The notes below the pieces were generated by a model. The model had not been told where the DNA came from, did no database searches, and saw nothing but the letters and a program-made list of their open reading frames with translations. Positions 1-64,000 of a DNA stretch of 64,000 nt are shown here, piece by piece. Position 1 is the first letter of the stretch; each line of letters begins with the position of its first letter. Position numbers and translations under genes: made by a program. This DNA is from Pseudobutyrivibrio sp. MD2005 (GTDB lineage: Bacteria; Bacillota; Clostridia; Lachnospirales; Lachnospiraceae), in NCBI RefSeq assembly GCF_000621865.1, contig NZ_JHXE01000017.1:1-64000 (forward strand), written 5' to 3'.

Positions 1-17
1 CAGAGTGTAGACAAAGT

Positions 18-90
18 GTCGCGGGTTTCGCCGCGACCTTTTCTTTTTAATAAGGAGGAACTGGAGTCAGCGGACTCCAGTTCTTTCATT
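18..90 (+). terminator. Tandem hairpins inside the IS left end
   Basis: A 7-bp GC-rich stem (GTCGCGG/CCGCGAC, 18-37) is followed by an 11-bp perfect stem GAACTGGAGTC/GACTCCAGTTC (58-83) and a T-rich stretch. The second hairpin looks like an intrinsic terminator placed before the transposase, which would stop transcription entering from flanking DNA. That role is an inference. Confidence 0.6.
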
Positions 91-185
91 TTTTGGATAT
101 CCAAATGATGATAAAGCCTTGATTTTTCAAGCTTTCTCTCCTCTTTTTTGGTATAATAGAATTATCAAAACAAGGGGTTAGAATA

Positions 186-1604
186 ATGATTACAGAGCAA
201 AAAGAGAAGGCTAGAAAGCAGATTGCATTTGTATGTACAGATGATTTGGTTCCTCAAGATCATCTTCTTAGAATCATTGATAAAGCTATTGATTGGTCGT
301 TTATATATGATTTAGTCAGAGATAAATATTCTCCTGATCAGGGCCGTCCAAGTATTGACCCTGTCACTCTCATCAAAATCCCATTGATTCAATATTTATA
401 CGGAATAAAAAGCATGCGCCAAACTATAAAAGAGATTGAGGTGAATGTTGCTTTTAGATGGTTCTTAGGTCTAGAACTCTATGACAAGGTTCCTCATTTT
501 TCGACCTTTGGAAAGAACTATTCAAGAAGATTCGAAGGTACTGATTTATTTGAGCAAATCTTTCAGCACATTTTGGAAGAATGCTATCGCTTTAAACTTG
601 TTGACCCAACAGAAATTTTCGTGGATGCAACTCATGTAAAAGCAAGGGCTAACAATAAAAAAATGCAGCGAAGAATTGCGCAGCAGGAAGCTTTGTTTTA
701 TGAGGAGATGCTGAGAAAAGAAATATTATCAGATAGAGCTGCTCATGGTAAAAAGCCATTAAAAGATAAAGACGATGATGACCACTCATCTGGTTCGTCA
801 GGTGGTAATGATAAGTTTGAGGATTACACTGATGATGTTCCTTTGGATGGTAAAACAATCAAGTGTAGCACTACCGATCCCGAAAGTGGATGGTTTAGAA
901 AAGGTGAGCACAAGCATGTCTTTGCATATGGAATTGAAACAGCTTGTGATAAGAATGGGTGGATTTTAGGCTTCGATGTTAATCCTGGCAATGAGCATGA
1001 CAGCAGAACTTTCAAAGGTCTGTATGATAAACTTCAGGACATTGGTATGGAAAAATGTGTTGTTGATGCAGGTTATAAAACTCCTGCCATTGCAAAGCTA
1101 CTTCTTGATGATGGAGTCAAACCAGTTTTTCCATACAAGAGACCTCAGACCAAAGAAGGATTCTTCAAGAAATATGAGTATGTCTATGATGAATACAATG
1201 ACTGCTATATTTGTCCTAATGACCAGATATTAAAATACAGCACTACAAACAGAGATGGTTATAAGGAATACAAAAGCTGTGGTCACATATGTGAGAAGTG
1301 TGAGTTCTTAGGACAATGTACAGCCAGCAAGAATCATGTAAAAATTGTAACTCGTCATGTCTGGGAAGAATACATGGAAACATGTGAAGACATAAGACAT
1401 ACCTTAGGAATGAAAGATTTATACTCTCACAGAAAAGAAACCATTGAAAGAATCTTTGGAACAGCTAAAGAGAATCATGGTTTTAGATATACACAGATGT
1501 ATGGTAAGGCGCGCATGGTAATGAAGGTTGCGCTTACCTTTGCGTGTATGAATTTAAAGAAGCTAGCAAAAATACAGCAAGAATGGGATTTAGAAATGGC
1601 CTAA
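186..1604 (+). CDS. IS1182-family DDE transposase
   Basis: 472 residues, intact. The N-terminal part (about 20-120) is the usual DUF772-like DNA-binding region of IS5/IS1182 transposases. The DDE core can be read as D147 in FVDATHVKA, D294 in VVDAGYKT and probably E421 in ETIERIFG. A cysteine-rich insert (C340, C343, C365, C369, C372, C378) resembles a zinc ribbon. An acidic low-complexity stretch lies near residues 195-215. It cuts and joins the IS ends. It is the only gene in the element, it has no frameshift or stop, and it is therefore potentially active. The stop codon sits in a short GGCC...GGCC hairpin followed by six T residues. Confidence 0.93.
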   Translation: MITEQKEKARKQIAFVCTDDLVPQDHLLRIIDKAIDWSFIYDLVRDKYSPDQGRPSIDPVTLIKIPLIQYLYGIKSMRQTIKEIEVNVAFRWFLGLELYDKVPHFSTFGKNYSRRFEGTDLFEQIFQHILEECYRFKLVDPTEIFVDATHVKARANNKKMQRRIAQQEALFYEEMLRKEILSDRAAHGKKPLKDKDDDDHSSGSSGGNDKFEDYTDDVPLDGKTIKCSTTDPESGWFRKGEHKHVFAYGIETACDKNGWILGFDVNPGNEHDSRTFKGLYDKLQDIGMEKCVVDAGYKTPAIAKLLLDDGVKPVFPYKRPQTKEGFFKKYEYVYDEYNDCYICPNDQILKYSTTNRDGYKEYKSCGHICEKCEFLGQCTASKNHVKIVTRHVWEEYMETCEDIRHTLGMKDLYSHRKETIERIFGTAKENHGFRYTQMYGKARMVMKVALTFACMNLKKLAKIQQEWDLEMA

Positions 1605-1655
1605 AGAAAGGCCTTTTTTAACAAAAATCAGAAAAGAAGCTTAGAAAAAAGGAAA

Positions 1656-1691
1656 GGATGCTGCAAAACTCAGTTTTGCAGCATCCTCTTT
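1656..1691 (+). terminator. Right-end hairpin of the IS
   Basis: A 14-bp perfect stem GGATGCTGCAAAAC/GTTTTGCAGCATCC with a three-base loop (1656-1686) is followed by TCTTT and abuts the right inverted repeat. It may end transposase transcription or block readthrough from the neighbouring gene on the other strand. Confidence 0.55.
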
Positions 1692-1738
1692 GTCTACAGT
1701 CTGAAGGAGCAGTGATTACTCACTGCCCCTTTTCTTAT

Positions 1739-4546
1739 CTATTCACCCATATTGGTAAAAAGGTTCTTAATTTCCTCTTCCTTAGATTCCTTTAAAGATA
1801 CGCTTACATTTTTGATTTCCATTCCATCCTGAGCGAAGTACAGCTTTACATAGAATCCTGACATGCAGAACTCAAAATCTACTGTAATAGTCTGCCATTC
1901 CTTGTCAGCACCTGTAAGAGTAATCATCTTTACCATGTTGCCATCTCTGAAAATGCTAAGTGGAATCTGTGCCAGGTCACTGATTGCATTTGCTCTGATA
2001 TCCATAGTAAGACGATAATCTCCTCTAGTCTTCACACCTACATTTATGATGTTTGTGCTGTTACGACTAGTCTTGATAAGACTTGCATCTACAGGTATAG
2101 GCTCTTCGTTTTCAAAGAGACATTCTATCATGTTGTCGTAGATTAATTCATCCTCATCTGTCTCATCTAACAGCTGATTATCAAGCTCATTGTTTTCTTG
2201 GATGTATCTGAAAAATACAGGCTTATTCATTATAAACTTGCAGATATTTGCTGCATTTCTTTGATATTCAGCCCTTGAGACAATGCCCTTTTCCAATGCT
2301 TCTACAGAATTATCCTGATTTGTGTTTTCTGCAGCATTTGGTGTTACCATATAAAGATCATTCTGGGCAGAAACAATAGCTGCCATGTTTCTGGCATCCC
2401 CTTCTTTGACCTTTCCACCTTTAGCCCACCAGTCAGTCATTACTATACCATCAAAGTGCCACTCGCCACGTAATATCTTTGTAACCAAATCATAGTTAGA
2501 TGAAGAGTATACGCCATTAATTGGACCGTATGTAGTCATAACAGCATGAGCATTTCCCTCTTTAACTGCAATCTCATATCCCTTTAAATAAATCTCACGA
2601 ATTGCACGAGCTGATGCTACATGCTCAACAAAATGACGTCTAGCTTCCTGTGTATTCATAGCAAAATGCTTGATTGTTCCTGTAACATCGTACTTATGCA
2701 TTCCCTTAAGCTGAACTGCAGCACACTTTCCAGCAACAAGTGGATCTTCCGAAAAATACTCAAAGTTACGTCCATTAAGTGGATTTCTATGAATATTCAT
2801 TCCAGGTCCTAAAAGTACATCTACCTTATTCTTGCGAAGCTCTAATCCTTCCCACTGGTATAATTCTTCCATTAATTCAAGATTCCAGCTGCAGGCAAGT
2901 GATGTTCCATTCGGCATTGCAAAAGCCTTTTTGCCAGAATCCATTCTGATACCTGAAGGGCCATCTGTACAACATGCAACAGGGATACCCTTTTCAAGTA
3001 ATGATTCGGTGACACCGCCAAATGCACCGCCGCAACCTGGTGTAACCTTAGGAGAGCTCATGCCCTCACCTCTTACGATAGTCACAAGATCTTCATCACT
3101 AAACTGTGCAATGAATTCATCCATCGTTGCCTTGCCCTTTTTCACATCAACAAGCTTGATGCCCTTATCACCTGTTTGAGTAAGCTGTGCTGGCACATTG
3201 GCATCTCTGTGTTCAAAAGGTGTGACTGTCGCCTTTGGTGCTTTTTCGTATGAAACCTTGAAAGTGCCATCAGCACACACTTCCGGCTTCATTCTTTCGA
3301 AATCCATAATTGGAGCCAAGGCTTCATCTAGCTGCTCTACAACCTTTAGCTCTGGCAATTCAAAGCTTATATTTTCAGTAGCTCTTACATTATCTCCTAC
3401 GTATATACGATATGTTCCCGCTTCCATTACATAAGCATTCTTGTGTCCTGTCACTCCAGAATCATCAAATGAAGACATAAAATAATCTGGTATAGTAACA
3501 ACCACATTCTGAGCCTTACCTGCCTCAATAATGCCTGTTTTAGCAAATCCTACAAGCACCCTGGATGGATTTCCAAGCTTTCCCTGTGGCTTTTCTAGAT
3601 AAACTTGAGCCACCTGGCTTCCAGCTCTGTCACCAGTGTTTGTCACCTTTACTGATACATTTACTTCATCATTTTTGTATTCAAAACCATCAATTTTAAA
3701 ATCAAAATCAGTGTAAGACAATCCATATCCAAATGGATAAAGCACTTTGTCTTTGGCAAAGGTCTCAAAATATCTATACCCCACATAGATGTCTTCAACC
3801 TGAACATTAAGATCCTTGTCGCCAAAATTAGCAGTTGAAGGATAATCCTCTATATCGTAAGCGATTGTATCTACCAGATGTCCTGATGGATTCACATCAC
3901 CTGATAAAACATCAACTGCACCACTGCCACCTTCCTGGCCTCCCTGCCAAATATAAAGTACTGCAGATGGGTTGTACTGCTTAACCCATTTCATATCGAT
4001 GATATTTCCAACATTTAAAAGTACGATAGTCTTATCAAATGCGTCTGTAACGTTTTTTAGCATCTCATGCTCATCATCTGTAAGAAGATAGCTTCCCTGT
4101 GTTGCAGAGTTATCCTGGTCCTCTCCTGCTGTACGTCCAATCAATATAATGGCTACATCAGAATCCTCTTTTGCTTTAGCCGCAACTTCTGATGTTATCT
4201 GCATTTCCTTTTGAAACCATGGTTCTGAAGCCCAACCGCATCCAGCATCGAATGGATTTTCCTTTACCCAATCCTCGTATGTCTGTCTAAGCCATGGATT
4301 AATAGTAAATCTATCATCATCCTCAAGTGCCTCATACACACCTGTAACATACTTCGTATTTACCATACCTCCAGAGCCAGTTCCACTTTTGTAATAATTA
4401 AACTGGCTTCTTCCAAATAATGCGATTTTAGTACCTTCTTTTAAAGGCAAAACCTGATTATTATTTTCTAGTAAAACAACGCCTTCTGCTACTGCCTGTC
4501 TCGCCAAGCTGGCAAATTTTTCTGTGTCGAATAATCTTGATGTCAT
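1739..4546 (-). CDS. GH3 beta-glucosidase with swapped domain order
   Basis: 935 residues, no signal peptide, so probably cytoplasmic. The order is reversed relative to standard GH3 enzymes. The alpha/beta sandwich (GH3 C domain) comes first (about 10-280, ending PFGYGLSYTDFDF), then a fibronectin-III-like domain (about 290-400), then the TIM barrel (about 480-790), then a C-terminal beta-rich segment. The likely nucleophile is D705 in IVMTDWWAKG, and the likely acid/base is E142 in GRTAGEDQD. It should release glucose from cellodextrins or other beta-glucosides. The same reversed order is known from Butyrivibrio fibrisolvens BglA and some Ruminococcus enzymes. AGGAGAGG precedes the ATG. It stands alone, divergent from lepA. 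Confidence 0.9.
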   Translation of the reverse strand: MTSRLFDTEKFASLARQAVAEGVVLLENNNQVLPLKEGTKIALFGRSQFNYYKSGTGSGGMVNTKYVTGVYEALEDDDRFTINPWLRQTYEDWVKENPFDAGCGWASEPWFQKEMQITSEVAAKAKEDSDVAIILIGRTAGEDQDNSATQGSYLLTDDEHEMLKNVTDAFDKTIVLLNVGNIIDMKWVKQYNPSAVLYIWQGGQEGGSGAVDVLSGDVNPSGHLVDTIAYDIEDYPSTANFGDKDLNVQVEDIYVGYRYFETFAKDKVLYPFGYGLSYTDFDFKIDGFEYKNDEVNVSVKVTNTGDRAGSQVAQVYLEKPQGKLGNPSRVLVGFAKTGIIEAGKAQNVVVTIPDYFMSSFDDSGVTGHKNAYVMEAGTYRIYVGDNVRATENISFELPELKVVEQLDEALAPIMDFERMKPEVCADGTFKVSYEKAPKATVTPFEHRDANVPAQLTQTGDKGIKLVDVKKGKATMDEFIAQFSDEDLVTIVRGEGMSSPKVTPGCGGAFGGVTESLLEKGIPVACCTDGPSGIRMDSGKKAFAMPNGTSLACSWNLELMEELYQWEGLELRKNKVDVLLGPGMNIHRNPLNGRNFEYFSEDPLVAGKCAAVQLKGMHKYDVTGTIKHFAMNTQEARRHFVEHVASARAIREIYLKGYEIAVKEGNAHAVMTTYGPINGVYSSSNYDLVTKILRGEWHFDGIVMTDWWAKGGKVKEGDARNMAAIVSAQNDLYMVTPNAAENTNQDNSVEALEKGIVSRAEYQRNAANICKFIMNKPVFFRYIQENNELDNQLLDETDEDELIYDNMIECLFENEEPIPVDASLIKTSRNSTNIINVGVKTRGDYRLTMDIRANAISDLAQIPLSIFRDGNMVKMITLTGADKEWQTITVDFEFCMSGFYVKLYFAQDGMEIKNVSVSLKESKEEEIKNLFTNMGE

Positions 4547-4798
4547 TATTATCCCTCTCCTACATTATTTCTTGTCTAAACTGTACATTTATTTTTCTAT
4601 TATAGAATCTTTATTCAAATTTAGATACGAAGATTTTTACTCAAACATATCAATTTTTTAATATTTCTTATTAAATACTGCATTTCTCCCCATAGTATAA
4701 TTGTTATTTTTACTAAGCTTTGGTAATATATTTAAGCAATCATTTTTGCCATCAGGCTAGATTTTTGGCAAGAATAATTACAATTTATGAGGTGTAAA

Positions 4799-6604
4799 AT
4801 GGATCAAAGTAAAATCAGAAATTTTTGTATAGTAGCACATATCGATCACGGCAAATCAACACTTGCCGATCGTATCATACAGATGACAGGCACTCTCACT
4901 GACCGAGAGATGCAGGCACAGGTTCTTGATAACATGGATCTCGAGCGTGAGCGTGGTATCACAATCAAGTCTCAGGCCGTTCGTATTATTTACAAGGCAG
5001 ATGATGGCGAAGAATATATCTTCAACCTTATCGATACTCCAGGTCACGTGGATTTCAATTACGAAGTTTCACGTTCACTGGCTGCCTGCGATGGAGCTAT
5101 CTTAGTTGTAGATGCAGCTCAGGGTATCGAGGCTCAGACTTTAGCAAATGTTTATCTTGCCCTCGATCACGACCTTGATGTTATCCCTGTTATCAATAAA
5201 ATCGATTTACCATCAGCAGACCCTGACCGTGTAATCGAAGAAATCGAGGATGTCATCGGCCTTGAGGCGCAGGATGCACCAAAGATTTCTGCAAAGACAG
5301 GTCTTAATATACACGATGTTTTAGAGGCTATTGTTCATCAGCTTCCTGCTCCAAAGGGCGATACTAAAGCACCTCTTCAGGCGCTTATCTTCGACTCACT
5401 TTACGATCCTTACAAGGGCGTTATCGTATTCTGCCGAGTAAAAGAAGGCACACTTAAAGTAGGCGACAGTGTCAAGATGATGGCCACAGGTGCACAGTTT
5501 GATGTTGTAGAAGTTGGATATTTCGGTGCAGGCCAGTTCATCCCATGTGACGAGCTTCCTGCAGGTATGGTTGGCTACATGACAGCATCTATCAAAAATG
5601 TTAGAGACACTCGCGTAGGTGATACAATCACTCATGTTGAGAATCCTGCTCCAGAGCCACTTCCAGGCTACAAAAAGGTCAATCCTATGGTTTACTGCGG
5701 AATGTACCCAGCAGATGGAGCTAAATACCCAGATTTGCGTGATGCCCTCGAAAAGCTTCAGCTCAACGATGCGGCTTTACAGTTTGAGCCAGAGACATCA
5801 GTAGCTTTAGGCTTTGGTTTCCGTTGCGGTTTCCTTGGTCTTCTTCATTTAGAGATTATTCAAGAGCGTCTTGAGCGTGAGTACAACCTTGATTTGGTTA
5901 CCACAGCTCCTTCCGTTGTATACAGAGTTCACAAGACAGATGGCACTATGATTGAGCTTACCAATCCAAGCAATCTTCCTGATCCATCAGAGATTGATTA
6001 CATGGAAGAGCCTATCGTTGAAGCCGAAATCATGGTTACAAGCGATTACATCGGCGCCATTATGGATCTGTGTCAGGAGCGTCGAGGCCAGTACATCAGC
6101 ATGGAATACATCGAAGAATCCCGTGCTGTTATCAAGTACACTCTTCCACTTAATGAAATCATTTACGATTTCTTTGATGCTCTTAAGAGTCGTTCACGTG
6201 GATATGCCAGCTTCGATTACGAAATGAAGGGTTACATGAAATCAGAGCTTGTTAAGCTTGATATTCTTATCAATAAAGAAGAAGTTGATGCCCTTTCTTT
6301 CATCGTCTTCTCTGGCACTGCCTACGAAAGAGGTCGCAAGATGTGTGAAAAGCTCAAAGATGAGATTCCACGTCACTTATTCGAAATTCCTATTCAGGCA
6401 GCTGTTGGCTCAAAGGTTATCGCCCGTGAGACTGTAAAAGCTATGCGTAAGGATGTCCTTGCCAAGTGTTACGGTGGTGATATTTCACGTAAGAAGAAGC
6501 TCCTTGAGAAGCAAAAAGAAGGTAAAAAGAGAATGCGTCAGGTGGGCAATGTAGAGATTCCTCAGTCAGCCTTCATGAGCGTTCTTAAGTTAGATGAGGA
6601 TTAA
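4799..6604 (+). CDS. lepA: Elongation factor 4 (back-translocase LepA)
   Basis: 601 residues from the chosen ATG, normal for the family. G1 is AHIDHGKST (13-21), followed by DTPGH and NKID, then the EF-G-like domains II, III and V and the LepA-specific C-terminal domain ending [13 protein letters not shown]. LepA binds ribosomes and back-translocates or remodels stalled complexes. An ATG at 4787 lies in frame, but GAGG (4789-4792) overlaps it and is correctly spaced for the ATG at 4799, so the later start is preferred. It is transcribed with hemW; the two are separated by one base between stop and start. The lepA-hemW pairing is common in Firmicutes. Confidence 0.97.
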
Positions 6605-6605
6605 A

Positions 6606-7805
6606 ATGACACCTATCGAACTATACATTCACATACCATTTTGTGTTAAAAAATGCTTATATTGTGATTTCCTCTCTGGGGTTTTCGATGAAAAAATGCA
6701 GCGGCGTTACGTCGCTGCTTTGTGCACTGAAATAAAATATGTCGCCAAGACTCATCCAGGCTGTCTCGTTAAGACGATTTACGTAGGCGGAGGCACTCCA
6801 TCATGGCTTTCAGAAGATTTGATGGATGCCATCATTACAACTACAAAACAAAGCTTTAAGCTTGATCCTCTTGCAGAGATATCAGTGGAATGTAATCCTG
6901 GTACTCTCACTGCCGAAAAGCTAAATGTCTATCGGTCAATCGGAATCAACAGGCTTAGCATCGGTCTTCAGTCTGCCAATGATGATGAGCTCAAAGAGCT
7001 AGGACGTATCCACGATTTCAACCGTTTCCTACACACCTACGATTTAGTTCGCAAGGCTGGCTTTGATAACGTAAATGTGGATATTATGACAGGCTTGCCT
7101 CATCAGACAATAGAAAAGCTTGAGCGCACTCTAAATTCAGTCACCATGCTTCGCCCTGAACATATATCAGCCTATTCTCTCATTATTGAAAAAGGCACAC
7201 CTTTCTATGAGAAATACAAGTTTGACGCTGTAAAACAGCAGGCTGGAATGGAAACTGAAGATTTGCCTACAGATGAAGAATCATATCGCCTATATAAGTA
7301 CACCATGCAATATCTTGAAAGCAAAGGCTATAAGCGTTATGAAATATCCAACTACGCTAGAAACGGCAAAGTATGCCGCCATAATATAGGTTATTGGGAC
7401 CGTGTACCATACTTAGGATTAGGTCTTGGTTCCGCTTCTTTATTTGACAATGTCCGCACAAACAATGTAAGAGACATATATAAATACGTAGAAACATCAG
7501 AAGCAATTGAAAAAGGGCTAGACCTAAACTACGAGCTATCTTCTCCTTATATCGAGTCGGAAGATGTTTTATCCAAAAAAGATGCAATGGCAGAATTCAT
7601 GTATTTAGGCCTGCGCAAAATCGATGGTGTTTCACGTGCTGATTTCTTCCAGATGTTTGGAATAGATATAGAAGCAATCTATGGCCCTGTTATCACTGCC
7701 CTGAGAAATCAAGGCTTTATGGATGCAAAAGAGGGTCGTCTTTTCTTAACCGATATAGGCATAGATGTTAGTAATCAGGTTTTATCAAAATTTTTATTAG
7801 ATTAA
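6606..7805 (+). CDS. hemW: HemW, radical SAM heme chaperone
   Basis: 400 codons including stop. The radical SAM CxxxCxxC cluster is C13-VKK-C17-LY-C20 close to the N terminus, as in HemW and the HemN-like proteins. The C-terminal HemN_C domain follows. HemW proteins were long annotated as oxygen-independent coproporphyrinogen oxidases; family work shows they bind heme and act as a heme chaperone, and the CxxxCxxC without the extra HemN cysteine fits HemW. The ATG at 6594 lies inside lepA and has no ribosome site; GAGGA at 6596-6600 places the start at 6606. No other heme genes are in the window. Confidence 0.9.
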   Translation: MTPIELYIHIPFCVKKCLYCDFLSGVFDEKMQRRYVAALCTEIKYVAKTHPGCLVKTIYVGGGTPSWLSEDLMDAIITTTKQSFKLDPLAEISVECNPGTLTAEKLNVYRSIGINRLSIGLQSANDDELKELGRIHDFNRFLHTYDLVRKAGFDNVNVDIMTGLPHQTIEKLERTLNSVTMLRPEHISAYSLIIEKGTPFYEKYKFDAVKQQAGMETEDLPTDEESYRLYKYTMQYLESKGYKRYEISNYARNGKVCRHNIGYWDRVPYLGLGLGSASLFDNVRTNNVRDIYKYVETSEAIEKGLDLNYELSSPYIESEDVLSKKDAMAEFMYLGLRKIDGVSRADFFQMFGIDIEAIYGPVITALRNQGFMDAKEGRLFLTDIGIDVSNQVLSKFLLD

Positions 7806-7817
7806 TGGCTAAACCTA

Positions 7818-7846
7818 TTGACAAAATAGCATCTATTCACTATTAT
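7818..7846 (+). promoter_or_regulatory. Sigma-A promoter of rpsT
   Basis: TTGACA (7818-7823), 17-base spacer, TATTAT (7841-7846): a near-consensus promoter. The start site would be near 7853, giving an untranslated leader of about 85 bases before rpsT, long enough for S20 feedback control, although I see no recognisable binding structure. Confidence 0.85.
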
Positions 7847-7937
7847 ATTTGAGTATGCGTTGAACTGTCCGTGTCCGGCTACAGCGCAATTTAATTAGAA
7901 CATTTTATTTTTATACAAATTGGAGGTGTAGCAACAC

Positions 7938-8201
7938 ATGGCAAATATCAAATCTGCAAAGAAGCGTGTTCAGGTTACAGCTATCAGAACAGAGCGCAAT
8001 AAGGCAATCAGATCAGAGGTTAAGACATACGTTAAGCGTGTTGAGGCTGCTGTTGAGTCTGGTGACAAGGCTGTAGCTGAGTCAGAGCTTAAGGCTGCTA
8101 TCAAGGTTATCGAAATGGCTGGTTCAAAGGGTGTTTATCATGATAACACTGTTAGCCGTAAGGTATCACGTCTTACAAAGCTTGTTAACAAGTTAGGTTA
8201 A
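7938..8201 (+). CDS. rpsT: 30S ribosomal protein S20
   Basis: 87 residues, basic, starting MANIKSAKKRVQVTAIRTER and ending KLVNKLG, the typical all-helical S20. It binds 16S rRNA helices h9 and h44 during early 30S assembly. GGAGGTG lies 9 bases before the ATG. It is a single-gene transcription unit with its own strong promoter upstream and a strong terminator immediately after. Codon use is biased to AAG, GCT and GTT, as expected of a highly expressed gene. Confidence 0.97.
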   Translation: MANIKSAKKRVQVTAIRTERNKAIRSEVKTYVKRVEAAVESGDKAVAESELKAAIKVIEMAGSKGVYHDNTVSRKVSRLTKLVNKLG

Positions 8202-8220
8202 TATAAGAAATATAAAATTT

Positions 8221-8255
8221 AAAGCATCGGTCCCGTCAGCCGATGCTTTTTTTGT
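8221..8255. terminator. Bidirectional terminator between rpsT and the kinase gene
   Basis: Stem AAAGCATCGG (8221-8230) / CCGATGCTTT (8240-8249), then a T run. The minus-strand reading ends in a weaker T-rich tail, so it could serve both convergent genes. Confidence 0.85.
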
Positions 8256-8256
8256 T

Positions 8257-9132
8257 CTATATTAGTTCTTCTAAAAACTCCAAACACTTGGTTCGAACTA
8301 TTTCTGACGTTGCCCCATCAGGGATTCCCCCTCGATTTACATAATCTAAGATTCTTACAATTCCAAGTATCTGACATCTAATCTTTTCTTTATCAATGTC
8401 TTCCTTACTCTTATCTTTTAAATAAAGCGAAAGTGTTCTGTCCCAAATATATTCTGCATCTTTAACAGATATGCCAAGATGCTGGACAGCGGCAGCCTCG
8501 TTGATATGCGGAAATATCAGATAGGAATTAGTAATGGTGGCCAAATCAAAAATCTCATCCCCATAGCACAGCGTATCCATATCAATAAGCATTAGCTCAC
8601 CACCACTATATATAATATTTTTCATATGGAAATCACCATGAAGGAGCTTTCTGGAGTCCGGGATATTATTGATAATAGCTTTTATCTTTTGATATTTATC
8701 TTCTCCAATTAATTCTCTTATACTATCATTCCATTTGAGATGGTCTGCCTTCATATCAGGTAAGTCATCTGCGGTAACATCAATTGAATGAATTTCCTTT
8801 AGAAGCGTTACGCTAGATTCAATGAAATAATCTAGATTTGCTCTGCTTTTATTTACGAATTTATCTAAAGGCTCAGAATCAAGAAGCTCATATACTGCTC
8901 CGTAACATTCCCCTACCTTAACTATGTCAAAAGAGATAGCTGTAGGCACTCCCAAAATAAGAGCTCTTTTGGCCCTCTCCTTTTCCATTTGTACTTTTTC
9001 CAGTTGAATATCAGGCCTGTACACTTTTACCACTGAATCTTCGGCAATTTTATAAACCGTGCCATGTGCGCCCTGTCCAAGTATTTCGCATCCATCAATA
9101 CTGAGAGTTTTAAATTCATGTTTGTTTCCCAT
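8257..9132 (-). CDS. APH-family small-molecule kinase, substrate unknown
   Basis: 291 residues with an aminoglycoside-phosphotransferase/choline-kinase fold. Visible motifs are a glycine-rich loop LGQGAHGTVYKIA (19-31), an ATP-binding Lys at K36, the catalytic loop HGDFHMKN (165-172, base D167) and the metal-binding IDMD (183-186). It resembles the TIGR02172-type APH-like proteins of anaerobes. The natural substrate is not known and nothing here points to antibiotic resistance. It is monocistronic, convergent with rpsT and divergent from the PAP2 gene. The ribosome site is weak (GGGG). Confidence 0.75.
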   Translation of the reverse strand: MGNKHEFKTLSIDGCEILGQGAHGTVYKIAEDSVVKVYRPDIQLEKVQMEKERAKRALILGVPTAISFDIVKVGECYGAVYELLDSEPLDKFVNKSRANLDYFIESSVTLLKEIHSIDVTADDLPDMKADHLKWNDSIRELIGEDKYQKIKAIINNIPDSRKLLHGDFHMKNIIYSGGELMLIDMDTLCYGDEIFDLATITNSYLIFPHINEAAAVQHLGISVKDAEYIWDRTLSLYLKDKSKEDIDKEKIRCQILGIVRILDYVNRGGIPDGATSEIVRTKCLEFLEELI

Positions 9133-9282
9133 ATGTAACCCCTATCCCCAAAATAAAGTCTGTGCTAATAGCAGTTCTCTATCATATATAAAATTCTATC
9201 ATATTTCACAGAATCTTTCCGCATTGATGATATAATTCAAGCATATTCACTATATTTTCTGAAATTATCAAAGGAGGCCCAC

Positions 9283-10233
9283 ATGGATATTGAGATTTTA
9301 TTAATCTTACAGCAATTTAGAGAAGGTGCCGGTTCATGTCTTTTGGATTTCATGCAAAAAATGACATATTTCGGAGAAATGAACACTGTTCTGATCATCA
9401 GTGGGATTATTTATTGGTGCATAAGCAAGAAATTCGGTAGTTATCTTCTGATGGGTTGGACTTTCAATAGAGTTCTTAATGGCTTTTTAAAAGTAACAGC
9501 CTGCGTATACAGGCCATGGGTAAGAGATTCGCGTATTCTACCTAACAGTGAAGCTATGGCCACAGCAACAGGCTATTCCTTTCCAAGTGGTCACAGTATG
9601 AATGGCGCATCACTTTTTGGTGGTAGCGCAATACGCAAGGAGCTAAATATAGCACTACGAATTGTACTTTTTATCACCCTATTGCTAGTAGCATTCAGCC
9701 GTATTTACCTAGGTGTACACACTCCTCAGGACATCAGCGTCGGTGTAGTTATTGGCCTTTTTGTAATGTGGCTTACTACCAAATTGATGTATTGGATAGA
9801 TAAACATCCAAAAAAAGATATAGTTGTATTGTATGTAGGTGTTCTAATAGCAGCAATTGTCGCTGTATACGCAGTGTTAAAATCATATCCTGAACACTAC
9901 GATGAGCTGGGAAATCTTCTTGTAGACGGCTCGAAGATGGCAAAAGACACATTTAAGGGCGTCGGCTGGTGTATTGGATTTTTAGTTGGATGGGTTTTAG
10001 AACGCAGGTATATTAACTTTTCTACAGATGTTTCTATGATGACAAGAATGACGAGACTTGTCATAGGACTTCAGGGATACTATGTCATAAATCTTATATT
10101 GAATCATCAGCTTAAAATCCTACTTCCTTCTGTAGCCGCTACCCTTCTAACCTGCTTTATACAGATGTTTTATGTATCATTTCTATTCCCATTATGTATG
10201 AGATCTTTGGATGATGAGACGCCTAGGCGCTGA
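9283..10233 (+). CDS. Membrane PAP2-family phosphatase
   Basis: 316 residues with about eight hydrophobic segments. All three PAP2 motifs are present: K70-x6-R77-P78, PSGHS at 101-105 and SR-x5-H-x3-D at 139-150. Such enzymes dephosphorylate lipid phosphates such as undecaprenyl pyrophosphate or phosphatidate at the membrane. The C-terminal half (about 190-316) adds four more membrane segments beyond the catalytic domain, as seen in many clostridial paralogues. AAAGGAGG precedes the start by 6 bases. It is monocistronic, with a strong terminator behind it. Confidence 0.88.
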   Translation: MDIEILLILQQFREGAGSCLLDFMQKMTYFGEMNTVLIISGIIYWCISKKFGSYLLMGWTFNRVLNGFLKVTACVYRPWVRDSRILPNSEAMATATGYSFPSGHSMNGASLFGGSAIRKELNIALRIVLFITLLLVAFSRIYLGVHTPQDISVGVVIGLFVMWLTTKLMYWIDKHPKKDIVVLYVGVLIAAIVAVYAVLKSYPEHYDELGNLLVDGSKMAKDTFKGVGWCIGFLVGWVLERRYINFSTDVSMMTRMTRLVIGLQGYYVINLILNHQLKILLPSVAATLLTCFIQMFYVSFLFPLCMRSLDDETPRR

Positions 10234-10242
10234 TAATGAATT

Positions 10243-10287
10243 ATAGGAGTCAGTAAATTTTTCATTTACTGACTCCTATGTTTTTAT
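10243..10287. terminator. Perfect 16-bp terminator hairpin
   Basis: ATAGGAGTCAGTAAAT (10243-10258) pairs perfectly with 10264-10279 across a 5-base loop, followed by GTTTTTATTTT. The reverse strand also ends in A/T-rich sequence, so it can end both the PAP2 transcript and the convergent minus-strand operon. Confidence 0.88.
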
Positions 10288-10301
10288 TTTTATATGGAGC
10301 G

Positions 10302-10760
10302 TCAGTGATTTAACGGATGTTCGTTGATGTACTGCTCTAGGATTTCAGCAGCATCCCCGATTATTTCTGCACATGGACGCTTTTTATAGTATTCAGCAGT
10401 ACGCGCCTCTGGAACCGGAACGTCATGCTTAACATTTAAGCCTAGCATTTCGCGGCAAACAATTGAGCCATGCTTTTCTTCGAATCTGTGAGCCAACTCT
10501 TGTATTCGCGCATAATGATCGGCTTTTACTTGGCCAGTCTCTGGTCCATCATAGCCATACAAAAGCCCTGCAATCATAAACATTCCGCTTACAGAGCCGC
10601 ACACTTCCCTGAGCCTTCCCATTCCGCCTCCAAAAGAAGATGCCAGTTTTAGCATCTGAGAGCCATCTACGGGCAATAAATCTTCAAATGCCAAAACAAT
10701 TGACTGTGAACAGTTATATCCATTTTTAAAATTAGCCATTGCGGCTTCTCTTCTTGTCAT
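10302..10760 (-). CDS. C_GCAxxG_C_C family protein
   Basis: 152 residues. It carries the cysteine-spaced signature of the TIGR01909/PF09719 family: NGYNCSQS, then SFGGGMGR, then CGSVSGMFMIAGLLYG, with further cysteines in VCREML and RPCAEI. The function is not established; conserved cysteines suggest a redox or metal-cofactor role. It starts 3 bases after the stop of the upstream PilZ gene, so the two are probably cotranscribed. A second possible start is the internal ATG of MANFKNGYN, 8 codons in; neither has a convincing ribosome site. Confidence 0.8.
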   Translation of the reverse strand: MTRREAAMANFKNGYNCSQSIVLAFEDLLPVDGSQMLKLASSFGGGMGRLREVCGSVSGMFMIAGLLYGYDGPETGQVKADHYARIQELAHRFEEKHGSIVCREMLGLNVKHDVPVPEARTAEYYKKRPCAEIIGDAAEILEQYINEHPLNH

Positions 10761-10763
10761 AGT

Positions 10764-11570
10764 TTATTCTTTCTCTTCAACTCCATTAAGTGCGTCCACA
10801 ATCTTCTCCTTCCAGTTTTCACCAGTCAGATTCTTTTCTATCTTCTTTCTAGGACGCTTTCCTCTGATTGCTTCGATTTGTTTTGTGGCAATATATTTCT
10901 GCAAGAATGATGCATGGTCCGCTGCGATGGTGCATCCATTTAGCACGCCACCATTTTCAAAATCTTTTCGATTATTTATTCGTCCACGAATCTTTGCAAC
11001 AAGGACTTCTTCTCCTTCATCATCTTCATCAATCAAATGAAGAATAAACTCCTGATTTTCATCAAGCTGAGCCCCCAACGGCTCCACGAATCCCACTCCA
11101 CAGTATGATAAATCTCTTACTATAACAGAGTAGACTTTTTCGCCCTGTTCAACCTCCATCACCTTATCTATATTAATTCTAACGCCACGACGTCTGTTGT
11201 ATCTGTCTCCATCCAGACGTCTGCTAACAACTGCATGTATAGTTTTTCCTGTATTAAGGGTATATTTAGCAATCTTAACATTTTCCCAATGAAAGATTCC
11301 TGCCTTGCAAATCACAATAAGACTCAACTTAGAAAGGGTTCCTTTAAAATCCACTTCCTTCATTTTATCCTGCCATTTGTTTTTAATATTATCTAAAGGT
11401 AAAATCTTTTTACCATATTTTTCCTCTAGCTCTACAATCTCCTCTTCCGTCAATTTAGCATATTCTGCAGGAAGCTCAACCTTTCTATTATCCATAGTTG
11501 CAACTATAGAGATAGTTGAATCAGGTGTGATATCAGCTATATTTAATTTTGTATTTCTTGCCTCACTCAT
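10764..11570 (-). CDS. PilZ-domain c-di-GMP receptor
   Basis: 268 residues, no membrane segment or signal. The PilZ half (about 125-240) shows an arginine-rich RxxxR switch in RYNRRRGVR and the DxSxxG motif in DLSYCGVGF, the two elements that contact c-di-GMP. The N-terminal 120 residues form a YcgR-like flange domain. Proteins of this type usually slow the flagellar motor or alter secretion when c-di-GMP is high; the target here is unknown. No Shine-Dalgarno is visible, and TATAAT lies 6 bases before the ATG, which suggests a leaderless mRNA. Confidence 0.82.
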   Translation of the reverse strand: MSEARNTKLNIADITPDSTISIVATMDNRKVELPAEYAKLTEEEIVELEEKYGKKILPLDNIKNKWQDKMKEVDFKGTLSKLSLIVICKAGIFHWENVKIAKYTLNTGKTIHAVVSRRLDGDRYNRRRGVRINIDKVMEVEQGEKVYSVIVRDLSYCGVGFVEPLGAQLDENQEFILHLIDEDDEGEEVLVAKIRGRINNRKDFENGGVLNGCTIAADHASFLQKYIATKQIEAIRGKRPRKKIEKNLTGENWKEKIVDALNGVEEKE

Positions 11571-11576
11571 ACTGTA

Positions 11577-11582
11577 ATTATA
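11577..11582 (-). promoter_or_regulatory. Candidate -10 box giving a leaderless PilZ mRNA
   Basis: TATAAT read on the minus strand (11582-11577) ends 6 bases before the ATG at 11570, which would place transcription start on or next to the start codon. No good -35 is seen. See also the same arrangement before holA. Confidence 0.45.
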
Positions 11583-11614
11583 TCAAATCAATCACATAAT
11601 AGTCGTGAAATTGA

Positions 11615-12595
11615 TTACTTTCCTGCATACTTCATAATTATTAATTCTACGGCAAGCTTTTCATCGAGCTTGCCGGTTTTAAATTGTTCTTCAAAATCTG
11701 CTGAATCCTTAAGCAGCGCTGATATTTCTTTATCAGAGAAATTGTTTGAAAGCTGCATTACTCGCCTTACTGCAAAATCAGGCATTCCCATTTTAGAAGC
11801 GATTGTAGATGCATTATTTCCAAAGCTTAAAAGCTCTTTGATGACCTTCATCTGTCTAAACTGACGGATAATCATAGAAAGAATACGCATCGGCGGTTCT
11901 TTCGCCGATAGCATATCCTGATACAAATCCATAGTTTTTGCCATATCTTTTGCTGAAATTGCATTTAGCATATCAAATATCTTTGTCTCAACTCTGGCAA
12001 CACATACAGCATTGACATCTTCTACGGTAATCTGATTTCTATCCCCTACATAAGAAATAAGCTTATCAAGCTCTCGGGACATGTTATCCATGGAATCATG
12101 GGTCATAATCAAAAACTGGGACCAGGCATTTTCTTTCATTTGCTTCCCTGCGGCATTTGCCTTAGCGCCTACCCACTTTTTTAGCACACTTTCATTAGGC
12201 ATATTGATTTCGATGGCCCTATCACAGGCTTTCGCAGATTTATAAAGCTTACCCCTCTTATCAGCACTAGCCTCAACAAAAATAAAAATAGTAGCCTCTG
12301 AAATATGAGAAAGATAATCGCCAAAGTCTCCCGGCATTTTCTTTCCAAAGCCTGTGTTCTCAAGCAAAATCACTCTATGCTCAGCAAAAAATGGCATCGT
12401 CTCTGCCAACTCTATTATCTGTGGTGTATCAATATTATCATTATCAAACTTGGAGAAGTTCATATTATCGCCCTCATTAACAAGAGCCTTTATAAGCTTA
12501 TTCTTATACTGAAGCTTAAGATATTCTTCCTCCCCATAAAGTAAATATAAGTTTTGAAATTGTCCGCTTTTTATATCTTCATCAATTCGTCTCAT
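11615..12595 (-). CDS. holA: DNA polymerase III delta subunit
   Basis: 326 residues, matching HolA of Firmicutes. The N-terminal AAA-like region begins MRRIDEDIKSGQFQNLYLLYG and lacks a P-loop, as expected for delta, which is the wrench that opens the beta clamp. A helical C-terminal collar domain follows. It is part of the clamp loader with DnaX and HolB, which are not in the window. No Shine-Dalgarno precedes the ATG. TATAAT on the minus strand (12608-12603) is 7 bases upstream and is formed from the 3' arm of the preceding gene's terminator. Confidence 0.92.
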   Translation of the reverse strand: MRRIDEDIKSGQFQNLYLLYGEEEYLKLQYKNKLIKALVNEGDNMNFSKFDNDNIDTPQIIELAETMPFFAEHRVILLENTGFGKKMPGDFGDYLSHISEATIFIFVEASADKRGKLYKSAKACDRAIEINMPNESVLKKWVGAKANAAGKQMKENAWSQFLIMTHDSMDNMSRELDKLISYVGDRNQITVEDVNAVCVARVETKIFDMLNAISAKDMAKTMDLYQDMLSAKEPPMRILSMIIRQFRQMKVIKELLSFGNNASTIASKMGMPDFAVRRVMQLSNNFSDKEISALLKDSADFEEQFKTGKLDEKLAVELIIMKYAGK

Positions 12596-12603
12596 AGCAA
12601 AAA

Positions 12604-12654
12604 TTATACCCTAAAATCCGCCGTACTTAAAGTAAGACTTCATTTAGGGTATAA
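12604..12654 (-). terminator. Terminator of the chemotaxis receptor gene, carrying the holA -10
   Basis: TTATACCCTAAA (12604-12615) pairs with TTTAGGGTATAA (12643-12654). Read on the minus strand the hairpin ends in TTTTGC. The same 3' arm supplies the TATAAT in front of holA, so termination of one gene and initiation of the next share bases. Confidence 0.7.
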
Positions 12655-12661
12655 CCATTCT

Positions 12662-14197
12662 TTAGGCGTTGAGGAGGCGGCTGATTTCATCAACCATTTC
12701 GTTGATTGTGCGGGCTTGAGATGCAACTTCCTCTGTGTTCTTTGCATTGCTTTCTGCCATTGAACGAATAGAAACAAATTGCTCGTTCTCGTCACGAATG
12801 CTTTCAGCAATGTTTTGATTAATGTCTACTGTCTGCTTAATAATTTGTGACTGGCGCTTAATTGCCTTGTCCATTTCTGTTACAGCTTCCACTGATTCAT
12901 TGAGCATTACACTCATTTCTCTAACATCAGAGAATACCTTCTTGAACTGCTCGCTCTGCTCATCAAGCTTAGATGCATTGTTCTCAACCTGAGTGGTGAT
13001 TTCCTTAACATTCATCTGTACTCTATCTATTACGGCGCCTACATCATTCAGTGAATTAGATGTGCTTTCTGCAAGCTTACCAACTTCTGTAGCAACTACA
13101 GCAAAGCCCTTGCCGGCTTCACCAGCTCTGGCAGCTTCAATTGATGCATTTAAAGCCAGCAAACTGATTGAAGATGAAATTCCCTGTATAAGCTCAAGTG
13201 TGGTGCCGATTTCTTCAACAGCATTTGATAAGCGCTCAGCTATGTCTGTTGTAGTTGCCATAGAATCAGCAACCTCGGCATTGATGCCCTGCAAATCATT
13301 CAATGCCTTTTCATTTTCATTAGATTTATCTAATAAATTATCTGATGTGGTCTCAACCTTCTCAACATTCTCAACTACAATGCTTTCACAATCACTAAGC
13401 TCTGAAAGATTGTTCATACTCTCATCAGCCTTAGTTCCAAGAACATTGCTGCTTTCTACAAGGTCATCACTTGTCGCTGATAATTGTTCTGCAGAGGCAC
13501 TCTCGTCTGATGCAATATCCATTAACGCTGAACCTGCAACTACCATCTTTTCGGAGATAGTTTTAACTGCATCCATCACTCCAACAACTTTACGGTTGTT
13601 TTCCTCTAGCTCGTCCTTCTTTGCATTAACAAGGAAATACGATACAAAGAAAACGAATAAAACTAGGCCTGCTATAGAAATAAACAAGCCAACCAAGCAC
13701 ATAATTATATCTGTAACAAACAACTCATCCTTAACAGGAAGTAAGTCTGTACCCTTAATAAACCATGCAATAATAAGAGATACAACCGAAATAATTCCTG
13801 TAGTTAATAGCTGTTTAATATCAAGGAAGAAGCCAATTAGCGTTAAGAAAAATGCCAAGAAACCCCAAAAAGTTCTAGTTGGAGTCATATAAATAATATA
13901 ATTCCACTGAATAATTAGAACTACAGAACAGAAGATTTTACCTAACTGAAGCTTGCCTTCTAAAAGATAGCCGTCTTCATCAAAGGATGTTTTTAGGATT
14001 ATCATTCCTGTAATTAAAAAGCATATATCCATAGCTGCAAAACAGATTACAGCAAGCCAAGAAATGCTTTGATAAAATCCCAAAACTTTTTCAGTAATAA
14101 ACATACATGTTGCAAACATGCATGCACCAGTCAACGCTATTATTCCCCACTTAAAAACCGCTGAAAGATACACTTCAAAAGCCGACTTCTTGTTCAT
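12662..14197 (-). CDS. Methyl-accepting chemotaxis protein with polytopic N terminus
   Basis: 511 residues. About six transmembrane helices fill residues 15-195, with only short loops and no extracellular sensing domain. The cytoplasmic coiled-coil signalling domain follows, with the conserved hairpin tip around LLALNASIEAARAGEAGKG (near 350). It should couple to CheA/CheW. With no periplasmic domain the signal is probably sensed in the membrane or cytoplasm (energy, redox or lipid-soluble cues), which is an inference. AGGAGGGG precedes the ATG. No methyltransferase or CheA gene is nearby. Confidence 0.9.
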   Translation of the reverse strand: MNKKSAFEVYLSAVFKWGIIALTGACMFATCMFITEKVLGFYQSISWLAVICFAAMDICFLITGMIILKTSFDEDGYLLEGKLQLGKIFCSVVLIIQWNYIIYMTPTRTFWGFLAFFLTLIGFFLDIKQLLTTGIISVVSLIIAWFIKGTDLLPVKDELFVTDIIMCLVGLFISIAGLVLFVFFVSYFLVNAKKDELEENNRKVVGVMDAVKTISEKMVVAGSALMDIASDESASAEQLSATSDDLVESSNVLGTKADESMNNLSELSDCESIVVENVEKVETTSDNLLDKSNENEKALNDLQGINAEVADSMATTTDIAERLSNAVEEIGTTLELIQGISSSISLLALNASIEAARAGEAGKGFAVVATEVGKLAESTSNSLNDVGAVIDRVQMNVKEITTQVENNASKLDEQSEQFKKVFSDVREMSVMLNESVEAVTEMDKAIKRQSQIIKQTVDINQNIAESIRDENEQFVSIRSMAESNAKNTEEVASQARTINEMVDEISRLLNA

Positions 14198-14272
14198 TTG
14201 ATACCCCTCCTAACAGATTTAATAAATCAATTTTAACAAGTGATTATGATAAAACTGTTAAATAGAGTAACC

Positions 14273-14319
14273 AAAAAAGTAAAGGTCTTGATCATCATAA
14301 GAAAATCAAAACCTTTACT
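14273..14319 (-). terminator. Terminator of the PflX-like gene
   Basis: GTAAAGGT (14279-14286) pairs with ACCTTTAC (14311-14318), with further pairing inside. On the minus strand the stem is followed by six T residues (14278-14273). Confidence 0.75.
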
Positions 14320-14321
14320 TC

Positions 14322-15227
14322 TTAATCAGGGCAGCCGCAACCTTCCAAAAAATCTGGAATAAAGCTCTCTTTCGCTACCTTTCTATCCTGTGTAAAAGCA
14401 TTTGTTACACCTAGTTCTATAGCGTAATTAACCAGGGTATCATATTCTCTTTTCGTAACTCTTCTATCCAATTCTGGATATTTTTCCTTTATCTGAGCCA
14501 TTGGAGTGTATTGGCTCATTAAGCTTAAATAAATGCTGTCTTTATATGTGCCGTACAGATATTCAACTATAGACTTGGCATCATTCACATGTCCCGGCAA
14601 AAGCAATTGCCTTACAATCACTCCTGAATTAATAAAGCCATTGTCATCATATTCTACCTCGGGACACTGTCTAACCATTTCTGCAATTGCTTTTTTAGCC
14701 ACATCAGGATAATCAGCTGCATGAGAATACTTTGATGCAAGATTTGAATCCATATACTTAAAATCTGGCAAATAGGCATTTACGGTGCCTTCAAGCATTT
14801 GTAAGCTTTCCACTGTCTCATATCCGCTTGTATTGTATATCACCGGAATCGATAGCCCTGCGTTCCTTGCTATACTAATTGATTCCACTATTTCAGGAAT
14901 ATAATGGGTTCCTGTTACAAGATTGATATTGTTGGCCCCCTGCTCCTGCAGATTTAAATATATTTGGCTTAGCTGTTCTATTGTAATTTCTGCGCCCACT
15001 TTTCCATGGCTGATTTCCTCGTTCTGACAAAAAACGCAGTGGAGCGGACATCCTGAAAAGAATACCGCTCCACTTCCATTTTCTCCAGAAATGCATGGCT
15101 CCTCCCAAAAGTGAAGCGCTGCTCTAGCCACCTTCACTGTGCTGCTAACCTGACAAACCCCTAATGATTTGTCACGATTAACACCACAGGCTCTAGGGCA
15201 GAGCTTACATGTTTTGTGCATTTCCAT
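14322..15227 (-). CDS. PflX-like radical SAM protein
   Basis: 301 residues of the COG1313 (PflX) type. An N-terminal cysteine cluster (C7, C10, C14, C25) precedes the radical SAM motif C60-PLH-C64-VF-C67 in FFSGCPLHCVFCQN. The family resembles pyruvate formate-lyase activating enzymes, but the glycyl-radical partner is not known and none is encoded here. The start MEMHK has AAAGG about 6 bases upstream. It lies 18 bases after thrS on the same strand, so readthrough from thrS is likely, and it has its own terminator. Confidence 0.82.
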   Translation of the reverse strand: MEMHKTCKLCPRACGVNRDKSLGVCQVSSTVKVARAALHFWEEPCISGENGSGAVFFSGCPLHCVFCQNEEISHGKVGAEITIEQLSQIYLNLQEQGANNINLVTGTHYIPEIVESISIARNAGLSIPVIYNTSGYETVESLQMLEGTVNAYLPDFKYMDSNLASKYSHAADYPDVAKKAIAEMVRQCPEVEYDDNGFINSGVIVRQLLLPGHVNDAKSIVEYLYGTYKDSIYLSLMSQYTPMAQIKEKYPELDRRVTKREYDTLVNYAIELGVTNAFTQDRKVAKESFIPDFLEGCGCPD

Positions 15228-15245
15228 ATAATCCTTTATAAACGA

Positions 15246-17012
15246 TTACTTACGTCCCTTTGACTTAATTTCATTAACAATAAGCTCTACAAACTCATCA
15301 AACTTAACTGTTGTAGTACCCTGCTCGCCGTGAAGTCTGTATGATACAGTTCCATCAGCCTCCTCATTCTTACCAAGAACAGCAAGATAAGGAACCTTCT
15401 GAATCTGTGCCTCACGCATCTTGTAGCCAAGCTTCTCTGAACGTGTATCAAACTCAACACGAACATCTGCATCGATAAGTGCATCAACAAGCTTCTGTGA
15501 ATATGCGTTAAGCTCCTCATCATCATTCTTAACAGGAAGTACCTTTACCTGTGTAGGAGCAAGCCAAAGTGGAAGATTTCCCTTTGTCTCCTCAAGAATG
15601 TATGCCATAAATCTATCAAGTGATCCAAGAATAGCTCTATGAATAACTACTGGTGTCTGCTTGTTGCTCTCTGCATCTGTGTATGTTAGATCAAACTTAG
15701 CTGGTAAGCAGAAATCAAGCTGGCATGTAGAAAGTGTAATCTCGTTACCAATTGCAGGCTTAACATTAACATCAAGCTTTGGTCCGTAGAAGGCAGCCTC
15801 ACCAATCTCCTCTGTGAACTCGATACCGATTTCTGTAAGAGTCTCACGAAGAGCCTGCTCTGCTGTGTTCCACATCTCATCATCCTGATGATACTTCTTT
15901 GTGTCTGCTGGGTCACGAAGTGAAAGCACGCATCTGTAATCTGTGATACCGAAATCTTCGTATGTGCTGAAGATAAGGTCGCATACGCTCTTAACCTCAG
16001 ACTTAATCTGCTCCTGTGTACAGAAGATATGTGAATCGTTCTGGCAGAAGTGACGTCCTCTTTCGATACCCTTAAGAGTTCCTGAAGACTCGAAACGGAA
16101 ATCATGAGCGATTTCTGCAATACGGATAGGAAGCTCCTTGTATGAGTGTGGACGGTTTGCAAAGATTCTCATGTGGTGTGGGCAGTTCATAGGACGAAGA
16201 ACGAAGCTCTCTCCCTCAACTTCCATAGCTGGGAACATGTTCTCCTTGTAGTGATCCCAGTGACCAGATGTCTGGTAAAGCTGAACTGTACCAACGCAAG
16301 GTGTCATAACATGAAGGTAACCAAGCTTACGCTCTTTGTTACGGATGTAGTTTTCAAGCTCTGTCCAGATTGTATAACCATTTGGAAGGTACATTGGAAG
16401 ACCCTTACCAATTAAATCATCAGACATGAAAAGCTGCATATCCTTACCAATCTTACGATGATCGCGTTCCTTAGCCTCCTCAAGAAGTGCAAGGTGCTCA
16501 TCAAGCTGCTCCTGTGTAGGGAAGCAAACACCATACACACGGTTAAGTACCTGATTTTCTGCATCGCCCTTCCAGTACGCACCTGAGTGCTTAACAAGCT
16601 TGAAGTAACGGCAAAGCTTTACGTTATCTACGTGAGGTCCACGGCAAAGATCTGTGAAATCACCCTGATCGTAGCAAGAAATTGTCTGTGTGTCCTCATC
16701 CATGTTGTTGATAAGGTCTACCTTGTATGGGTCATCCTTGAACATTTCAAGTGCCTCAGCCTTTGAAATCTCTCGGCGATAAATCTTGCAGCCAGACTTT
16801 GCTACCTTCTTCATTTCCTTTTCAATCTTTGCAATATCTTCATCTGTGAGCATTACATCTCCAAGATCCATATCATAGTAGAAACCTTCTTCTACTACTG
16901 GTCCAACCCAGAACTTAGCATCAGGATAAAGATGCTTTACAGCCTGAGCCATCATGTGTGCACATGAATGATTGAGTGTGTTTAATGCTTCATCTTCTTT
17001 GAAATTTACCAT
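15246..17012 (-). CDS. thrS: Threonyl-tRNA synthetase lacking the TGS domain
   Basis: 588 residues, about 55 shorter than the usual enzyme. It opens directly in the editing domain (HSCAH, H15 and H19 of the HxxxH motif) and has no N-terminal TGS domain. The class II core is complete: motif 2 around FRFESSGTLKGIERGRHF and motif 3 GSLDRFMAYILEE, followed by the anticodon-binding domain to the C terminus. It charges tRNA-Thr and edits Ser-tRNA-Thr. AAGGAG precedes the ATG, so the short form is genuine rather than a miscalled start. Expression is set by the T-box leader upstream. Confidence 0.95.
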   Translation of the reverse strand: MVNFKEDEALNTLNHSCAHMMAQAVKHLYPDAKFWVGPVVEEGFYYDMDLGDVMLTDEDIAKIEKEMKKVAKSGCKIYRREISKAEALEMFKDDPYKVDLINNMDEDTQTISCYDQGDFTDLCRGPHVDNVKLCRYFKLVKHSGAYWKGDAENQVLNRVYGVCFPTQEQLDEHLALLEEAKERDHRKIGKDMQLFMSDDLIGKGLPMYLPNGYTIWTELENYIRNKERKLGYLHVMTPCVGTVQLYQTSGHWDHYKENMFPAMEVEGESFVLRPMNCPHHMRIFANRPHSYKELPIRIAEIAHDFRFESSGTLKGIERGRHFCQNDSHIFCTQEQIKSEVKSVCDLIFSTYEDFGITDYRCVLSLRDPADTKKYHQDDEMWNTAEQALRETLTEIGIEFTEEIGEAAFYGPKLDVNVKPAIGNEITLSTCQLDFCLPAKFDLTYTDAESNKQTPVVIHRAILGSLDRFMAYILEETKGNLPLWLAPTQVKVLPVKNDDEELNAYSQKLVDALIDADVRVEFDTRSEKLGYKMREAQIQKVPYLAVLGKNEEADGTVSYRLHGEQGTTTVKFDEFVELIVNEIKSKGRK

Positions 17013-17034
17013 TTTTCTACTCCTTCTTTACATT

Positions 17035-17285
17035 AAAAAGACCCTTAGGAAATACTATTTCTAGTAATTCCTAAGGGTGCTTAAATTTACATAATAAACA
17101 CGGTTCCACCTTAGTGTTTCACTCATTTGTCTTTAACGGAACTACCCGGAGACGCTTCACCAGCAAAATGGCTTCTACGTTCAGCTCGAGAATGGTGTTC
17201 ATATAAGTTTCCACTAGACGCTTCCAGCCTAGGCGTCCTCTCTCTTAGCTTCCACAAATACTACTGTTTCTGTCATCGCTTTTCG
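17035..17285 (-). promoter_or_regulatory. T-box riboswitch, threonine-specific, controlling thrS
   Basis: Read on the minus strand, the leader contains the T-box AAGGTGGAACCGTG (around 17113-17100). After it comes a terminator stem ACCCTTAGGAATTACT with its partner (17078-17041; 15 of 16 pairs) and a T run at 17040-17036. Upstream are the Stem I features: an AGTA-like motif, AGAGAG, and a GACGC...GCGTC distal stem. A plausible specifier codon ACC (Thr) is at 17196-17194 in GAACACC. Uncharged tRNA-Thr should stabilise the antiterminator. The specifier placement is an inference; the T-box and terminator are clear. Confidence 0.93.
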
Positions 17286-17291
17286 TGTCCT

Positions 17292-17320
17292 ATCCTACCA
17301 CAAATAATTCATTTTCACAA
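17292..17320 (-). promoter_or_regulatory. Candidate promoter of the thrS leader
   Basis: On the minus strand, TTGTGA (17320-17315), 17-base spacer, TAGGAT (17297-17292). Four of six match at each box. The start would be near 17285, just before Stem I of the T-box. Confidence 0.55.
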
Positions 17321-17332
17321 GACAAATAATCT

Positions 17333-17971
17333 TTAGAATAAAGACAATCCTTTTGCATTATAATTGCTTGAGCTCATTGCCAAAGCCTTACCAATAATGG
17401 TATTGATTGAACTGGCGCTTGCAGTAAGGTTACTTACATAACTAGATTCTTTTCCAAAAAGCTCTTTTATATCATCTATAGATGCAGCGTTAAGCTTTTC
17501 TCCATCAATGGCAAGTTTATTATCCTTATTCATAGTGATGCCTAGCTTTTCAAAGCTTTCCGCTTTTTCCTTAAATATGGCCTCAAATTCTGTTTTAAAG
17601 CTAGTGTTTAAGCTTCCACCGCAACTCCCTAGATTTGTGATTGTGCTATTATATGCAGTCACAAAGTTACTAACCTTTTTAATGATTGTAGATTTATCAA
17701 GTTCCTCGCCATTTTCAGCTGTATATAAATCTTCATTACCTAATTTTTCAAGGGCATCTAAAAGATTTGTTGCAGCTTTATCTACATTTTTATATTTGGA
17801 TTGGCCACTTCCATTGCCTACGCCCATTGCTTCCATCTTCTGCTGATATTTCAAATCATTGTTTGAAACAATTTGGTTAATCAGCGCATTACCGCCTTTA
17901 TTTTTGTTCAGCATGGAAAGCAGGCCTTGATTACTTTGATAATACTCATAGGAATTATTTATCTTACTCAT
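17333..17971 (-). CDS. Short FliD-like (flagellar cap C-domain) protein
   Basis: 212 residues from the ATG with GGAGGG 5 bases upstream; a longer frame start lacks a ribosome site. The middle and C-terminal parts resemble the end of FliD: a helix with VSNFVTAYNSTITNL, then LGITMNKDNKLAIDGEKL and IDDIKELFG, then a terminal helix. FliD caps the flagellar filament and normally has about 450-700 residues, so this is at most the C-terminal helical portion. Resemblance is judged by eye only. It is preceded by a small coiled-coil gene, and no other flagellar gene is near. It could be an orphan flagellar or surface-filament component. Confidence 0.55.
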   Translation of the reverse strand: MSKINNSYEYYQSNQGLLSMLNKNKGGNALINQIVSNNDLKYQQKMEAMGVGNGSGQSKYKNVDKAATNLLDALEKLGNEDLYTAENGEELDKSTIIKKVSNFVTAYNSTITNLGSCGGSLNTSFKTEFEAIFKEKAESFEKLGITMNKDNKLAIDGEKLNAASIDDIKELFGKESSYVSNLTASASSINTIIGKALAMSSSNYNAKGLSLF

Positions 17972-18000
17972 TTTTACCCTCCAATTTATGAACCTAAAAA

Positions 18001-18027
18001 CAAAAAGAGTTTTGCTAAGCAAAACTC
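18001..18027 (-). terminator. Terminator after the coiled-coil gene
   Basis: GAGTTTTGC/GCAAAACTC (18007-18015 with 18019-18027). On the minus strand the stem is followed by TTTTTG. It separates the coiled-coil gene from the FliD-like gene. Confidence 0.8.
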
Positions 18028-18077
18028 CATCCTTGGATAATACTCGTTCCTACGTAATTATTATCGACACTTTTCTT

Positions 18078-18365
18078 CTATTGTTTAGATATGTATCCTA
18101 AAACATTTTTCATCCAGCCCAGCTCCCAGTTGATTCTAACTGTTAGAATCTCCAGCTGTTGCTTTAAAAGATTATCAATCGTCTCTTGATTAGTTGAAAG
18201 CAGCTTCATGCTTTCCACATTCTCATACATTTCATCATACTGAGAAACCTTGTTATTATATTCATTTTTCATAGCTGAAGGCACCTTTTGAGTCTCAAGA
18301 ATCTGAGCCGCCTTGCCATGAACCATATCCTTCTTTTGATATAATTCTTCTAGTTTTGTCTCCAT
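18078..18365 (-). CDS. Small helical protein, function unknown
   Basis: 95 residues from METKLEELYQ; AGGAGA sits 5-6 bases before this ATG, whereas the longer reading would need a TTG without a ribosome site. The sequence is charged and predicted helical (coiled-coil) almost throughout, with no signal or membrane segment. I do not recognise the family. Size, helix content and position next to a FliD-like gene would fit a flagellar chaperone of the FlgN or FliT kind, but this is a guess from context. It overlaps nothing and starts 19 bases after the Nudix gene stop. Confidence 0.6.
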   Translation of the reverse strand: METKLEELYQKKDMVHGKAAQILETQKVPSAMKNEYNNKVSQYDEMYENVESMKLLSTNQETIDNLLKQQLEILTVRINWELGWMKNVLGYISKQ

Positions 18366-18384
18366 ATGTTCTCCTAAATCATTC

Positions 18385-18852
18385 TTATTCAATGATTGAA
18401 TCTATCAAATTATCATCTTTGTCATATACTAATTTTAGGGAAAAGAAAGCATATCCCTTCTGCTCCTGTTCCTGCAAAATCTTCAGAAAGACTTTATCGC
18501 CTTCCCATAAATTAAGGTCCATCACTTTATCAATATCTACCCAAGTCAGGACTCCTTCATCGCAGTTTTCTGTAAGCTGTCCATCAAAATCATCACTTGT
18601 AAAAAGAACTGCATGTTCAGTCTCATCCCCCATTACAAAAGTAATGTAGCCCCTTGTCTTAAGTGTATTAACAGTAAGGCCTGTCTCTTCTTTTATTTCG
18701 CGCTTAATACAATCAACTGGAGATTCGCCTTCCTCAACGTGCCCACCAACACCAATATATTTCCCGGCGTTAATATCCTGCTCTTTTTTGGTACGATGCA
18801 GCATTAAGTATTTACCATCTTTAATTAGATAACATAATGTAGTTAAAGTCAT
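18385..18852 (-). CDS. Nudix hydrolase, MutT-like
   Basis: 155 residues. The Nudix box G-x5-E-x7-REUxEExGU is complete (GHVEEGESP... REIKEETGL, about residues 37-59). The overall form, with an early LMLHRTKKEQDIN, resembles clostridial 8-oxo-dGTP diphosphatases, which cleanse oxidised nucleotides, but substrates of Nudix enzymes cannot be read from sequence alone. It lies 14 bases behind a second Nudix gene on the same strand, suggesting a pair transcribed together. Confidence 0.85.
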   Translation of the reverse strand: MTLTTLCYLIKDGKYLMLHRTKKEQDINAGKYIGVGGHVEEGESPVDCIKREIKEETGLTVNTLKTRGYITFVMGDETEHAVLFTSDDFDGQLTENCDEGVLTWVDIDKVMDLNLWEGDKVFLKILQEQEQKGYAFFSLKLVYDKDDNLIDSIIE

Positions 18853-18866
18853 TTTTCTATCCCAAA

Positions 18867-19334
18867 TTATTTTACTAAACCTAAAGCCTCACCATTAGCC
18901 CAATCTCTTATTGGTCTAGCATCTGGTGCAAACAGATTCTCAGGGATTTCATCTCTTGAGAAAAATCTATGCTCCAACACTTCTGAATCCTCATCAGAAA
19001 TAGTTCCATCATAGGAATCAGTAACAAAAATAACTGCAAGCGAGTAAACAACATCCTTATTTGGATAATGAATCTCACGATCCTTGCCTGAATAAATTCC
19101 AAATAGCTTGAGATCCTTTACAGTGATGCCAACCTCCTCCTGAAGCTCTCTAATTGCAGCCTCTTCATAAGTCTCAATTGGCTCAAGAGCTCCACCTGGA
19201 ATACACCACTGACCGTTATCACTTCTTTTTTGTAAAAGGACCTGATTCTTATCATTAACAACAAGAACTCCGCAGCCTACTGTCATGATCAAATCATGCC
19301 CCATAGTTTTTCTTAAATCACCTATGTAATTCAT
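18867..19334 (-). CDS. Nudix hydrolase
   Basis: 155 residues from MNYIGDLRKTMG, preceded by AAAGG; a longer reading from 19376 has no ribosome site. The Nudix box reads GALEPIETYEEA followed by IRELQEEVGI. The region before the box (VNDKNQVLLQKRSDNGQWCIPGG) is the standard Nudix fold entry. The preference for a nucleoside diphosphate derivative is an inference. First gene of the Nudix pair. Its box differs clearly from that of its neighbour, so this is not a recent duplicate. Confidence 0.85.
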   Translation of the reverse strand: MNYIGDLRKTMGHDLIMTVGCGVLVVNDKNQVLLQKRSDNGQWCIPGGALEPIETYEEAAIRELQEEVGITVKDLKLFGIYSGKDREIHYPNKDVVYSLAVIFVTDSYDGTISDEDSEVLEHRFFSRDEIPENLFAPDARPIRDWANGEALGLVK

Positions 19335-19454
19335 ATCTTCAGCCTTTCTCCATTCATTGAAACTATATTTTACCATAACACTTTATTATTTTAATAGCTA
19401 CAGCAAATACTTCTTAATTTTATTTTCCCCACCAGGCGTCTGCTTTAGCTTAAT

Positions 19455-21746
19455 TCACCGCACAAATTCATCTACCCCCTGTTCATTTATGCGTACGCGG
19501 CCGGAGTCCATGGTGTAATATATCCTTCCTGCCGCGTTTTCTAAGCGTTCTATAGCTTCAGGCGACGGGTGGCCATAGCGATTGACTTTGGCGCAGCTTA
19601 CTACTGCAATGTCTGGTGATAGCTTAGTCAAAAATGTATCATCCGAGCTAAATCGACTGCCATGATGGCTCACCTTCAGTAGATTTACATGATTAACAGA
19701 CTCTGCTATTATTTGCTCCTGATCAGCTCCTATGTCACCTCCAAAGAAGCCACTATAATCACATGTTCCATCGGCATCCCTATCGTATTTCATCAAAAGA
19801 GATAAAGATAAGGCATTTATATCATCAGATGTAAGCCCGGCCGTAGGAAATACGCATTCAAAGGTGAGATGTTTCGTTCCACAAACATCCCCTTGGCTCA
19901 TGTATATAATATTTGTGCCATTCGAGTTTGCTAGGGATAACAATTCAGAAAGCGTCTCACCCTGTGGCATTTCTGAAGATAAAACAATATTATCTATTCT
20001 GTAGCCAGATTCCAAAAGCTCCAAAACTCCAGACACATGATCTAAGTCCATATGCGATAGGAACCAATAATCGATGTGGGATGCCCCTTTATATTTCAAA
20101 AAGGGAAGCATGGTATACTTGCCTATCAAATCCGAACTGGTGCTTCCACCATCAATGAAGTACCTAATGCCATCTTCACTGGAAATGTAAATTCCATCGC
20201 CTTGTCCAACATCTAGAATATCGATTTCGAATTTTGGCTTGGATGGTGTAAGAAACAGTGCCACCATCATAAATAGCAGAATAATCTGTACAACTAATGC
20301 CTTTACAAGTCCCGCAAGTTCTTTTCTTGGATTCATGTCAATTTCTCTTCTGAATCTATGTTGAACTATACAAAAAGCTATGATGTAATAAACCACCGTA
20401 AATACGAAGTGCTTTCGTCCGGCAATAATAGTTGAAAATGGCAGTTTGGAAAAATAAAACGCGCATGCTTCTATAAAATAAATTAAGATATGACAAGGCC
20501 CTAAGATTATTTTTGCCAATGGAAGCATGTATAATCCTACTATTCCGCCAGTCAAACCAAAACCTAAAAGAATTGGCATAAAAGGTAGGATTAGAAGATT
20601 CAGCAGGATTGAATACAATGGTGTTTCATAGTACATATATATAACAATTGGCAACATGGCCACAGTAATTCCGAATGAAAATATAAGGCTAGCTGTAATC
20701 CATTCTTTAATCCTTATCCTTAATGGAAGCTTTTCATCGACGAATACGCCATTATCGGATTTACGAAGTCGCTTTTTCTTATTACATATTTCAAGATATT
20801 TTTTGCTTATAGGTTGAGCTACAAAAATGATTCCAAGGATTGCACTAAAGGAAAAGATAAAGCTACCGTTTTTTATATATAAGGGATTTTCTAAAAGTAG
20901 CATCACTGCCATCACAGCAAGAGCCGTTATGCTATCATAGCTTTCGCCGGTAATGTCTGCCAGCAGATATATTAAAAACATACCAATTGCCCTGACAGCA
21001 GAAATGCTTCCTCCAGTAAGAGCACCATACATAACTGCTACCGCTGCCGACATGCCCCCCGCAATAAGAAAGCTTAACCCACGCTTTCTAAAGATTCTAT
21101 AAAGACTCATGCAAACAACCGACACGTGTAGCCCTGATACTGCAAGCACATGTGCAACTCCAACAAGTTGGAACAAGCTCTTTAAATCCGGGTCCAATTC
21201 ACTTTTGTTGCCAATTGTGACGCTTGCCAAAAAGCCCGCCTCCTCTCCTGGAAGACAGAGTCTGTAGACCTCCATTATTCTCTCGCTGAGAGTAAATAAG
21301 CTATCTTTAGAAAATAAAGAATTGCAGCTTGCGCTAATGACAGAAGGCTCCTTTAATTCAAAATAATAGCCTAATGAACTATAGTAGCTTTTCATATCAA
21401 AGCCACCTTCATTTCTGGCACTGGTAAATAGTGACACAGTCCCTTCTATATTAACTTTGCTTTTGTTTGGAATCTTGTATGAATCAGATTTGAAAATAAA
21501 AGAATTTTGATTGAGCGTACCATTTTCACAGCTAATGGTAGCATCTTTGACGTAATAAACTGTTTTATCGTTTTTGATTTCTTTGCCGGCAATCCACCCA
21601 GTAGCATTAACATGCACGCCATCAGATAGATTATCATATACCAAATCAAGTTTTGTATATGCCCCCAGAAAATCCCAGGGGCCATATACACTTAATGCAA
21701 TTATTAAAATGAATAGCAAAGAAATACTTGCAAGTCTTCGACCCAC
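19455..21746 (-). CDS. comEC: DNA-uptake channel protein ComEC/Rec2
   Basis: 763 residues, GTG start with GGAGG upstream inside the end of the GerMN gene. The order is as in complete ComEC: an N-terminal OB-like domain between membrane helices (about 30-140), the Competence membrane domain (about 170-480, many helices), then a metallo-beta-lactamase-like domain (about 510-763). The last carries DVGQGDG, HMDLDHVSG and VSHHGSRFSSD. ComEC carries single-stranded DNA across the membrane. It is the last gene of an operon headed by comEA; four bases separate it from the GerMN gene. Confidence 0.93.
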   Translation of the reverse strand: MGRRLASISLLFILIIALSVYGPWDFLGAYTKLDLVYDNLSDGVHVNATGWIAGKEIKNDKTVYYVKDATISCENGTLNQNSFIFKSDSYKIPNKSKVNIEGTVSLFTSARNEGGFDMKSYYSSLGYYFELKEPSVISASCNSLFSKDSLFTLSERIMEVYRLCLPGEEAGFLASVTIGNKSELDPDLKSLFQLVGVAHVLAVSGLHVSVVCMSLYRIFRKRGLSFLIAGGMSAAVAVMYGALTGGSISAVRAIGMFLIYLLADITGESYDSITALAVMAVMLLLENPLYIKNGSFIFSFSAILGIIFVAQPISKKYLEICNKKKRLRKSDNGVFVDEKLPLRIRIKEWITASLIFSFGITVAMLPIVIYMYYETPLYSILLNLLILPFMPILLGFGLTGGIVGLYMLPLAKIILGPCHILIYFIEACAFYFSKLPFSTIIAGRKHFVFTVVYYIIAFCIVQHRFRREIDMNPRKELAGLVKALVVQIILLFMMVALFLTPSKPKFEIDILDVGQGDGIYISSEDGIRYFIDGGSTSSDLIGKYTMLPFLKYKGASHIDYWFLSHMDLDHVSGVLELLESGYRIDNIVLSSEMPQGETLSELLSLANSNGTNIIYMSQGDVCGTKHLTFECVFPTAGLTSDDINALSLSLLMKYDRDADGTCDYSGFFGGDIGADQEQIIAESVNHVNLLKVSHHGSRFSSDDTFLTKLSPDIAVVSCAKVNRYGHPSPEAIERLENAAGRIYYTMDSGRVRINEQGVDEFVR

Positions 21747-21749
21747 AAA

Positions 21750-22745
21750 TTATTCCTCCATATCTATGTATTCCTCGTCGCTAAACTCCTGCTCTTCAGG
21801 AAACATTGGCTCCTCCTCATCAGAAAGAGTACTGATAATATCCTCATTTCTAGAAATTGCAGATGACAAATCCACATCCACATTAGATATATGAGGTGTA
21901 TTTCCATTAACCAAAATCTGTACAGATTTTACATTATCAAGCTCTGTAAGAGAGTTGACGATCGAGTATATAGTTACATTTTCAGTAACACCTGTAAGGG
22001 ATGTCTCGATTGCAGCATCAAAATTGACAATGCACACACCATCCTCAGAAACTGTAATTGAATTTAACTTTGTTCCACTAGGCAACGCTGATAAAAGAGT
22101 ATCGTTATCCGGCCCTTTTAAAAGCTGTTCGATAACAATTCTATCCAGTGTAACGTTTCGGCTGTAGTAAACCTCTCTTGTCTCAGCTACGGTAGACATA
22201 CCATCAGCACTAGCAAAATATAGTGTTAGCTCTGTCGATAAAAGCGCATCTGTTTCCTGACCAAAATCCTCGATAAAGGTGTCGGCGGTCATTGGCCCAA
22301 CGCTTTCACCATTAGCATCAGTCAAAGGTGCGTTGTTAACATAGATTGACACCGAATCCACGCCATCAATCTGCACTAACGTCTTTACGATAGCAGCTCT
22401 CACAAGAATTTCTGTATAAACATCAAGTGCTTCGTAATCTCCAACCAGATAGATGCCTAAGCTTCCATCATTAAGCTCCCAGTTTTTAACCTTAACTCCA
22501 GATGGAATTGTATTTACAACCTTGATGTCATCAACGTCTTCAGTAAGCTCATTCAAGGCCTCAGATATCATTCCATCTGTGTCACTGCTCTTGAAATCAT
22601 AGCCAACTGGCGCAATACCATTTTTATCAGTCCTAATGTAATAGACCGCATAATCAGGCTTTTCTTTATCTCCTTTACATCCCACAAGGCCAAGAGCTAA
22701 AACAAGGCTCAGAAGTAAAGAAATCGCAATCTTACTCTTTTTCAT
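21750..22745 (-). CDS. Lipoprotein with two GerMN domains
   Basis: 331 residues. A lipoprotein signal ends in LGLVGC at C23. Two GerMN-type repeats follow (about 55-155 and 185-290), each with a YSIVN/VRAAIV-type helix and a V..V.I.VNG strand. The acidic tail is EEEPMFPEEQEFSDEEYIDMEE-like. GerMN domains occur in spore-germination and envelope lipoproteins such as LpqB, where the lipoprotein partners a sensor kinase. Here it overlaps the histidine kinase stop by one base, which supports a role as an extracytoplasmic partner of that kinase. The exact function is unknown. Confidence 0.85.
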   Translation of the reverse strand: MKKSKIAISLLLSLVLALGLVGCKGDKEKPDYAVYYIRTDKNGIAPVGYDFKSSDTDGMISEALNELTEDVDDIKVVNTIPSGVKVKNWELNDGSLGIYLVGDYEALDVYTEILVRAAIVKTLVQIDGVDSVSIYVNNAPLTDANGESVGPMTADTFIEDFGQETDALLSTELTLYFASADGMSTVAETREVYYSRNVTLDRIVIEQLLKGPDNDTLLSALPSGTKLNSITVSEDGVCIVNFDAAIETSLTGVTENVTIYSIVNSLTELDNVKSVQILVNGNTPHISNVDVDLSSAISRNEDIISTLSDEEEPMFPEEQEFSDEEYIDMEE

Positions 22746-24187
22746 TATGCCTCGTCCTCCTTTTCGATGTAATTAAGTGGAATACGAAGATCAAAAGTAG
22801 AGCCCTCTCCAAGTTTAGAGCGAACCTTAATCTCACCATTGTGCATAGCAATAGCACTCTTTGTAATAGCAAGTCCCAGGCCTGTTCCACCAATCTCTCT
22901 AGAATGAGATTTGTCAGCTCTGTAGAATCTGTCAAAAATGAAGTCCACAGAATCCTCTGGAATTCCAAGGCCGTTGTCTTCCACCTTAATGTAAAAGAAT
23001 TGATGGTCTGAGTTTAAGGTGATGTGAACCCATCCACCCTCATTGTTGTACTTAATGGCGTTTTCCACAAGATTAGTAACCACAAGGGTAAACTTAACTT
23101 CATCAACCTCTGCAACTACTGGTCTGAATGATTCGAAAACAACCTCTATATCAGCTTTGTCCGCAATTGGCTTGAGTCTCTTAAGAATGTGTTCGATCAG
23201 CTCATTAATATTTACAGCTGTAATATTAAGCACTGCTCCGCTTTTATCCATACGAACAAGGCTAAGTAGATCGTTGATGATTTTTGTCTCTCTATCAATT
23301 TCATCACCGATATCCACCATGAATTCCTTGTACATTTCAATAGGTACATCATCAGAACCATTAAGTGAATCAGCCAATACCTTCATAGATGTAAGTGGTG
23401 TCTTCAACTCGTGCGACACGTTTGAAACGAATTCCTGTCTGGATTCATCAATAGAATGAAGCTTGCTGATTACCTCATTGAATTTCGAAGAAATGTCTTC
23501 TAATTCTTTATATGATTTTGTCTCAGGTAAAACTGTCTCCGATTCCCTGATGATTGCATCTAATGACTTAGACATTTTCTTCAAAGGACGAGTATATCTA
23601 ATGCTTGTAAGAACAGCGATAATGATTGTCAGGGACAGAATAATCACTACTCCAATCAGCATATAGGAGATAAACATATCCTTATTCTGATCCAGGTAAT
23701 CCATAGATTTATTGACTACGTACACACCTACAGTGTCTCCATCTGAATTTGTAAGTGGCACCGTAACGATAAGGTAGTTTGTAACCTTGTCGTAGTAATA
23801 AAGAGACTGCCCCTGCATTGAATATATTATATTTTCCCAAATGACAGTTTTGCCAATATCTGCAGAAAAGGAATCCTTTACAATTTTCAACGAAGAATTG
23901 ATTATAAGAATACGCCCATTATAGCTTTCTGCTACAGATTTAAGCTCGGTATCAAGCACTTCATTTTGACTATCGCCAGTCAAATATCCACTTGTAACGA
24001 TTTGATTATTGTAGGATACGGCCTGGGCCATAAGATTGGTTGCATCTGTATGAATCGATACAGAATCATAGGCATGCAAAGAAATAGGCACACATACCAA
24101 AAATGGTATGATGCCTACACAAATTATAATGATTGCAATTTTAGATCCTATGCCGTGAAAAAATAAGAATTTATTTTTATTTTTCAT
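22745..24187 (-). CDS. Membrane sensor histidine kinase, PhoR/WalK type
   Basis: 480 residues. There are two membrane helices (about 15-38 and 172-195) around an extracellular dCache/PAS-sized domain, then a HAMP linker (about 196-250). The HisKA domain has H259 in SNVSHELKTPLTS, and the HATPase domain has NLVENAIKYN, DNGLGIPED and GGTGLGLAI. It phosphorylates the response regulator encoded just upstream. The stimulus is unknown. Sitting between comEA and comEC with a GerMN lipoprotein, it probably senses an envelope signal linked to DNA uptake or to cell-wall state. Confidence 0.93.
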   Translation of the reverse strand: MKNKNKFLFFHGIGSKIAIIIICVGIIPFLVCVPISLHAYDSVSIHTDATNLMAQAVSYNNQIVTSGYLTGDSQNEVLDTELKSVAESYNGRILIINSSLKIVKDSFSADIGKTVIWENIIYSMQGQSLYYYDKVTNYLIVTVPLTNSDGDTVGVYVVNKSMDYLDQNKDMFISYMLIGVVIILSLTIIIAVLTSIRYTRPLKKMSKSLDAIIRESETVLPETKSYKELEDISSKFNEVISKLHSIDESRQEFVSNVSHELKTPLTSMKVLADSLNGSDDVPIEMYKEFMVDIGDEIDRETKIINDLLSLVRMDKSGAVLNITAVNINELIEHILKRLKPIADKADIEVVFESFRPVVAEVDEVKFTLVVTNLVENAIKYNNEGGWVHITLNSDHQFFYIKVEDNGLGIPEDSVDFIFDRFYRADKSHSREIGGTGLGLAITKSAIAMHNGEIKVRSKLGEGSTFDLRIPLNYIEKEDEA

Positions 24188-24198
24188 TTCAACTCACT

Positions 24199-24897
24199 TT
24201 ACATGTAATAGTATCCAACGCCCCATTTTGTACGAACGTACTTAGGCTCCTTTGGATTAGGCTCGATTTTTTCGCGCAGACGTCTTACGTGCACATCAAC
24301 TGTACGCTCGTCTCCTGGATAATCATCACCCCATATTGTCTTAAGCAATGCTTCTCTAGAGAATACCTTTTTAGGATTTGTAACAAGAAGCACAAGCATT
24401 TCGAATTCCTTGGATGTAAGATTGTATTCTGTTCCTAGAATTGTCAATCTTCGGTTGCTTCTATCAAGTACTAAATCACCATTTTCGATGATGTTTTCTT
24501 CATTTTTATGTTCGGTAGCAACAGGCTGTCCTAAAGATGCACGACGCATAATAGCCTTTATTCTAGCCTTTACCTCGAGAATATTGAATGGCTTAGTAAT
24601 ATAGTCGTCAGCTCCATATTCAAGTCCAAGAATCTTATCCATATCATCGCCCTTGGCAGTAAGCATAACGATAGGTACGGTAGAATACTCTCTGATGCTC
24701 TGGCACACTTCGAATCCATCAAGCTTTGGCAGCATAACATCAAGCAAAATCATGTCATAATGATTTGCAAGTGCAAGATCTAAAGCCTCCTGTCCATCGT
24801 AGGCGCAGTCTACCTCCATGCCATCCTGCTCAAGTGAAAAACGAATTCCCTTTACGATAAGTTTTTCATCGTCAACAACTAATACTTTCTTAGCCAT
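24199..24897 (-). CDS. OmpR/PhoB-family response regulator
   Basis: 232 residues. The receiver domain (1-120) has acidic residues D9 and D10, phosphoacceptor D53 in LLDVMLPKLDG and K103 in the ITKPFN region. The winged-helix DNA-binding domain (about 135-232) ends in RTKWGVGYYYM, typical of OmpR family members. AGGAG precedes the ATG. It is 11 bases from the histidine kinase gene and 21 from comEA. It probably controls this operon and other targets; no clear direct-repeat operator is visible upstream of comEA. Confidence 0.94.
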   Translation of the reverse strand: MAKKVLVVDDEKLIVKGIRFSLEQDGMEVDCAYDGQEALDLALANHYDMILLDVMLPKLDGFEVCQSIREYSTVPIVMLTAKGDDMDKILGLEYGADDYITKPFNILEVKARIKAIMRRASLGQPVATEHKNEENIIENGDLVLDRSNRRLTILGTEYNLTSKEFEMLVLLVTNPKKVFSREALLKTIWGDDYPGDERTVDVHVRRLREKIEPNPKEPKYVRTKWGVGYYYM

Positions 24898-24918
24898 AGT
24901 TCTCCTCTATCCTATTAT

Positions 24919-25488
24919 TTAAATCTTAATAAGTGAATTAATCTGATTGAAAATACCATCGCCTATGCCAGAAACATTTTTAATATCCTCTATTGAAGAA
25001 AAGCTGCCATTAGCTTCCCTGTGGGATACAATTTGCTGGGCCTTTGCCGCTCCAATACCAGGTAGCGTCTGCAGCTCAGCAGCGGTGGCTGTATTAATAT
25101 TGATAAGTCCATCATCAGCTTCCTCAAGCATTTGCTGATTAAGGATTTCTTCAGCTTCATCCACAGTATAAATGTAGATTTTCTGGCCATCCTCTAAAAC
25201 AGCTGCCTGATTGATATCGCTATCATCAGCAGATGAATCCAGACCTCCTGCAGCTTCTATTGCTGCATAGACCCTAGAACCTGTAGGAAGCTCATATACG
25301 CCAGGATTTGCTACTGCACCTGCCACCTGAACATAAATGTTTTCAGGTAAAAGCTCTGCAATAACTTCTTCCTCGGTCTTGGCTTCTTCGTCCTCTGCTA
25401 CAAGCTCTGTTGATTGAAAATACGATGCTTGGCGGCATCCTGTAAAAAGAAAAATGCTACAACAAGCAATACAAATTAATCTTTTCAT
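24919..25488 (-). CDS. comEA: ComEA-like DNA receptor, predicted lipoprotein
   Basis: 189 residues. The signal sequence ends TGC at C18, so it is probably a lipoprotein rather than the usual single-helix anchor. An SLBB domain (about 50-105, VQVAGAVANPGVYELPTG) is followed by the tandem helix-hairpin-helix region (about 127-189) with ININTATAAELQTLPGIG and FSSIEDIKNVSGIG. ComEA binds double-stranded DNA outside the membrane and hands it to ComEC. It is the first gene of the operon comEA-RR-HK-gerMN-comEC. Confidence 0.92.
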   Translation of the reverse strand: MKRLICIACCSIFLFTGCRQASYFQSTELVAEDEEAKTEEEVIAELLPENIYVQVAGAVANPGVYELPTGSRVYAAIEAAGGLDSSADDSDINQAAVLEDGQKIYIYTVDEAEEILNQQMLEEADDGLININTATAAELQTLPGIGAAKAQQIVSHREANGSFSSIEDIKNVSGIGDGIFNQINSLIKI

Positions 25489-25571
25489 GTAATCTCCTAT
25501 TCTATAACCCGTAGGAGATCCCAGTGTTGTCTTGCTTATTGTAGCGAATTTTTTTAGATATTACAAGAGTT

Positions 25572-26771
25572 TTACGAAAATGTGTCGAATACTCTCTCGA
25601 TTTTTTCTTTAAATAAGTCGATATCCTGCTCTGTTATTACAAGTGGTGGAAGCAAACGAAGTACATCCTTACCTGCTGAAAGCACTACTAAATGCTCATC
25701 TAAGAGTGCTTTTGTAACCACTTCCTTAACTGGAACAGTAAGTACAAGACCTTGCATTAAGCCTAAGCCTCTTTTTGCTGTAATAAAATCATATTTATTA
25801 ACAAGAACATCAAGCACCTGCTCGAAGTAAGGGGTAATCTTCTTAACATGCTCCAACAGCTTGTATTCATCAAATAAATCAAGTACCTGCGATACAGCTG
25901 CAGTGCACAGTGGATTGCCTCCGTATGTTGTGCCATGGTCACCTGGCTCTAATGAAGATACAGCTACCTTGTCAGTAACAGCGAACGCTCCAACTGGAAC
26001 TCCATTTCCAAGAGCCTTTGCTGTTGTGAGGATATCTGGCTTGATTCCATACTGCTCGAAAGCATACATAGTACCAGTTCTTCCCATTCCACACTGAACT
26101 TCATCTAAGATAAGAAGAATATCTTCCTCATCACAGAGCTGTCTTACCTTTGTTAAGAATTCCTTGTCCGCTGGATATAAACCGCCCTCTCCCTGAACGG
26201 TCTCTAAAATGATAGCGCAAGTCTTGTCTGAAAGATTTGCAAGAATGCTTCCAAAATCATTGAATGTGGCAAATTTAACACCACTCATCAAAGGATAAAA
26301 TGGCTCTCTGTAGTGTTCTGTTCCTGTGACAGAAAGTGAACCGACTGTTCTACCGTGGAATGAATTTTCCATGGCGATTACTTCATAATCACCTGCCCCC
26401 TTCTTTAAATATGCATATTTTTTAGCAGTCTTAAGGGCGCCTTCAATAGCTTCTGCACCTGAATTTGTAAAGAATACCTTGTCCATTGAAGATACTTTAC
26501 AAAGCTTTTCTGCAGCCTCAATCATTGGCTCATGATAAAAAAGATTTGATGTATGAGTGATTTTTTTAATTTGAGCAACAAGAGCTTCCTCATAGTCCTC
26601 GTTGCCATAGCCAAATGCCATTACGCCAATACCTGATGCGAAATCAAGATATTCTTCATCCTCATCATCGTAAAGAAATACTCCCTTTCCATGATCAAAT
26701 ACAACCGGAAAACGATTATATACATGTAAAAGATTTTCCTCTGCCTTGTCCATAATCTGATTCTTATTCAT
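25572..26771 (-). CDS. argD: Acetylornithine aminotransferase
   Basis: 399 residues, a class III PLP aminotransferase. Recognisable parts are [14 protein letters not shown] near the N terminus, the [14 protein letters not shown] segment, [14 protein letters not shown] and the PLP lysine in [14 protein letters not shown]. It transfers an amino group from glutamate to N-acetylglutamate semialdehyde in arginine synthesis. Its start overlaps the end of argB by 8 bases, so translation is probably coupled. It is the last gene of the argC-GNAT-argJ-argB-argD operon. Confidence 0.96.
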
Positions 26772-27660
26772 TGAAATACCTCGTATCCTTATCTCCTATT
26801 ATTGCTGTACCAATACCTCTGTTAGTAAATATCTCAAGTAATAGACAGTGAGCAATTCGACCGTCAAGAATATGAACTCTTGATACCCCCTGCTCAATTG
26901 CTTCAATACAATTATTAAGCTTTGGCAACATACCTCCGCCGATATATCCGTCTCCTATCAAATCCTTTGCTTCCTCAACTGTAAGCTCAGAGATTAATGT
27001 GTCTGGATCATCCTTATCCTTGTATACACCCTCAATATCTGTAAGGAATGCAAGCTTTGCTGCCTTTACAGCCTTAGCAATGGCACACGCTGCATCATCA
27101 GCATTGATATTATATGTCTGGAAATTATCATCCATACCGATTGGACAAACAATTGGTAAGAAATCATTATCAAGTAAATCCATGATAATCTTTGGATTAA
27201 CCTCTGTAATCTCTCCAACAAAACCAATATCCTGGCCATCTGAAAGTTTCTTCTGAACCTTTAAAAGGCCACCATCTTTACCGGAAACACCAACTGCATC
27301 AACTCCAAGTGATTGAACGTTTTGAACCAGTGATTTATTAACCTTGTTTAAAACCATTTCAGCGATTTCCATTGTGGCTTCATCAGTTTTACGCAATCCG
27401 TTGATAAACTCTGGAACGATTCCATTTTTCTCAACCCACTTAGAAATTTCCTTACCACCACCATGAACAATGATTGGCTTAAAACCAACAAGCTTAAGCA
27501 ATGTAACATCCTGTATTACCTGCTTCTTGAGCTCCTCATCAATCATGGCGCTTCCACCATATTTAACAACAATTATCTTTTTGCTAAAACGCTGTATGTA
27601 AGGTAAAGCCTCAATCAAAACTTCCGCCTTATCCATTACCTTTTGCATGCTCTTATCCAT
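26764..27660 (-). CDS. argB: Acetylglutamate kinase
   Basis: 298 residues, amino-acid kinase fold. The motifs VVKYGGSAM (about 30) and [11 protein letters not shown] (about 75), with [10 protein letters not shown] and the TDIEGVY loop, are those of ArgB. It phosphorylates N-acetylglutamate. The longer N-terminal helix ([25 protein letters not shown]) is the type found in arginine-inhibited hexameric kinases, so feedback inhibition by arginine is likely. AGGAGG is upstream, and it starts 11 bases after argJ. Confidence 0.96.
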
Positions 27661-27671
27661 GACAGTCCTCC

Positions 27672-28895
27672 TTAACTTCTATAATCAGCATTAATCTTTA
27701 CGTAGTCATAAGTAAGGTCGCAGCCCCAAGCTGTTGCTTCAGCTTCGCCCTCGTGCATATCAACGAAAACTGTCACAGCGTCAGCCTTCATTATTTTCAA
27801 TGCCTCATCTTCATCAAATACAATCGGTGTACCCTTATCAAACACCTTTAATGTGCCATTTTCGCTCTTAAAGAAAAGCTCAACATCATTCTGATCGAAA
27901 TCCACACCTGAATATCCCATAGCACATAAGAATCTTCCAAAATTGGCATCGCATCCAAAGATAGCAGCCTTAGATAGATTAGAACCAACTATTGCTCTTG
28001 CAAGTACCTTAGCATCAGCTTTTGACTTCGCATTTACGATAGTCGCCTCAAAAAGCTTGCTAGCTCCCTCGCCGTCAGCTGCCATTCTCTTAGCAAGATT
28101 CACGCAAACATAAGAAAGAGCTTCCTTGAATGTATTATAATCATCTCCCTTTTGATTAATTACATCATTTCCTGCAAGGCCATTAGCCATGCAAAGAAGT
28201 GTATCATTTGTAGATGTATCACCATCAACAGTAATCATATTGAAGCTATCTGCAACAACTTCACTGACTGCCTCCTGAAGAAGATTCTTTTCAATTGCAA
28301 GATCCGTCCCCAAAAATGCAAGCATTGTGCACATATTAGGATGAATCATTCCAGAACCCTTACTCATACCTCCAAGAGTTACTGTTTTACCACCAATTTC
28401 AAACTCAACAGCAATCTCTTTATTAACTGTGTCTGTAGTCATAATGGCCTTTGAAGCTGCTGTGCCGGCCTCAATGCTATCCTTTAATTCCTTGGACATT
28501 ACCTTTACGCCAGACACAAGCTTATCCACTGGAAGCTGCATACCGATTACACCTGTAGATGCAACGGCAACAGTGTCAAAAGCAACGCCAAGAGCTTCTT
28601 CCACTCCCTTTGCTGTAGCTTCACAAGCGTCGAAGCCTTCCTTACCTGTACATGCATTTGCAATTCCTGAATTTATAACAACTGCCTGAAGTGGCTTATC
28701 GGATTTTACGATATTCATATCCCACTGCACACAAGCAGCTTTTACCACATTAGTTGTAAATGTGCCAGCGCTAACACAAGGCTTTGTAGAATAAACCATC
28801 GCCATATCTGTTCTGCCCTGATATTTTATTCCTGCAGCTGTACTGGCTGCCTGAAACCCCTTTGCTGCTGTAATTCCGCCCGTAATTGCTTTCAT
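27672..28895 (-). CDS. argJ: Glutamate/ornithine N-acetyltransferase ArgJ
   Basis: 407 residues, full length. The self-cleavage site is the MCTMLAF sequence (T190, in [18 protein letters not shown]), with Cys rather than the more usual Ala before the nucleophilic Thr. The precursor splits into alpha and beta chains. It transfers acetyl from N-acetylornithine to glutamate and in many bacteria also uses acetyl-CoA. Whether it is mono- or bifunctional cannot be decided here; a GNAT acetyltransferase gene precedes it. A 65-base hairpin separates it from that gene. Confidence 0.95.
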
Positions 28896-28927
28896 ACGTA
28901 AAACGCTCCTTTTATTATAATATTTAA

Positions 28928-28992
28928 TAACATTTTTCTAATTATTTTCGAGAGTATAGTGAAAACGATGAGAAAATAATTAGAAAATGTTA
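28928..28992. other. Long intercistronic hairpin in the arg operon
   Basis: TAACATTTTTCTAATTATTTTC (shown for position only: 28928-28949) is almost perfectly complementary to 28972-28992, giving about 21 pairs with one bulge around a 22-base loop. It is AT-rich and lies between the GNAT gene and argJ. It may be a processing or mRNA-stability element, or a weak attenuator; the minus-strand tail is only moderately T-rich. Confidence 0.7.
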
Positions 28993-29003
28993 TGGGACTA
29001 TTC

Positions 29004-29456
29004 TCAACTATTGAATTTTATAATGTTCTCGTCGTTTAATACGAAGTCATAGGTATTATAGTCTTCACGTTCACGCCATCCCTCTGCGTGCCAGAATTGA
29101 TTGCCAAGCTCATTTCCCTTAAATGCAACAAGCTGAATCTTATTGATTCCTTCATCCTTAAGACGAATCATAGCCGCTGTGACCATGGCTTTACCGATAC
29201 CGTGATTACGATAATCCTCGTGAACACATACATGATAGAAACTTCCATGGCGTCCATCGTGGCCAGCTAAAATCGAACCAACTATTTTGCCGTCTGCGAT
29301 AGCTACAACAGATGTATTCGGATTTCGCTTTATAAATTTAAGAATTCCTTCCTTAGAATCATCAATGCTTCTCATTGCAAAACCATGAATAGTGGTCCAC
29401 AAATCATATACTTCTTCGTAATCACTTTCTTCCATGGTTCTGATTTGATATTCCAT
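29004..29456 (-). CDS. GNAT N-acetyltransferase in the arg operon
   Basis: 150 residues from MEYQIRTMEESDYEEV; AGGAG is 5 bases upstream of this ATG, while the longer frame start has none. The GNAT motif A is VCVHEDYRNHGIGKAMV (about 82-98) with the Q/RxxGxG/A acetyl-CoA loop RNHGIG. The end resembles ribosomal-protein and small-molecule acetyltransferases. Its place between argC and argJ suggests a role in N-acetylglutamate supply, but the sequence alone does not prove that; it is shorter than ArgA-type NAGS. Confidence 0.85.
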   Translation of the reverse strand: MEYQIRTMEESDYEEVYDLWTTIHGFAMRSIDDSKEGILKFIKRNPNTSVVAIADGKIVGSILAGHDGRHGSFYHVCVHEDYRNHGIGKAMVTAAMIRLKDEGINKIQLVAFKGNELGNQFWHAEGWREREDYNTYDFVLNDENIIKFNS

Positions 29457-29525
29457 AAAAACTCCTAAATTTAAAGAAATCTTATAAGCTTCATTAACTA
29501 CCATACCTGACCTCCGTATTGCCGC

Positions 29526-30578
29526 CTATGGGAACATTGGTGCAAAATCAAGTCCCATCTTTTCATCTAAACCAAAAATAATATTCATATTCTGAACTGC
29601 CTGTCCAGCAGCGCCCTTAACAAGATTATCAAGGGCTCCCATCATAACTACACGGCCTGTTCTTTCATCTATCATGCAACTAACATCAACAAAATTGCTG
29701 CCTTCAACCCATTTGGTTTCAGGACACTCCCCGTAATTCAAAACTCTTACAAAAAATTCATCATCATACATATCATGATATGCTTTCATAACCTCTTCCT
29801 TAGTAGGAAGCTTTCCATCCTTCTCTACAAGTGATGCATATTCAGTAACAAGGATGCCTCGATTCATTGGAACAAGATGAGGTGTGAAGTTAATCATAAT
29901 CTCTTTACCACATGCATATCCAAGCTGCTCCTCTATTTCAGGAGTATGTCTATGGCTTGTAACTCCATATGCTTTGATGCTTTCGTTAACCTCACAATAT
30001 AAATTAGGAAGCTTAGCTCCTCGACCTGCTCCACTGGTGCCTGACTTAGCATCTACTATTAATGTAGAAGGAGCAATCAAACCAGCCTTAACAAGTGGAT
30101 ATGCTGTAAGGATTGAGCAGGTTGTGTAACATCCAGGATTTGCAATAAGTCTTGCTCCCTTTTCCTTGTCACGATTAACTTCGCATAAACCGTAAACTGC
30201 TTCCTCTATAAACTGAGGACTCTTGTGCTCAATACCGTACCATTTTTCATAAACTGCTACGTCTTTAATTCTGTAATCTGCAGATAAATCGATAACCTTA
30301 CAGTTATTAAGAATCTCTTCTGTAAGAACTCCTGCAAGATATCCCTGTGGTGTAGCTGTGAAAATAACATCTACCTGCTTAGAAAGCTCTACTATATTGT
30401 CATCGAGGCATTTATCCTCAACCAATGTGAACATGTTCTTATAAATAGAAGCAAAGCGTTCATCTACATAGCTCCTAGATCCGTACCAAATAATCTCAGC
30501 CTGTGGATGTGAATATAGAAGTCTTACAATCTCGGCACCAGCATAACCAGTGGCACCAATAATACCTACTTTGATCAT
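29526..30578 (-). CDS. argC: N-acetyl-gamma-glutamyl-phosphate reductase
   Basis: 350 residues. The Rossmann start is VGIIGATGYAGAEIVRLL, and the catalytic cysteine is C150 in ANPGCYTT. The C-terminal catalytic domain contains HRHTPEIEEQ and the HLVPMNRGIL segment. It reduces the acyl phosphate made by ArgB with NADPH. First gene of the arg operon; GAGAGGA precedes the ATG. The promoter upstream is overlapped by an ArgR-like operator. Confidence 0.96.
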   Translation of the reverse strand: MIKVGIIGATGYAGAEIVRLLYSHPQAEIIWYGSRSYVDERFASIYKNMFTLVEDKCLDDNIVELSKQVDVIFTATPQGYLAGVLTEEILNNCKVIDLSADYRIKDVAVYEKWYGIEHKSPQFIEEAVYGLCEVNRDKEKGARLIANPGCYTTCSILTAYPLVKAGLIAPSTLIVDAKSGTSGAGRGAKLPNLYCEVNESIKAYGVTSHRHTPEIEEQLGYACGKEIMINFTPHLVPMNRGILVTEYASLVEKDGKLPTKEEVMKAYHDMYDDEFFVRVLNYGECPETKWVEGSNFVDVSCMIDERTGRVVMMGALDNLVKGAAGQAVQNMNIIFGLDEKMGLDFAPMFP

Positions 30579-30676
30579 AATAAATGTCCTCTCTTTAATC
30601 GTAATTTGATATTAATAATAGTACGCCTTCACTTTTGTAATGTAAAGTGTTACAGCAAAATTTTATAAATTAATCT

Positions 30677-30690
30677 TGCATAAATATACA
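30677..30690. promoter_or_regulatory. ArgR-like operator (ARG box) on the argC -10
   Basis: TGCATAAATATACA matches the ARG-box pattern TGAAT-WWWW-ATTCA at 12 of 14 positions. It covers the -10 hexamer of the argC promoter, so ArgR/AhrC bound with arginine would block polymerase. ArgR itself is not in the window. Confidence 0.72.
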
Positions 30691-30711
30691 CCTAAAATTC
30701 AGTTTTTTCAA
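30683..30711 (-). promoter_or_regulatory. Promoter of the argC operon
   Basis: On the minus strand, TTGAAA (30711-30706), 17-base spacer, TATATT (30688-30683), five of six matches at each box. The start would be near 30676, giving a leader of about 98 bases. Confidence 0.8.
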
Positions 30712-30747
30712 CGTCATTTTTAACAAATCTCATTTTTATACCCTATT

Positions 30748-30761
30748 TATGCATAAATTCA
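30748..30761. promoter_or_regulatory. Possible half ARG box upstream of argG
   Basis: TATGCATAAATTCA has a perfect right half (ATTCA after an AT centre) but a poor left half, 10 of 14 overall. It lies just upstream of the argG -35 and could be a weak auxiliary ArgR site. Confidence 0.35.
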
Positions 30762-30764
30762 CAC

Positions 30765-30793
30765 TTGAAATATGAGCATAGATGTTGTAAAGT
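30765..30793 (+). promoter_or_regulatory. Promoter of argG
   Basis: TTGAAA (30765-30770), 17-base spacer, TAAAGT (30788-30793). The start would be near 30800, and the ARG box at 30815-30828 would then sit just downstream of it. Confidence 0.65.
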
Positions 30794-30814
30794 AGTCTCA
30801 GTTGAAACAGTTAA

Positions 30815-30828
30815 TCAATATTTATTCA
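30815..30828. promoter_or_regulatory. ArgR-like operator (ARG box) before argG
   Basis: TCAATATTTATTCA matches the ARG-box pattern at 13 of 14 positions. It lies between the predicted argG start site and the AAAGGAG ribosome site, a position from which ArgR could act as a repressor by blocking early elongation or initiation. Confidence 0.75.
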
Positions 30829-30843
30829 TAAAGGAGAACAGAT

Positions 30844-32067
30844 ATGGCACAGGAAAAAGTAGTATTAGCTTATTCAGGTGGTCTTGATACCACAGCAATC
30901 ATTCCATGGCTCAAAGAAAACTATGGTTATGAAGTAATCTGCTGTTGCATCGATTGTGGACAGGGGGAAGAATTAGATGGTCTTTCAGAGAGAGCAAAGG
31001 CTTCAGGTGCTTCTAAATTATATATAGAAGATATTGTTGATGACTTCTGTGATAATTACATCGTACCTTGCGTACAGGCTGGTTCAATCTACGAGAACAA
31101 ATACCTTCTTGGTACAGCAATGGCTCGTCCAGGCATCGCAGCAAAGCTTGTTGAAATTGCTAGAAAAGAAGGCGCTGTTGCAATTTGCCACGGTGCTACA
31201 GGTAAAGGAAATGATCAGATTCGTTTCGAGCTTGGAATCAAGGCTCTTGCTCCAGACATCAAGGTAATCGCTCCATGGCGTAGCGACAAATGGAAGCTTC
31301 AGTCTCGTCAGGACGAAATCGATTACTGCAAGGCTCACGGCATCAATCTTCCATTCTCAACAGATCAGTCTTACAGCCGTGACCGTAACTTATGGCACAT
31401 CAGCCACGAAGGTCTTGAGCTTGAAGATCCTTCACAGGAGCCAAATTACGAGCATCTTCTTATGCTCACTACTCCTCCTGAGAAAGCTCCAGACAAGCCA
31501 GAGTACGTTACAATGACTTTCGAGCAGGGTGTACCTACATCAGTTAATGGAAAGAAAATGAAGGTTTCAGATATCATCAAAGAATTAAATAAAATTGGTG
31601 GTAGAAACGGAATCGGCATCGTAGATATCGTAGAAAACCGTGTAGTTGGTATGAAGTCTCGTGGCGTTTACGAGACACCAGGCGGCACTATCCTCATGGA
31701 GGCACACGCTCAGCTTGAAGAGCTTTGCCTCGACCGCGCGACAATGGAAATGAAGAAAGAAATGGGTGCTAAGCTTGCGCAGGTTTGCTACGAAGGAAAA
31801 TGGTTCACACCACTTTGCGATGCAATTCAGGCCTTCGTAAAATCTACTCAGGAATACGTTACAGGCGAAGTTAAGTTCAAGCTCTACAAGGGCAACATCA
31901 TCAAGGCTGGTACAACTTCACCATACTCACTCTACTCTGAGTCACTTGCATCATTCACAACTGGCGACCTTTACGATCACCACGACGCCGAAGGCTTCAT
32001 CACACTTTGGGGCCTCCCACTCAAGGTACGCGCCATGAAACTTCAGGAAAACCAGAAAAAGAAATAA
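30844..32067 (+). CDS. argG: Argininosuccinate synthase
   Basis: 407 residues. The ATP pyrophosphatase P-loop is AYSGGLDTT (9-17); [12 protein letters not shown] and the [12 protein letters not shown] segment are typical. It joins citrulline and aspartate. It is divergent from the argC operon and shares the ArgR-controlled region with it. AAAGGAG is 8 bases upstream. argH and argF are not in the window, so the pathway is split. Codon use is biased to CTT, CAG and ATC, suggesting high expression. A GC-rich terminator follows 5 bases after the stop. Confidence 0.97.
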
Positions 32068-32072
32068 CCCCT

Positions 32073-32103
32073 TGCCCCGCCAACTTAGGCGGGGCATTTT
32101 GCT
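32073..32103 (+). terminator. argG terminator
   Basis: TGCCCCGCC (32073-32081) pairs with GGCGGGGCA (32088-32096), six-base loop, then TTTT. Confidence 0.88.
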
Positions 32104-32145
32104 GCCCGGGGGCTGTGGGGCCGGCAGATTGCAAAATTTAGGGTA

Positions 32146-32176
32146 GCAAAATGCCCCTAGGTATAACCTAGGGGCA
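32146..32176 (-). terminator. Terminator of the small conserved gene
   Basis: TGCCCCTAGGT (32152-32162) pairs with ACCTAGGGGCA (32166-32176); on the minus strand the stem is followed by TTTTGC. It faces the argG terminator and shares with it a 17-base inverted repeat (32091-32107 with 32141-32157, one mismatch). Confidence 0.85.
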
Positions 32177-32189
32177 AGGGTATTTTTCT

Positions 32190-32357
32190 TTATTCTTCTT
32201 CGGTGTTGAGGGCGGAGTCAATGATTGACATGAGTTCCATGGCGCTACGGAAACTGATTTTTTCGTCGCGGTCGGCCCATGTAACCTGGCCCTGCCAAGT
32301 GTCGTTCTCAACATTATTTACATGTACAACAAATGTACCTTCCTTTTTATCTGTCAT
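32190..32357 (-). CDS. Small conserved protein of 55 residues
   Basis: Starts MTDKKEGTFVVHVNNV with GGGAGGTG 6 bases upstream; the longer frame extension has no ribosome site. The sequence TWQGQVTWADRDEKISFRSAMELM is the kind of conserved core I associate with a Lachnospiraceae family of unknown function. No signal or membrane segment. It follows exonuclease III by 65 bases on the same strand and has its own strong terminator. Confidence 0.72.
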   Translation of the reverse strand: MTDKKEGTFVVHVNNVENDTWQGQVTWADRDEKISFRSAMELMSIIDSALNTEEE

Positions 32358-32422
32358 AGTAACACCTCCCATTATGTATATAATACCACATAAAAACGTA
32401 TTTTGCCGCTTAAATAATTTGA

Positions 32423-33178
32423 TTACTGAAGGTCTAGCTCTATTGGACAATGGTCTGAACCCATGATGTCTGTGTGAATCTTGGCGTCAGTCATTCTGTC
32501 TCTTAGGTCTTCAGATACGATAAAGTAGTCGATGCGCCATCCTGCATTCTTCTCTCTTGCTTTGAATCTGTATGACCACCAAGAATAGATTTGCTCCTGA
32601 TCAGGATAGAAGAATCTAAAGCTGTCAATAAAGCCTGCATTTAAGAGCTCAGTCATTTTATTTCGCTCTTCATCAGTGAATCCTGCGTTACGACGGTTAG
32701 TCTTAGGATTCTTGATATCGATTTCTTCGTGAGCTACGTTTAAGTCACCGCAAAGGATTACTCCTTTCTTTTTGTTAAGCTCGCATAAATAAGCCCTGAA
32801 ATCATCTTCCCATGTCATTCGATAATCAAGACGCTTTAGTTCGTTCTGTGAGTTTGGTGTGTAGCATGTAATGAAATAATAATCGTCGAATTCAAGTGTG
32901 ATAACACGACCTTCATGGTCATGCTCTTCAATGCCAATACCATAGCTGACAGATAAAGGCTCCTTCTTTGTAAAAATTGCTGTTCCAGAATAGCCTTTCT
33001 TTTCAGCATAGTTCCAGTAAATGTGATAGCCTTCCTTTTCACATTCAAGCTGGCCTTCAGAAAGCTTTATCTCCTGAAGACAGAAAATATCTGCATCTAC
33101 CTCATCAAAGTATTCCCAAAAGCCTTTGCCGATAACAGCTCTAAGGCCATTTACATTCCATGAAATGAATTTGCTCAT
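32423..33178 (-). CDS. Exodeoxyribonuclease III (AP endonuclease)
   Basis: 251 residues of the ExoA/XthA family. All metal and catalytic motifs are seen: SWNVNGLRAV (5-14), LQEIKL (34-39), LCGDLNVAHEEID (about 145-157) and GSDHCPIEL at the C terminus. It cuts DNA 5' to abasic sites and removes 3' blocking groups in base excision repair. Eight bases separate it from the ABC permease gene, so it may be at the end of the efflux operon. AGGAGGG precedes the start. Confidence 0.94.
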   Translation of the reverse strand: MSKFISWNVNGLRAVIGKGFWEYFDEVDADIFCLQEIKLSEGQLECEKEGYHIYWNYAEKKGYSGTAIFTKKEPLSVSYGIGIEEHDHEGRVITLEFDDYYFITCYTPNSQNELKRLDYRMTWEDDFRAYLCELNKKKGVILCGDLNVAHEEIDIKNPKTNRRNAGFTDEERNKMTELLNAGFIDSFRFFYPDQEQIYSWWSYRFKAREKNAGWRIDYFIVSEDLRDRMTDAKIHTDIMGSDHCPIELDLQ

Positions 33179-33186
33179 TGTCCCTC

Positions 33187-34440
33187 CTAGTTAGTACGTA
33201 ATGCATCAATTGGATTAAGGTTAGCCGCCTGATGGCTTGGTAATATACCAAATACTATACCAATTACCATAGAAAATGCAACAGCTACAAAGGCTGCAGG
33301 CCAAGAAATTGCAACAGGTGTACCACTCATTATAGAAATGATTTGAGCAAGACCGATACCGCTGACTACTCCAAGCACACCACCCATAGATGTAAGCACT
33401 GCTGCTTCAGTCAAAAACTGAGCCATAATTTTACCTTTTCTGGCTCCTATAGCCTTTTTCAATCCAATCTCAGCCGTTCTTTCAGTGACGGATACAAGCA
33501 TGATATTCATAACGCCAATTCCACCAACAAGTAGAGAAATAGCTGCAATCCAAATAAGCATTGAATTGGTAGATGAAGAAAGCTGCTGTAACTGCTGTGC
33601 CTGTTCTAATAAATCTGTCGCCTCATATTTGATTGTATCATCTGTTGGATTGATACTTCCGTTAAGTATATCAGCACTCTTCTTTCCTGCAGCTGTCATA
33701 TCATCTGTAGATACAGCTCTTACAAGAATATTTTCTGGTTCATCATAGCGATAGCTTATAGGCCAATCCGAAATAGGAATATATACAACGCCAGACTCAT
33801 CCTGCATGTATGTCTCGTAGTCAGAGATAGAATTGATTGTAGGCTCAAATGTAGAGCGGGTTGCTACGACTCCAACAACAACATAGGAATCTCCTCCTAT
33901 CTCAAGCACCTTTCCAATAGGGTCCTCATTATTTAATAAATCAGTGGCTACTGAATCCTCTATAACACAGACCTTTTTATAGTCAGCCACCTCATCAGCA
34001 GTGAAAAGACGGCCTTTTTTCACTGTAAGATTATCTGTCTCGAAATAATCTGTTTCTACACCTTTAACATATCCGCCGTTCATAGAATTATTCATATAAT
34101 ACACGCCATCATAAATTTGTCGGGATGTGTATTTGCTGGCAGATTTCACCTCATCAAGGCTTCGAATATCTTTTAAAACATCGTCACTTATCTGAGGCAC
34201 TCCGTAAGGTGGATCATTATAACTCATATCACATGGCCAATCATTCTGATAAAGTTGAATGTCCACAGTGTTTGAGCCTGAGCCAATAAGATTTTGTTTT
34301 ATCTGCTGATTCGTTCCTTCGATAGTGGAAACAATGGCAATAATTGCTGCAATACCAATGATAATTCCAAGCATCGTAAGAAAAGATCTAAGTTTGTGTG
34401 TCCAAATACCTCTAAAGGCTAATCGTAAATTCTCAAGCAT
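33187..34440 (-). CDS. MacB-type ABC transporter permease
   Basis: 417 residues from MLENLRLAFRGIW, with GGGAG 6 bases upstream; a start 10 codons earlier is less likely. One N-terminal membrane helix (FLTMLGIIIGIAAIIAIV) is followed by a large extracellular MacB_PCD domain (about 45-270) and a C-terminal FtsX domain with three helices. It works as a mechanotransmission permease rather than a conventional pore. Last of the four transporter genes; partners are the ATPase and two adaptors upstream. Confidence 0.92.
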   Translation of the reverse strand: MLENLRLAFRGIWTHKLRSFLTMLGIIIGIAAIIAIVSTIEGTNQQIKQNLIGSGSNTVDIQLYQNDWPCDMSYNDPPYGVPQISDDVLKDIRSLDEVKSASKYTSRQIYDGVYYMNNSMNGGYVKGVETDYFETDNLTVKKGRLFTADEVADYKKVCVIEDSVATDLLNNEDPIGKVLEIGGDSYVVVGVVATRSTFEPTINSISDYETYMQDESGVVYIPISDWPISYRYDEPENILVRAVSTDDMTAAGKKSADILNGSINPTDDTIKYEATDLLEQAQQLQQLSSSTNSMLIWIAAISLLVGGIGVMNIMLVSVTERTAEIGLKKAIGARKGKIMAQFLTEAAVLTSMGGVLGVVSGIGLAQIISIMSGTPVAISWPAAFVAVAFSMVIGIVFGILPSHQAANLNPIDALRTN

Positions 34441-34450
34441 AGATTCTCCC

Positions 34451-35980
34451 TTAATAATCAAGCTCATCAACTACTTCACAGCTGATGCCTTCGATTTCTC
34501 CGTTTCCATATGGAAAAGCCAGATATTCCTCTGGAGCAACGCCCTGTTTTACTTCTGTCATAGAACCCCAAAGCACTTTGCCCACTTTTACATATTCCTT
34601 TTTAAGCTTTCCCTTAGAATTCATTTTCATAACAAAGCTGCCTGAAGCATCTTTTCTGATAAAATGCGACGGTATATAGTACCCACTAGACTCCTGGCCT
34701 GCAGGTGTGATTGAAATATCTACAGCAGAGCCAATTTCGATTCCACAGCTTCTGTCAAAGGTTGCTTTAAACTCATAGTTACTGCTGTTGCTATTACCAC
34801 CGCCACTGTAAAAATTGTTGCCAGTGCTAGGATTTTCGCTGATTGACGCTATCACAGCTTCTGTAGAAACTCCATTATCCCACGACATGACACTTACAGT
34901 ATCGCCAACATTTACACTATCCAAATAAAACTCACCAATACTTCCCGTGATGTAATACTCATCTGTGGCAGCCACAACCACAAATGGCTGTGTGTTATTG
35001 TAATTATCCTTATTTTGAATCTTTGAAACAGTACCAGAGACCTTAGCTATAATCGCACCATCATCAGTAGTGTTTTTCATAACTTCCAGCTCATTTTCAA
35101 GCTTTCGACATTCTAAATCTTGTCGTTCAACCACGATTGTCTGATTCTTGATTTCCTCCGCAAGCTCGCTAGGCTTTAGTCCTTCTGGCATACCAGTGTG
35201 AACACCTTCCCCCTCGTAGGAATCCTCTCCCACAATTTGCTTAGTCTCGCCATCGAGATAGAGGGTTGATGCAAGAAAATCGAAGGTTTCCTCTATTTCA
35301 ACTTTCTTGAAGTTTTCTTCGTTGTCCTTATTAGCAAGATATGATTTGATAGGATCAATGTCAGAATCCTCCTCAAGCTCCTCATATCTTCCTCCATTTT
35401 CTGTATATCCTGGCTTAAGATAAGAGGTATACAAAATCTCACCATCAGTATCAAAGCTTTCAATTGCGATAATATCATCAGTAAGATAATGGAAATCTCC
35501 AATATTCACATCAGTAACTGCAATATATTCTTTTTCTGCAACAAAAGTCTTTTCTCTGTAAACCTCCTGAGTATGAATGTATTCAGGAATAGGCTTTGTC
35601 TTTTCTAGACGCTCTAACTTCTTTTGCTCAGCCTCTAGATTCTGGGTTGCTTTCTGAAGCTGCAAAGTCTTGCCGTTAATATCCTGAGTTCCTTTATTTA
35701 CAGTCATAATCACATCACCAGCATTAACATGGTCTCCTTCGGCCACATTTACGCTCTTGATTTCTGTACCAGTTGCAATATAAACAGATTGTGATTTATC
35801 AGCAGTAACATCTCCATAGCTCTCTATGGTATCGCCCCAGTAGCCATCCATTCCATAATTTGCAAGTGATACTACCTGAGCAGTCTTCTTCCCCTGACTA
35901 TATTTATAGCCTGCAAATAGACCACCAACTGCCAGGGCTACGATTACAAGGATAATAATGAATGGTTTAAGCTTCTTCAT
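34451..35980 (-). CDS. Membrane-fusion adaptor protein, second of two
   Basis: 509 residues from [20 protein letters not shown], with GGAGGGTGAAG upstream inside the end of the ATPase gene (14-base overlap). A single N-terminal membrane anchor is followed by a biotinyl-lipoyl-like hairpin (about 60-110), a long helical hairpin interrupted by a beta-rich insert of about 120 residues (YIHTQEVYREKTF...), and beta-barrel/MP domains. HlyD/MacA-like. The insert is longer than in usual MacA proteins and may be a ligand- or envelope-contacting part; this is an inference. Confidence 0.85.
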   Translation of the reverse strand: MKKLKPFIIILVIVALAVGGLFAGYKYSQGKKTAQVVSLANYGMDGYWGDTIESYGDVTADKSQSVYIATGTEIKSVNVAEGDHVNAGDVIMTVNKGTQDINGKTLQLQKATQNLEAEQKKLERLEKTKPIPEYIHTQEVYREKTFVAEKEYIAVTDVNIGDFHYLTDDIIAIESFDTDGEILYTSYLKPGYTENGGRYEELEEDSDIDPIKSYLANKDNEENFKKVEIEETFDFLASTLYLDGETKQIVGEDSYEGEGVHTGMPEGLKPSELAEEIKNQTIVVERQDLECRKLENELEVMKNTTDDGAIIAKVSGTVSKIQNKDNYNNTQPFVVVAATDEYYITGSIGEFYLDSVNVGDTVSVMSWDNGVSTEAVIASISENPSTGNNFYSGGGNSNSSNYEFKATFDRSCGIEIGSAVDISITPAGQESSGYYIPSHFIRKDASGSFVMKMNSKGKLKKEYVKVGKVLWGSMTEVKQGVAPEEYLAFPYGNGEIEGISCEVVDELDY

Positions 35981-36671
35981 CTTCACCCTCCTGTTCCAGC
36001 CCATGATAGAGCTTGCCATCAACAATGCGATAAGTCTTCTTCGCATGGCTTGCTATATTGGCATCATGAGTAATCATTATGATAGTGGTGCCTTCGCTGT
36101 TTAGTTTTTCAAAAAGCTCCATAATAGCCGCTCCAGATTTTTGATCAAGAGCACCTGTAGGCTCGTCTGCAAGAAGTACCTTTGGATTATTTACAATTGC
36201 TCTTGCTATGGCAACACGCTGCTTTTGTCCACCGGAAAGCTGATCAGGACGAAATTTTACTCTATCTGCAAGTCCAACTCTCGTAAGAGCTTCGATTGCT
36301 CTACGTTCTCTTTCTTTTTTAGGCACCCCTGCATAGCTTAAAGGCAAAGCCACGTTCTCGATGGCATTTTCTTCATTCATCAGATAAAAGCTCTGGAATA
36401 CAAAGCCAATTGAGTGAAGCCTTAAATCAGACATCTGCCTGTCTTTAAGGCGAAGCACATCCTTATCCTCGAAATAGTATTCGCCAGAAGTAGGCTTATC
36501 CAGGCAACCAATGACATTCATTAAGGTACTCTTTCCAGAACCGGAAGGCCCCATGATTGCCACATACTCCCCTTCATCTACCTGAAGCGAAACATTATTA
36601 AGTGCTGGAACCGATGTTTCCGTGCCTGTTTGTCCATATACTTTATTAATGTTATTAAGCTTTACTATCAT
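35967..36671 (-). CDS. ABC transporter ATPase, MacB/LolD type
   Basis: 234 residues. Walker [10 protein letters not shown] (40-48), Q-loop FVFQSFYLM, signature LSGGQKQR, Walker [13 protein letters not shown], and H-loop ITHDA near the C terminus. The 'DEPTGALD' form is typical of the MacB/LolD/FtsE group. It energises the permease encoded two genes downstream. Two bases separate it from the first adaptor gene; its end overlaps the second adaptor by 14 bases, so all four genes are translationally linked. Confidence 0.95.
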
Positions 36672-36673
36672 GA

Positions 36674-37867
36674 TTATTCGCCCTCAATACTTGATACTGT
36701 CTTCATGCCTTCAGTGTAATCCTCCATTGGATAGGCAATTAAATCGTCATTACTGATGCCTGAAACACTGTAAACCATCTCTGTGTCATAGTATTCCCCT
36801 AGTTCAATAGGCTGCTTACATAGTTTTCCCTTTTTACTTACCCAAACAAAAGGATTTCCCTCTTCATCATATGCAATGTAATAATCATAGATATAGGTTC
36901 CATCTGAAAAATCCATTTCTGATGTATCCCCTGCGCCTATTTCAATGTAAAGATGCTGCCCCATCATCAAGCCTTCGCTATTATCCAAAGTGATATAAAA
37001 TGGATATTTTGTAGAAGAACTGTCTGAAGAGCTACTGCCATAGCTGTCATTGTTGTTCTCCTGCTTAGATTCAGTATCGATTTTGGTGATTGTTCCTGTC
37101 CATGTCTGTGTCTTATCAACACGTGAGCGAAGTGTTACAGGCTCATCAACATTGATTGCCCACACGTTTTGCTCGTTAATCTGACCTTTAACGCGCATCT
37201 CCTTCGAGCCCAAAATAGTAATAAAAGAACCATCTGTGGTGTAAGGATTCGTGTCATCAGCAATCTTTGTGATAGTACCTGCAACAGGTGATGTTACAGT
37301 AGAATTACCGATTTTCTTATTGTTTTCCTCGATTTTAGCAGTAGTCTGCTCAATAGAATTGTTAGCGATAGCGATATCAGTATTAAGACCAGTAATCTGA
37401 TTTTGGATATCCTCTCTATCTGCTTTATCTTTATCAGTCTGCCCTTTTATCTTGTCATAGTCAGACTGTAGCTTTGTAATCTGGCGATTATAATCATCAA
37501 TGCTAAGCTTGTAACCCTCAATATCAAAACCATACTGGGTGTTTTCAGCCTCCAAGGATTCTGTTTTATATGAGAATAATGGTGTTCCCTTCTCTACTAT
37601 ATCTCCTTCAGACACAAAAATATTATCAAGCTCACGCTCTGAGCTTTTTGTGATGCTTGTAGATTCCTGTCCTTCCACAACTCCCATAAATACATCAGGC
37701 GTGTAGCCAGAACCTTCACCCATAATGTCTGCCAAAGAAATAGCATATATTTCTGAAGAATCATCTGAATTTGCTATCTTTTTACCTATTAGTCCAGACT
37801 TCCAAACAAATCCCGCACCTATAGCCAAAGCTGCAATAAGCACTAAAGCTACAATCTTCTTTTTCAT
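36674..37867 (-). CDS. Membrane-fusion adaptor protein, first of two
   Basis: 397 residues from MKKKIVALVLIAALAIG; AGGAAG sits 7 bases before this ATG. One membrane anchor is followed by a biotinyl-lipoyl-like domain, a helical hairpin (about 115-195, DKIKGQTDKDKADREDIQNQ region) and a barrel. A serine/asparagine-rich spacer lies in NNDSYGSSSSDSSS. HlyD/MacA-like. First gene of the efflux operon. It is unlike its paralogue at 34451-35980 in length and insert, so they are not recent duplicates. Confidence 0.85.
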   Translation of the reverse strand: MKKKIVALVLIAALAIGAGFVWKSGLIGKKIANSDDSSEIYAISLADIMGEGSGYTPDVFMGVVEGQESTSITKSSERELDNIFVSEGDIVEKGTPLFSYKTESLEAENTQYGFDIEGYKLSIDDYNRQITKLQSDYDKIKGQTDKDKADREDIQNQITGLNTDIAIANNSIEQTTAKIEENNKKIGNSTVTSPVAGTITKIADDTNPYTTDGSFITILGSKEMRVKGQINEQNVWAINVDEPVTLRSRVDKTQTWTGTITKIDTESKQENNNDSYGSSSSDSSSTKYPFYITLDNSEGLMMGQHLYIEIGAGDTSEMDFSDGTYIYDYYIAYDEEGNPFVWVSKKGKLCKQPIELGEYYDTEMVYSVSGISNDDLIAYPMEDYTEGMKTVSSIEGE

Positions 37868-37934
37868 AATCATTCTTCCTTTCAAACGAACATCAACTGT
37901 TCTATTCCCGATAATACAGTTATAGCATTAAAAT

Positions 37935-37970
37935 AGGGACAATGCAACACCTACATTGTCCCTTGTGTTT
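37935..37970 (-). terminator. Possible terminator of the HD-domain gene
   Basis: AGGGACAATG (37935-37944) pairs perfectly with CATTGTCCCT (37954-37963). The minus-strand tail is ATTTTAA, which is weak. It might instead act in the other direction, where TGTGTTTTATT follows. Confidence 0.5.
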
Positions 37971-38000
37971 TATTAATTCTATATATAATTTTAATGATTT

Positions 38001-38459
38001 TCACCTACATAACAAGGTTTCTTTTGTTGAAATACATTTATCAGCTATACATACGATCCAAGCTTCTCTACTTTTTGGAATTTTTGTGAATGTAAGTGGC
38101 CACATATGGCTCTCTATAACAGCTTGAGTGCGTTTTCCAATACCAAAATGATTAATGGCATTTTCCATAGCTGTATTGGAATGTGAAAAACCATGTAGCC
38201 CATGTCCCTCATCAGTCAAGTGCCAATCATATAGATAATAGTCATGAAGGAAGGCGCCGATAGTAAGTACCCTCTCATCTGCGCCTATATGGAGTCTTTT
38301 ATTCATCCAATAGCTGAGACGAGTGACACTTTCAACATGCTCATAGGTAGAGATACGACCATGTTGCATAAAGTTTTTCATTTTTTGTACTCTTGTATCG
38401 TTTATGTAAGGAGCCAAAATATGATTTATATTTTCTTCCTCTTCTGGTCTAAGTTTCAT
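38001..38459 (-). CDS. HD-domain phosphohydrolase-like protein
   Basis: 152 residues. The HD signature is seen as YEHVESV (metal-ligand H) and GAFLHDYYLYDWH; further histidines are at GFSHS and ESHMWPL. HD proteins hydrolyse phosphate bonds in nucleotides or other small molecules; the substrate is not readable here. AGGAGG precedes the start. It is downstream of the zinc-ribbon protein and PilZ genes on the same strand, 14 bases apart, so it may be cotranscribed with them. Confidence 0.8.
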   Translation of the reverse strand: MKLRPEEEENINHILAPYINDTRVQKMKNFMQHGRISTYEHVESVTRLSYWMNKRLHIGADERVLTIGAFLHDYYLYDWHLTDEGHGLHGFSHSNTAMENAINHFGIGKRTQAVIESHMWPLTFTKIPKSREAWIVCIADKCISTKETLLCR

Positions 38460-38473
38460 AAAACCTCCTAGAC

Positions 38474-39403
38474 TTATCTAAACTTATAGAAAGAATCTGT
38501 ACGTCTTCCATCATTAAATGAACCTTCTATGATGATTGATCCATCTTTATTTATCTCTGCAATTCCAAGCTTTCCAGTGTGCTCTTTAAGATAAGAAATG
38601 TAGAAAACGTATACCTCTTCAGTAAGGAAATAATCGTATTTCTCCTCGTCTGAAAGCTGTTCCTCGATTTCTAAGCAACAGTCCCCTTTATTCAAAAGGA
38701 ATCGGCCAGTATAATCCACATCCATTCTTGAATATGTAATGGTATATCCTTCTTCTTCAGGAAAATCCAACTCAAGCTGGGCGTATGCCTCCTCCTGGTA
38801 ATTAACAGGCACCTGCTCATGCTCAGATACTCTCGCCTTTTCCTTTGGATTGTAATCCGGAATTGTGCGCCATACACTAAAAATGTAAACCTGTAAAAAT
38901 AAAATCAATGTTAAACAAACGATAGCAAAGGCTTGTAATACAATCTTTACCTTAGATACTTTGATATCGCTATTATCTTTTACAATAGATTTATCGTTAG
39001 CCTCCTGAGGCTTTTGAAGCTTTAGCTTTGGAAGCCTAAACTTATGAAGATTAATCTTAGGAAGCTTTAGCTTTGGGAATTTTAGCTTATTTTTTGATGC
39101 TTCTTCCTCAGCCTTAAATTTGCTTTTAGCGTACTCGCTACCACCTATTGTGTCAATACAATGTTGACATATTATATGATTTTCAGCATGCTGACCACAA
39201 ATTACGCACTTGTCATCAGTGGCCACTCCAGCAGCCACATCAAATATTCGGCCTTTAAATCTCTTACCAAAAACTGAGCCTAGAATCTGTCGTTCATTTT
39301 CTAGCCTCAGTATTCCCTCAACTACCTCCATTCTACTTAAATCGTACTTAGAGGTAAGCTTGACCATATATAATAGTTCTTGTCGTAACTTATCGTCTGC
39401 CAT
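38474..39403 (-). CDS. Membrane protein with N-terminal zinc ribbon and KLPK-type repeats, unknown function
   Basis: 309 residues. A helical N terminus is followed by a four-cysteine zinc-ribbon-like motif (C66, C69, C79, C82). Then comes a basic stretch of repeated K-hydrophobic-K-hydrophobic-PK units (about 107-131), one membrane helix (154-176) and an extracytoplasmic beta-rich domain of about 130 residues. I do not recognise the family. The layout suggests a protein that senses inside and acts outside or the reverse. It is six bases from the PilZ gene stop, so it may be functionally linked to c-di-GMP signalling. Confidence 0.65.
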   Translation of the reverse strand: MADDKLRQELLYMVKLTSKYDLSRMEVVEGILRLENERQILGSVFGKRFKGRIFDVAAGVATDDKCVICGQHAENHIICQHCIDTIGGSEYAKSKFKAEEEASKNKLKFPKLKLPKINLHKFRLPKLKLQKPQEANDKSIVKDNSDIKVSKVKIVLQAFAIVCLTLILFLQVYIFSVWRTIPDYNPKEKARVSEHEQVPVNYQEEAYAQLELDFPEEEGYTITYSRMDVDYTGRFLLNKGDCCLEIEEQLSDEEKYDYFLTEEVYVFYISYLKEHTGKLGIAEINKDGSIIIEGSFNDGRRTDSFYKFR

Positions 39404-39408
39404 GTGTT

Positions 39409-40071
39409 TTACCCGTTGTTAATTCCACTTTTAACATCTAAGCCTTTAAAGCATAAATAGGCTAAAAGCTTGTTATCACGCTCAAGAATCTTACCTGCAT
39501 AGAAAATACCATCCTCTGCAGCTTCAGCTCTAACAATACGAGCTGTAACTGCCAGGCTAAAATCTGAATTATTGGCATTATCTGCAAAATTTACTTCTAC
39601 AACATCTCCTATAGTAACTCTATATGAATTTCCAATAAATGAGATTCCGCTGTCACTAACATCTAGAACAGACACTGAAAACCTATGCTCATCATCCATG
39701 AGAGCTGAGCCAGGCTTATGAACTAAGACTCTGACATCTTCTCTTCTTTCTGATGAAGCCGCAATCTTTCCAAAGGCTTTTGCATCAATAGCATAGTAAT
39801 CAACGCCCTTGAAGTTCACTACAGTAACAGAAAGATTCTTCCAAACAACTCTACCACCTGAATTTGGATCAATACAGTGTAAAGAAAAGCTCATGCTTTC
39901 AGGAGAACCATTTGTAAAATCTACAACCTGATCATTGTAAATATATGGTTTAACCAATGCTCCTGTGCCATTATTAGTCCCAACTACCTCTGTTTTGAAC
40001 TCAAATGAGGAATCGCCTATTAAAATTTCAAGTGTGACCTCCTGTCCCGCCACCAATTTATCAATAGTCAT
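39409..40071 (-). CDS. PilZ-domain c-di-GMP receptor, second
   Basis: 220 residues. An N-terminal YcgR-like flange domain (about 5-95) is followed by a PilZ domain (about 108-212) with the RxxxR switch in ERREDVRV and DxSxxG in DVSDSGISF. GGGAG precedes the ATG. It should bind c-di-GMP and act on motility or secretion, but the partner is unknown. It is not closely similar to the PilZ protein at 10764-11570. It heads a probable operon with the zinc-ribbon and HD-domain genes; upstream lies giant palindrome A. Confidence 0.85.
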   Translation of the reverse strand: MTIDKLVAGQEVTLEILIGDSSFEFKTEVVGTNNGTGALVKPYIYNDQVVDFTNGSPESMSFSLHCIDPNSGGRVVWKNLSVTVVNFKGVDYYAIDAKAFGKIAASSERREDVRVLVHKPGSALMDDEHRFSVSVLDVSDSGISFIGNSYRVTIGDVVEVNFADNANNSDFSLAVTARIVRAEAAEDGIFYAGKILERDNKLLAYLCFKGLDVKSGINNG

Positions 40072-40148
40072 AATCTTTCTCCCTTATATCTATTATTTTA
40101 CATAATTAATCGGAAAGATGATACAAAAAAGTTACCATTTTTTATAAT

Positions 40149-40762
40149 AAAACTAATTGCTCCCCTCCCGGTAATTTTGTAGGACGGCTTATTAATACTG
40201 CTGGAGGCTGTCCAATGAGGTGTGATTTTGCGAATATTACTGTTTTTCTTATGGACCAAATTTATGCATTAAACATGTGTCTTGTTGCGGAATGAACTGT
40301 ATGAAAAAATGTGTTTAATTTGGCGGACACTGAAGTTTTCAATGTACTTCTTAGACTAAGGGGACTTGGTTTCATATTACGTTTGCTAAGTAACATGACA
40401 AAGCAGGTTTTGCATATCTAGGTACCGTGCTCCATGTGACGTCCTGTCACTTACGCACTTGCGCTGCCATCCGTGGCAGCGCATACCTATATATTGCAAA
40501 ACCTGCTTTTATGTTACTAAGCGCGCTCCAAAATCAACCAAGTCCCCTTCAGCCTAAGAAGTACAAATAGTATTAAGCTGTGTGTCCGCCACCCAAAAAC
40601 CTTTTTCAAAATTGTACAGGCCTGCAAAAGACACATGTAAATAACAGATGCATAAATGGTCCATTAGAAAAACGCAATATTCATGCAATACACCCCAGCG
40701 GGCAGCCACTAGCAGCGTGTATAAGCCGGCCTATTATACAGTGCTTGGGAGTAATTAGTTTT
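40149..40762. repeat. Giant imperfect palindrome, copy A
   Basis: A 614-bp inverted repeat centred near 40455, filling the gap between the PilZ gene and folD. The outermost arms are 40149-40164 and 40747-40762 (15 of 16 pairs plus one G-T). Further in are the pairs ATGGACCA/TGGTCCAT (40251-40258 with 40657-40664), GGCGGACAC/GTGTCCGCC, GTACTTCTTAG/CTAAGAAGTAC and GGGGACTTGGTT/AACCAAGTCCCC. The inner stem is at 40401-40424 with 40485-40509. The tip holds two smaller hairpins (40436-40450 and 40461-40482). It overlaps the last codons of folD. No coding potential that I credit. The core is repeated as copy B at 46231-46889. Confidence 0.93.
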
Positions 40763-41606
40763 GGCGGCTGGCTGCTTCCACTACATGCTTAACCAATATG
40801 CTTGTTGTGACACCACCAACACCACCAGGCACTGGAGTGATAGCATCAACTATATCTACGACTTCGTCGGTCCTAACATCGCCACAAAGTTTGTTTTTCT
40901 CGTCATTCCAACTGATACCAACGTCAATAACAGTTTGGCCTTCTCTAAGATATTCCTTGCCAACGCTTTCCATCTGTCCAGAGGCTACCACTACAATATC
41001 TGCATCCTTAGTAATTGCTGGAACATCCTTTGTTTTGGTGTGACAAATTGTAACAGTGGCATTTTCGTGCATTAAAAGCATGGCAACTGGTCGACCTATA
41101 ACAAGGGAGCGGCCTATTACTGCAACTTTTTTGCCAGCGACTTGTACATCATAGTATTTCAAAATTTCCATGGCTGCCTCAGCTGTGCATGGAGAAAATC
41201 CAAGCTTAGTGTTTGTGAAAACTCCAGCTAGTGACAAATCTGTACATCCATCAACGTCCTTGTCAGCTGAAAGCATTTTTCTAGCTTTTTCGCCATCTAT
41301 ATGCTTAGGTAATGGTCTAAACATAAGGATTCCATGGATATTTATATCGTTATTTAATTTATCTAGTGTGGCAAAAAATTCATCTGCTGATACATCTGCT
41401 GGTAATGCTGTTACTTGAACTTTTACACCTACCTGCTCGCATCTTTTGATTGCGCCGCGCTCATAAGATAAATCATCTGCCCTATCTCCAACACGAAGAA
41501 TTCCAAGAGTAGGATTTATCCCTCTATCATTTAATGCTTCAACCTCTTTTGATAATTTATTATTTAAAGCCTCTACGACTTCTTTTCCCTTAAGTAATTT
41601 TGCCAT
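40755..41606 (-). CDS. folD: Bifunctional methylene-THF dehydrogenase/cyclohydrolase
   Basis: 283 residues. It has YERGAIKRCEQVGV with the catalytic lysine, VDGCTDLSLAG, and the Rossmann segment VAVIGRSLVIGRPVAMLL, then TPVPGGVGGVTTSIL near the C terminus, all typical of FolD. It interconverts methylene-, methenyl- and formyl-THF. It lies 11 bases after fchA, an enzyme of the same pathway. Its stop lies inside the outer arm of palindrome A, which probably serves as its terminator. Confidence 0.96.
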   Translation of the reverse strand: MAKLLKGKEVVEALNNKLSKEVEALNDRGINPTLGILRVGDRADDLSYERGAIKRCEQVGVKVQVTALPADVSADEFFATLDKLNNDINIHGILMFRPLPKHIDGEKARKMLSADKDVDGCTDLSLAGVFTNTKLGFSPCTAEAAMEILKYYDVQVAGKKVAVIGRSLVIGRPVAMLLMHENATVTICHTKTKDVPAITKDADIVVVASGQMESVGKEYLREGQTVIDVGISWNDEKNKLCGDVRTDEVVDIVDAITPVPGGVGGVTTSILVKHVVEAASRQN

Positions 41607-41617
41607 TGTGTACTCTC

Positions 41618-42232
41618 CTATAATCTATTCCATACGTCCTCGTATATTTCTCTTGCAAGAACAGTGTATTTTGAAACAAGCTCACTAACCTCAGAATCAA
41701 GAGCATCGGCATACTGCCTATCTTTCATGGATTTTGTATTTATCTTTACATTTACAGCAGCCCCTTTTATAGCTCCCTCTAAAAGAGCTGAGCCTGTAGC
41801 TGCATCACTAATCATGATTACAGAGCCTTTATCAGAAAAATCTCTTTGAAGCTCCACTGCAGAACATGCAAGCTTTAAGATTTTAAAAGGAACCTTTGCT
41901 GCATCCTTCAAGCACTTTTCCATTATTTCATCTCTGCCAGGCTCCTCCTTTGGAAGCGAATAAGCTTTTGATAATGGTTCGAAAGCAACAGCATCCTCAT
42001 CGATGCATTCAAGCAAAGCCAGACGAATTTCATCAGCCCTTTTCATCAAATCCTTTATGTCATCCTCTACGTTAAGATATTTTTTCTTTCCAACTGTAAA
42101 TTCACCAACCATGCTTCCTAAAGCTGTGCCTATCGCAGCTGCCAAAGCGCTTGCTCCGCCACCACCTGGTACAGATTTCTTTGCAGCAAGCTCACTTGTA
42201 AAATCTTTAACGCTTATGTTCACCAAACTCAT
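41618..42232 (-). CDS. Cyclodeaminase/cyclohydrolase family protein (FchA-like)
   Basis: 204 residues from MSLVNISVKDFTSELAAK; AGGAG is 8 bases upstream and the longer frame extension has none. It carries the family's glycine-rich VPGGGGASALAAAIGTAL (about 21-38) and is all-helical, matching the FTCD_C/FchA family (PF04961). Members act as methenyl-THF cyclohydrolase or formimino-THF cyclodeaminase. Next to folD the cyclohydrolase role in one-carbon metabolism is likeliest. The pair probably forms an operon whose promoter lies before 42232. Confidence 0.88.
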   Translation of the reverse strand: MSLVNISVKDFTSELAAKKSVPGGGGASALAAAIGTALGSMVGEFTVGKKKYLNVEDDIKDLMKRADEIRLALLECIDEDAVAFEPLSKAYSLPKEEPGRDEIMEKCLKDAAKVPFKILKLACSAVELQRDFSDKGSVIMISDAATGSALLEGAIKGAAVNVKINTKSMKDRQYADALDSEVSELVSKYTVLAREIYEDVWNRL

Positions 42233-42266
42233 ATCATTATCTCCTAATACATTAATATAAACCAAA

Positions 42267-42302
42267 ACTCCAAAGCCTTGAAATACATCAAAGCTTTGGA
42301 GT
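42267..42302 (-). terminator. Terminator of the 56-residue gene
   Basis: ACTCCAAAGC (42267-42276) pairs with GCTTTGGAGT (42293-42302). On the minus strand it is followed by TTTGGTTT. Confidence 0.75.
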
Positions 42303-42307
42303 AATAA

Positions 42308-42478
42308 TCATTTAATATAGTCAAATATTGTCATCTGGTTGGCATCAGAAACCAATGTGTCATATTGCTTTTGTTCTTCTTCTGTCAACTCTCTGTTAAA
42401 AACATAAGTCTCCTGTCTGATTGTACCATCTAAATCAAAGTACAACTGACGGAAATCCACGTTGTCATTTTCAAACAT
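42308..42478 (-). CDS. Small acidic protein of 56 residues, unknown
   Basis: Reads MFENDNVDFRQLYFDLDG and ends QMTIFDYIK before a TGA. It is acidic, with no membrane segment or signal, and contains a helical charged stretch (ELTEEEQKQYD). A weak AGGA lies 10 bases upstream. It has a terminator directly behind it, which supports its being a gene rather than a chance frame. It sits between the diguanylate cyclase and fchA genes. Family not recognised. Confidence 0.6.
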   Translation of the reverse strand: MFENDNVDFRQLYFDLDGTIRQETYVFNRELTEEEQKQYDTLVSDANQMTIFDYIK

Positions 42479-42550
42479 TATTCTTTGTCCTATCTAAGTT
42501 TTGCCCTAAAATCAAGGTCATAGACAATTTTACCATACTATACAATATTT

Positions 42551-44230
42551 TCAACGTGATTCTCGTCGGTCAAAACCTGTATTCTCGTAGAATTTACTTT
42601 TATCTTTATACATTTCATCATCTGCTATTTCTAGTAGCATGTTTATGTTTTCATTAGGATAATCCCTATAGCTGGCATAACCCACGCCAGCATAAAGTTC
42701 ACTAACAAGTGTTCCATGCCAACATTTCATTGCATTCTTAAAGTTTGCAATAGCTGCTTCTATCTCTTTTTTAGATGCAACAAGTGAAATAGCAAATTCG
42801 TCGCCACCTACACGGCAAATATTAGCATCTGGAAAATCTATAAAAGCCGATTCTAAACATCTGGCGGTAGCAATAATCAATTCATCGCCAGCCTCATGCC
42901 CAATCGTATCGTTGTAATACTTCAAACGATTTGTATCCACCATTACAATAGCAAAATCTTCCGGCATATTGTTCTCATCATAGTTATCCAAAACATGATA
43001 AAATTTTCGTCTATTTCCAAGCTTTGTAAGTTCATCGGAAAAAGCATATATCTTCGTCTGAGCCAGCTCACGTTCCTCTTTTATACTATTGGAAATACGC
43101 TGATAAATCAGACATATCTGCGCAACCACATAAATATGTAAATCTAACAGAAATACCGAATCATAATTTGATGTAACATTTCCAATAAATAGCATAAGAG
43201 CTGCTAAAGACAGTATGAAAAATACAAGGTTTGCCAAAGATACTGCCACATAGCTGTATTTATCTCTATGGAATATAATTGTTTTTATCGAATATAAAGA
43301 TACACATGCCAACACAATCATCGCAAGAACCTGGGCTAAATATATTAAATCACCCCAATTAATAATACCAACTAACGCTAGTACTAATGCTATGACACCA
43401 ACAATTGTAATAACATTATCTATAATGATTGAGACCTTATTATTATCCCGCTCATACAAATACATCTGCATTCTGAAGAAATATATAGGCATCACTAAAA
43501 AGGCCACGATATTAACAATTGAAAATCCAACAATATGTCCAAACACAATGTATGGCAATCTACAGTCGTTTATAAGCCACTGTGCGGAGAATACAGCAAA
43601 CAATCCACAATACAAAAGGGCTTTAAAAATCTTTTTTCTTTTCTTAAGAATATTTTCCCCTACAAAAGTGGAAGCAATGATAATCTCAACAACACCAATA
43701 ACTGTAAATGAAGAATAAACAATCATGGTCATAATGTTGCTCTTCAATACTTGTGATGCATATTCTCCACGAGTAGTGATAAAGACTTGAGTAATAGAAG
43801 CCCCGTAAATCTCCTTTTGCAGAGTCATGGTTATAGTTATCGGCTTTCCGGAATACTCAGTTCTAAGCTTAAACCAAATCTCTTTCTTTCCAGCATCTGT
43901 GGACACACCAGCAAAAACATTGTCTTTAGACTTTTCGATAGATTCACCATCAACAAAAATCTCATAATTGTCATAGTAAACCCACATAACAAGCATCTGA
44001 TCTGTGAATACTTTAGGCAACGTGTTTGTGATAGTAAATGTCTCCTGGCTATCACCATAGGGAAAGGCGACAGCATGTCCTTCCAACTGCCATCCGTCAT
44101 CATAAGGAATATAATTTTCCCCATACACGTTATCCAAGTCGTTGGAAAAGCAAAAGCCTACAACCATAGATATTATGATTAACAGCATAAAAATCGCTGA
44201 GAATATTTTTCTAAATCTACTCCCCGTCAT
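42551..44230 (-). CDS. Membrane-bound diguanylate cyclase
   Basis: 559 residues. A first membrane helix (12-30) is followed by an extracytoplasmic beta-rich domain (about 35-160), then about seven helices (175-380) in the manner of 7TMR receptors. The C-terminal GGDEF domain has DELTKLGNRRKF and an intact RVGGDEF (GGDEF at 475-479). The position of the inhibitory I-site (RxxD) reads DFPD, so product inhibition there is probably absent. It makes c-di-GMP in response to an outside ligand. GGGGAG precedes the ATG. Confidence 0.92.
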   Translation of the reverse strand: MTGSRFRKIFSAIFMLLIIISMVVGFCFSNDLDNVYGENYIPYDDGWQLEGHAVAFPYGDSQETFTITNTLPKVFTDQMLVMWVYYDNYEIFVDGESIEKSKDNVFAGVSTDAGKKEIWFKLRTEYSGKPITITMTLQKEIYGASITQVFITTRGEYASQVLKSNIMTMIVYSSFTVIGVVEIIIASTFVGENILKKRKKIFKALLYCGLFAVFSAQWLINDCRLPYIVFGHIVGFSIVNIVAFLVMPIYFFRMQMYLYERDNNKVSIIIDNVITIVGVIALVLALVGIINWGDLIYLAQVLAMIVLACVSLYSIKTIIFHRDKYSYVAVSLANLVFFILSLAALMLFIGNVTSNYDSVFLLDLHIYVVAQICLIYQRISNSIKEERELAQTKIYAFSDELTKLGNRRKFYHVLDNYDENNMPEDFAIVMVDTNRLKYYNDTIGHEAGDELIIATARCLESAFIDFPDANICRVGGDEFAISLVASKKEIEAAIANFKNAMKCWHGTLVSELYAGVGYASYRDYPNENINMLLEIADDEMYKDKSKFYENTGFDRRESR

Positions 44231-44250
44231 AGACCACTCCCCGAAAAATA

Positions 44251-45171
44251 TTAAATCTCTATGCCAAATTCACTAGGTAAAAATCTTGGACAAACATTGT
44301 CAGAAGTAACGATAACTGATGCAGCAAGTGTTGCACCAATCTCGCAAGCTTCCTGAATTGTCTTGCCATAAGTAAGGCCGATTGTAACGCCAGCAAAGAA
44401 TGAGTCTCCTGCTCCTGTTGTGTCTTTTACATCAACCTTACGTGCAGGAACAAAACCTGAATTTCCATTAATATCTGCATAAACAGCACCTGCACCACCT
44501 AAAGTAACAATCATCTTGCTAATCTGTGCACCCTGAATCTTCTTTGAAAGAATCTCCTGCATCTCCTCTGGAGTCTTATCTGAATAATCATCCATGAAAA
44601 GAATGCCAGCCTCCTGTTGATTACATACGAAGCACTCAACATTCTTAAGGAAATCACGTCTTTCTACTGCTATACTCATATTTGAAACTGCAGCATAAAC
44701 CTTTAAATTATACTTTTCTGCATATTTAAAGATTCTCTTAATAGAATCCTTTTCCATATCTATCTCAAGGGCGATACTATCAGCATCCTTAAAAATCTCG
44801 TCTCCCTGTTCATCAAGGATATTATTAATCTCAGATAAATCCGGTCTCTTTGAAATAGAAGCTACCACATCACCATGATTATCAAATACAGCAAGCCACT
44901 TGCCCATTCCATCAGGTGTACGACGTACAAATCTTGTATCAACCTTATGATTATTAAGCTTTTCAAGCACTCCTGTACCGATTCCGCTCTCATCTACAAG
45001 ACTAACAAATGTAGGACGAAGCTCAACATTTGCAATATCTTCAACTACGTTTCTACTAACGCCGCCATGAACCTCTTCTACTGTTCCAACATTTCTTCCA
45101 GCTGGAATATAGCTAGATGTTGAATGACCTTTAATATCAATAAATACTGCTCCAAGAACAACAATTCCCAT
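44251..45171 (-). CDS. PfkB-family sugar or nucleoside kinase
   Basis: 306 residues. It has the PfkB N-terminal glycine-rich segment (HGGVSRNVVEDIANV, about 35-50) and the C-terminal catalytic signature DTTGAGDSFFAGV with the base Asp. The family includes ribokinase, fructokinase, adenosine and pseudouridine kinases; the VVLGAVFIDIKG start and VGTVEEVHGGVSRN are close in style to the pseudouridine-kinase-like branch, but the substrate remains uncertain. GGAG is 10 bases upstream. Twenty bases separate it from the diguanylate cyclase gene. Confidence 0.87.
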   Translation of the reverse strand: MGIVVLGAVFIDIKGHSTSSYIPAGRNVGTVEEVHGGVSRNVVEDIANVELRPTFVSLVDESGIGTGVLEKLNNHKVDTRFVRRTPDGMGKWLAVFDNHGDVVASISKRPDLSEINNILDEQGDEIFKDADSIALEIDMEKDSIKRIFKYAEKYNLKVYAAVSNMSIAVERRDFLKNVECFVCNQQEAGILFMDDYSDKTPEEMQEILSKKIQGAQISKMIVTLGGAGAVYADINGNSGFVPARKVDVKDTTGAGDSFFAGVTIGLTYGKTIQEACEIGATLAASVIVTSDNVCPRFLPSEFGIEI

Positions 45172-45300
45172 TTTATAAATACTCCAATCTTTGAAAAATC
45201 ACTCAAGTGATTATAACACGCTAATTTATAATATCAAATGTTTGTGTATTTTTTATTATAAGAATTTGATAGAATTCAGGATAGAAAAGAGGAATTTACA

Positions 45301-46233
45301 ATGATTAAAGTAGACTTAATTACAGGATTTTTAGGAAGTGGCAAAACCACATTCCTTAAATTATATGCCAAATATTTTATGGATCAGGGCTTACGCATCG
45401 GAATCCTTGAAAACGACTACGGTGCCGTAAATGTAGATATGCTTCTATTAAACGAACTCAGAGGTGACAACTGCGAACTAGAAATGGTTGCTGGTGGCTG
45501 CGACGCTGCTTGCCACAAACGTCGCTTCAAAACAAAGCTCATATCAATGGCCATGAGTGGCTACGACCGCGTAATAATCGAGCCCTCAGGTATATTCGAC
45601 GTAGACGAATTCTTCGATACCATCAGAGACGAGCCACTAGACAACTGGTACGAAATAGGTAACGTAATCACCATCGTGGATGCCCGCCTGGAAGACACCC
45701 TTTCCTCAGACTCTGACTTCTTTTTAGCCTCCCAGCTAGCTAACGCCGGCACTATCCTTCTTAGCCGAACTCAGCTCACTGATGCCGCTCAAATTGAAGC
45801 CACCAAGCAGCACCTAAAAAATGCCGCTGAAAAGTCCAACTTAAGCATAGACATCGATGCCCTAATCACCACCAAAGACTGGGCCGACTTCTCCACCACC
45901 GATTTAGAAGCCATCGCCAACTGCGGCTACGCTACCCGCTCCTACATCAAGCGAATTCACATGGACAACAGCGACTTCGAAACAGTATACTTCCTCGAAG
46001 TTCCAATGAAAAAGTCTCACATTCAAGATAAAATCAAGACCCTCATGTCCGACTCATCCTTCGGCTCCATCATGCGCGCCAAGGGATTTTTCCATGACGA
46101 GGGCCAGTGGTATCAGTTCAATGCCACCCAAAACGAATTCGAGCTTAGCACCATCCCTGTTGGCCAGGCCGTATTCATCGTAATCGGCGAAGCCCTAGCC
46201 AAAGACGCCATCCGCACCTTTATCGAAGGCTAG
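45301..46233 (+). CDS. G3E-family GTPase (CobW/UreG-like)
   Basis: 310 residues. Walker A GFLGSGKTT (9-17) and a cysteine pair in VAGGCDAACHKRR, near the place where CobW/ZNG metallochaperones have CxCC. ENDYGAVNVD is the switch-like segment, and the base-recognition region is poorly defined. It may insert or deliver a metal; no partner is near. Codons in the last two thirds are strikingly C-ending (GCC, ACC, TTC, TAC), unlike the neighbours, which may mean high expression or transfer. The TAG stop is the first three bases of palindrome B. GAGGA precedes the start. Confidence 0.85.
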   Translation: MIKVDLITGFLGSGKTTFLKLYAKYFMDQGLRIGILENDYGAVNVDMLLLNELRGDNCELEMVAGGCDAACHKRRFKTKLISMAMSGYDRVIIEPSGIFDVDEFFDTIRDEPLDNWYEIGNVITIVDARLEDTLSSDSDFFLASQLANAGTILLSRTQLTDAAQIEATKQHLKNAAEKSNLSIDIDALITTKDWADFSTTDLEAIANCGYATRSYIKRIHMDNSDFETVYFLEVPMKKSHIQDKIKTLMSDSSFGSIMRAKGFFHDEGQWYQFNATQNEFELSTIPVGQAVFIVIGEALAKDAIRTFIEG

Positions 46234-46889
46234 CCCGGCCCTAGGGCCCGCCCCCATAATCAGTCTTGCCCGCCCCAAATATCAGTTACGCCACCGCTAG
46301 GGCCTCTGTGCTGGCACCTTCTGGGGGCTGCTAACAATTTTGCGAATATTTTTAGTTTTTTCAATGGGCAAAATTTAGGCAAAGCACATGTGTCTTGTTG
46401 CGGGATGAACCGTTTGAAAAAAATGTTTTCTAAGTGGCGGACACTGAAGTTTTTATTGTACTTCTTAGGCTAAGGTGACTTGGTTTCATATTACGTTTGC
46501 TAAGTAACATAACAAAGCAGGTTTTGCATATATAGGTACCGTGGCACATTCAACATCGTGTTTTAAGTGACCACTTGCGCTGCCGTCCTTGGCAGCGCAT
46601 ACCTATATATTGCAAAACCTGCTTTTATGTTACTAAGCGCACTTCAAAATCAACCAAGCTCACTCTTAGTCTAAGAAGTACATTTTAATTTAAATATTTG
46701 TGTCCGCCAATTGAAAACATTTTTTCAAACTGTACAGACCTGCAAAAGACACATGTAAATAAGCGTGCCTAAATTGCCCATTAGAAAAACAAAATATTCT
46801 TGCAATGTTAGCAGCCCCCAGACGGTGCCAGCACAGTGGCCCTAGCGGTGGCGTAGTTTTTACATGGGCGGGCCCTAAGGGCCGGGCTA
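46231..46889. repeat. Giant imperfect palindrome, copy B
   Basis: A 659-bp inverted repeat centred near 46560. The outermost arms are 46231-46253 and 46866-46889 (GC-rich, 23 pairs, one bulge). The next arms, 46289-46336 and 46806-46853, pair at 46 of 48 positions. Inner pairs match copy A in place: ATGGGCAA/TTGCCCAT, TTTAGGCA/TGCCTAAA, GGCGGACAC/GTGTCCGCC, GTACTTCTTAG/CTAAGAAGTAC, and the inner stem AAGCAGGTTTTGCA/TGCAAAACCTGCTT. The tip hairpin is GCGCTGCC/GGCAGCGC (46577-46598). The ends are exactly the stop codons of the convergent GTPase and LeuC genes. A strong barrier for both transcripts is likely. Confidence 0.95.
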
Positions 46890-48122
46890 AGAAATGACGC
46901 CTGCGATGGCGGTTTTTGCTGCGGTGATAGGGCTTGCCAGGTAGATTTGTACCTTGCTTGTACCCATGCGGCCAAGGAAGTTGCGGTTGTTGGTGGCAAC
47001 CACTACTTCGCCATCAGAAAGAATTCCACCGCCACGTCCACAGCAAAGGCCGCAGCCTGGTGTTGTGATGATGCAGCCTGCATCCAAAAGGATTTCAATG
47101 GTGCCATCGTGTAAGGCTTCGCGGTACACTTTGCGGCTGGCAGGAGTTACTATCATCTTGACGTAGTCGGCAACGTGATTTCCTTTGAGGATAGTAGCTG
47201 CTGCCCTAAGGTCTTCTAGGCGGCCATTGGTGCAAGATCCTAAGAATACCTGATCAACCTTTGTTCCTTTTAGCTCGCTTACTGGTTTGATGTTGTCTAC
47301 CAGTGATGGACAGGCAAGTACTGGCACCATGTCCTCTGCTTTGTATCTGAGAATGCGTGTGTACTTTGCATCATCGTCTGGGCGAAGTGCCTTTACAGAA
47401 TCATCGTAATCGATTCGGCAGTAGTCACATGTCTTTTCGTCTGGTACAAAGAGTCCGCATTTTGCGCCGGCTTCTACAGACATGTTGGACATAGTCATAC
47501 GGCTAGCTACACTCATTGCGTCTACGGTGCTTCCTGTAAATTCAATAGACTGATATGTGGCACCTGATGCAGTTAAGTCACCAATTATTCTAAGTATGAT
47601 GTCTTTGGATGTTACATTGCCAGGAAGTGTTCCATCAATTTCTACCTTAATAGATTCTGGTACTCTGATCCAGAGCTGGCCTGTTCCAAGAATTCCAGCC
47701 ATTTCAGTGTATCCAATACCTGTAGAGAATGCGCCTACGCAACCGTAGGTTACGGTGTGGCTGTCTGTTCCAAATGCAATATCGCCAGGCTTTACATAGC
47801 CGGCTTCTGTCATAAGCTGATGGCAAATTCCGTCTGTTCTGTGGACGTTTTTGATTCCATATTTTTTGGCAAATTCATCACCGATTTTGAAATGTCTGGT
47901 ATCATCAACCTGTGTTGCAGGAAGAAAATGGTCATATATTAATACAACGCTGTCAGGATTTGCAACCTTGTCAAAGCCCATTTCCTCAAATTTCTGTACG
48001 GCAAAAGGTGCCATTATATCGTCAATCATGCACCAGTCAACATCTACAGTGACAATATCTCCAGGCTTTACTTCGTGCCCAACTTTATTTCCAATTATCT
48101 TTTCAACTAATGTGTGTCCCAT
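46887..48122 (-). CDS. 3-isopropylmalate dehydratase-like large subunit, copy 1
   Basis: 411 residues, aconitase superfamily, short archaeal-type LeuC/HacA. Iron-sulfur ligands are the cysteine in GSCTNGRLEDLR (about 296) and the pair in PGCGLCCGRGGG (about 355). The latter departs from the usual NPGCGxCLG. Substrate-binding HTVTYG (FGTDSHTVTYG) is intact. It probably forms a heterodimer with the small subunit encoded 15 bases upstream. The role could be leucine synthesis or a related hydroxyacid isomerisation. AGGAG precedes the start; the TAG stop is in palindrome B. Confidence 0.82.
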   Translation of the reverse strand: MGHTLVEKIIGNKVGHEVKPGDIVTVDVDWCMIDDIMAPFAVQKFEEMGFDKVANPDSVVLIYDHFLPATQVDDTRHFKIGDEFAKKYGIKNVHRTDGICHQLMTEAGYVKPGDIAFGTDSHTVTYGCVGAFSTGIGYTEMAGILGTGQLWIRVPESIKVEIDGTLPGNVTSKDIILRIIGDLTASGATYQSIEFTGSTVDAMSVASRMTMSNMSVEAGAKCGLFVPDEKTCDYCRIDYDDSVKALRPDDDAKYTRILRYKAEDMVPVLACPSLVDNIKPVSELKGTKVDQVFLGSCTNGRLEDLRAAATILKGNHVADYVKMIVTPASRKVYREALHDGTIEILLDAGCIITTPGCGLCCGRGGGILSDGEVVVATNNRNFLGRMGTSKVQIYLASPITAAKTAIAGVIS

Positions 48123-48137
48123 AGGCTCTCCTAAATC

Positions 48138-48623
48138 TTATTCCAATCCGTTTTTCTTTCGCATTGCCTTTACAAGGCCGCCTGCATTAAGTATTTCCAA
48201 AAGATTGTCAGGTAATGATGCGATTGGATATGATTTTCCATTTACTTTTATACACTCACCTGGTGTAACCTCGGCTTCGTCACCTTCATTGACTTCATCA
48301 TATAAATCTGGCTGCTCAATCAAAAGTAGTCCATTGTTAATGGCATTTCTAAAGAATATTCTGGCATAGCTCTTTGCTACAATGCACGATATTCCAAGAG
48401 CCTTTACTACCTCTGGGGCTTGCTCTCTAGATGAACCACAGCCGAAATTATATCCTGCCACAATCATATCTCCAGGCTGAATTTTGCCAGCCAGCTCTGG
48501 TCGAAGTGGACTAAAAGCATATGGCTTCATTTCGTCTAAAGTCTCGTATGCTAAATATTCTGTAGGTAAAATGATATCTGTATCAATATCATCTCCGAGT
48601 TTCCAAATCTTAGCTTTAAACAT
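48138..48623 (-). CDS. 3-isopropylmalate dehydratase-like small subunit, copy 1
   Basis: 161 residues, LeuD/HacB swivelling domain. It has DIDTDIILPTEYLAYETLDEM, where the loop after YL governs substrate choice, and [15 protein letters not shown], the substrate-phosphate/serine motif. It lacks the arginine of homoaconitase-type loops, so isopropylmalate-like substrates are favoured. AAGGAG precedes the start. A 91-base hairpin separates it from the preceding large-subunit gene, and its partner large subunit follows directly. Confidence 0.82.
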   Translation of the reverse strand: MFKAKIWKLGDDIDTDIILPTEYLAYETLDEMKPYAFSPLRPELAGKIQPGDMIVAGYNFGCGSSREQAPEVVKALGISCIVAKSYARIFFRNAINNGLLLIEQPDLYDEVNEGDEAEVTPGECIKVNGKSYPIASLPDNLLEILNAGGLVKAMRKKNGLE

Positions 48624-48640
48624 ATTATCTCCTTAATATC

Positions 48641-48731
48641 GCAAAATCTTACATTAACAATCATTAGTCTTTCTTCCTTCGACTAAAAATGTCTCATTCA
48701 GAAAGCAAATAGATTGTTAATTAGATTTTGC
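48641..48731. other. Intercistronic hairpin in the leu-like operon
   Basis: 48641-48661 (GCAAAATCTTACATTAACAA then T) pairs with 48713-48731 over about 18 bases with a small bulge, around a 51-base internal region that can form another short stem. It lies between the two dehydratase gene pairs and recalls the arg-operon hairpin at 28928-28992. A role in mRNA processing or differential expression is possible. Confidence 0.65.
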
Positions 48732-48752
48732 ATCCTAATTCATCCTTACACG

Positions 48753-49991
48753 CTATGCACGTGTTATATACCCCTTGATTGCGGATGCGGTTACGGTTGC
48801 TGCGCTGGCAAGGTATACAAATGAATCCTTATGGCCTGCGCGACCTTTGAAGTTACGGGTACCAGTCGAAATAAGTGTCTCCCCCTCTCCGATTACACCC
48901 TGGCAAGCGCCCCAACATACAGAACAGTTAGGATTCATAACCATTGCTCCAGCTTCCATAAATGTATCAAGTATGCCTTCTTTAAGAGCCTGTTTGTAAA
49001 CCTGTCGGCTGGCAGGCACAACTAAAAATCTTACGCCCTCAGCAACGTGTTTGCCCTTTATAATCTGAGCTCCTACACGAAGGTCTTCGATTCGTCCATT
49101 GTTGCAGCTTCCAAGGAATGCCTCGTCAATCTTAACATCCTCACATTCTGAAACAGGTACAATATTATCAACAAAATGAGGCTTTGCCACGATTGGCTCG
49201 ATTTCCTCTAGATTGATATCATAAACCTCTGAGAATACTGCATCATCATCTGACTTATATAAAGCCTTTGGCTGTCTTCCATGTTCCTTTAGATATTCAA
49301 GAGCAACATCGTCTACTTCTATAAGTGCTGTCTTTGCGCCAGCTTCTACACATAAATTGCAGATAGCAATTCTATCAGCAATTGAAAGCTCCTTTAAGCC
49401 ATCGCCTACAAACTCCATCGCCTTGTAATTGGCGCCATTTGCACTAATACGGCCAATGATTGTAAGAATCAAATCCCTTGCATATACGCCCTCTTTTAGC
49501 TTTCCATGAAGGTTGAATCTAATTGTCTCTGGAACCAGAAGCCATGATGTACCTGTAACCATAGCATAAAGATAGTCTGTGCATCCAACACCTGTTCCAA
49601 ATGCTCCAAGAGCTCCATAAGCGCATGTGTGTGAATCGGCGCCGAAAATAAGCTCTCCTGGGCAAACGTGGTTTTCCATCATAATCTGATGACAAACACC
49701 TTCACCTTCGTATAGCTTGATGCCATTAGCCTTTGCGAAATCGCGCATCTTTTTGTGGCTGGCAGCTGTCTTTGGGCTATCAGCTGGAATATTGTGATCT
49801 ATAATCCATACAAGCTTATCCGGGTCAGCAATACGTGGATTTTTAAGATTGTTGTACATATCGATAGTAAGATGTGTTGTACCATCATTACTCATAAGCT
49901 TATCTAAAGTGACTGTCTCAATATCGCCAGCCTTAACTTCTTTCACGCCTGCAGCTGCAGCGATGATCTTTTCAGCCATTGTCATTCCCAT
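48753..49991 (-). CDS. 3-isopropylmalate dehydratase-like large subunit, copy 2
   Basis: 412 residues, LeuC/HacA/DmdA type. Cluster ligands are in GSCNNGRIEDLR and PNCSVCWGACQG, clearly different from copy 1. FGADSHTCAYG is the binding motif. The pair may act on isopropylmalate or on a related substrate such as dimethylmalate or homoaconitate; sequence alone does not decide. Three bases separate it from the small-subunit gene. Protein identity to copy 1 is low by eye, so the duplication is old or the two pairs came separately. Confidence 0.82.
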   Translation of the reverse strand: MGMTMAEKIIAAAAGVKEVKAGDIETVTLDKLMSNDGTTHLTIDMYNNLKNPRIADPDKLVWIIDHNIPADSPKTAASHKKMRDFAKANGIKLYEGEGVCHQIMMENHVCPGELIFGADSHTCAYGALGAFGTGVGCTDYLYAMVTGTSWLLVPETIRFNLHGKLKEGVYARDLILTIIGRISANGANYKAMEFVGDGLKELSIADRIAICNLCVEAGAKTALIEVDDVALEYLKEHGRQPKALYKSDDDAVFSEVYDINLEEIEPIVAKPHFVDNIVPVSECEDVKIDEAFLGSCNNGRIEDLRVGAQIIKGKHVAEGVRFLVVPASRQVYKQALKEGILDTFMEAGAMVMNPNCSVCWGACQGVIGEGETLISTGTRNFKGRAGHKDSFVYLASAATVTASAIKGYITRA

Positions 49992-49994
49992 AAT

Positions 49995-50468
49995 CTAGTC
50001 CTCCTTATTGAGGGATGCAATCAATCCCCCCTGATCCAAAATCTCCTGCATCTTCGCTGGAAGCTTTGTGCAGGAATACTCCTTGCCGCCTGTTGTAATG
50101 ATACCTTTTTCGAAATCTAATTCCATTTCGTCGCCTTCATTTACAACATCATATAGCTCTTTGCTAACGATTACCGGAAGACCAATATTGATAGAGTTTC
50201 TATAAAAAATTCTAGCAAATGATTTGGCAATGATAGCCTTTACTCCAAGTGCCTTTAGAACACTAGGTGCCTGCTCTCTTGATGAACCACAACCAAAATT
50301 TTCGTCTGCCACAACGAAATCGCCTGGCTTAACCTCTCCTGCAAATTCTGAATTTAGTGACTCAAAAGTATGCACCTTCATTTCATCTATAGTAGGAAAT
50401 AGTAGATATTGAGATGCGATAATCTGATCAGTATCTACATCTTTGTAAAATTTGAATACCTTGCCCAT
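49995..50468 (-). CDS. 3-isopropylmalate dehydratase-like small subunit, copy 2
   Basis: 157 residues, LeuD-type. It starts [30 protein letters not shown]; the [11 protein letters not shown] motif is intact. The recognition loop reads [10 protein letters not shown], hydrophobic and without arginine, which suits an isopropylmalate-like side chain. First gene of a probable four-gene operon, in the unusual order small-large-small-large. AAAGGAG precedes the start. leuA and leuB are not in the window. Confidence 0.82.
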
Positions 50469-50515
50469 GTTTTCTCCTTTGTAAATATTCTCAGTCCTTT
50501 TACATATTTCTAATC

Positions 50516-50544
50516 ATTGTACCTTAATTCTTTAGTGATTTAAA
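50516..50544 (-). promoter_or_regulatory. Candidate promoter of the dehydratase operon
   Basis: On the minus strand, TTTAAA (50544-50539), 17-base spacer, TACAAT (50521-50516). Four and five matches of six. It would give a leader of about 40 bases, with no visible leucine T-box or attenuator. Confidence 0.5.
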
Positions 50545-50636
50545 GAGGTAAATCGCCTGTTTTCCAAATAGAACTTTAAATAAAAATGGCTATGCTATAT
50601 TATAATAAATATTATTTGTTTTAGGAGTAATTAAAT

Positions 50637-51155
50637 ATGAATTTAGCTTTAATTGGTAGAATTTTTTCTCTTTTGGCTTGCATCCTCATGGTTCTCATAG
50701 GATATCTCAAGCACAAAAAGACAATACTTTGGGCGCAGAACCTTCAGTTTATTCTGTTTTCAATATCTTACGCCTGTTTAGGTGGAATTGCCGCTGTTGT
50801 AGGCAACATGGTCAGCTTACTTAGAAATCTCATTTGTTTAAAATGGAATCTTACACTTCCACTTCAGATATTCTTTATTGCATTCCAAGGTGTATTTACT
50901 TTCATCACCACTGAAAACAGATGGATTGATTGGCTTCCATTTATGGCTGCAACTTTCATCACAATCACACTTAGTTCCAGAAAAGATATCGTTATAAAGC
51001 TTGGCTGTATCGGAAGCATCCTTTGCTTCGGTACATACGATTTCTTCTTAAAAAACTGGCCAGTATTTGCATTTGATTGTTTCTCTATGATCACAAGCTT
51101 AATTGGCGTTTATCGAATTACAAATGACAAGAAAGAAAAAGAAGAGGTAATCTAA
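50637..51155 (+). CDS. YgjV-family inner membrane protein
   Basis: 172 residues with about five to six membrane helices, matching the Imp-YgjV family (PF10688): LIGRIFSLLACILMVLIGY at the start, QNLQFILFSISYACLGG, VGNMVSLLRNLICLK and a C-terminal GVYRITNDKKE. The function of the family is unknown. TTAGGAG precedes the start. It stands alone between two minus-strand operons, with a terminator overlapping its last codons. Confidence 0.82.
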   Translation: MNLALIGRIFSLLACILMVLIGYLKHKKTILWAQNLQFILFSISYACLGGIAAVVGNMVSLLRNLICLKWNLTLPLQIFFIAFQGVFTFITTENRWIDWLPFMAATFITITLSSRKDIVIKLGCIGSILCFGTYDFFLKNWPVFAFDCFSMITSLIGVYRITNDKKEKEEVI

Positions 51156-51168
51156 ACCTCTTCTTTTT
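51141..51168. terminator. Bidirectional terminator overlapping the ygjV end
   Basis: GAAGAGGT (51141-51148) pairs with ACCTCTTC (51156-51163), followed by TTTTT on the plus strand and by T-rich sequence (CTTTTTCTTTC) on the minus strand. It serves the YgjV gene and the convergent EAL gene. Confidence 0.82.
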
Positions 51169-51173
51169 AATAT

Positions 51174-52370
51174 CTATTTATCTTTTAACTGTCTTGATAA
51201 TCCAACCATAAGAATATCATCTTTATATGGATGCTTTAGTAAATGAACTACATTGTAGTATGTCTCTATGTTTCCTTCTTTGTTTACAAGCCTCATGGTT
51301 ACTTCCAAACGTTCTTCACCTCTGTGGAAGGCTTCAATCATCGCCCTTCTACTAAGTGTGCTCTCATAAAGCTTGTAATCCTCCTTTACACAAATGGCAA
51401 GTGAGGCTTCAGTTAAATCATCAATAACACCTGCTGTAGCAGCCTTAAACTCTCTGCCCTCTTCCTGAGACATAACATAATAACTGTTCTTGTAGAGATT
51501 TCCAAAAATAATAAGAGGAAACTCTCTTTTGATTGCCTTAAGAAGGATGCTGTGTGAACTGAGTGTCCCCTGACGCTTGATGTAATCGTCATCATCCATA
51601 AGAGGCATTGTGTCCATCATTGCTACAACAATGAAGTCTTCTTTTTTGATTGCCTTAGAAAACAGAAATCCCTGTATTCTGTCGCAATCCATGCTCTGCA
51701 TAAACTTAAGCTGCTCGATGGTTTCTACACCCTCGGCAATAGTCTTAAGATTAAGCCTGTGAGCAAAATAGAAAACTGTCTCTAATGTACCTCGTCCTCT
51801 ATCATCCTGACAGTTATCCTTAAGGAATGCCTTATCGACCTTCAAGTATGTTACCGGCATGTCCTTAACAAACTGAAGCGATGTAAAACCAGCGCCAAAA
51901 TCATCAATGGCTATGGTTACACCTACATCAGCAACTGACTTTGCCCATTCGATAATATCTTCGAATTTGGCTGATGATAATGCAGATTCGGTAATTTCAA
52001 CCTCAAACATTTTCGGTTGAATACCATAATTGGCAAGTAGAGAGGAAAGCTTTCTGGCAAAATCAGGCTCCTTCACATGCCATCTAGAGAAATTAACACC
52101 GATTGGCACAGCGGAATCTCCAAGCTCAAGAATAGTCTTGCAGGCTTCCTCTGCCATAAACCAATCCAATACGTTAATGTCCTGAGTCTTTTCCAATTCA
52201 GGGATAAACTGATCTGGCGGAATAATATCGCCATTAGGCTTAACCCAACGTACTAGCGCCTCTGCACTGACTAATCTTCCTGAATTACAGTCGTACTGAG
52301 GCTGGTAATAAGCCCTAATCTCTTTGTTCTCAATTGCGGAAACTACCTGGTCGATGAAATCAGTCCTCAT
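51174..52370 (-). CDS. EAL-domain c-di-GMP phosphodiesterase
   Basis: 398 residues, cytosolic. The EAL domain (about 5-245) keeps all catalytic residues: EALVRW, VNFSRWH, EITES, DDFGAG, YLKVDK, EGVE and QGF. It hydrolyses c-di-GMP to pGpG. The C-terminal 130 residues (about 265-398, ending in PHKDDILMVGLS-like strands) look like a PAS-type sensor domain, an order opposite to the usual sensor-first layout. AGGAG precedes the start. It lies 11 bases after alr. It opposes the diguanylate cyclase at 42551-44230. Confidence 0.93.
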   Translation of the reverse strand: MRTDFIDQVVSAIENKEIRAYYQPQYDCNSGRLVSAEALVRWVKPNGDIIPPDQFIPELEKTQDINVLDWFMAEEACKTILELGDSAVPIGVNFSRWHVKEPDFARKLSSLLANYGIQPKMFEVEITESALSSAKFEDIIEWAKSVADVGVTIAIDDFGAGFTSLQFVKDMPVTYLKVDKAFLKDNCQDDRGRGTLETVFYFAHRLNLKTIAEGVETIEQLKFMQSMDCDRIQGFLFSKAIKKEDFIVVAMMDTMPLMDDDDYIKRQGTLSSHSILLKAIKREFPLIIFGNLYKNSYYVMSQEEGREFKAATAGVIDDLTEASLAICVKEDYKLYESTLSRRAMIEAFHRGEERLEVTMRLVNKEGNIETYYNVVHLLKHPYKDDILMVGLSRQLKDK

Positions 52371-52381
52371 GCTAAAATCTC

Positions 52382-53551
52382 CTACATTCTAAGCATTAAC
52401 TCTCTTTCCACAACTTCCCCTTTTTTATAGTAAACTCTAGGTACTCGCTTGCTTACAGCACAAGTGAGCTCATATGGAATAGTGCCGGCATTTTCCGCTA
52501 TTTCATCGATTGAATTCTTCTCTCCGAAGATTTCTACTTCACTGCCGACATCCACAGTAGGCATATCTGTAATATCTATCATACACATATCCATGCAAAT
52601 CTTTCCACGAAGCTTTGCTGGACCTTCCTTTGTGTACAATGAACAGTTATTGGATAGACTCCTTAAAAATCCATCTGCATAACCGTAAGGTAAAACACCT
52701 ATTCTTGTAGTGCTATCAGTTACAAATGTACCGCCATAGCTTATGGCTGTACCCGCTGGATATATCTTGATAGTGCTAACTGTTGTCTTAAGTGTCATTA
52801 CTGGCTTTAAGCCCATTTCACGAGCAAACTCACCATAGCCATATAGTAACAGACCTGGGCGAACCATATCAAGATATGTTTCAGGAAAACGTGCTGTTGC
52901 ACCAGTGTTTGCGCAGTGTCTAAGCTTGAATTTGTGGCCAAGTCTATCTTCTACCGCTTTGATTACTCGGGTAAATAAATCGAACTGATGCTTAGTGTAA
53001 TTATCACACTCTTCACCAAATTCATCCGCCACTGCAAAGTGAGTGAAAATACCCTCTGCATCCAAACCAGGCATCATGCAGGCTTCAGAAATGCCATTAA
53101 CTCCGGTCTCAAAATTAGTGTTATCGCAAAGATAACCTAATCTAGACATTCCTGTATCAACCTTAATATGAACCTTTAAAGTGCCACCGCATCTGACTGC
53201 CTCAGCACTATATTCATCGGCCTTTGCCTTGCAAGTGATTGCCTGTGTAATATTGTATTCAATTAATCTACCGACCTGCTCCTTTGGTGTGTGTCCCAAA
53301 ATCAGAATCGGCATTGTAATACCATTTACTCTAAGCTCGATAGCTTCATCTGCACTACTAACTGCAAGATAATCTGCTCCAAGCTCCTGAAGTGTCTTGC
53401 CTACCTGAATACTACCATGGCCGTAGGCATCAGCCTTAACTACACCTAAAAACTTTACGTCACTGCCTATCTTTTGGCGGATAACGTTATAATTATGCGC
53501 AATAGCATCCAAATTAACGTCTGCCCATGTGCGTCTAAGTGTTGATTCCAT
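52382..53551 (-). CDS. alr: Alanine racemase
   Basis: 389 residues, fold type III PLP enzyme. The PLP lysine is in VVKADAYGHG (K39), HIKVDTGMSRLG lies in the barrel, and the C-terminal beta domain holds the catalytic tyrosine region TAISYGGTF. It makes D-alanine for peptidoglycan and teichoic acids. AGGAG lies 11 bases upstream. It stands first in a two-gene unit with the EAL gene, an unexpected pairing of cell-wall and second-messenger functions. Confidence 0.95.
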   Translation of the reverse strand: MESTLRRTWADVNLDAIAHNYNVIRQKIGSDVKFLGVVKADAYGHGSIQVGKTLQELGADYLAVSSADEAIELRVNGITMPILILGHTPKEQVGRLIEYNITQAITCKAKADEYSAEAVRCGGTLKVHIKVDTGMSRLGYLCDNTNFETGVNGISEACMMPGLDAEGIFTHFAVADEFGEECDNYTKHQFDLFTRVIKAVEDRLGHKFKLRHCANTGATARFPETYLDMVRPGLLLYGYGEFAREMGLKPVMTLKTTVSTIKIYPAGTAISYGGTFVTDSTTRIGVLPYGYADGFLRSLSNNCSLYTKEGPAKLRGKICMDMCMIDITDMPTVDVGSEVEIFGEKNSIDEIAENAGTIPYELTCAVSKRVPRVYYKKGEVVERELMLRM

Positions 53552-53635
53552 TTTAAATTCTGCTCCTAAATACTCTAGTTTAATAACCCTATATAAATCG
53601 AGTTATGTATTTATTATAGCCGAAATTTAAAAAAA

Positions 53636-54373
53636 CTAAAGTACCTTTGATAAGAAGTCTTTTAATCTTTGACTCTGTGGGTTGTCAAATATGTCAGAAG
53701 GAGTACCTTCTTCCTTGATTCCCTTCTCATCAAAGAATAAAACTCTATCTGCTACTTCCCTTGCAAATCCCATTTCATGAGTGACAACAACCATTGTCAT
53801 TCCATCATCTGCAAGCTCCTTCATAAGATTGAGAACTTCACCAACCATCTCTGGATCAAGAGCTGATGTTGGCTCATCAAACAAAATAACCTCTGGATTC
53901 ATAGCAAGAGTTCTAGCGATTGCTATACGCTGCTTCTGTCCACCTGAAAGGCTATCAGGATAAGCCTCTGCTTTATCATTAAGACCTACTCGCTGTAAAA
54001 GCTCTATTGCTTTTGCATCTGCCTCTAATTCAGACATAAGTCCAAGCTTTACTGGCGCAAGTGTTAAGTTCTTTTTAATTGTAAGATGAGGGAAGAGATT
54101 AAAGTGCTGGAAAACCATTCCTACACGTCTTCTTACATCGTTTATATCTACTCCCTTTTTAGTGATATCCTCACCATCTAAGTAAATTACACCATCTGTA
54201 ACATCCTCAAGCTGATTGAGAGTACGAATAAATGTAGATTTACCACAACCTGAGGGTCCAATAATTGCAATAACCTCACCCTTTGAGATTTCCAAATTTA
54301 CATTTTTTAATACTTCATTGTCACCGAATGACTTTGAAAGATTTTCTACTTTTATTAAAATTTCATCTGCCAT
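53636..54373 (-). CDS. Polar amino-acid ABC transporter ATPase
   Basis: 245 residues, GlnQ/HisP type. Walker [11 protein letters not shown]-loop [10 protein letters not shown], signature LSGGQKQR, Walker [15 protein letters not shown] and [15 protein letters not shown]. It energises uptake through the permease encoded 9 bases upstream. The last gene of the pair; the end is followed by a run of T on the minus strand but no good stem. Confidence 0.95.
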
Positions 54374-54382
54374 TTTGATATT

Positions 54383-55888
54383 TTACCTTTCACTCTTTCT
54401 AAGTTTCTTCTCTAATGCACCTACTCCTAAGTTAAGAACCTGCACAATAATGAGATAAATAATTGCAACTGCAACTAAAGGTAAGAATGCCTCGTATGTG
54501 ATACTTCTGATGATATCACCACCACGAGTTAAGTCGATCATTCCAATGTAACCGCAGATAGATGTCTCTTTGATTAATGAAATAAACTCATTTGCAAGTG
54601 CTGGTAAAACATTCTTAATTGCCTGTGGCAAAATAATTGATGTCATTGTCTGCTTATAGTTAAGACCAAGGCTTCGTCCTGCCTCCATCTGGCCTGCATC
54701 AACAGACATGATTCCACCACGCATAATTTCAGCAACATAAGCACCTGAATTAATAGCGAAAGCAACGATTGCAACAACAACCTTAGGAACATTAACAGAT
54801 TTGAATACTACATAGTAGATAATCAAAAGCTGAATCATGATAGGTGTTCCTCTGATGATTGCAAGATAAAGCTTACAAATGCAATTTAAAAGCTTAAGAT
54901 TTCCTGTCTTATCGTATGTAACTCTCACGATAGCAACAAGGAAACCAATAATCATACCTGCAAGAACCGCACAAATAGCGATGATTAATGTATTTCTAAG
55001 ACCTTGTGCTAAGAAAGTCCAACGATTATCATCAACGAAGTTACGCTTAAAATTGTCTATAAAGCTGATTCCTTCACCTGTAAGAGTCTCATCCCTAACA
55101 ATCATAACCTGCTTAGATGTAACATAAGAATCAGAGAAGTTAATTGACTTCAAACGCTCTTCTGTCTTTGTCATTCCAGCGATACCAACATCAGCTTTGT
55201 GAGAATCAACAGCATTGATAATACTATCGAATTCCATATCTTCGATCTTAACTTCCATGCCAATCTTATCACCGATTGCCTTGATAAGTTCCATATCGAT
55301 ACCGACAGGCTCACCATTTTCGTAATACTCATATGGTGGGAATGCTGCATTAGTAGCAACTACTAAAGTACCGTTATCATAAGTTGTTCCCTCTGGAGTA
55401 ACGTAAGGGCATGTTCCCTTTGTATCATCACCAATATAATTATCAGTAATCTGATCAACAACACCCTCTTCTTTAAGCTCGGCCAAAGCACCGTTGACCT
55501 TTTCAAGGAGCTCATCATTATCCTTTGCTATACAGATTGCATACTCCTCTAATGTGAATGGCTCATCCAAAATTACAAGTGTGCTTTCGTTAGCTGTTCC
55601 AGCAATAGCAGGCTGCTCATCAACGATTACGCAGTCAACCTTTCCCTGCTTTAAAGCCTGGAAAGCATCAGCGATTTTGTTGTAACGCTCAACAACTGTT
55701 CCTTCCTCGTCACCTTCGTAGTCAGATGCATAAATATCACCTATTGTACCAAGCTGAACACCGATCTTTGAACCAGGAAGATCGTCTACGGTCTGAATAG
55801 TCTTTTCTTCGCTCTTATCAGCAGAGCCGCATCCAATCAATAATGCTGCCGCAAGCATTATTAATGAAGTTAAAAGTTTTTTCTTCAT
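54383..55888 (-). CDS. Fused binding protein-permease with lobe-swapped binding domain
   Basis: 501 residues. The lipoprotein signal ends LIGC (C20). The solute-binding part is rearranged: residues 35-155 correspond to the second lobe and C-terminal helix of a family 3 binding protein (LPGSKIGVQLGTIGDIYAS... VVDQITDNYIGDD). Residues 172-268 then correspond to the first lobe (GTLVVATNAAFPPYEYYENG... FSDSYVTSKQVMIVRDE). A HisM/GlnP-type permease (about 290-500, five helices, EAA loop MEAGRSLGLNYKQTM) is fused at the end. Imports an amino acid, type unknown. GAGGA precedes the start. Confidence 0.9.
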   Translation of the reverse strand: MKKKLLTSLIMLAAALLIGCGSADKSEEKTIQTVDDLPGSKIGVQLGTIGDIYASDYEGDEEGTVVERYNKIADAFQALKQGKVDCVIVDEQPAIAGTANESTLVILDEPFTLEEYAICIAKDNDELLEKVNGALAELKEEGVVDQITDNYIGDDTKGTCPYVTPEGTTYDNGTLVVATNAAFPPYEYYENGEPVGIDMELIKAIGDKIGMEVKIEDMEFDSIINAVDSHKADVGIAGMTKTEERLKSINFSDSYVTSKQVMIVRDETLTGEGISFIDNFKRNFVDDNRWTFLAQGLRNTLIIAICAVLAGMIIGFLVAIVRVTYDKTGNLKLLNCICKLYLAIIRGTPIMIQLLIIYYVVFKSVNVPKVVVAIVAFAINSGAYVAEIMRGGIMSVDAGQMEAGRSLGLNYKQTMTSIILPQAIKNVLPALANEFISLIKETSICGYIGMIDLTRGGDIIRSITYEAFLPLVAVAIIYLIIVQVLNLGVGALEKKLRKSER

Positions 55889-55992
55889 TGTATTTTTATC
55901 CTCTTTTAATGTATTTTTATAAATAATATCACATTATTGTTATAACAGAAAGTGTTTATCTAACAAAAATTAACTTCTTTTTTAATTAATAA

Positions 55993-56736
55993 TTAGTCAC
56001 TTTTTGCACTACGCCTAATCCTTCGCACTTTTGTAGATCTTTTCGGTCCTCTACGCCTAGGCGTGTGTTCCTTACGATATGCAGCAATTTCCGCCAACAG
56101 TTTTTCATAATCTCTTTCGAATAATAATTCACTAATTACGCAATTTAATTCATTTGGATTAACCCTTGTTTCAGGAATGATTGGATCAACTCCTTCAGCC
56201 TTTGCTGCCCTTTTAATACGTGTAATCTCTGCTTTCGTAAGTGGCTTTTTGGTCCATTCAAGTATTGTCTTTCTAACAAATGGCTTGCTTCTTCCTTTGT
56301 ATTCAGGCATTTCAAAATGCTTTAATACAAGAGAAAGCTCTGGGCGCCATAAAAGCTCCAGCTTTCTATTCAGCCTCATCTTTTTATTAAGCTCAGGCTT
56401 TCGCATAAAATAGAAATCAGCCTTGCCATCCACCTCTTCCACTGTAATGATTCCCCAGTAATCAGGAACATGCTCTCCTACATGAGTAGCGTGAGACGAG
56501 CCTACCACTACAATGTTGTAATCGAAGTACTTATCATAATCCTTTATCTGACTTTCAAGCCTCGTATAAGTATCCGCATCTGATTTTATCTCAATTCCAA
56601 CAAGCGCCCCTGTGATAACCATTATCACATCTGCCCTTGAAAGCCCCATCATTTTCTCTTCGATTATTCTGGTCTTGCCGTAGCTGGCCTCTAAAAAATC
56701 AAATAACGGCTCTCTGATATCTTTATCTTTAAGCAT
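55993..56736 (-). CDS. sce7726-type protein with PD-(D/E)xK-like core
   Basis: 247 residues. The N-terminal core has D36 in SRADVIMV and E49-x-K51 in GIEIKSDADT, the pattern of a PD-(D/E)xK nuclease fold, and resembles the sce7726 family of unknown function. The C terminus is very basic (RRRGPKRSTKVRRIRRSAKS), suiting nucleic-acid binding. Nuclease activity is an inference. AAAGGTG precedes the start. It follows a lipoprotein gene by 12 bases on the same strand. No restriction or toxin partner is seen. Confidence 0.7.
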   Translation of the reverse strand: MLKDKDIREPLFDFLEASYGKTRIIEEKMMGLSRADVIMVITGALVGIEIKSDADTYTRLESQIKDYDKYFDYNIVVVGSSHATHVGEHVPDYWGIITVEEVDGKADFYFMRKPELNKKMRLNRKLELLWRPELSLVLKHFEMPEYKGRSKPFVRKTILEWTKKPLTKAEITRIKRAAKAEGVDPIIPETRVNPNELNCVISELLFERDYEKLLAEIAAYRKEHTPRRRGPKRSTKVRRIRRSAKSD

Positions 56737-56748
56737 ATTGCTTCACCT

Positions 56749-57570
56749 TTATAATGAATCGATTTCAGAGAAAATATCCTCTGCATTTACAAAGGATTTA
56801 ACTTCTTTTCCCTGAGATGTAACATCGTAGTATTTTGCCAATGTTTCATCATATTGCTTCTGGGATTTAAGCTCTTCTTCATTAATCTCCCAATAAGAAA
56901 TTATCGGATTTCCGTTTTCATCAAAGCTATCTTCTGCCCATTCATCAAGTGGTCTTCTAGTACCATATGCTATCTCAACCCAATAACCATCCTTTATAGC
57001 AACTACATAGTCATTAAGGCTGGCCTCAACAGCTTCGCTAGCAAGGCAGGCATTGTTCTTCTCATCGCAGTAAAGTGTGTTTATTTTGCTGCTGAATAGG
57101 TTAAGATATCCGTCTGCATAAGAAGCTATAATAATGTTATTATCATCAGAGTAGTATGCAAGTTCTGGAATTTCATCTTCGTTTACATAAATTAAAGCAT
57201 ACTTTGTATTAATTCCATCTTCCTGCATATCGTTAACAAGAGACTGATAAGCATCCTTCCAATCACCAAATTCAGTAACTTCACTATCACCATTTTTTAT
57301 ATAGTTTGCTCCGACTCTCTCATCTAAATCAAATCTTTCATTGAATTCATCTGAATGAGCAACATTTTCAACTACCTCAATTGACACATCTTCATCAGTA
57401 TTTTCTTCTGTAGCTTCTTCCTCTTCTTTTTCAGATGAAGAGTCAGTCTTATCTTCTTCCTCCACTTGAGTGTCCTCATTCACATCTGCTTTAGGTTCAT
57501 TAGCTCCACATGCAACAACTCCTGCAGCTAATGCTCCCGCCATAAATAAAAGTAAAAATCTCTTTTTCAT
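56749..57570 (-). CDS. Lipoprotein of unknown function
   Basis: 273 residues. The signal sequence ends VVACG with the lipid-modified cysteine near residue 21. A strongly acidic, low-complexity linker (about 25-70, runs of E and D) follows. The mature domain (about 75-265) is mixed alpha/beta with YALIYVNEDEIPELAYYSDD, an EF-hand-like acidic segment seen in many clostridial surface lipoproteins. I do not recognise the family. It is cotranscribed with the membrane protein before it (28 bases) and the sce7726-type gene after it. Confidence 0.65.
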   Translation of the reverse strand: MKKRFLLLFMAGALAAGVVACGANEPKADVNEDTQVEEEDKTDSSSEKEEEEATEENTDEDVSIEVVENVAHSDEFNERFDLDERVGANYIKNGDSEVTEFGDWKDAYQSLVNDMQEDGINTKYALIYVNEDEIPELAYYSDDNNIIIASYADGYLNLFSSKINTLYCDEKNNACLASEAVEASLNDYVVAIKDGYWVEIAYGTRRPLDEWAEDSFDENGNPIISYWEINEEELKSQKQYDETLAKYYDVTSQGKEVKSFVNAEDIFSEIDSL

Positions 57571-57598
57571 TTAAAGTCCCTCTCTTATAAAAATCTTA

Positions 57599-58510
57599 TT
57601 AATAATACATAACCGAAATTGTTAAATTTGGCGCCTCATCGCCCTCATAAAAGTAGCGTGAATAGATAATGAGGTAGCCTTCATCATAATGACTGTCTGA
57701 TTCCGAATAGTATTCTTTATCATCCTGATTGTTAAAATTAGTGATGAATTCTTTGTCGATAGAACAGTATTTGGTTCCCCACTCATCCTCTACCAAGCCT
57801 TCATCTATTAAGCTTTCCAATTCCTCTTTAAATATCTGAAATTGTTCATTTGCTTTTTCTAAATTTTCTTCTTCCGAAAGATTATTATCATATTGATAAG
57901 AATATCTTACGGAATCCAGCTTACTTTTTTCTGTGTATGTAAGTGAAAAATCTGTCCTATAAATCTGACTTTGGTCTGGCGCAAAACGAATGCAATAGTT
58001 AACGCCAGCGATATCAGTTGGATAATCATATCTGACTATATAATATCCATCTTCTTCTCCTTTAGCTTCCAGCTTATCCAAGTTATTCATTAAAGAAAAT
58101 GTAGCAAGCTTAACAGGATTGATTGCAATTATATTTGTTAGAAATACTATGGACAACAATATGATTCTGATGATCGGCTGCTTCGCTTTCATGTTGTTAT
58201 CAGCTAAAAGCTTTTTATAATCTATTTTGCCATCCAGATCTCTTGTACCGATAAAATCCCATGCTGCATCATTCTTAAGATTACTATAAATAGCAAGATG
58301 GATTCCTAGTGCCAAAGCAAGAATTAAAGTCTCTGCCAAAATAGACATCATGTTTACACTAACAATGTCGCCATAGTCCATGTCCAACGAAAATGTTCTG
58401 GTGGCAAAACCAAGGGCAATGGTAATTGCCAGCATGACACCACTTATAATGGCCAGCCTTTTGTGTTTAATCGTTTTAAGAATAATTGTTTTTTGTTCTT
58501 CTGATAACAT
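57599..58510 (-). CDS. Membrane protein of unknown function
   Basis: 303 residues. Three membrane segments are seen in the first 140 residues (about 18-36, 48-70 and 112-132), followed by an extracytoplasmic domain of about 160 residues rich in acidic and aromatic residues. The pattern 'N-terminal helices then one outside domain' recurs in secreted-domain membrane proteins, but I cannot name a family. It heads the three-gene unit with the lipoprotein and the sce7726-type gene. The 5' region abuts the tRNA terminator. Confidence 0.6.
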   Translation of the reverse strand: MLSEEQKTIILKTIKHKRLAIISGVMLAITIALGFATRTFSLDMDYGDIVSVNMMSILAETLILALALGIHLAIYSNLKNDAAWDFIGTRDLDGKIDYKKLLADNNMKAKQPIIRIILLSIVFLTNIIAINPVKLATFSLMNNLDKLEAKGEEDGYYIVRYDYPTDIAGVNYCIRFAPDQSQIYRTDFSLTYTEKSKLDSVRYSYQYDNNLSEEENLEKANEQFQIFKEELESLIDEGLVEDEWGTKYCSIDKEFITNFNNQDDKEYYSESDSHYDEGYLIIYSRYFYEGDEAPNLTISVMYY

Positions 58511-58595
58511 TACATTCTCTCTCTCAAAAATACTTACGATTAAGATTTTACCATATCTTCAAAAATCAAACATTATTTTTAGGGGATTCGATTTT

Positions 58596-58647
58596 CGCTA
58601 CTAAAATAAGAGCACAGACAAATGTCTGTGCTCTTATTTTAGTAGCG
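58596..58647 (-). terminator. Terminator of the tRNA pair overlapping tRNA-Met
   Basis: A 25-bp perfect stem (58596-58620 with 58623-58647) that includes the last five bases of the tRNA-Met gene (58643-58647). The tail on the minus strand is AAAATCG, so it is not a textbook T-run terminator; a processing signal is also possible. Confidence 0.7.
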
Positions 58648-58716
58648 AGAGGGGGATTCGAACCCTCGACACCACGGGTATGAACCGTGTGCTCTAGCCA
58701 ACTGAGCTATCTCGCC
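58643..58716 (-). tRNA. tRNA-Met (CAT)
   Basis: 74 bases, cloverleaf complete: acceptor GGCGAGA/TCTCGCT (first pair G-T), D arm GCTCAGTTGGCTAGAGC, anticodon loop TTCATAC with CAT, T arm GAGGGTTCGAATCCCCC. The discriminator is A; CCA is not encoded. Reading as elongator Met rather than initiator is an inference: the anticodon stem lacks the three consecutive G-C pairs of initiators, but tRNA-Ile lysidine types also read CAT. It follows tRNA-Val by 25 bases and shares its promoter. Confidence 0.93.
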
Positions 58717-58741
58717 ATATTTAATTAAAAAGAAATCAAAG

Positions 58742-58814
58742 TGGGACCTACAGGGCTCGAACCTGTGACCCCCTGCTTGTAAGGCAGATGCTCTCCCAGC
58801 TGAGCTAAGATCCC
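58742..58814 (-). tRNA. tRNA-Val (TAC)
   Basis: 73 bases: acceptor GGGATCT/AGGTCCC, D arm GCTCAGCTGGGAGAGC, anticodon loop CTTACAA with TAC, T arm ACAGGTTCGAGCCCTGT, discriminator A. CCA is not encoded. First of the two tRNAs. Confidence 0.95.
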
Positions 58815-58853
58815 ATGTTCACCGATTTCTTTACCGCTTCAAGCGACTCGTTA

Positions 58854-58882
58854 AATATAACAAACCTACCATCCATTGTCAA
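58854..58882 (-). promoter_or_regulatory. Sigma-A promoter of the tRNA pair
   Basis: On the minus strand, TTGACA (58882-58877), 17-base spacer, TATATT (58859-58854). Start near 58847, about 33 bases before tRNA-Val. Confidence 0.85.
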
Positions 58883-58950
58883 CACAATTTCTTATTTTCG
58901 CAATACTTTTTCAATTCCGAGTAATTTGCTGATTTTTATCCAGTATAAAA

Positions 58951-58981
58951 CGATAAAAGCCTATATACTAGGCCTTTATCG
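58951..58981 (-). terminator. rsmH terminator overlapping its stop codon
   Basis: On the minus strand, CGATAAAGGCCTA (58981-58969) pairs with TAGGCTTTTATCG (58963-58951) over 13 pairs including one G-T, with a 5-base loop, then TTTTATA. The left arm holds the last codons and the TAG stop. Confidence 0.8.
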
Positions 58982-60011
58982 CCCATCTCATTTTGGTAGA
59001 TTTACTTCTAGGATTAATTCTGCATTCTTCTGCAGAAGGCCTAATTACATCTGAAGAAACATCTGAATATACTCCAGCTTTTTTCATCTCCTTAAAAGAC
59101 TTTTTTACTAGCCTGTCTTCCCCAGAATGGAATGTTAGAATAGCTACCCTGCCACCTGAATTTAAAATGTTAGGCAGCTTTTCAAGAAATGAATATAACA
59201 CTTCAAATTCGCTATTAACGTCTATACGAAGTGCCTGAAAAACTCTAGCACAGCTCTTCTTTATAGCCTGTTCCTTTTCATCCTTTGGCACCTTCCATAA
59301 AGCTTCAGAAATGGCATTTCTTAAAGCTGTGGTGGTATCCATTGGATTGCCCTTGGACATTAAAGTAAAAACTTTATGAGCAATTTCTTCGGCATAACAT
59401 TCATCGGAATTTTCAATCATCATTCCAACAAACTCTTCTTCAGTGATGTTATGAAGCCTCTCTGCAGCGCTCTCACCATGCTTTGGATCAAGTCTCAAAT
59501 CAAGAGGTCCATCAATCTTGTAGGAAAATCCCCTCTCTGGATTATCAATCTGCATTGATGAAACACCTAAATCCGCAAGAACAAAATCAAATTTGCCAGC
59601 TTCCGCACAAACCTTATCAATATTGGCAAAATTAATAAGCCTAAACTGAAAATTATCTTCACCAAATCCAAAGCCGCGAAGTCTTTCAACAGTCTTTGCT
59701 GATTCGATAGGGTCTACATCAAGTCCATATATGCATCCGCTACCGCCAAGCTTCTCAAGCATCTTTTTGGTATGTCCACCATAACCAAGGGTACAGTCTA
59801 GCCCCTTCTGTCCTGGCTGAATCTGCAGAAAATCAAGAATTTCCTGCACCATAATTGAAATATGCATACCTGCAGGAGTAGAGCCCTTTGAAATAACATG
59901 CTCTATTGTATCTTTGTATTTTTCAGGATTGTGTTCCTTGTATTTTTCCTCGAATTTTTTGGGATACTTTCCAGAGTAATGCACTCTTCGTTTATGCTTC
60001 TGTTCCTCCAT
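58968..60011 (-). CDS. rsmH: 16S rRNA m4C1402 methyltransferase
   Basis: 347 residues, SAM-dependent MraW/RsmH. It shows GLDCTLGYGGHT (SAM site, about 73-84), GLDVDPIESA, and the C-terminal ILTFHSGEDRLVKKSFK and RSKSTKMRWAIKA. It adds N4-methyl to C1402 in the ribosomal P site. The family is usually about 310 residues; here a basic N-terminal extension of about 40 residues (HKRRVHYSGKYPKKFEEKY) is added. It is not in the cell-division (dcw) cluster but sits alone near tRNA genes. AGGTGAGG precedes the start. Confidence 0.92.
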   Translation of the reverse strand: MEEQKHKRRVHYSGKYPKKFEEKYKEHNPEKYKDTIEHVISKGSTPAGMHISIMVQEILDFLQIQPGQKGLDCTLGYGGHTKKMLEKLGGSGCIYGLDVDPIESAKTVERLRGFGFGEDNFQFRLINFANIDKVCAEAGKFDFVLADLGVSSMQIDNPERGFSYKIDGPLDLRLDPKHGESAAERLHNITEEEFVGMMIENSDECYAEEIAHKVFTLMSKGNPMDTTTALRNAISEALWKVPKDEKEQAIKKSCARVFQALRIDVNSEFEVLYSFLEKLPNILNSGGRVAILTFHSGEDRLVKKSFKEMKKAGVYSDVSSDVIRPSAEECRINPRSKSTKMRWAIKA

Positions 60012-60023
60012 ACCTCACCTTTA

Positions 60024-60458
60024 CTAAATATATTTCATTGAACCTTCCAAATCGAAGTTCTTTGATTTAAGATCCTTCAAATCAAAAACAATACCTTCAC
60101 AGTATTTTTCATCATTGATACGGGTTCTTCTTCCAATCATTCTAAAATGTGCAACAGGAAATGATGTCTCGTAGCTCCATGAGTAATCCTTGTTACCACC
60201 CTCTTCGCCCTTGCACTGGCCTTTCCAAAATGCCTTGATCTGATTTGGACTTTCTTCATCCACATACATCATTTCGTTTTCTTCTTCCAAATCATCGCCT
60301 TCTTCATATGTAGCACCTTCAAACTGAATAACAGTGTTCAAGCTGCCATAGCCGATAACAAGACCGTGGATTCTGGCTTCCTCAATAAGAGACTCATCCA
60401 CATCAGATAACCCATAGTGACAACCCTGCAATTTGCTTGCTAATTCTTCCTTAGTCAT
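60024..60458 (-). CDS. Hypothetical protein, acidic, 144 residues
   Basis: No family recognised. It starts MTKEELASKLQGCHYGLSD; the middle is strongly acidic (EEGDDLEEENEMMYVDEE), and the C-terminal half looks beta-rich (FPVAHFRMIGRRTRINDEKYCEGIVFDL). No signal or membrane segment. GGGGGA precedes the start. It lies 12 bases after rsmH's start side and 17 bases from metH on the same strand, so metH, this gene and rsmH may be one transcript. Confidence 0.6.
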   Translation of the reverse strand: MTKEELASKLQGCHYGLSDVDESLIEEARIHGLVIGYGSLNTVIQFEGATYEEGDDLEEENEMMYVDEESPNQIKAFWKGQCKGEEGGNKDYSWSYETSFPVAHFRMIGRRTRINDEKYCEGIVFDLKDLKSKNFDLEGSMKYI

Positions 60459-60475
60459 AAAATCCCCCTAAAAAA

Positions 60476-62893
60476 TTATTTTAATAACCTTTGTATTAGT
60501 TTAACACATTCTGCAGCATCTGCGGAATATCCATCGGCATTTATTTCATCTTTGAATGATTCATTAATGCAAGCTCCGCCTATGACAATCTGAGCTTTGC
60601 AGCCCTTATCTTTTGCCAGCTTTACAACATCATCCATGCGCATCATTGTAGTAGTCATCAATGCTGATAATCCAATAAACTCAGCATTAAGCTCAACAGC
60701 CTTGTCGATTATAGTTTCTGCAGGCACATCCTTGCCTAAATCCACTACATTGTAGCCATAGTTTTTAAGCATTAATGCCACCAAATTCTTTCCAATATCG
60801 TGAATATCGCCCTCAACCGTAGCGATTACAATAGTGGCCTTTGCTTCTGCTGAATCATTTGCAAGCAATGGTTCAATGTGCTTCATGCCAATTTCCATAG
60901 CATTTGCACCGGCTATAAGCTGTGGCAGGAAGTATTTTTTCTTATCGTACAAATCTCCTACCACATTGATTCCCTTAATCAAATGTTCTTCTATGATTAC
61001 CTGTGGCTCCACACCTGCATCTAAAAGCTTTTGAATTTCACCAACAATCTGCTCTTTTTTCCCCTTAACAACGCACTGGGCAACAGGACTTAAATCGGCG
61101 CCTGCCTCTAAAGCTTTTGGCGAATCAGTAGCCTTTGCACCCGCGCTGGCTTTTGTTTCAAGCACTGGAAGTGAAGAATACTTTTCAAGAGCTCCCGACT
61201 TGTTCATTAGAGTGTCTGCAGCCGCAGCCTGATACATAAGCATATCCTGATTTGGATTTGCGATAGCCATAGTGAGTCCCTTGCTTACAGCTATAGTAAG
61301 ATATGTAGCATTGACATATGGTCTATTTGGCATACCAAATGATATGTTGGAAAGTCCACACACAGTTGGCAAATCTAATTCGTTTTTACAGTATTCTATT
61401 GTCTCAAAGCACTGAAGGCCTGCCGTGCCTTCTGCGCCTACAGTCTGAACTAAAACATCAATAACAGCATCCTCTTTATGAAGACCAATTGATTCAGCTG
61501 CAGCAAGCACAGTGCCTATATGCTGCTTTTTCTCATCAATATCCTTTGGAAGTCCTGCGCCTGAAAGAGGCAATGTGATAAACATAGCTCCGTATTTTTT
61601 TGCCAAGGCAAGCATAGGCTCCATCTTCTCTTTTTCAGCAGAAATTGAATTGATAAGAGCTCGACCTGGATATATTCTAAGAGCTGCTTCCATAACATCG
61701 ACATGGCTTGTATCAAGGCATAGTGGCAAATCAACAGCAGAAGTTACCTCATAGATACTTTCAAGCATCATCTTCTTTTCATCGATGCCATTCATACCCA
61801 TATTTACATCAAGGATATTAGCTCCCTTTTCTTCCTGCTCTCTGGCAAAATCCACCACCATTTCCATAGAGCCTTCCAAAAGAGAAGCCTGGAATTTCTT
61901 TTTTCCAGTAGGATTGATTCGCTCACCGATCACCATAAATGGACCATCTAAATCAATCCATGTATTCATTCTTTCAGATGTGACAACACGAAGTGGCTTG
62001 TAAGAAATTTTGTGCTGTGGCCTGTTCTTAAGGCGTTTTACAAGCTCGCTGATATGAGCTGGAGTTGAGCCGCAGCATCCACCGAATAAAGAAGCGCCTG
62101 CTTCGTATAGTTTTTCGCAAGCGTCGGCGAACTCCACTGGCCCCATCTTATATACAGTCTTACCATCTTCAAGCTCTGGTAAGCCGGCATTAGGCTTTAC
62201 AATGATAGGAATATTGGCAACAGCAGCCATCTGTTCAACCAAATGAACCATATCCTCTGGGCCTGTACTGCAATTCATTCCTACGCAATCAACGCCCATA
62301 GATTCAAGGACAATCATAGCTGTATCAGGTGAAGTTCCGTAAAGAGTCTTCCCATCTGGGTTGAATGTAAGGGAAACAATAATTGGCAAGTCGCAGGTTT
62401 CCTTTATTGCAAGCACTGCTGCTCTGCATTCCTGAAGGCTCATCATCGTCTCTACCACGAATAAATCCACACCCTCTTGCATAATAGCTGCCACCTGCTC
62501 TTTGTAGCAATCTACTAAATCTTCAAACATCAAATCTCCAAGTGGAAATAGCTGCTTGCCTGTCATGGATATATCAGCTGCAACCAAACCCTTTTCACCT
62601 GCTACCTCTCTTGTAAGGGCAACAAGCTTTCGGTTCATTTCAACTAATTTATCTTCCAAACCGTACTCAGCAAGCTTGATGCGAGAAGCTGTGAAAGTCG
62701 GTGCTAAAACAATGTCGCTGCCGGAATTATAATAGTCCTTCTGAAGCTCCTGAATCGCCCATGGATTATCAATAATCCATTTTTCAGGACAAACTCCTGC
62801 AGGCATACCCTTCTTTTGAAGCTCTGTGCCAGTAGCGCCATCAATAAAAACAATTCTAGTTTCAAGTAGTTTTCTAAAATCTGCTCTTGTCAT
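60476..62893 (-). CDS. metH: Cobalamin-dependent methionine synthase, short form
   Basis: 805 residues from MTRADFRKLLETR; AGGGGAAAT precedes this ATG, while the longer reading needs a TTG without a ribosome site. The homocysteine domain (1-300) has zinc ligands in GMNCSTGPED and GGCCGSTPAH. The pterin-binding barrel (about 320-590) and cobalamin cap plus Rossmann domain (about 600-805) with DIHDIGKN (base-off B12 ligand His) and GLSALMTT follow. The C-terminal activation domain of classical MetH is absent, so a separate reactivation protein is needed. It makes methionine from methyl-THF. mnmA lies 60 bases upstream. Confidence 0.95.
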   Translation of the reverse strand: MTRADFRKLLETRIVFIDGATGTELQKKGMPAGVCPEKWIIDNPWAIQELQKDYYNSGSDIVLAPTFTASRIKLAEYGLEDKLVEMNRKLVALTREVAGEKGLVAADISMTGKQLFPLGDLMFEDLVDCYKEQVAAIMQEGVDLFVVETMMSLQECRAAVLAIKETCDLPIIVSLTFNPDGKTLYGTSPDTAMIVLESMGVDCVGMNCSTGPEDMVHLVEQMAAVANIPIIVKPNAGLPELEDGKTVYKMGPVEFADACEKLYEAGASLFGGCCGSTPAHISELVKRLKNRPQHKISYKPLRVVTSERMNTWIDLDGPFMVIGERINPTGKKKFQASLLEGSMEMVVDFAREQEEKGANILDVNMGMNGIDEKKMMLESIYEVTSAVDLPLCLDTSHVDVMEAALRIYPGRALINSISAEKEKMEPMLALAKKYGAMFITLPLSGAGLPKDIDEKKQHIGTVLAAAESIGLHKEDAVIDVLVQTVGAEGTAGLQCFETIEYCKNELDLPTVCGLSNISFGMPNRPYVNATYLTIAVSKGLTMAIANPNQDMLMYQAAAADTLMNKSGALEKYSSLPVLETKASAGAKATDSPKALEAGADLSPVAQCVVKGKKEQIVGEIQKLLDAGVEPQVIIEEHLIKGINVVGDLYDKKKYFLPQLIAGANAMEIGMKHIEPLLANDSAEAKATIVIATVEGDIHDIGKNLVALMLKNYGYNVVDLGKDVPAETIIDKAVELNAEFIGLSALMTTTMMRMDDVVKLAKDKGCKAQIVIGGACINESFKDEINADGYSADAAECVKLIQRLLK

Positions 62894-62953
62894 TATTTCC
62901 CCTTTAAACCTCGGATTACAAGGCATCCGCCTCAATCCTTAAACAACCACTAG

Positions 62954-64000
62954 TTACCTTCCAATAATAGTGCCTCCGCCAAGCACTACATCGCCATCAT
63001 AAAAAACTGCTGCCTGCCCGGGTGTAATAGCCCTTTGTGGCTCATAGAATGTGACTTTTGCTGTAGTCTTATCAAGCCTTGTTACATGGCATGGCTTATC
63101 GCTCATTCTATATCTCACCTTGGCGCTGCAATCAAATTCTTCTCTATCATCCGCCTGATCAATCCAATTGATGTTCTCCACTAATGCTTCTGTAGAAAAT
63201 AAATCCTCGTTTTTACCAAGGATGACCTTATTTCCAGGCACATCAAGTGCCACAACATAGAGTGGATATTCATAGGCAATACCAAGCCCCTTTCGTTGGC
63301 CGATGGTATAGCCCACAATTCCTTTATGTTTTCCTAACACCTTGCCAGACATATCTACAAAATCTCCTGGCTCATACTCCCTGCCAGAGAATCTTTTCAG
63401 CGCAGATACATAATCACCGTCAGGTACAAAGCAAATATCCTGACTGTCTGGCTTATTAGCATTAATAAAATCGTGCTCCTCAGCTATCTTTCTAACCTCT
63501 GATTTCGCAAGCTCGCCAAGAGGAAACTCTGTATTAGCAAGCTCCTCCTGTGTCATATTGTAAAGAACATAGCTTTGGTCCTTAGTGGCATCAAGCCCCT
63601 TAAGGAGCTGCCAGCCAGTATCGCTTTTACGAATTCTAACATAATGACCTGTCACGATTTTATCGCACCCCAAAACCTGTGCTCTACGATATAGCTCATC
63701 AAACTTCATGTGCTTGTTGCATTCAATACAAGGATTTGGTGTCTTGCCATGCTCATAGCAATCTATAAAATTATCAATAACAGTCTCTCTAAATTTATCC
63801 TGGAAATTAAATGTGTGATGAGGCATGCCAAGTCTTCTGGCAACTGATTTTGCATCCTCCACATCATCAAGGGAACAACAGGTATGGGAATTGCACACAC
63901 CGATATCTTCATTTGCATAAAGCTTCATGGTGCAGCCCACACATTCGTATCCTTTTTCCTTCATTAACAAAGCTGCAACGCTGCTGTCAACGCCACCGCT
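62954..64000 (-). CDS. mnmA: tRNA 2-thiouridylase MnmA, 5' end beyond the window
   Basis: Partial: about 349 codons are visible, and the start lies beyond base 64000. The P-loop SGGVDSS is at the window edge (in frame on the minus strand from 64000). Catalytic cysteines are in CCIECN-like NPCIECN and QDICFVPDG; GHYVRIRKSD and YTIGQRKGLG are family motifs. It puts sulfur on U34 of Lys, Glu and Gln tRNAs using IscS-type donors. It is followed by metH on the same strand. Confidence 0.96.
   Translation of the reverse strand, partial: SGGVDSSVAALLMKEKGYECVGCTMKLYANEDIGVCNSHTCCSLDDVEDAKSVARRLGMPHHTFNFQDKFRETVIDNFIDCYEHGKTPNPCIECNKHMKFDELYRRAQVLGCDKIVTGHYVRIRKSDTGWQLLKGLDATKDQSYVLYNMTQEELANTEFPLGELAKSEVRKIAEEHDFINANKPDSQDICFVPDGDYVSALKRFSGREYEPGDFVDMSGKVLGKHKGIVGYTIGQRKGLGIAYEYPLYVVALDVPGNKVILGKNEDLFSTEALVENINWIDQADDREEFDCSAKVRYRMSDKPCHVTRLDKTTAKVTFYEPQRAITPGQAAVFYDGDVVLGGGTIIGR

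Follow-up and report, generated by a model that had tools for sequence, protein, structure and literature searches.

The window analysed here, 64,000 nucleotides of Pseudobutyrivibrio sp. MD2005 DNA, contains two very long palindromes, which raise the question of what these structures are and why they end where they do. The coordinates given for them in the original prediction were right, copy A measuring 614 bp and copy B 659 bp. Both are imperfect inverted repeats, related to each other through a common core which is 83% identical between A and B; this core had been put at about 450 bp and proved slightly longer (466 bp in A, 470 bp in B). The two copies and their parts are as follows.

40149..40762, minus strand: copy A, whole palindrome, between folD and a pilZ-like gene; the last folD codons and stop lie inside it
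40225..40690, minus strand: core of copy A, common to the 33 full-length copies of the genome
40374..40533, minus strand: TwoAYGGAY RNA (RF01731) of copy A, 81.7 bits against a gathering score of 43
40461..40482, minus strand: hairpin 1 of copy A, hexaloop ACGGAT (40469-40474) on a GC stem, the form of a high-affinity CsrA/RsmE site as given in PMC4005645
40436..40450, minus strand: hairpin 2 of copy A, loop AGGAC (40441-40445), a second CsrA-like site, ANGGAN minus one base
40149..40224, no strand assigned: outer arm of copy A on the pilZ-gene side, mirroring the folD end (AAAACTAATTRCTCCC)
40691..40762, no strand assigned: outer arm of copy A on the folD side, holding the folD stop codon (40755-40757)
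46231..46889, minus strand: copy B, whole palindrome, running stop to stop from the TAG of a cobW-like gene (46231-46233) to the minus-strand TAG of leuC (46887-46889)
46337..46806, minus strand: core of copy B
46488..46649, minus strand: TwoAYGGAY RNA (RF01731) of copy B, 81.3 bits
46585..46590, minus strand: hexaloop AAGGAC (ANGGAN) of hairpin 1 of copy B; GGA is lost from the second loop
46231..46336, no strand assigned: outer arm of copy B on the cobW side, TAG CCCGGCCC-TAGGGCCCGCCC, mirrored on the leuC side
46807..46889, no strand assigned: outer arm of copy B on the leuC side, minus-strand reading TAG CCCGGCCCTTAGGGCCCGCCC

Automatic edge calling placed the ends of copy B 34 and 13 nt inside these stop-to-stop limits. 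In a repeat search the arms of copy B paired at 46231-46254/46866-46889 (79% complementary) and 46274-46336/46806-46868 (87%), and those of copy A paired at 40343-40378/40530-40565 and 40306-40330/40582-40606 (72% each). Between A and B the search found direct repeats of 144, 87, 77, 68 and 41 nt with 81-95% identity. Folded as RNA, copy A reached -283 kcal/mol (z -20.6) and copy B -382 kcal/mol (z -32.7), values reached by 0 of 20 shuffled sequences in either case, so that chance structure is not the explanation. No open reading frame of at least 80 aa was found inside A or B. REP and BIME elements are palindromes of 20-40 nt associated with TnpA-REP, and both copies are, as had been predicted, far above this size, which rules out REP/BIME membership on length.

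The view that no described family matches these structures was refuted by the Rfam search. The central 160 bp of both copies is the family RF01731, TwoAYGGAY, at the covariance-model scores listed above, so that the core is no undescribed RNA family, and the predicted GC tip hairpin (GCGCTGCC/GGCAGCGC) is present and corresponds to hairpin 1 of the model. Large RNAs such as ROOL and GOLLD had also been raised as candidates; at gathering scores the only matches in the window were RF01731 (twice) and two tRNAs, and within copy A no family beside RF01731 was found at E up to 1, which excludes any other Rfam identity. The model accounts for about 160 of the 614-659 bp of each palindrome. TwoAYGGAY, a family that has received little study, was described by Weinberg et al. 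in 2010 (PMC2864571), where it is labelled as not cis-regulatory, and binding of CsrA by this RNA was already proposed in 2014 (PMC4333381). In the portions of the literature naming TwoAYGGAY that were accessible to us, nothing was found on a full-length palindrome, mobility, a target duplication or mirrored arms. Copies A and B resemble the family in scoring above its gathering score, in the ANGGAN loop of hairpin 1 and in their occurrence in Clostridia, whereas the known model of 168 positions is here surrounded by a palindrome some 600-800 bp long, which is present in about 50 mobile copies. The family has two AYGGAY-type loops, for which A has ACGGAT and a shortened AGGAC and B has AAGGAC and a second loop without GGA. 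Rfam classes TwoAYGGAY as Cis-reg, but the copies in this genome have no fixed strand relative to genes; beside tandem genes 15 were on the same strand and 15 on the opposite strand, as expected at random, ruling out a 3'-UTR-derived or cis-regulatory RNA.

The original prediction allowed for an assembly artefact at both loci, with the core absent from related genomes. Instead, 49 copies of the element were found in this genome and matches in 27 of the 29 genomes of the genus (this one included). That the palindromes are an artefact or a chimera has practically no probability, for although runs of N occur at the palindrome centre in two further copies, the 49 copies differ in their arms and flanks, and other genus assemblies show this structure too. 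A plasmid or phage origin was rejected, as blastn gave no match for the core. In relatives, neither site is occupied: the pilZ-like gene follows folD after 43-141 nt in 24 of 27 genomes, leuC follows cobW after 11-127 nt in 14 of the 15 genomes (of 29) in which leuC comes next, and blastn found no match to the core in those 56 relatives' loci. The folD end of this genome differs from that of relatives, and some genes may now use an in-arm stop.

Younger copies carry GTTACCATTCACAG at both ends. Of the 33 copies, 16 scored 12 or more at each end. Among these, an 8-bp target duplication was exact in four and matched at 7 of 8 bp in one more; 240 mismatched-pair controls gave no exact duplication and a single 7-of-8 match. 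Because the target duplications exceed the control, and the young copies show both terminal inverted repeats and a duplication, the family is a MITE-like mobile element. It is termed MITE-like only, since no transposase was seen at the 14-nt ends in this genome (one mismatch allowed) or in 28 genus genomes (exact matches). A search for the exact 14-nt end gave 21 occurrences in this genome and one each in four of 28 other genus genomes, where one end belongs to a full element and another to a 67-bp mini form; lone ends were inspected as sequence only. With MITEs and REP, BIME or REPIN elements the family shares short non-coding, gene-free, dispersed palindromes and a terminal motif, and with MITEs the target duplication. 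It differs from them in its much longer palindrome, in its conserved structured RNA core and in arms which are private to each copy yet mirrored, and the partner transposase was not found at its ends. Copies A and B themselves have neither the GTTACCATTCACAG ends nor a target duplication. The explanation that we consider probable is that both are copies of a non-autonomous mobile element with a TwoAYGGAY core, older ones which have lost the end marks and duplication seen in the family, whose arms were copied one from the other outward to the neighbouring stop codons, and which is predicted to act as a CsrA decoy.

The outer arms are alike within a copy and unlike between copies. This was measured on 33 of the 49 copies, those with a core alignable over its full length. 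Their outer arms had an identity of 0.884 when the two arms of one copy were compared and of 0.555 across copies (0.491 when shuffled), whereas the core was 0.859 identical between copies and its own two sides 0.745 alike. Within-copy and between-copy values for the outer arms were 0.866 and 0.509 in the 14 older copies, and 0.816 and 0.572 in 21 copies of another genus. Among young copies the between-copy identity was 0.63 for the arms versus 0.94 for the core, and simple copying leaves these arm differences unexplained. Outer end types, judged by eye, were reversed relative to the core in four of nine young copies, suggesting recombination of the arms. Homogenisation of inverted-repeat arms by template switching, or quasipalindrome correction, is described in PMC8794818, PMC8604942 and PMC7202029; there, as would be the case here, one arm is copied on the other, and perfect stems can be created and kept. 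What sets the present case apart is that dozens of natural 600-bp palindromes occur in one genome and extend out to stop codons. Long perfect or near-perfect inverted repeats touching coding sequence are also described for the mitochondria of Nematomorpha (PMC6649704), although those palindromes sit inside coding genes while the ones found here stop at genes.

The position of the palindrome edges was computed for 48 of the 49 copies (one at a contig end was left out) with gene ends taken from a simple ORF caller. The median distance from the edge was 2 nt to a gene 3' end (55 flanks) and 90 nt to a gene 5' end (40 ends); for 18 of 19 genus loci it was -1 nt (21 flanks) and 72 nt (14), and in copies of the other genus the edges lay away from gene ends. 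Twelve copies lie between convergent genes; in 8 of them the sequences following the two stops matched each other better than in any of the 132 cross-locus pairs, with 23 of 23 positions in locus L029, 20 with one gap in copy B and 20 of 21 in L073. In these three copies the two stops mirror each other in position, and identity goes no further than the stop. Mirrored stops argue against an insertion anywhere between the genes followed by trimming of the spacer to the stops, with the arms being the element's own, as independent deletions would not end at mirror positions; we regard this as unlikely, even with the deletion bias of bacterial genomes, the altered folD end and the possible in-arm stops on its side. 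Less likely still is a selected bidirectional gene-end element, a terminator or an mRNA-end protector like BIMEs, in which arm pairing would be due to compensatory selection and not to copying. It would fit the edges at gene 3' ends and the terminator-like hairpins seen by eye within the arms of L073, L059, L010 and L022, but the mirrored hairpin of L010 and L022 has no T run and lies upstream of a gene, the palindromes end about 90 nt away on gene 5' sides, and compensated changes made one at a time would hardly produce long identical tracts past the stops of two different genes.

The CsrA part of the favoured explanation is based on the loops and on co-occurrence with csrA. A high-affinity CsrA site is an ANGGAX hexaloop on a stem (PMC4005645). 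The loop 1 motif CANGGANG was present in 48 of the 49 copies, but hairpin 2 had CANGGANG or a CAGGANG motif in only 12 copies and AACGGACT in six more, and in 31 copies, B included, its loop had no GGA. Two motifs were found in 11 of 49 copies here; for two other genera the figure was 23 of 27. At least two GGA hairpin loops occurred in 10 of 49 copies, with shuffled sequences not far below at 10%. A covariance model built from an alignment of copies retained the first hairpin only (automatic structure), so the loop counts just given were made directly. When 32 copies from 16 genomes and 13 genera were aligned, the two GGA loops held nine of 17 invariant or nearly invariant columns and four of the five invariant ones.

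This genome has csrA. Tallies of csrA, flagellin and the RNA were made on samples of 120 genomes (family) and 391 genomes (class), in which the RNA searches used stricter filters that lose weak matches. In the family sample csrA was present in 17 of 17 TwoAYGGAY genomes versus 66 of 120 overall, and in the class sample in 31 of 36 versus 125 of 391 overall (Fisher 2e-12, with kinship ignored), the co-occurrence being seen in 11 of 12 families. Five of the 36 had TwoAYGGAY without a csrA match, two of them being at least 95% complete. The co-occurrence is confounded with flagella: flagellin was found in all 17 TwoAYGGAY genomes of the family sample (67 of 120 overall), and this control cannot separate csrA from motility. 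TwoAYGGAY lay within 1.5 kb of csrA at one of 30 csrA loci scanned, there as a like insertion between csrA and flaG, which rules out a conserved csrA-linked sRNA gene; the scan left out further csrA-like genes of some genomes. One csrA-like gene outside these loci, G042:C54:10614, is 1.2 kb from a TwoAYGGAY copy. Promoter and terminator scans of A and B gave nothing convincing, with one weak promoter match in A and two in B against shuffle means of 2.6 and 1.2.

A purely selfish MITE, whose core structure is needed by a transposase and whose GGA loops are transposition recognition sites or relics with no RNA function, is possible but doubtful. Copy number, target duplications, random strand relative to genes, the lack of a convincing promoter and the many second loops without GGA all agree with it. 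The concentration of invariant columns in the two GGA loops across 13 genera speaks against it, and the csrA co-occurrence across families would not be expected of a random transposon. Like CsrB, CsrC and RsmX/Y/Z, the element has GGA in ANGGAN-form hairpin loops on a stem. Those RNAs have several sites each, against one or two per copy here, where the dose would come from many genomic copies in the predicted decoy role.

For the mobile element with arm-to-arm copying, the following course may be proposed. The element is dispersed and MITE-like, belongs to Pseudobutyrivibrio and has the TwoAYGGAY RNA in its conserved 466-bp core; as the family shows, new copies insert with an 8-bp target duplication and arms of about 70 nt ending in GTTACCATTCACAG. 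After insertion the outer arms would turn over fast and jointly, the sequence of one being copied onto the other. Judging from the pattern, the most likely mechanism is quasipalindrome correction, in which the replication fork switches templates. Pairing would thus stay nearly perfect while arm sequence drifts, and the palindrome would spread outward across the spacer until halted by coding sequence, so that it ends at stop codons. A minus-strand transcript of the core, if made, would fold into a hairpin of great length carrying CsrA-type GGA loops, two in A and one in B, and would bind and sequester CsrA as CsrB and RsmZ do. Only tentatively do we put all of this together as a self-enlarging mobile palindrome, in which a CsrA-binding hairpin is multiplied by transposition to raise the number of decoys, its arms are copied over 3' spacers after landing, neighbours are given stop codons, and coding sequence sets the limit.

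TwoAYGGAY itself and the CsrA idea are already known; the co-occurrence with csrA, though confounded with flagella, is new support for the binding proposal of PMC4333381, in which CsrA-sequestering sRNAs were given as known only from Gammaproteobacteria as of 2014. If the favoured explanation is true, a transposon, in this genus at least, has a curated RNA family as its core, and the reading of TwoAYGGAY copies and their regulatory label would change. Clostridia would gain a candidate CsrA-sequestering RNA whose dose is set by transposon copy number. Palindrome growth through the copying of arms could be followed in dozens of natural replicates within one genome, coding sequence visibly marking where it stops, and the origin and upkeep of long paired stems would be open to study in a living bacterium. 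Palindromes of this 600-bp type are usually unstable, which raises the question of how they survive in the cell.

A repeat search of the window confirmed two giant, imperfect palindromes that share a core, copy A at 40149-40762, between folD and a pilZ-like gene, and copy B at 46231-46889, between a cobW-like gene and leuC. Folded as single strands these reached -283 kcal/mol (A, z -20.6) and -382 kcal/mol (B, z -32.7) against 20 shuffles each, and no open reading frame of at least 80 aa was found within either. The original prediction knew of no described family with this shape, but Rfam places both copies in a single family, TwoAYGGAY (RF01731, gathering score 43):

40374-40533, minus strand, TwoAYGGAY RNA in copy A (Rfam, 81.7 bits)
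46488-46649, minus strand, TwoAYGGAY RNA in copy B (Rfam, 81.3 bits)

The predicted tip hairpin is indeed present, but is hairpin 1 of this already known RNA.

The MD2005 genome (3.09 Mb, 26 contigs) contained 49 TwoAYGGAY matches above cut-off. Two extra copies, L093 (G000:C6:18686-19184) and L096 (G000:C3:154152-154755), contained stretches of N in or close to the middle of the palindrome, which are probably assembly gaps due to the hairpin; fragments were also found. Within the genus, 27 of 29 genomes (MD2005 counted) had matches; in samples of the family and of the class the figures were 17 of 120 and 36 of 391, 27 of the latter 36 being above cut-off. The core matched no plasmid or phage record. 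The cobW-like protein had its best matches among named genomes in Pseudobutyrivibrio, at no more than 75% identity (MD2005 itself possibly not being among those compared), which puts the window in this genus or close beside it. The single-contig relative G120, one of the two genus genomes with no TwoAYGGAY match, has an internal stop in its cobW-like gene (L155/L157).

On the evidence of sequence comparison, the element is mobile. The 466-bp core could be aligned end to end in 33 copies, 19 of which were 94-97% identical to the consensus and the other 14 74-90%. Younger copies, those near the consensus, carried GTTACCATTCACAG or a near form at both sides, spaced 603-654 bp, and good ends correlated with closeness to the consensus (Spearman 0.69). 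Where both ends were well kept (16 copies), an exact 8-bp direct duplication lay directly outside them in four copies, with 7 of 8 positions matching in a fifth and at most 5 of 8 in the remaining 11; a control that combined left and right flanks from different copies gave no exact match and one at 7 of 8 (n = 240). Both sites were empty in relatives, the pilZ-like gene lying 43-141 nt after folD in 24 of 27 and leuC 11-127 nt after cobW in 14 of the 15 which keep that pair (29 genomes), and the core had no match in 56 loci of relatives covering the two sites. Copies A and B are older copies lacking ends or duplication, A retaining GTTACCATT at one side. No transposase partner was seen in a search by end motif only.

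Other forms were also observed. A sister species carries a 67-bp mini form with no core (L159, 1501-1567). It is bounded by GTTACCATTCACAG on one side and by the near match CTGTGGGTGGTAAC on the opposite side, and apparently lies immediately 3' of a stop codon. Two decay forms of the element were seen, one a remnant that lacks the core and retains parts of both arms (L099, ~1180-1260; G000:C3:117780), the other a half copy immediately after a terminator-like hairpin (L094, ~1170-1310; G000:C1:234296). A dispersed repeat of another kind occurs in L095 (~900-1150) and L098 (~1200-1400), where units resembling AAAAGGTATAACC are found near solitary ends of the GTTACCATTC type.

The outer arms, compared over 45 nt, were 0.884 alike within a copy and 0.555 between copies (shuffled, 0.491), whereas the core showed the reverse pattern, 0.859 between copies and 0.745 between its own two sides. 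Young copies had arm values of 0.896 within and 0.628 between (core, 0.938), and old copies 0.866 and 0.509 (core, 0.808). For the 28-nt stems of 21 copies from another genus the values were 0.816 within and 0.572 between, with 0.712 for the model region and 0.501 for shuffled sequence. In G086, a genome of another genus, 12 of 21 fetched copies formed six adjacent divergent pairs (L185-L189, L192), their members a few hundred bp apart and every copy having a private stem. By eye, end types were reversed relative to the core in four of nine young copies with two recognisable types (L030, L064, L065, L069), which suggests arm recombination, with the core inverting between its arms.

In MD2005 and its genus, palindrome edges lay close to gene 3' ends. 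Over 48 copies, with genes taken from a simple ORF caller (at least 90 aa), the median distance from edge to gene was 2 nt for the 55 flanks at 3' ends and 90 nt for the 40 flanks at 5' ends; for the genus copies the medians were -1 nt (21 flanks) and 72 nt (14 flanks). In the other genus palindromes were shorter (median 235 bp) and their edges were not close to gene 3' ends, the median over 17 flanks being 381. Copy B extends from the stop codon of cobW to that of leuC, both TAG and both followed by CCCGGCCC(T)TAGGGCCCGCCC; complementarity is 79% in its outermost part, and the automatically determined edges fall 34 and 13 nt before the stops. Twelve copies lie between convergent genes; in 8 of them the 45-nt stretches following the two stops matched each other with a higher score than any of the 132 cross-locus pairs, and in L029 23 of 23 bases following the stops were identical. 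Copy A has a mirror of the folD end, AAAACTAATTACTCCC, on its opposite side. By eye, both arms of L073 and L059 had terminator-like hairpins, while L010 and L022 had one in a single arm and its mirror image without the T run in the other.

Quasipalindrome correction, also called template switching, in which one arm is copied onto the other (PMC8794818), would account for the arm, edge and mirrored-stop patterns. Neither spacer deletion nor compensatory selection would readily bring the stop codons of two different genes to mirrored places at which the identity ends. Arm-to-arm copying does not explain the strong divergence of young arms between copies.

Loop 1 was CANGGANG in 48 of the 49 MD2005 copies. 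Two motifs of this type were present in 11 of 49, and in 23 of 27 copies from two other genera; one or more GGA hairpin loops occurred in 48 of the 49 MD2005 copies and in all 27 of the others, two or more in 10 of the former and 21 of the latter (shuffles, mean ~0.5 loops, at least two in ~10%). Hairpin 2 of the MD2005 copies had the motif in 12, AACGGACT in six more and no GGA in the loop in 31. When 32 copies (16 genomes, 13 genera) were aligned, 17 columns were invariant or nearly so, and 9 of these belonged to the two loops. According to PMC4005645, the high-affinity CsrA/RsmE site is an ANGGAX hexaloop on a stem; the loop of copy A, ACGGAU, is the same as that in the solved hcnA complex described there. 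The MD2005 CsrA is close to the CsrA of solved structures.

CsrA was present in every one of the 17 RNA-bearing genomes of the family sample vs 66 of 120 overall above cut-off (hypergeometric 1.3e-5, kinship ignored). In the class sample it was found in 31 of 36 genomes with the RNA vs 125 of 391 (Fisher 2e-12, kinship ignored), in 26 of 28 vs 110 of 318 when good genomes were taken, and in 23 of 27 above the RNA cut-off; 11 of 12 RNA-bearing families had a genome with both. Flagellin confounds this link, being present in the same 17 of 17 family genomes. CsrA binding by TwoAYGGAY was proposed before (PMC4333381); the co-occurrence is new support for this published idea. Against function, promoter scans of A and B revealed no clear promoter, strand was random relative to genes, and the absence of GGA from loop 2 in most MD2005 copies speaks the same way. 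One MD2005 copy lies between a flaG-like gene and csrA, the latter with a terminator-like hairpin (L071, 1246-1983; L209); scans of 29 other csrA loci found no copy within 1.5 kb. A genome of another genus has a second csrA-like gene with a TwoAYGGAY copy 1.2 kb away (G042:C54:10614-10763 and 11975-12139).

Within the portions of the literature available to us, we found nothing relevant on Pseudobutyrivibrio palindromes, no link of CsrA and sRNA to miniature inverted-repeat elements, and no mention of mobility, an outer palindrome or target duplications for TwoAYGGAY / RF01731. As far as we have seen, the RNA family and its predicted function are thus already in the literature, and what is new is the form in which the family occurs here, as the core of a giant palindrome that is mobile and has mirrored arms.
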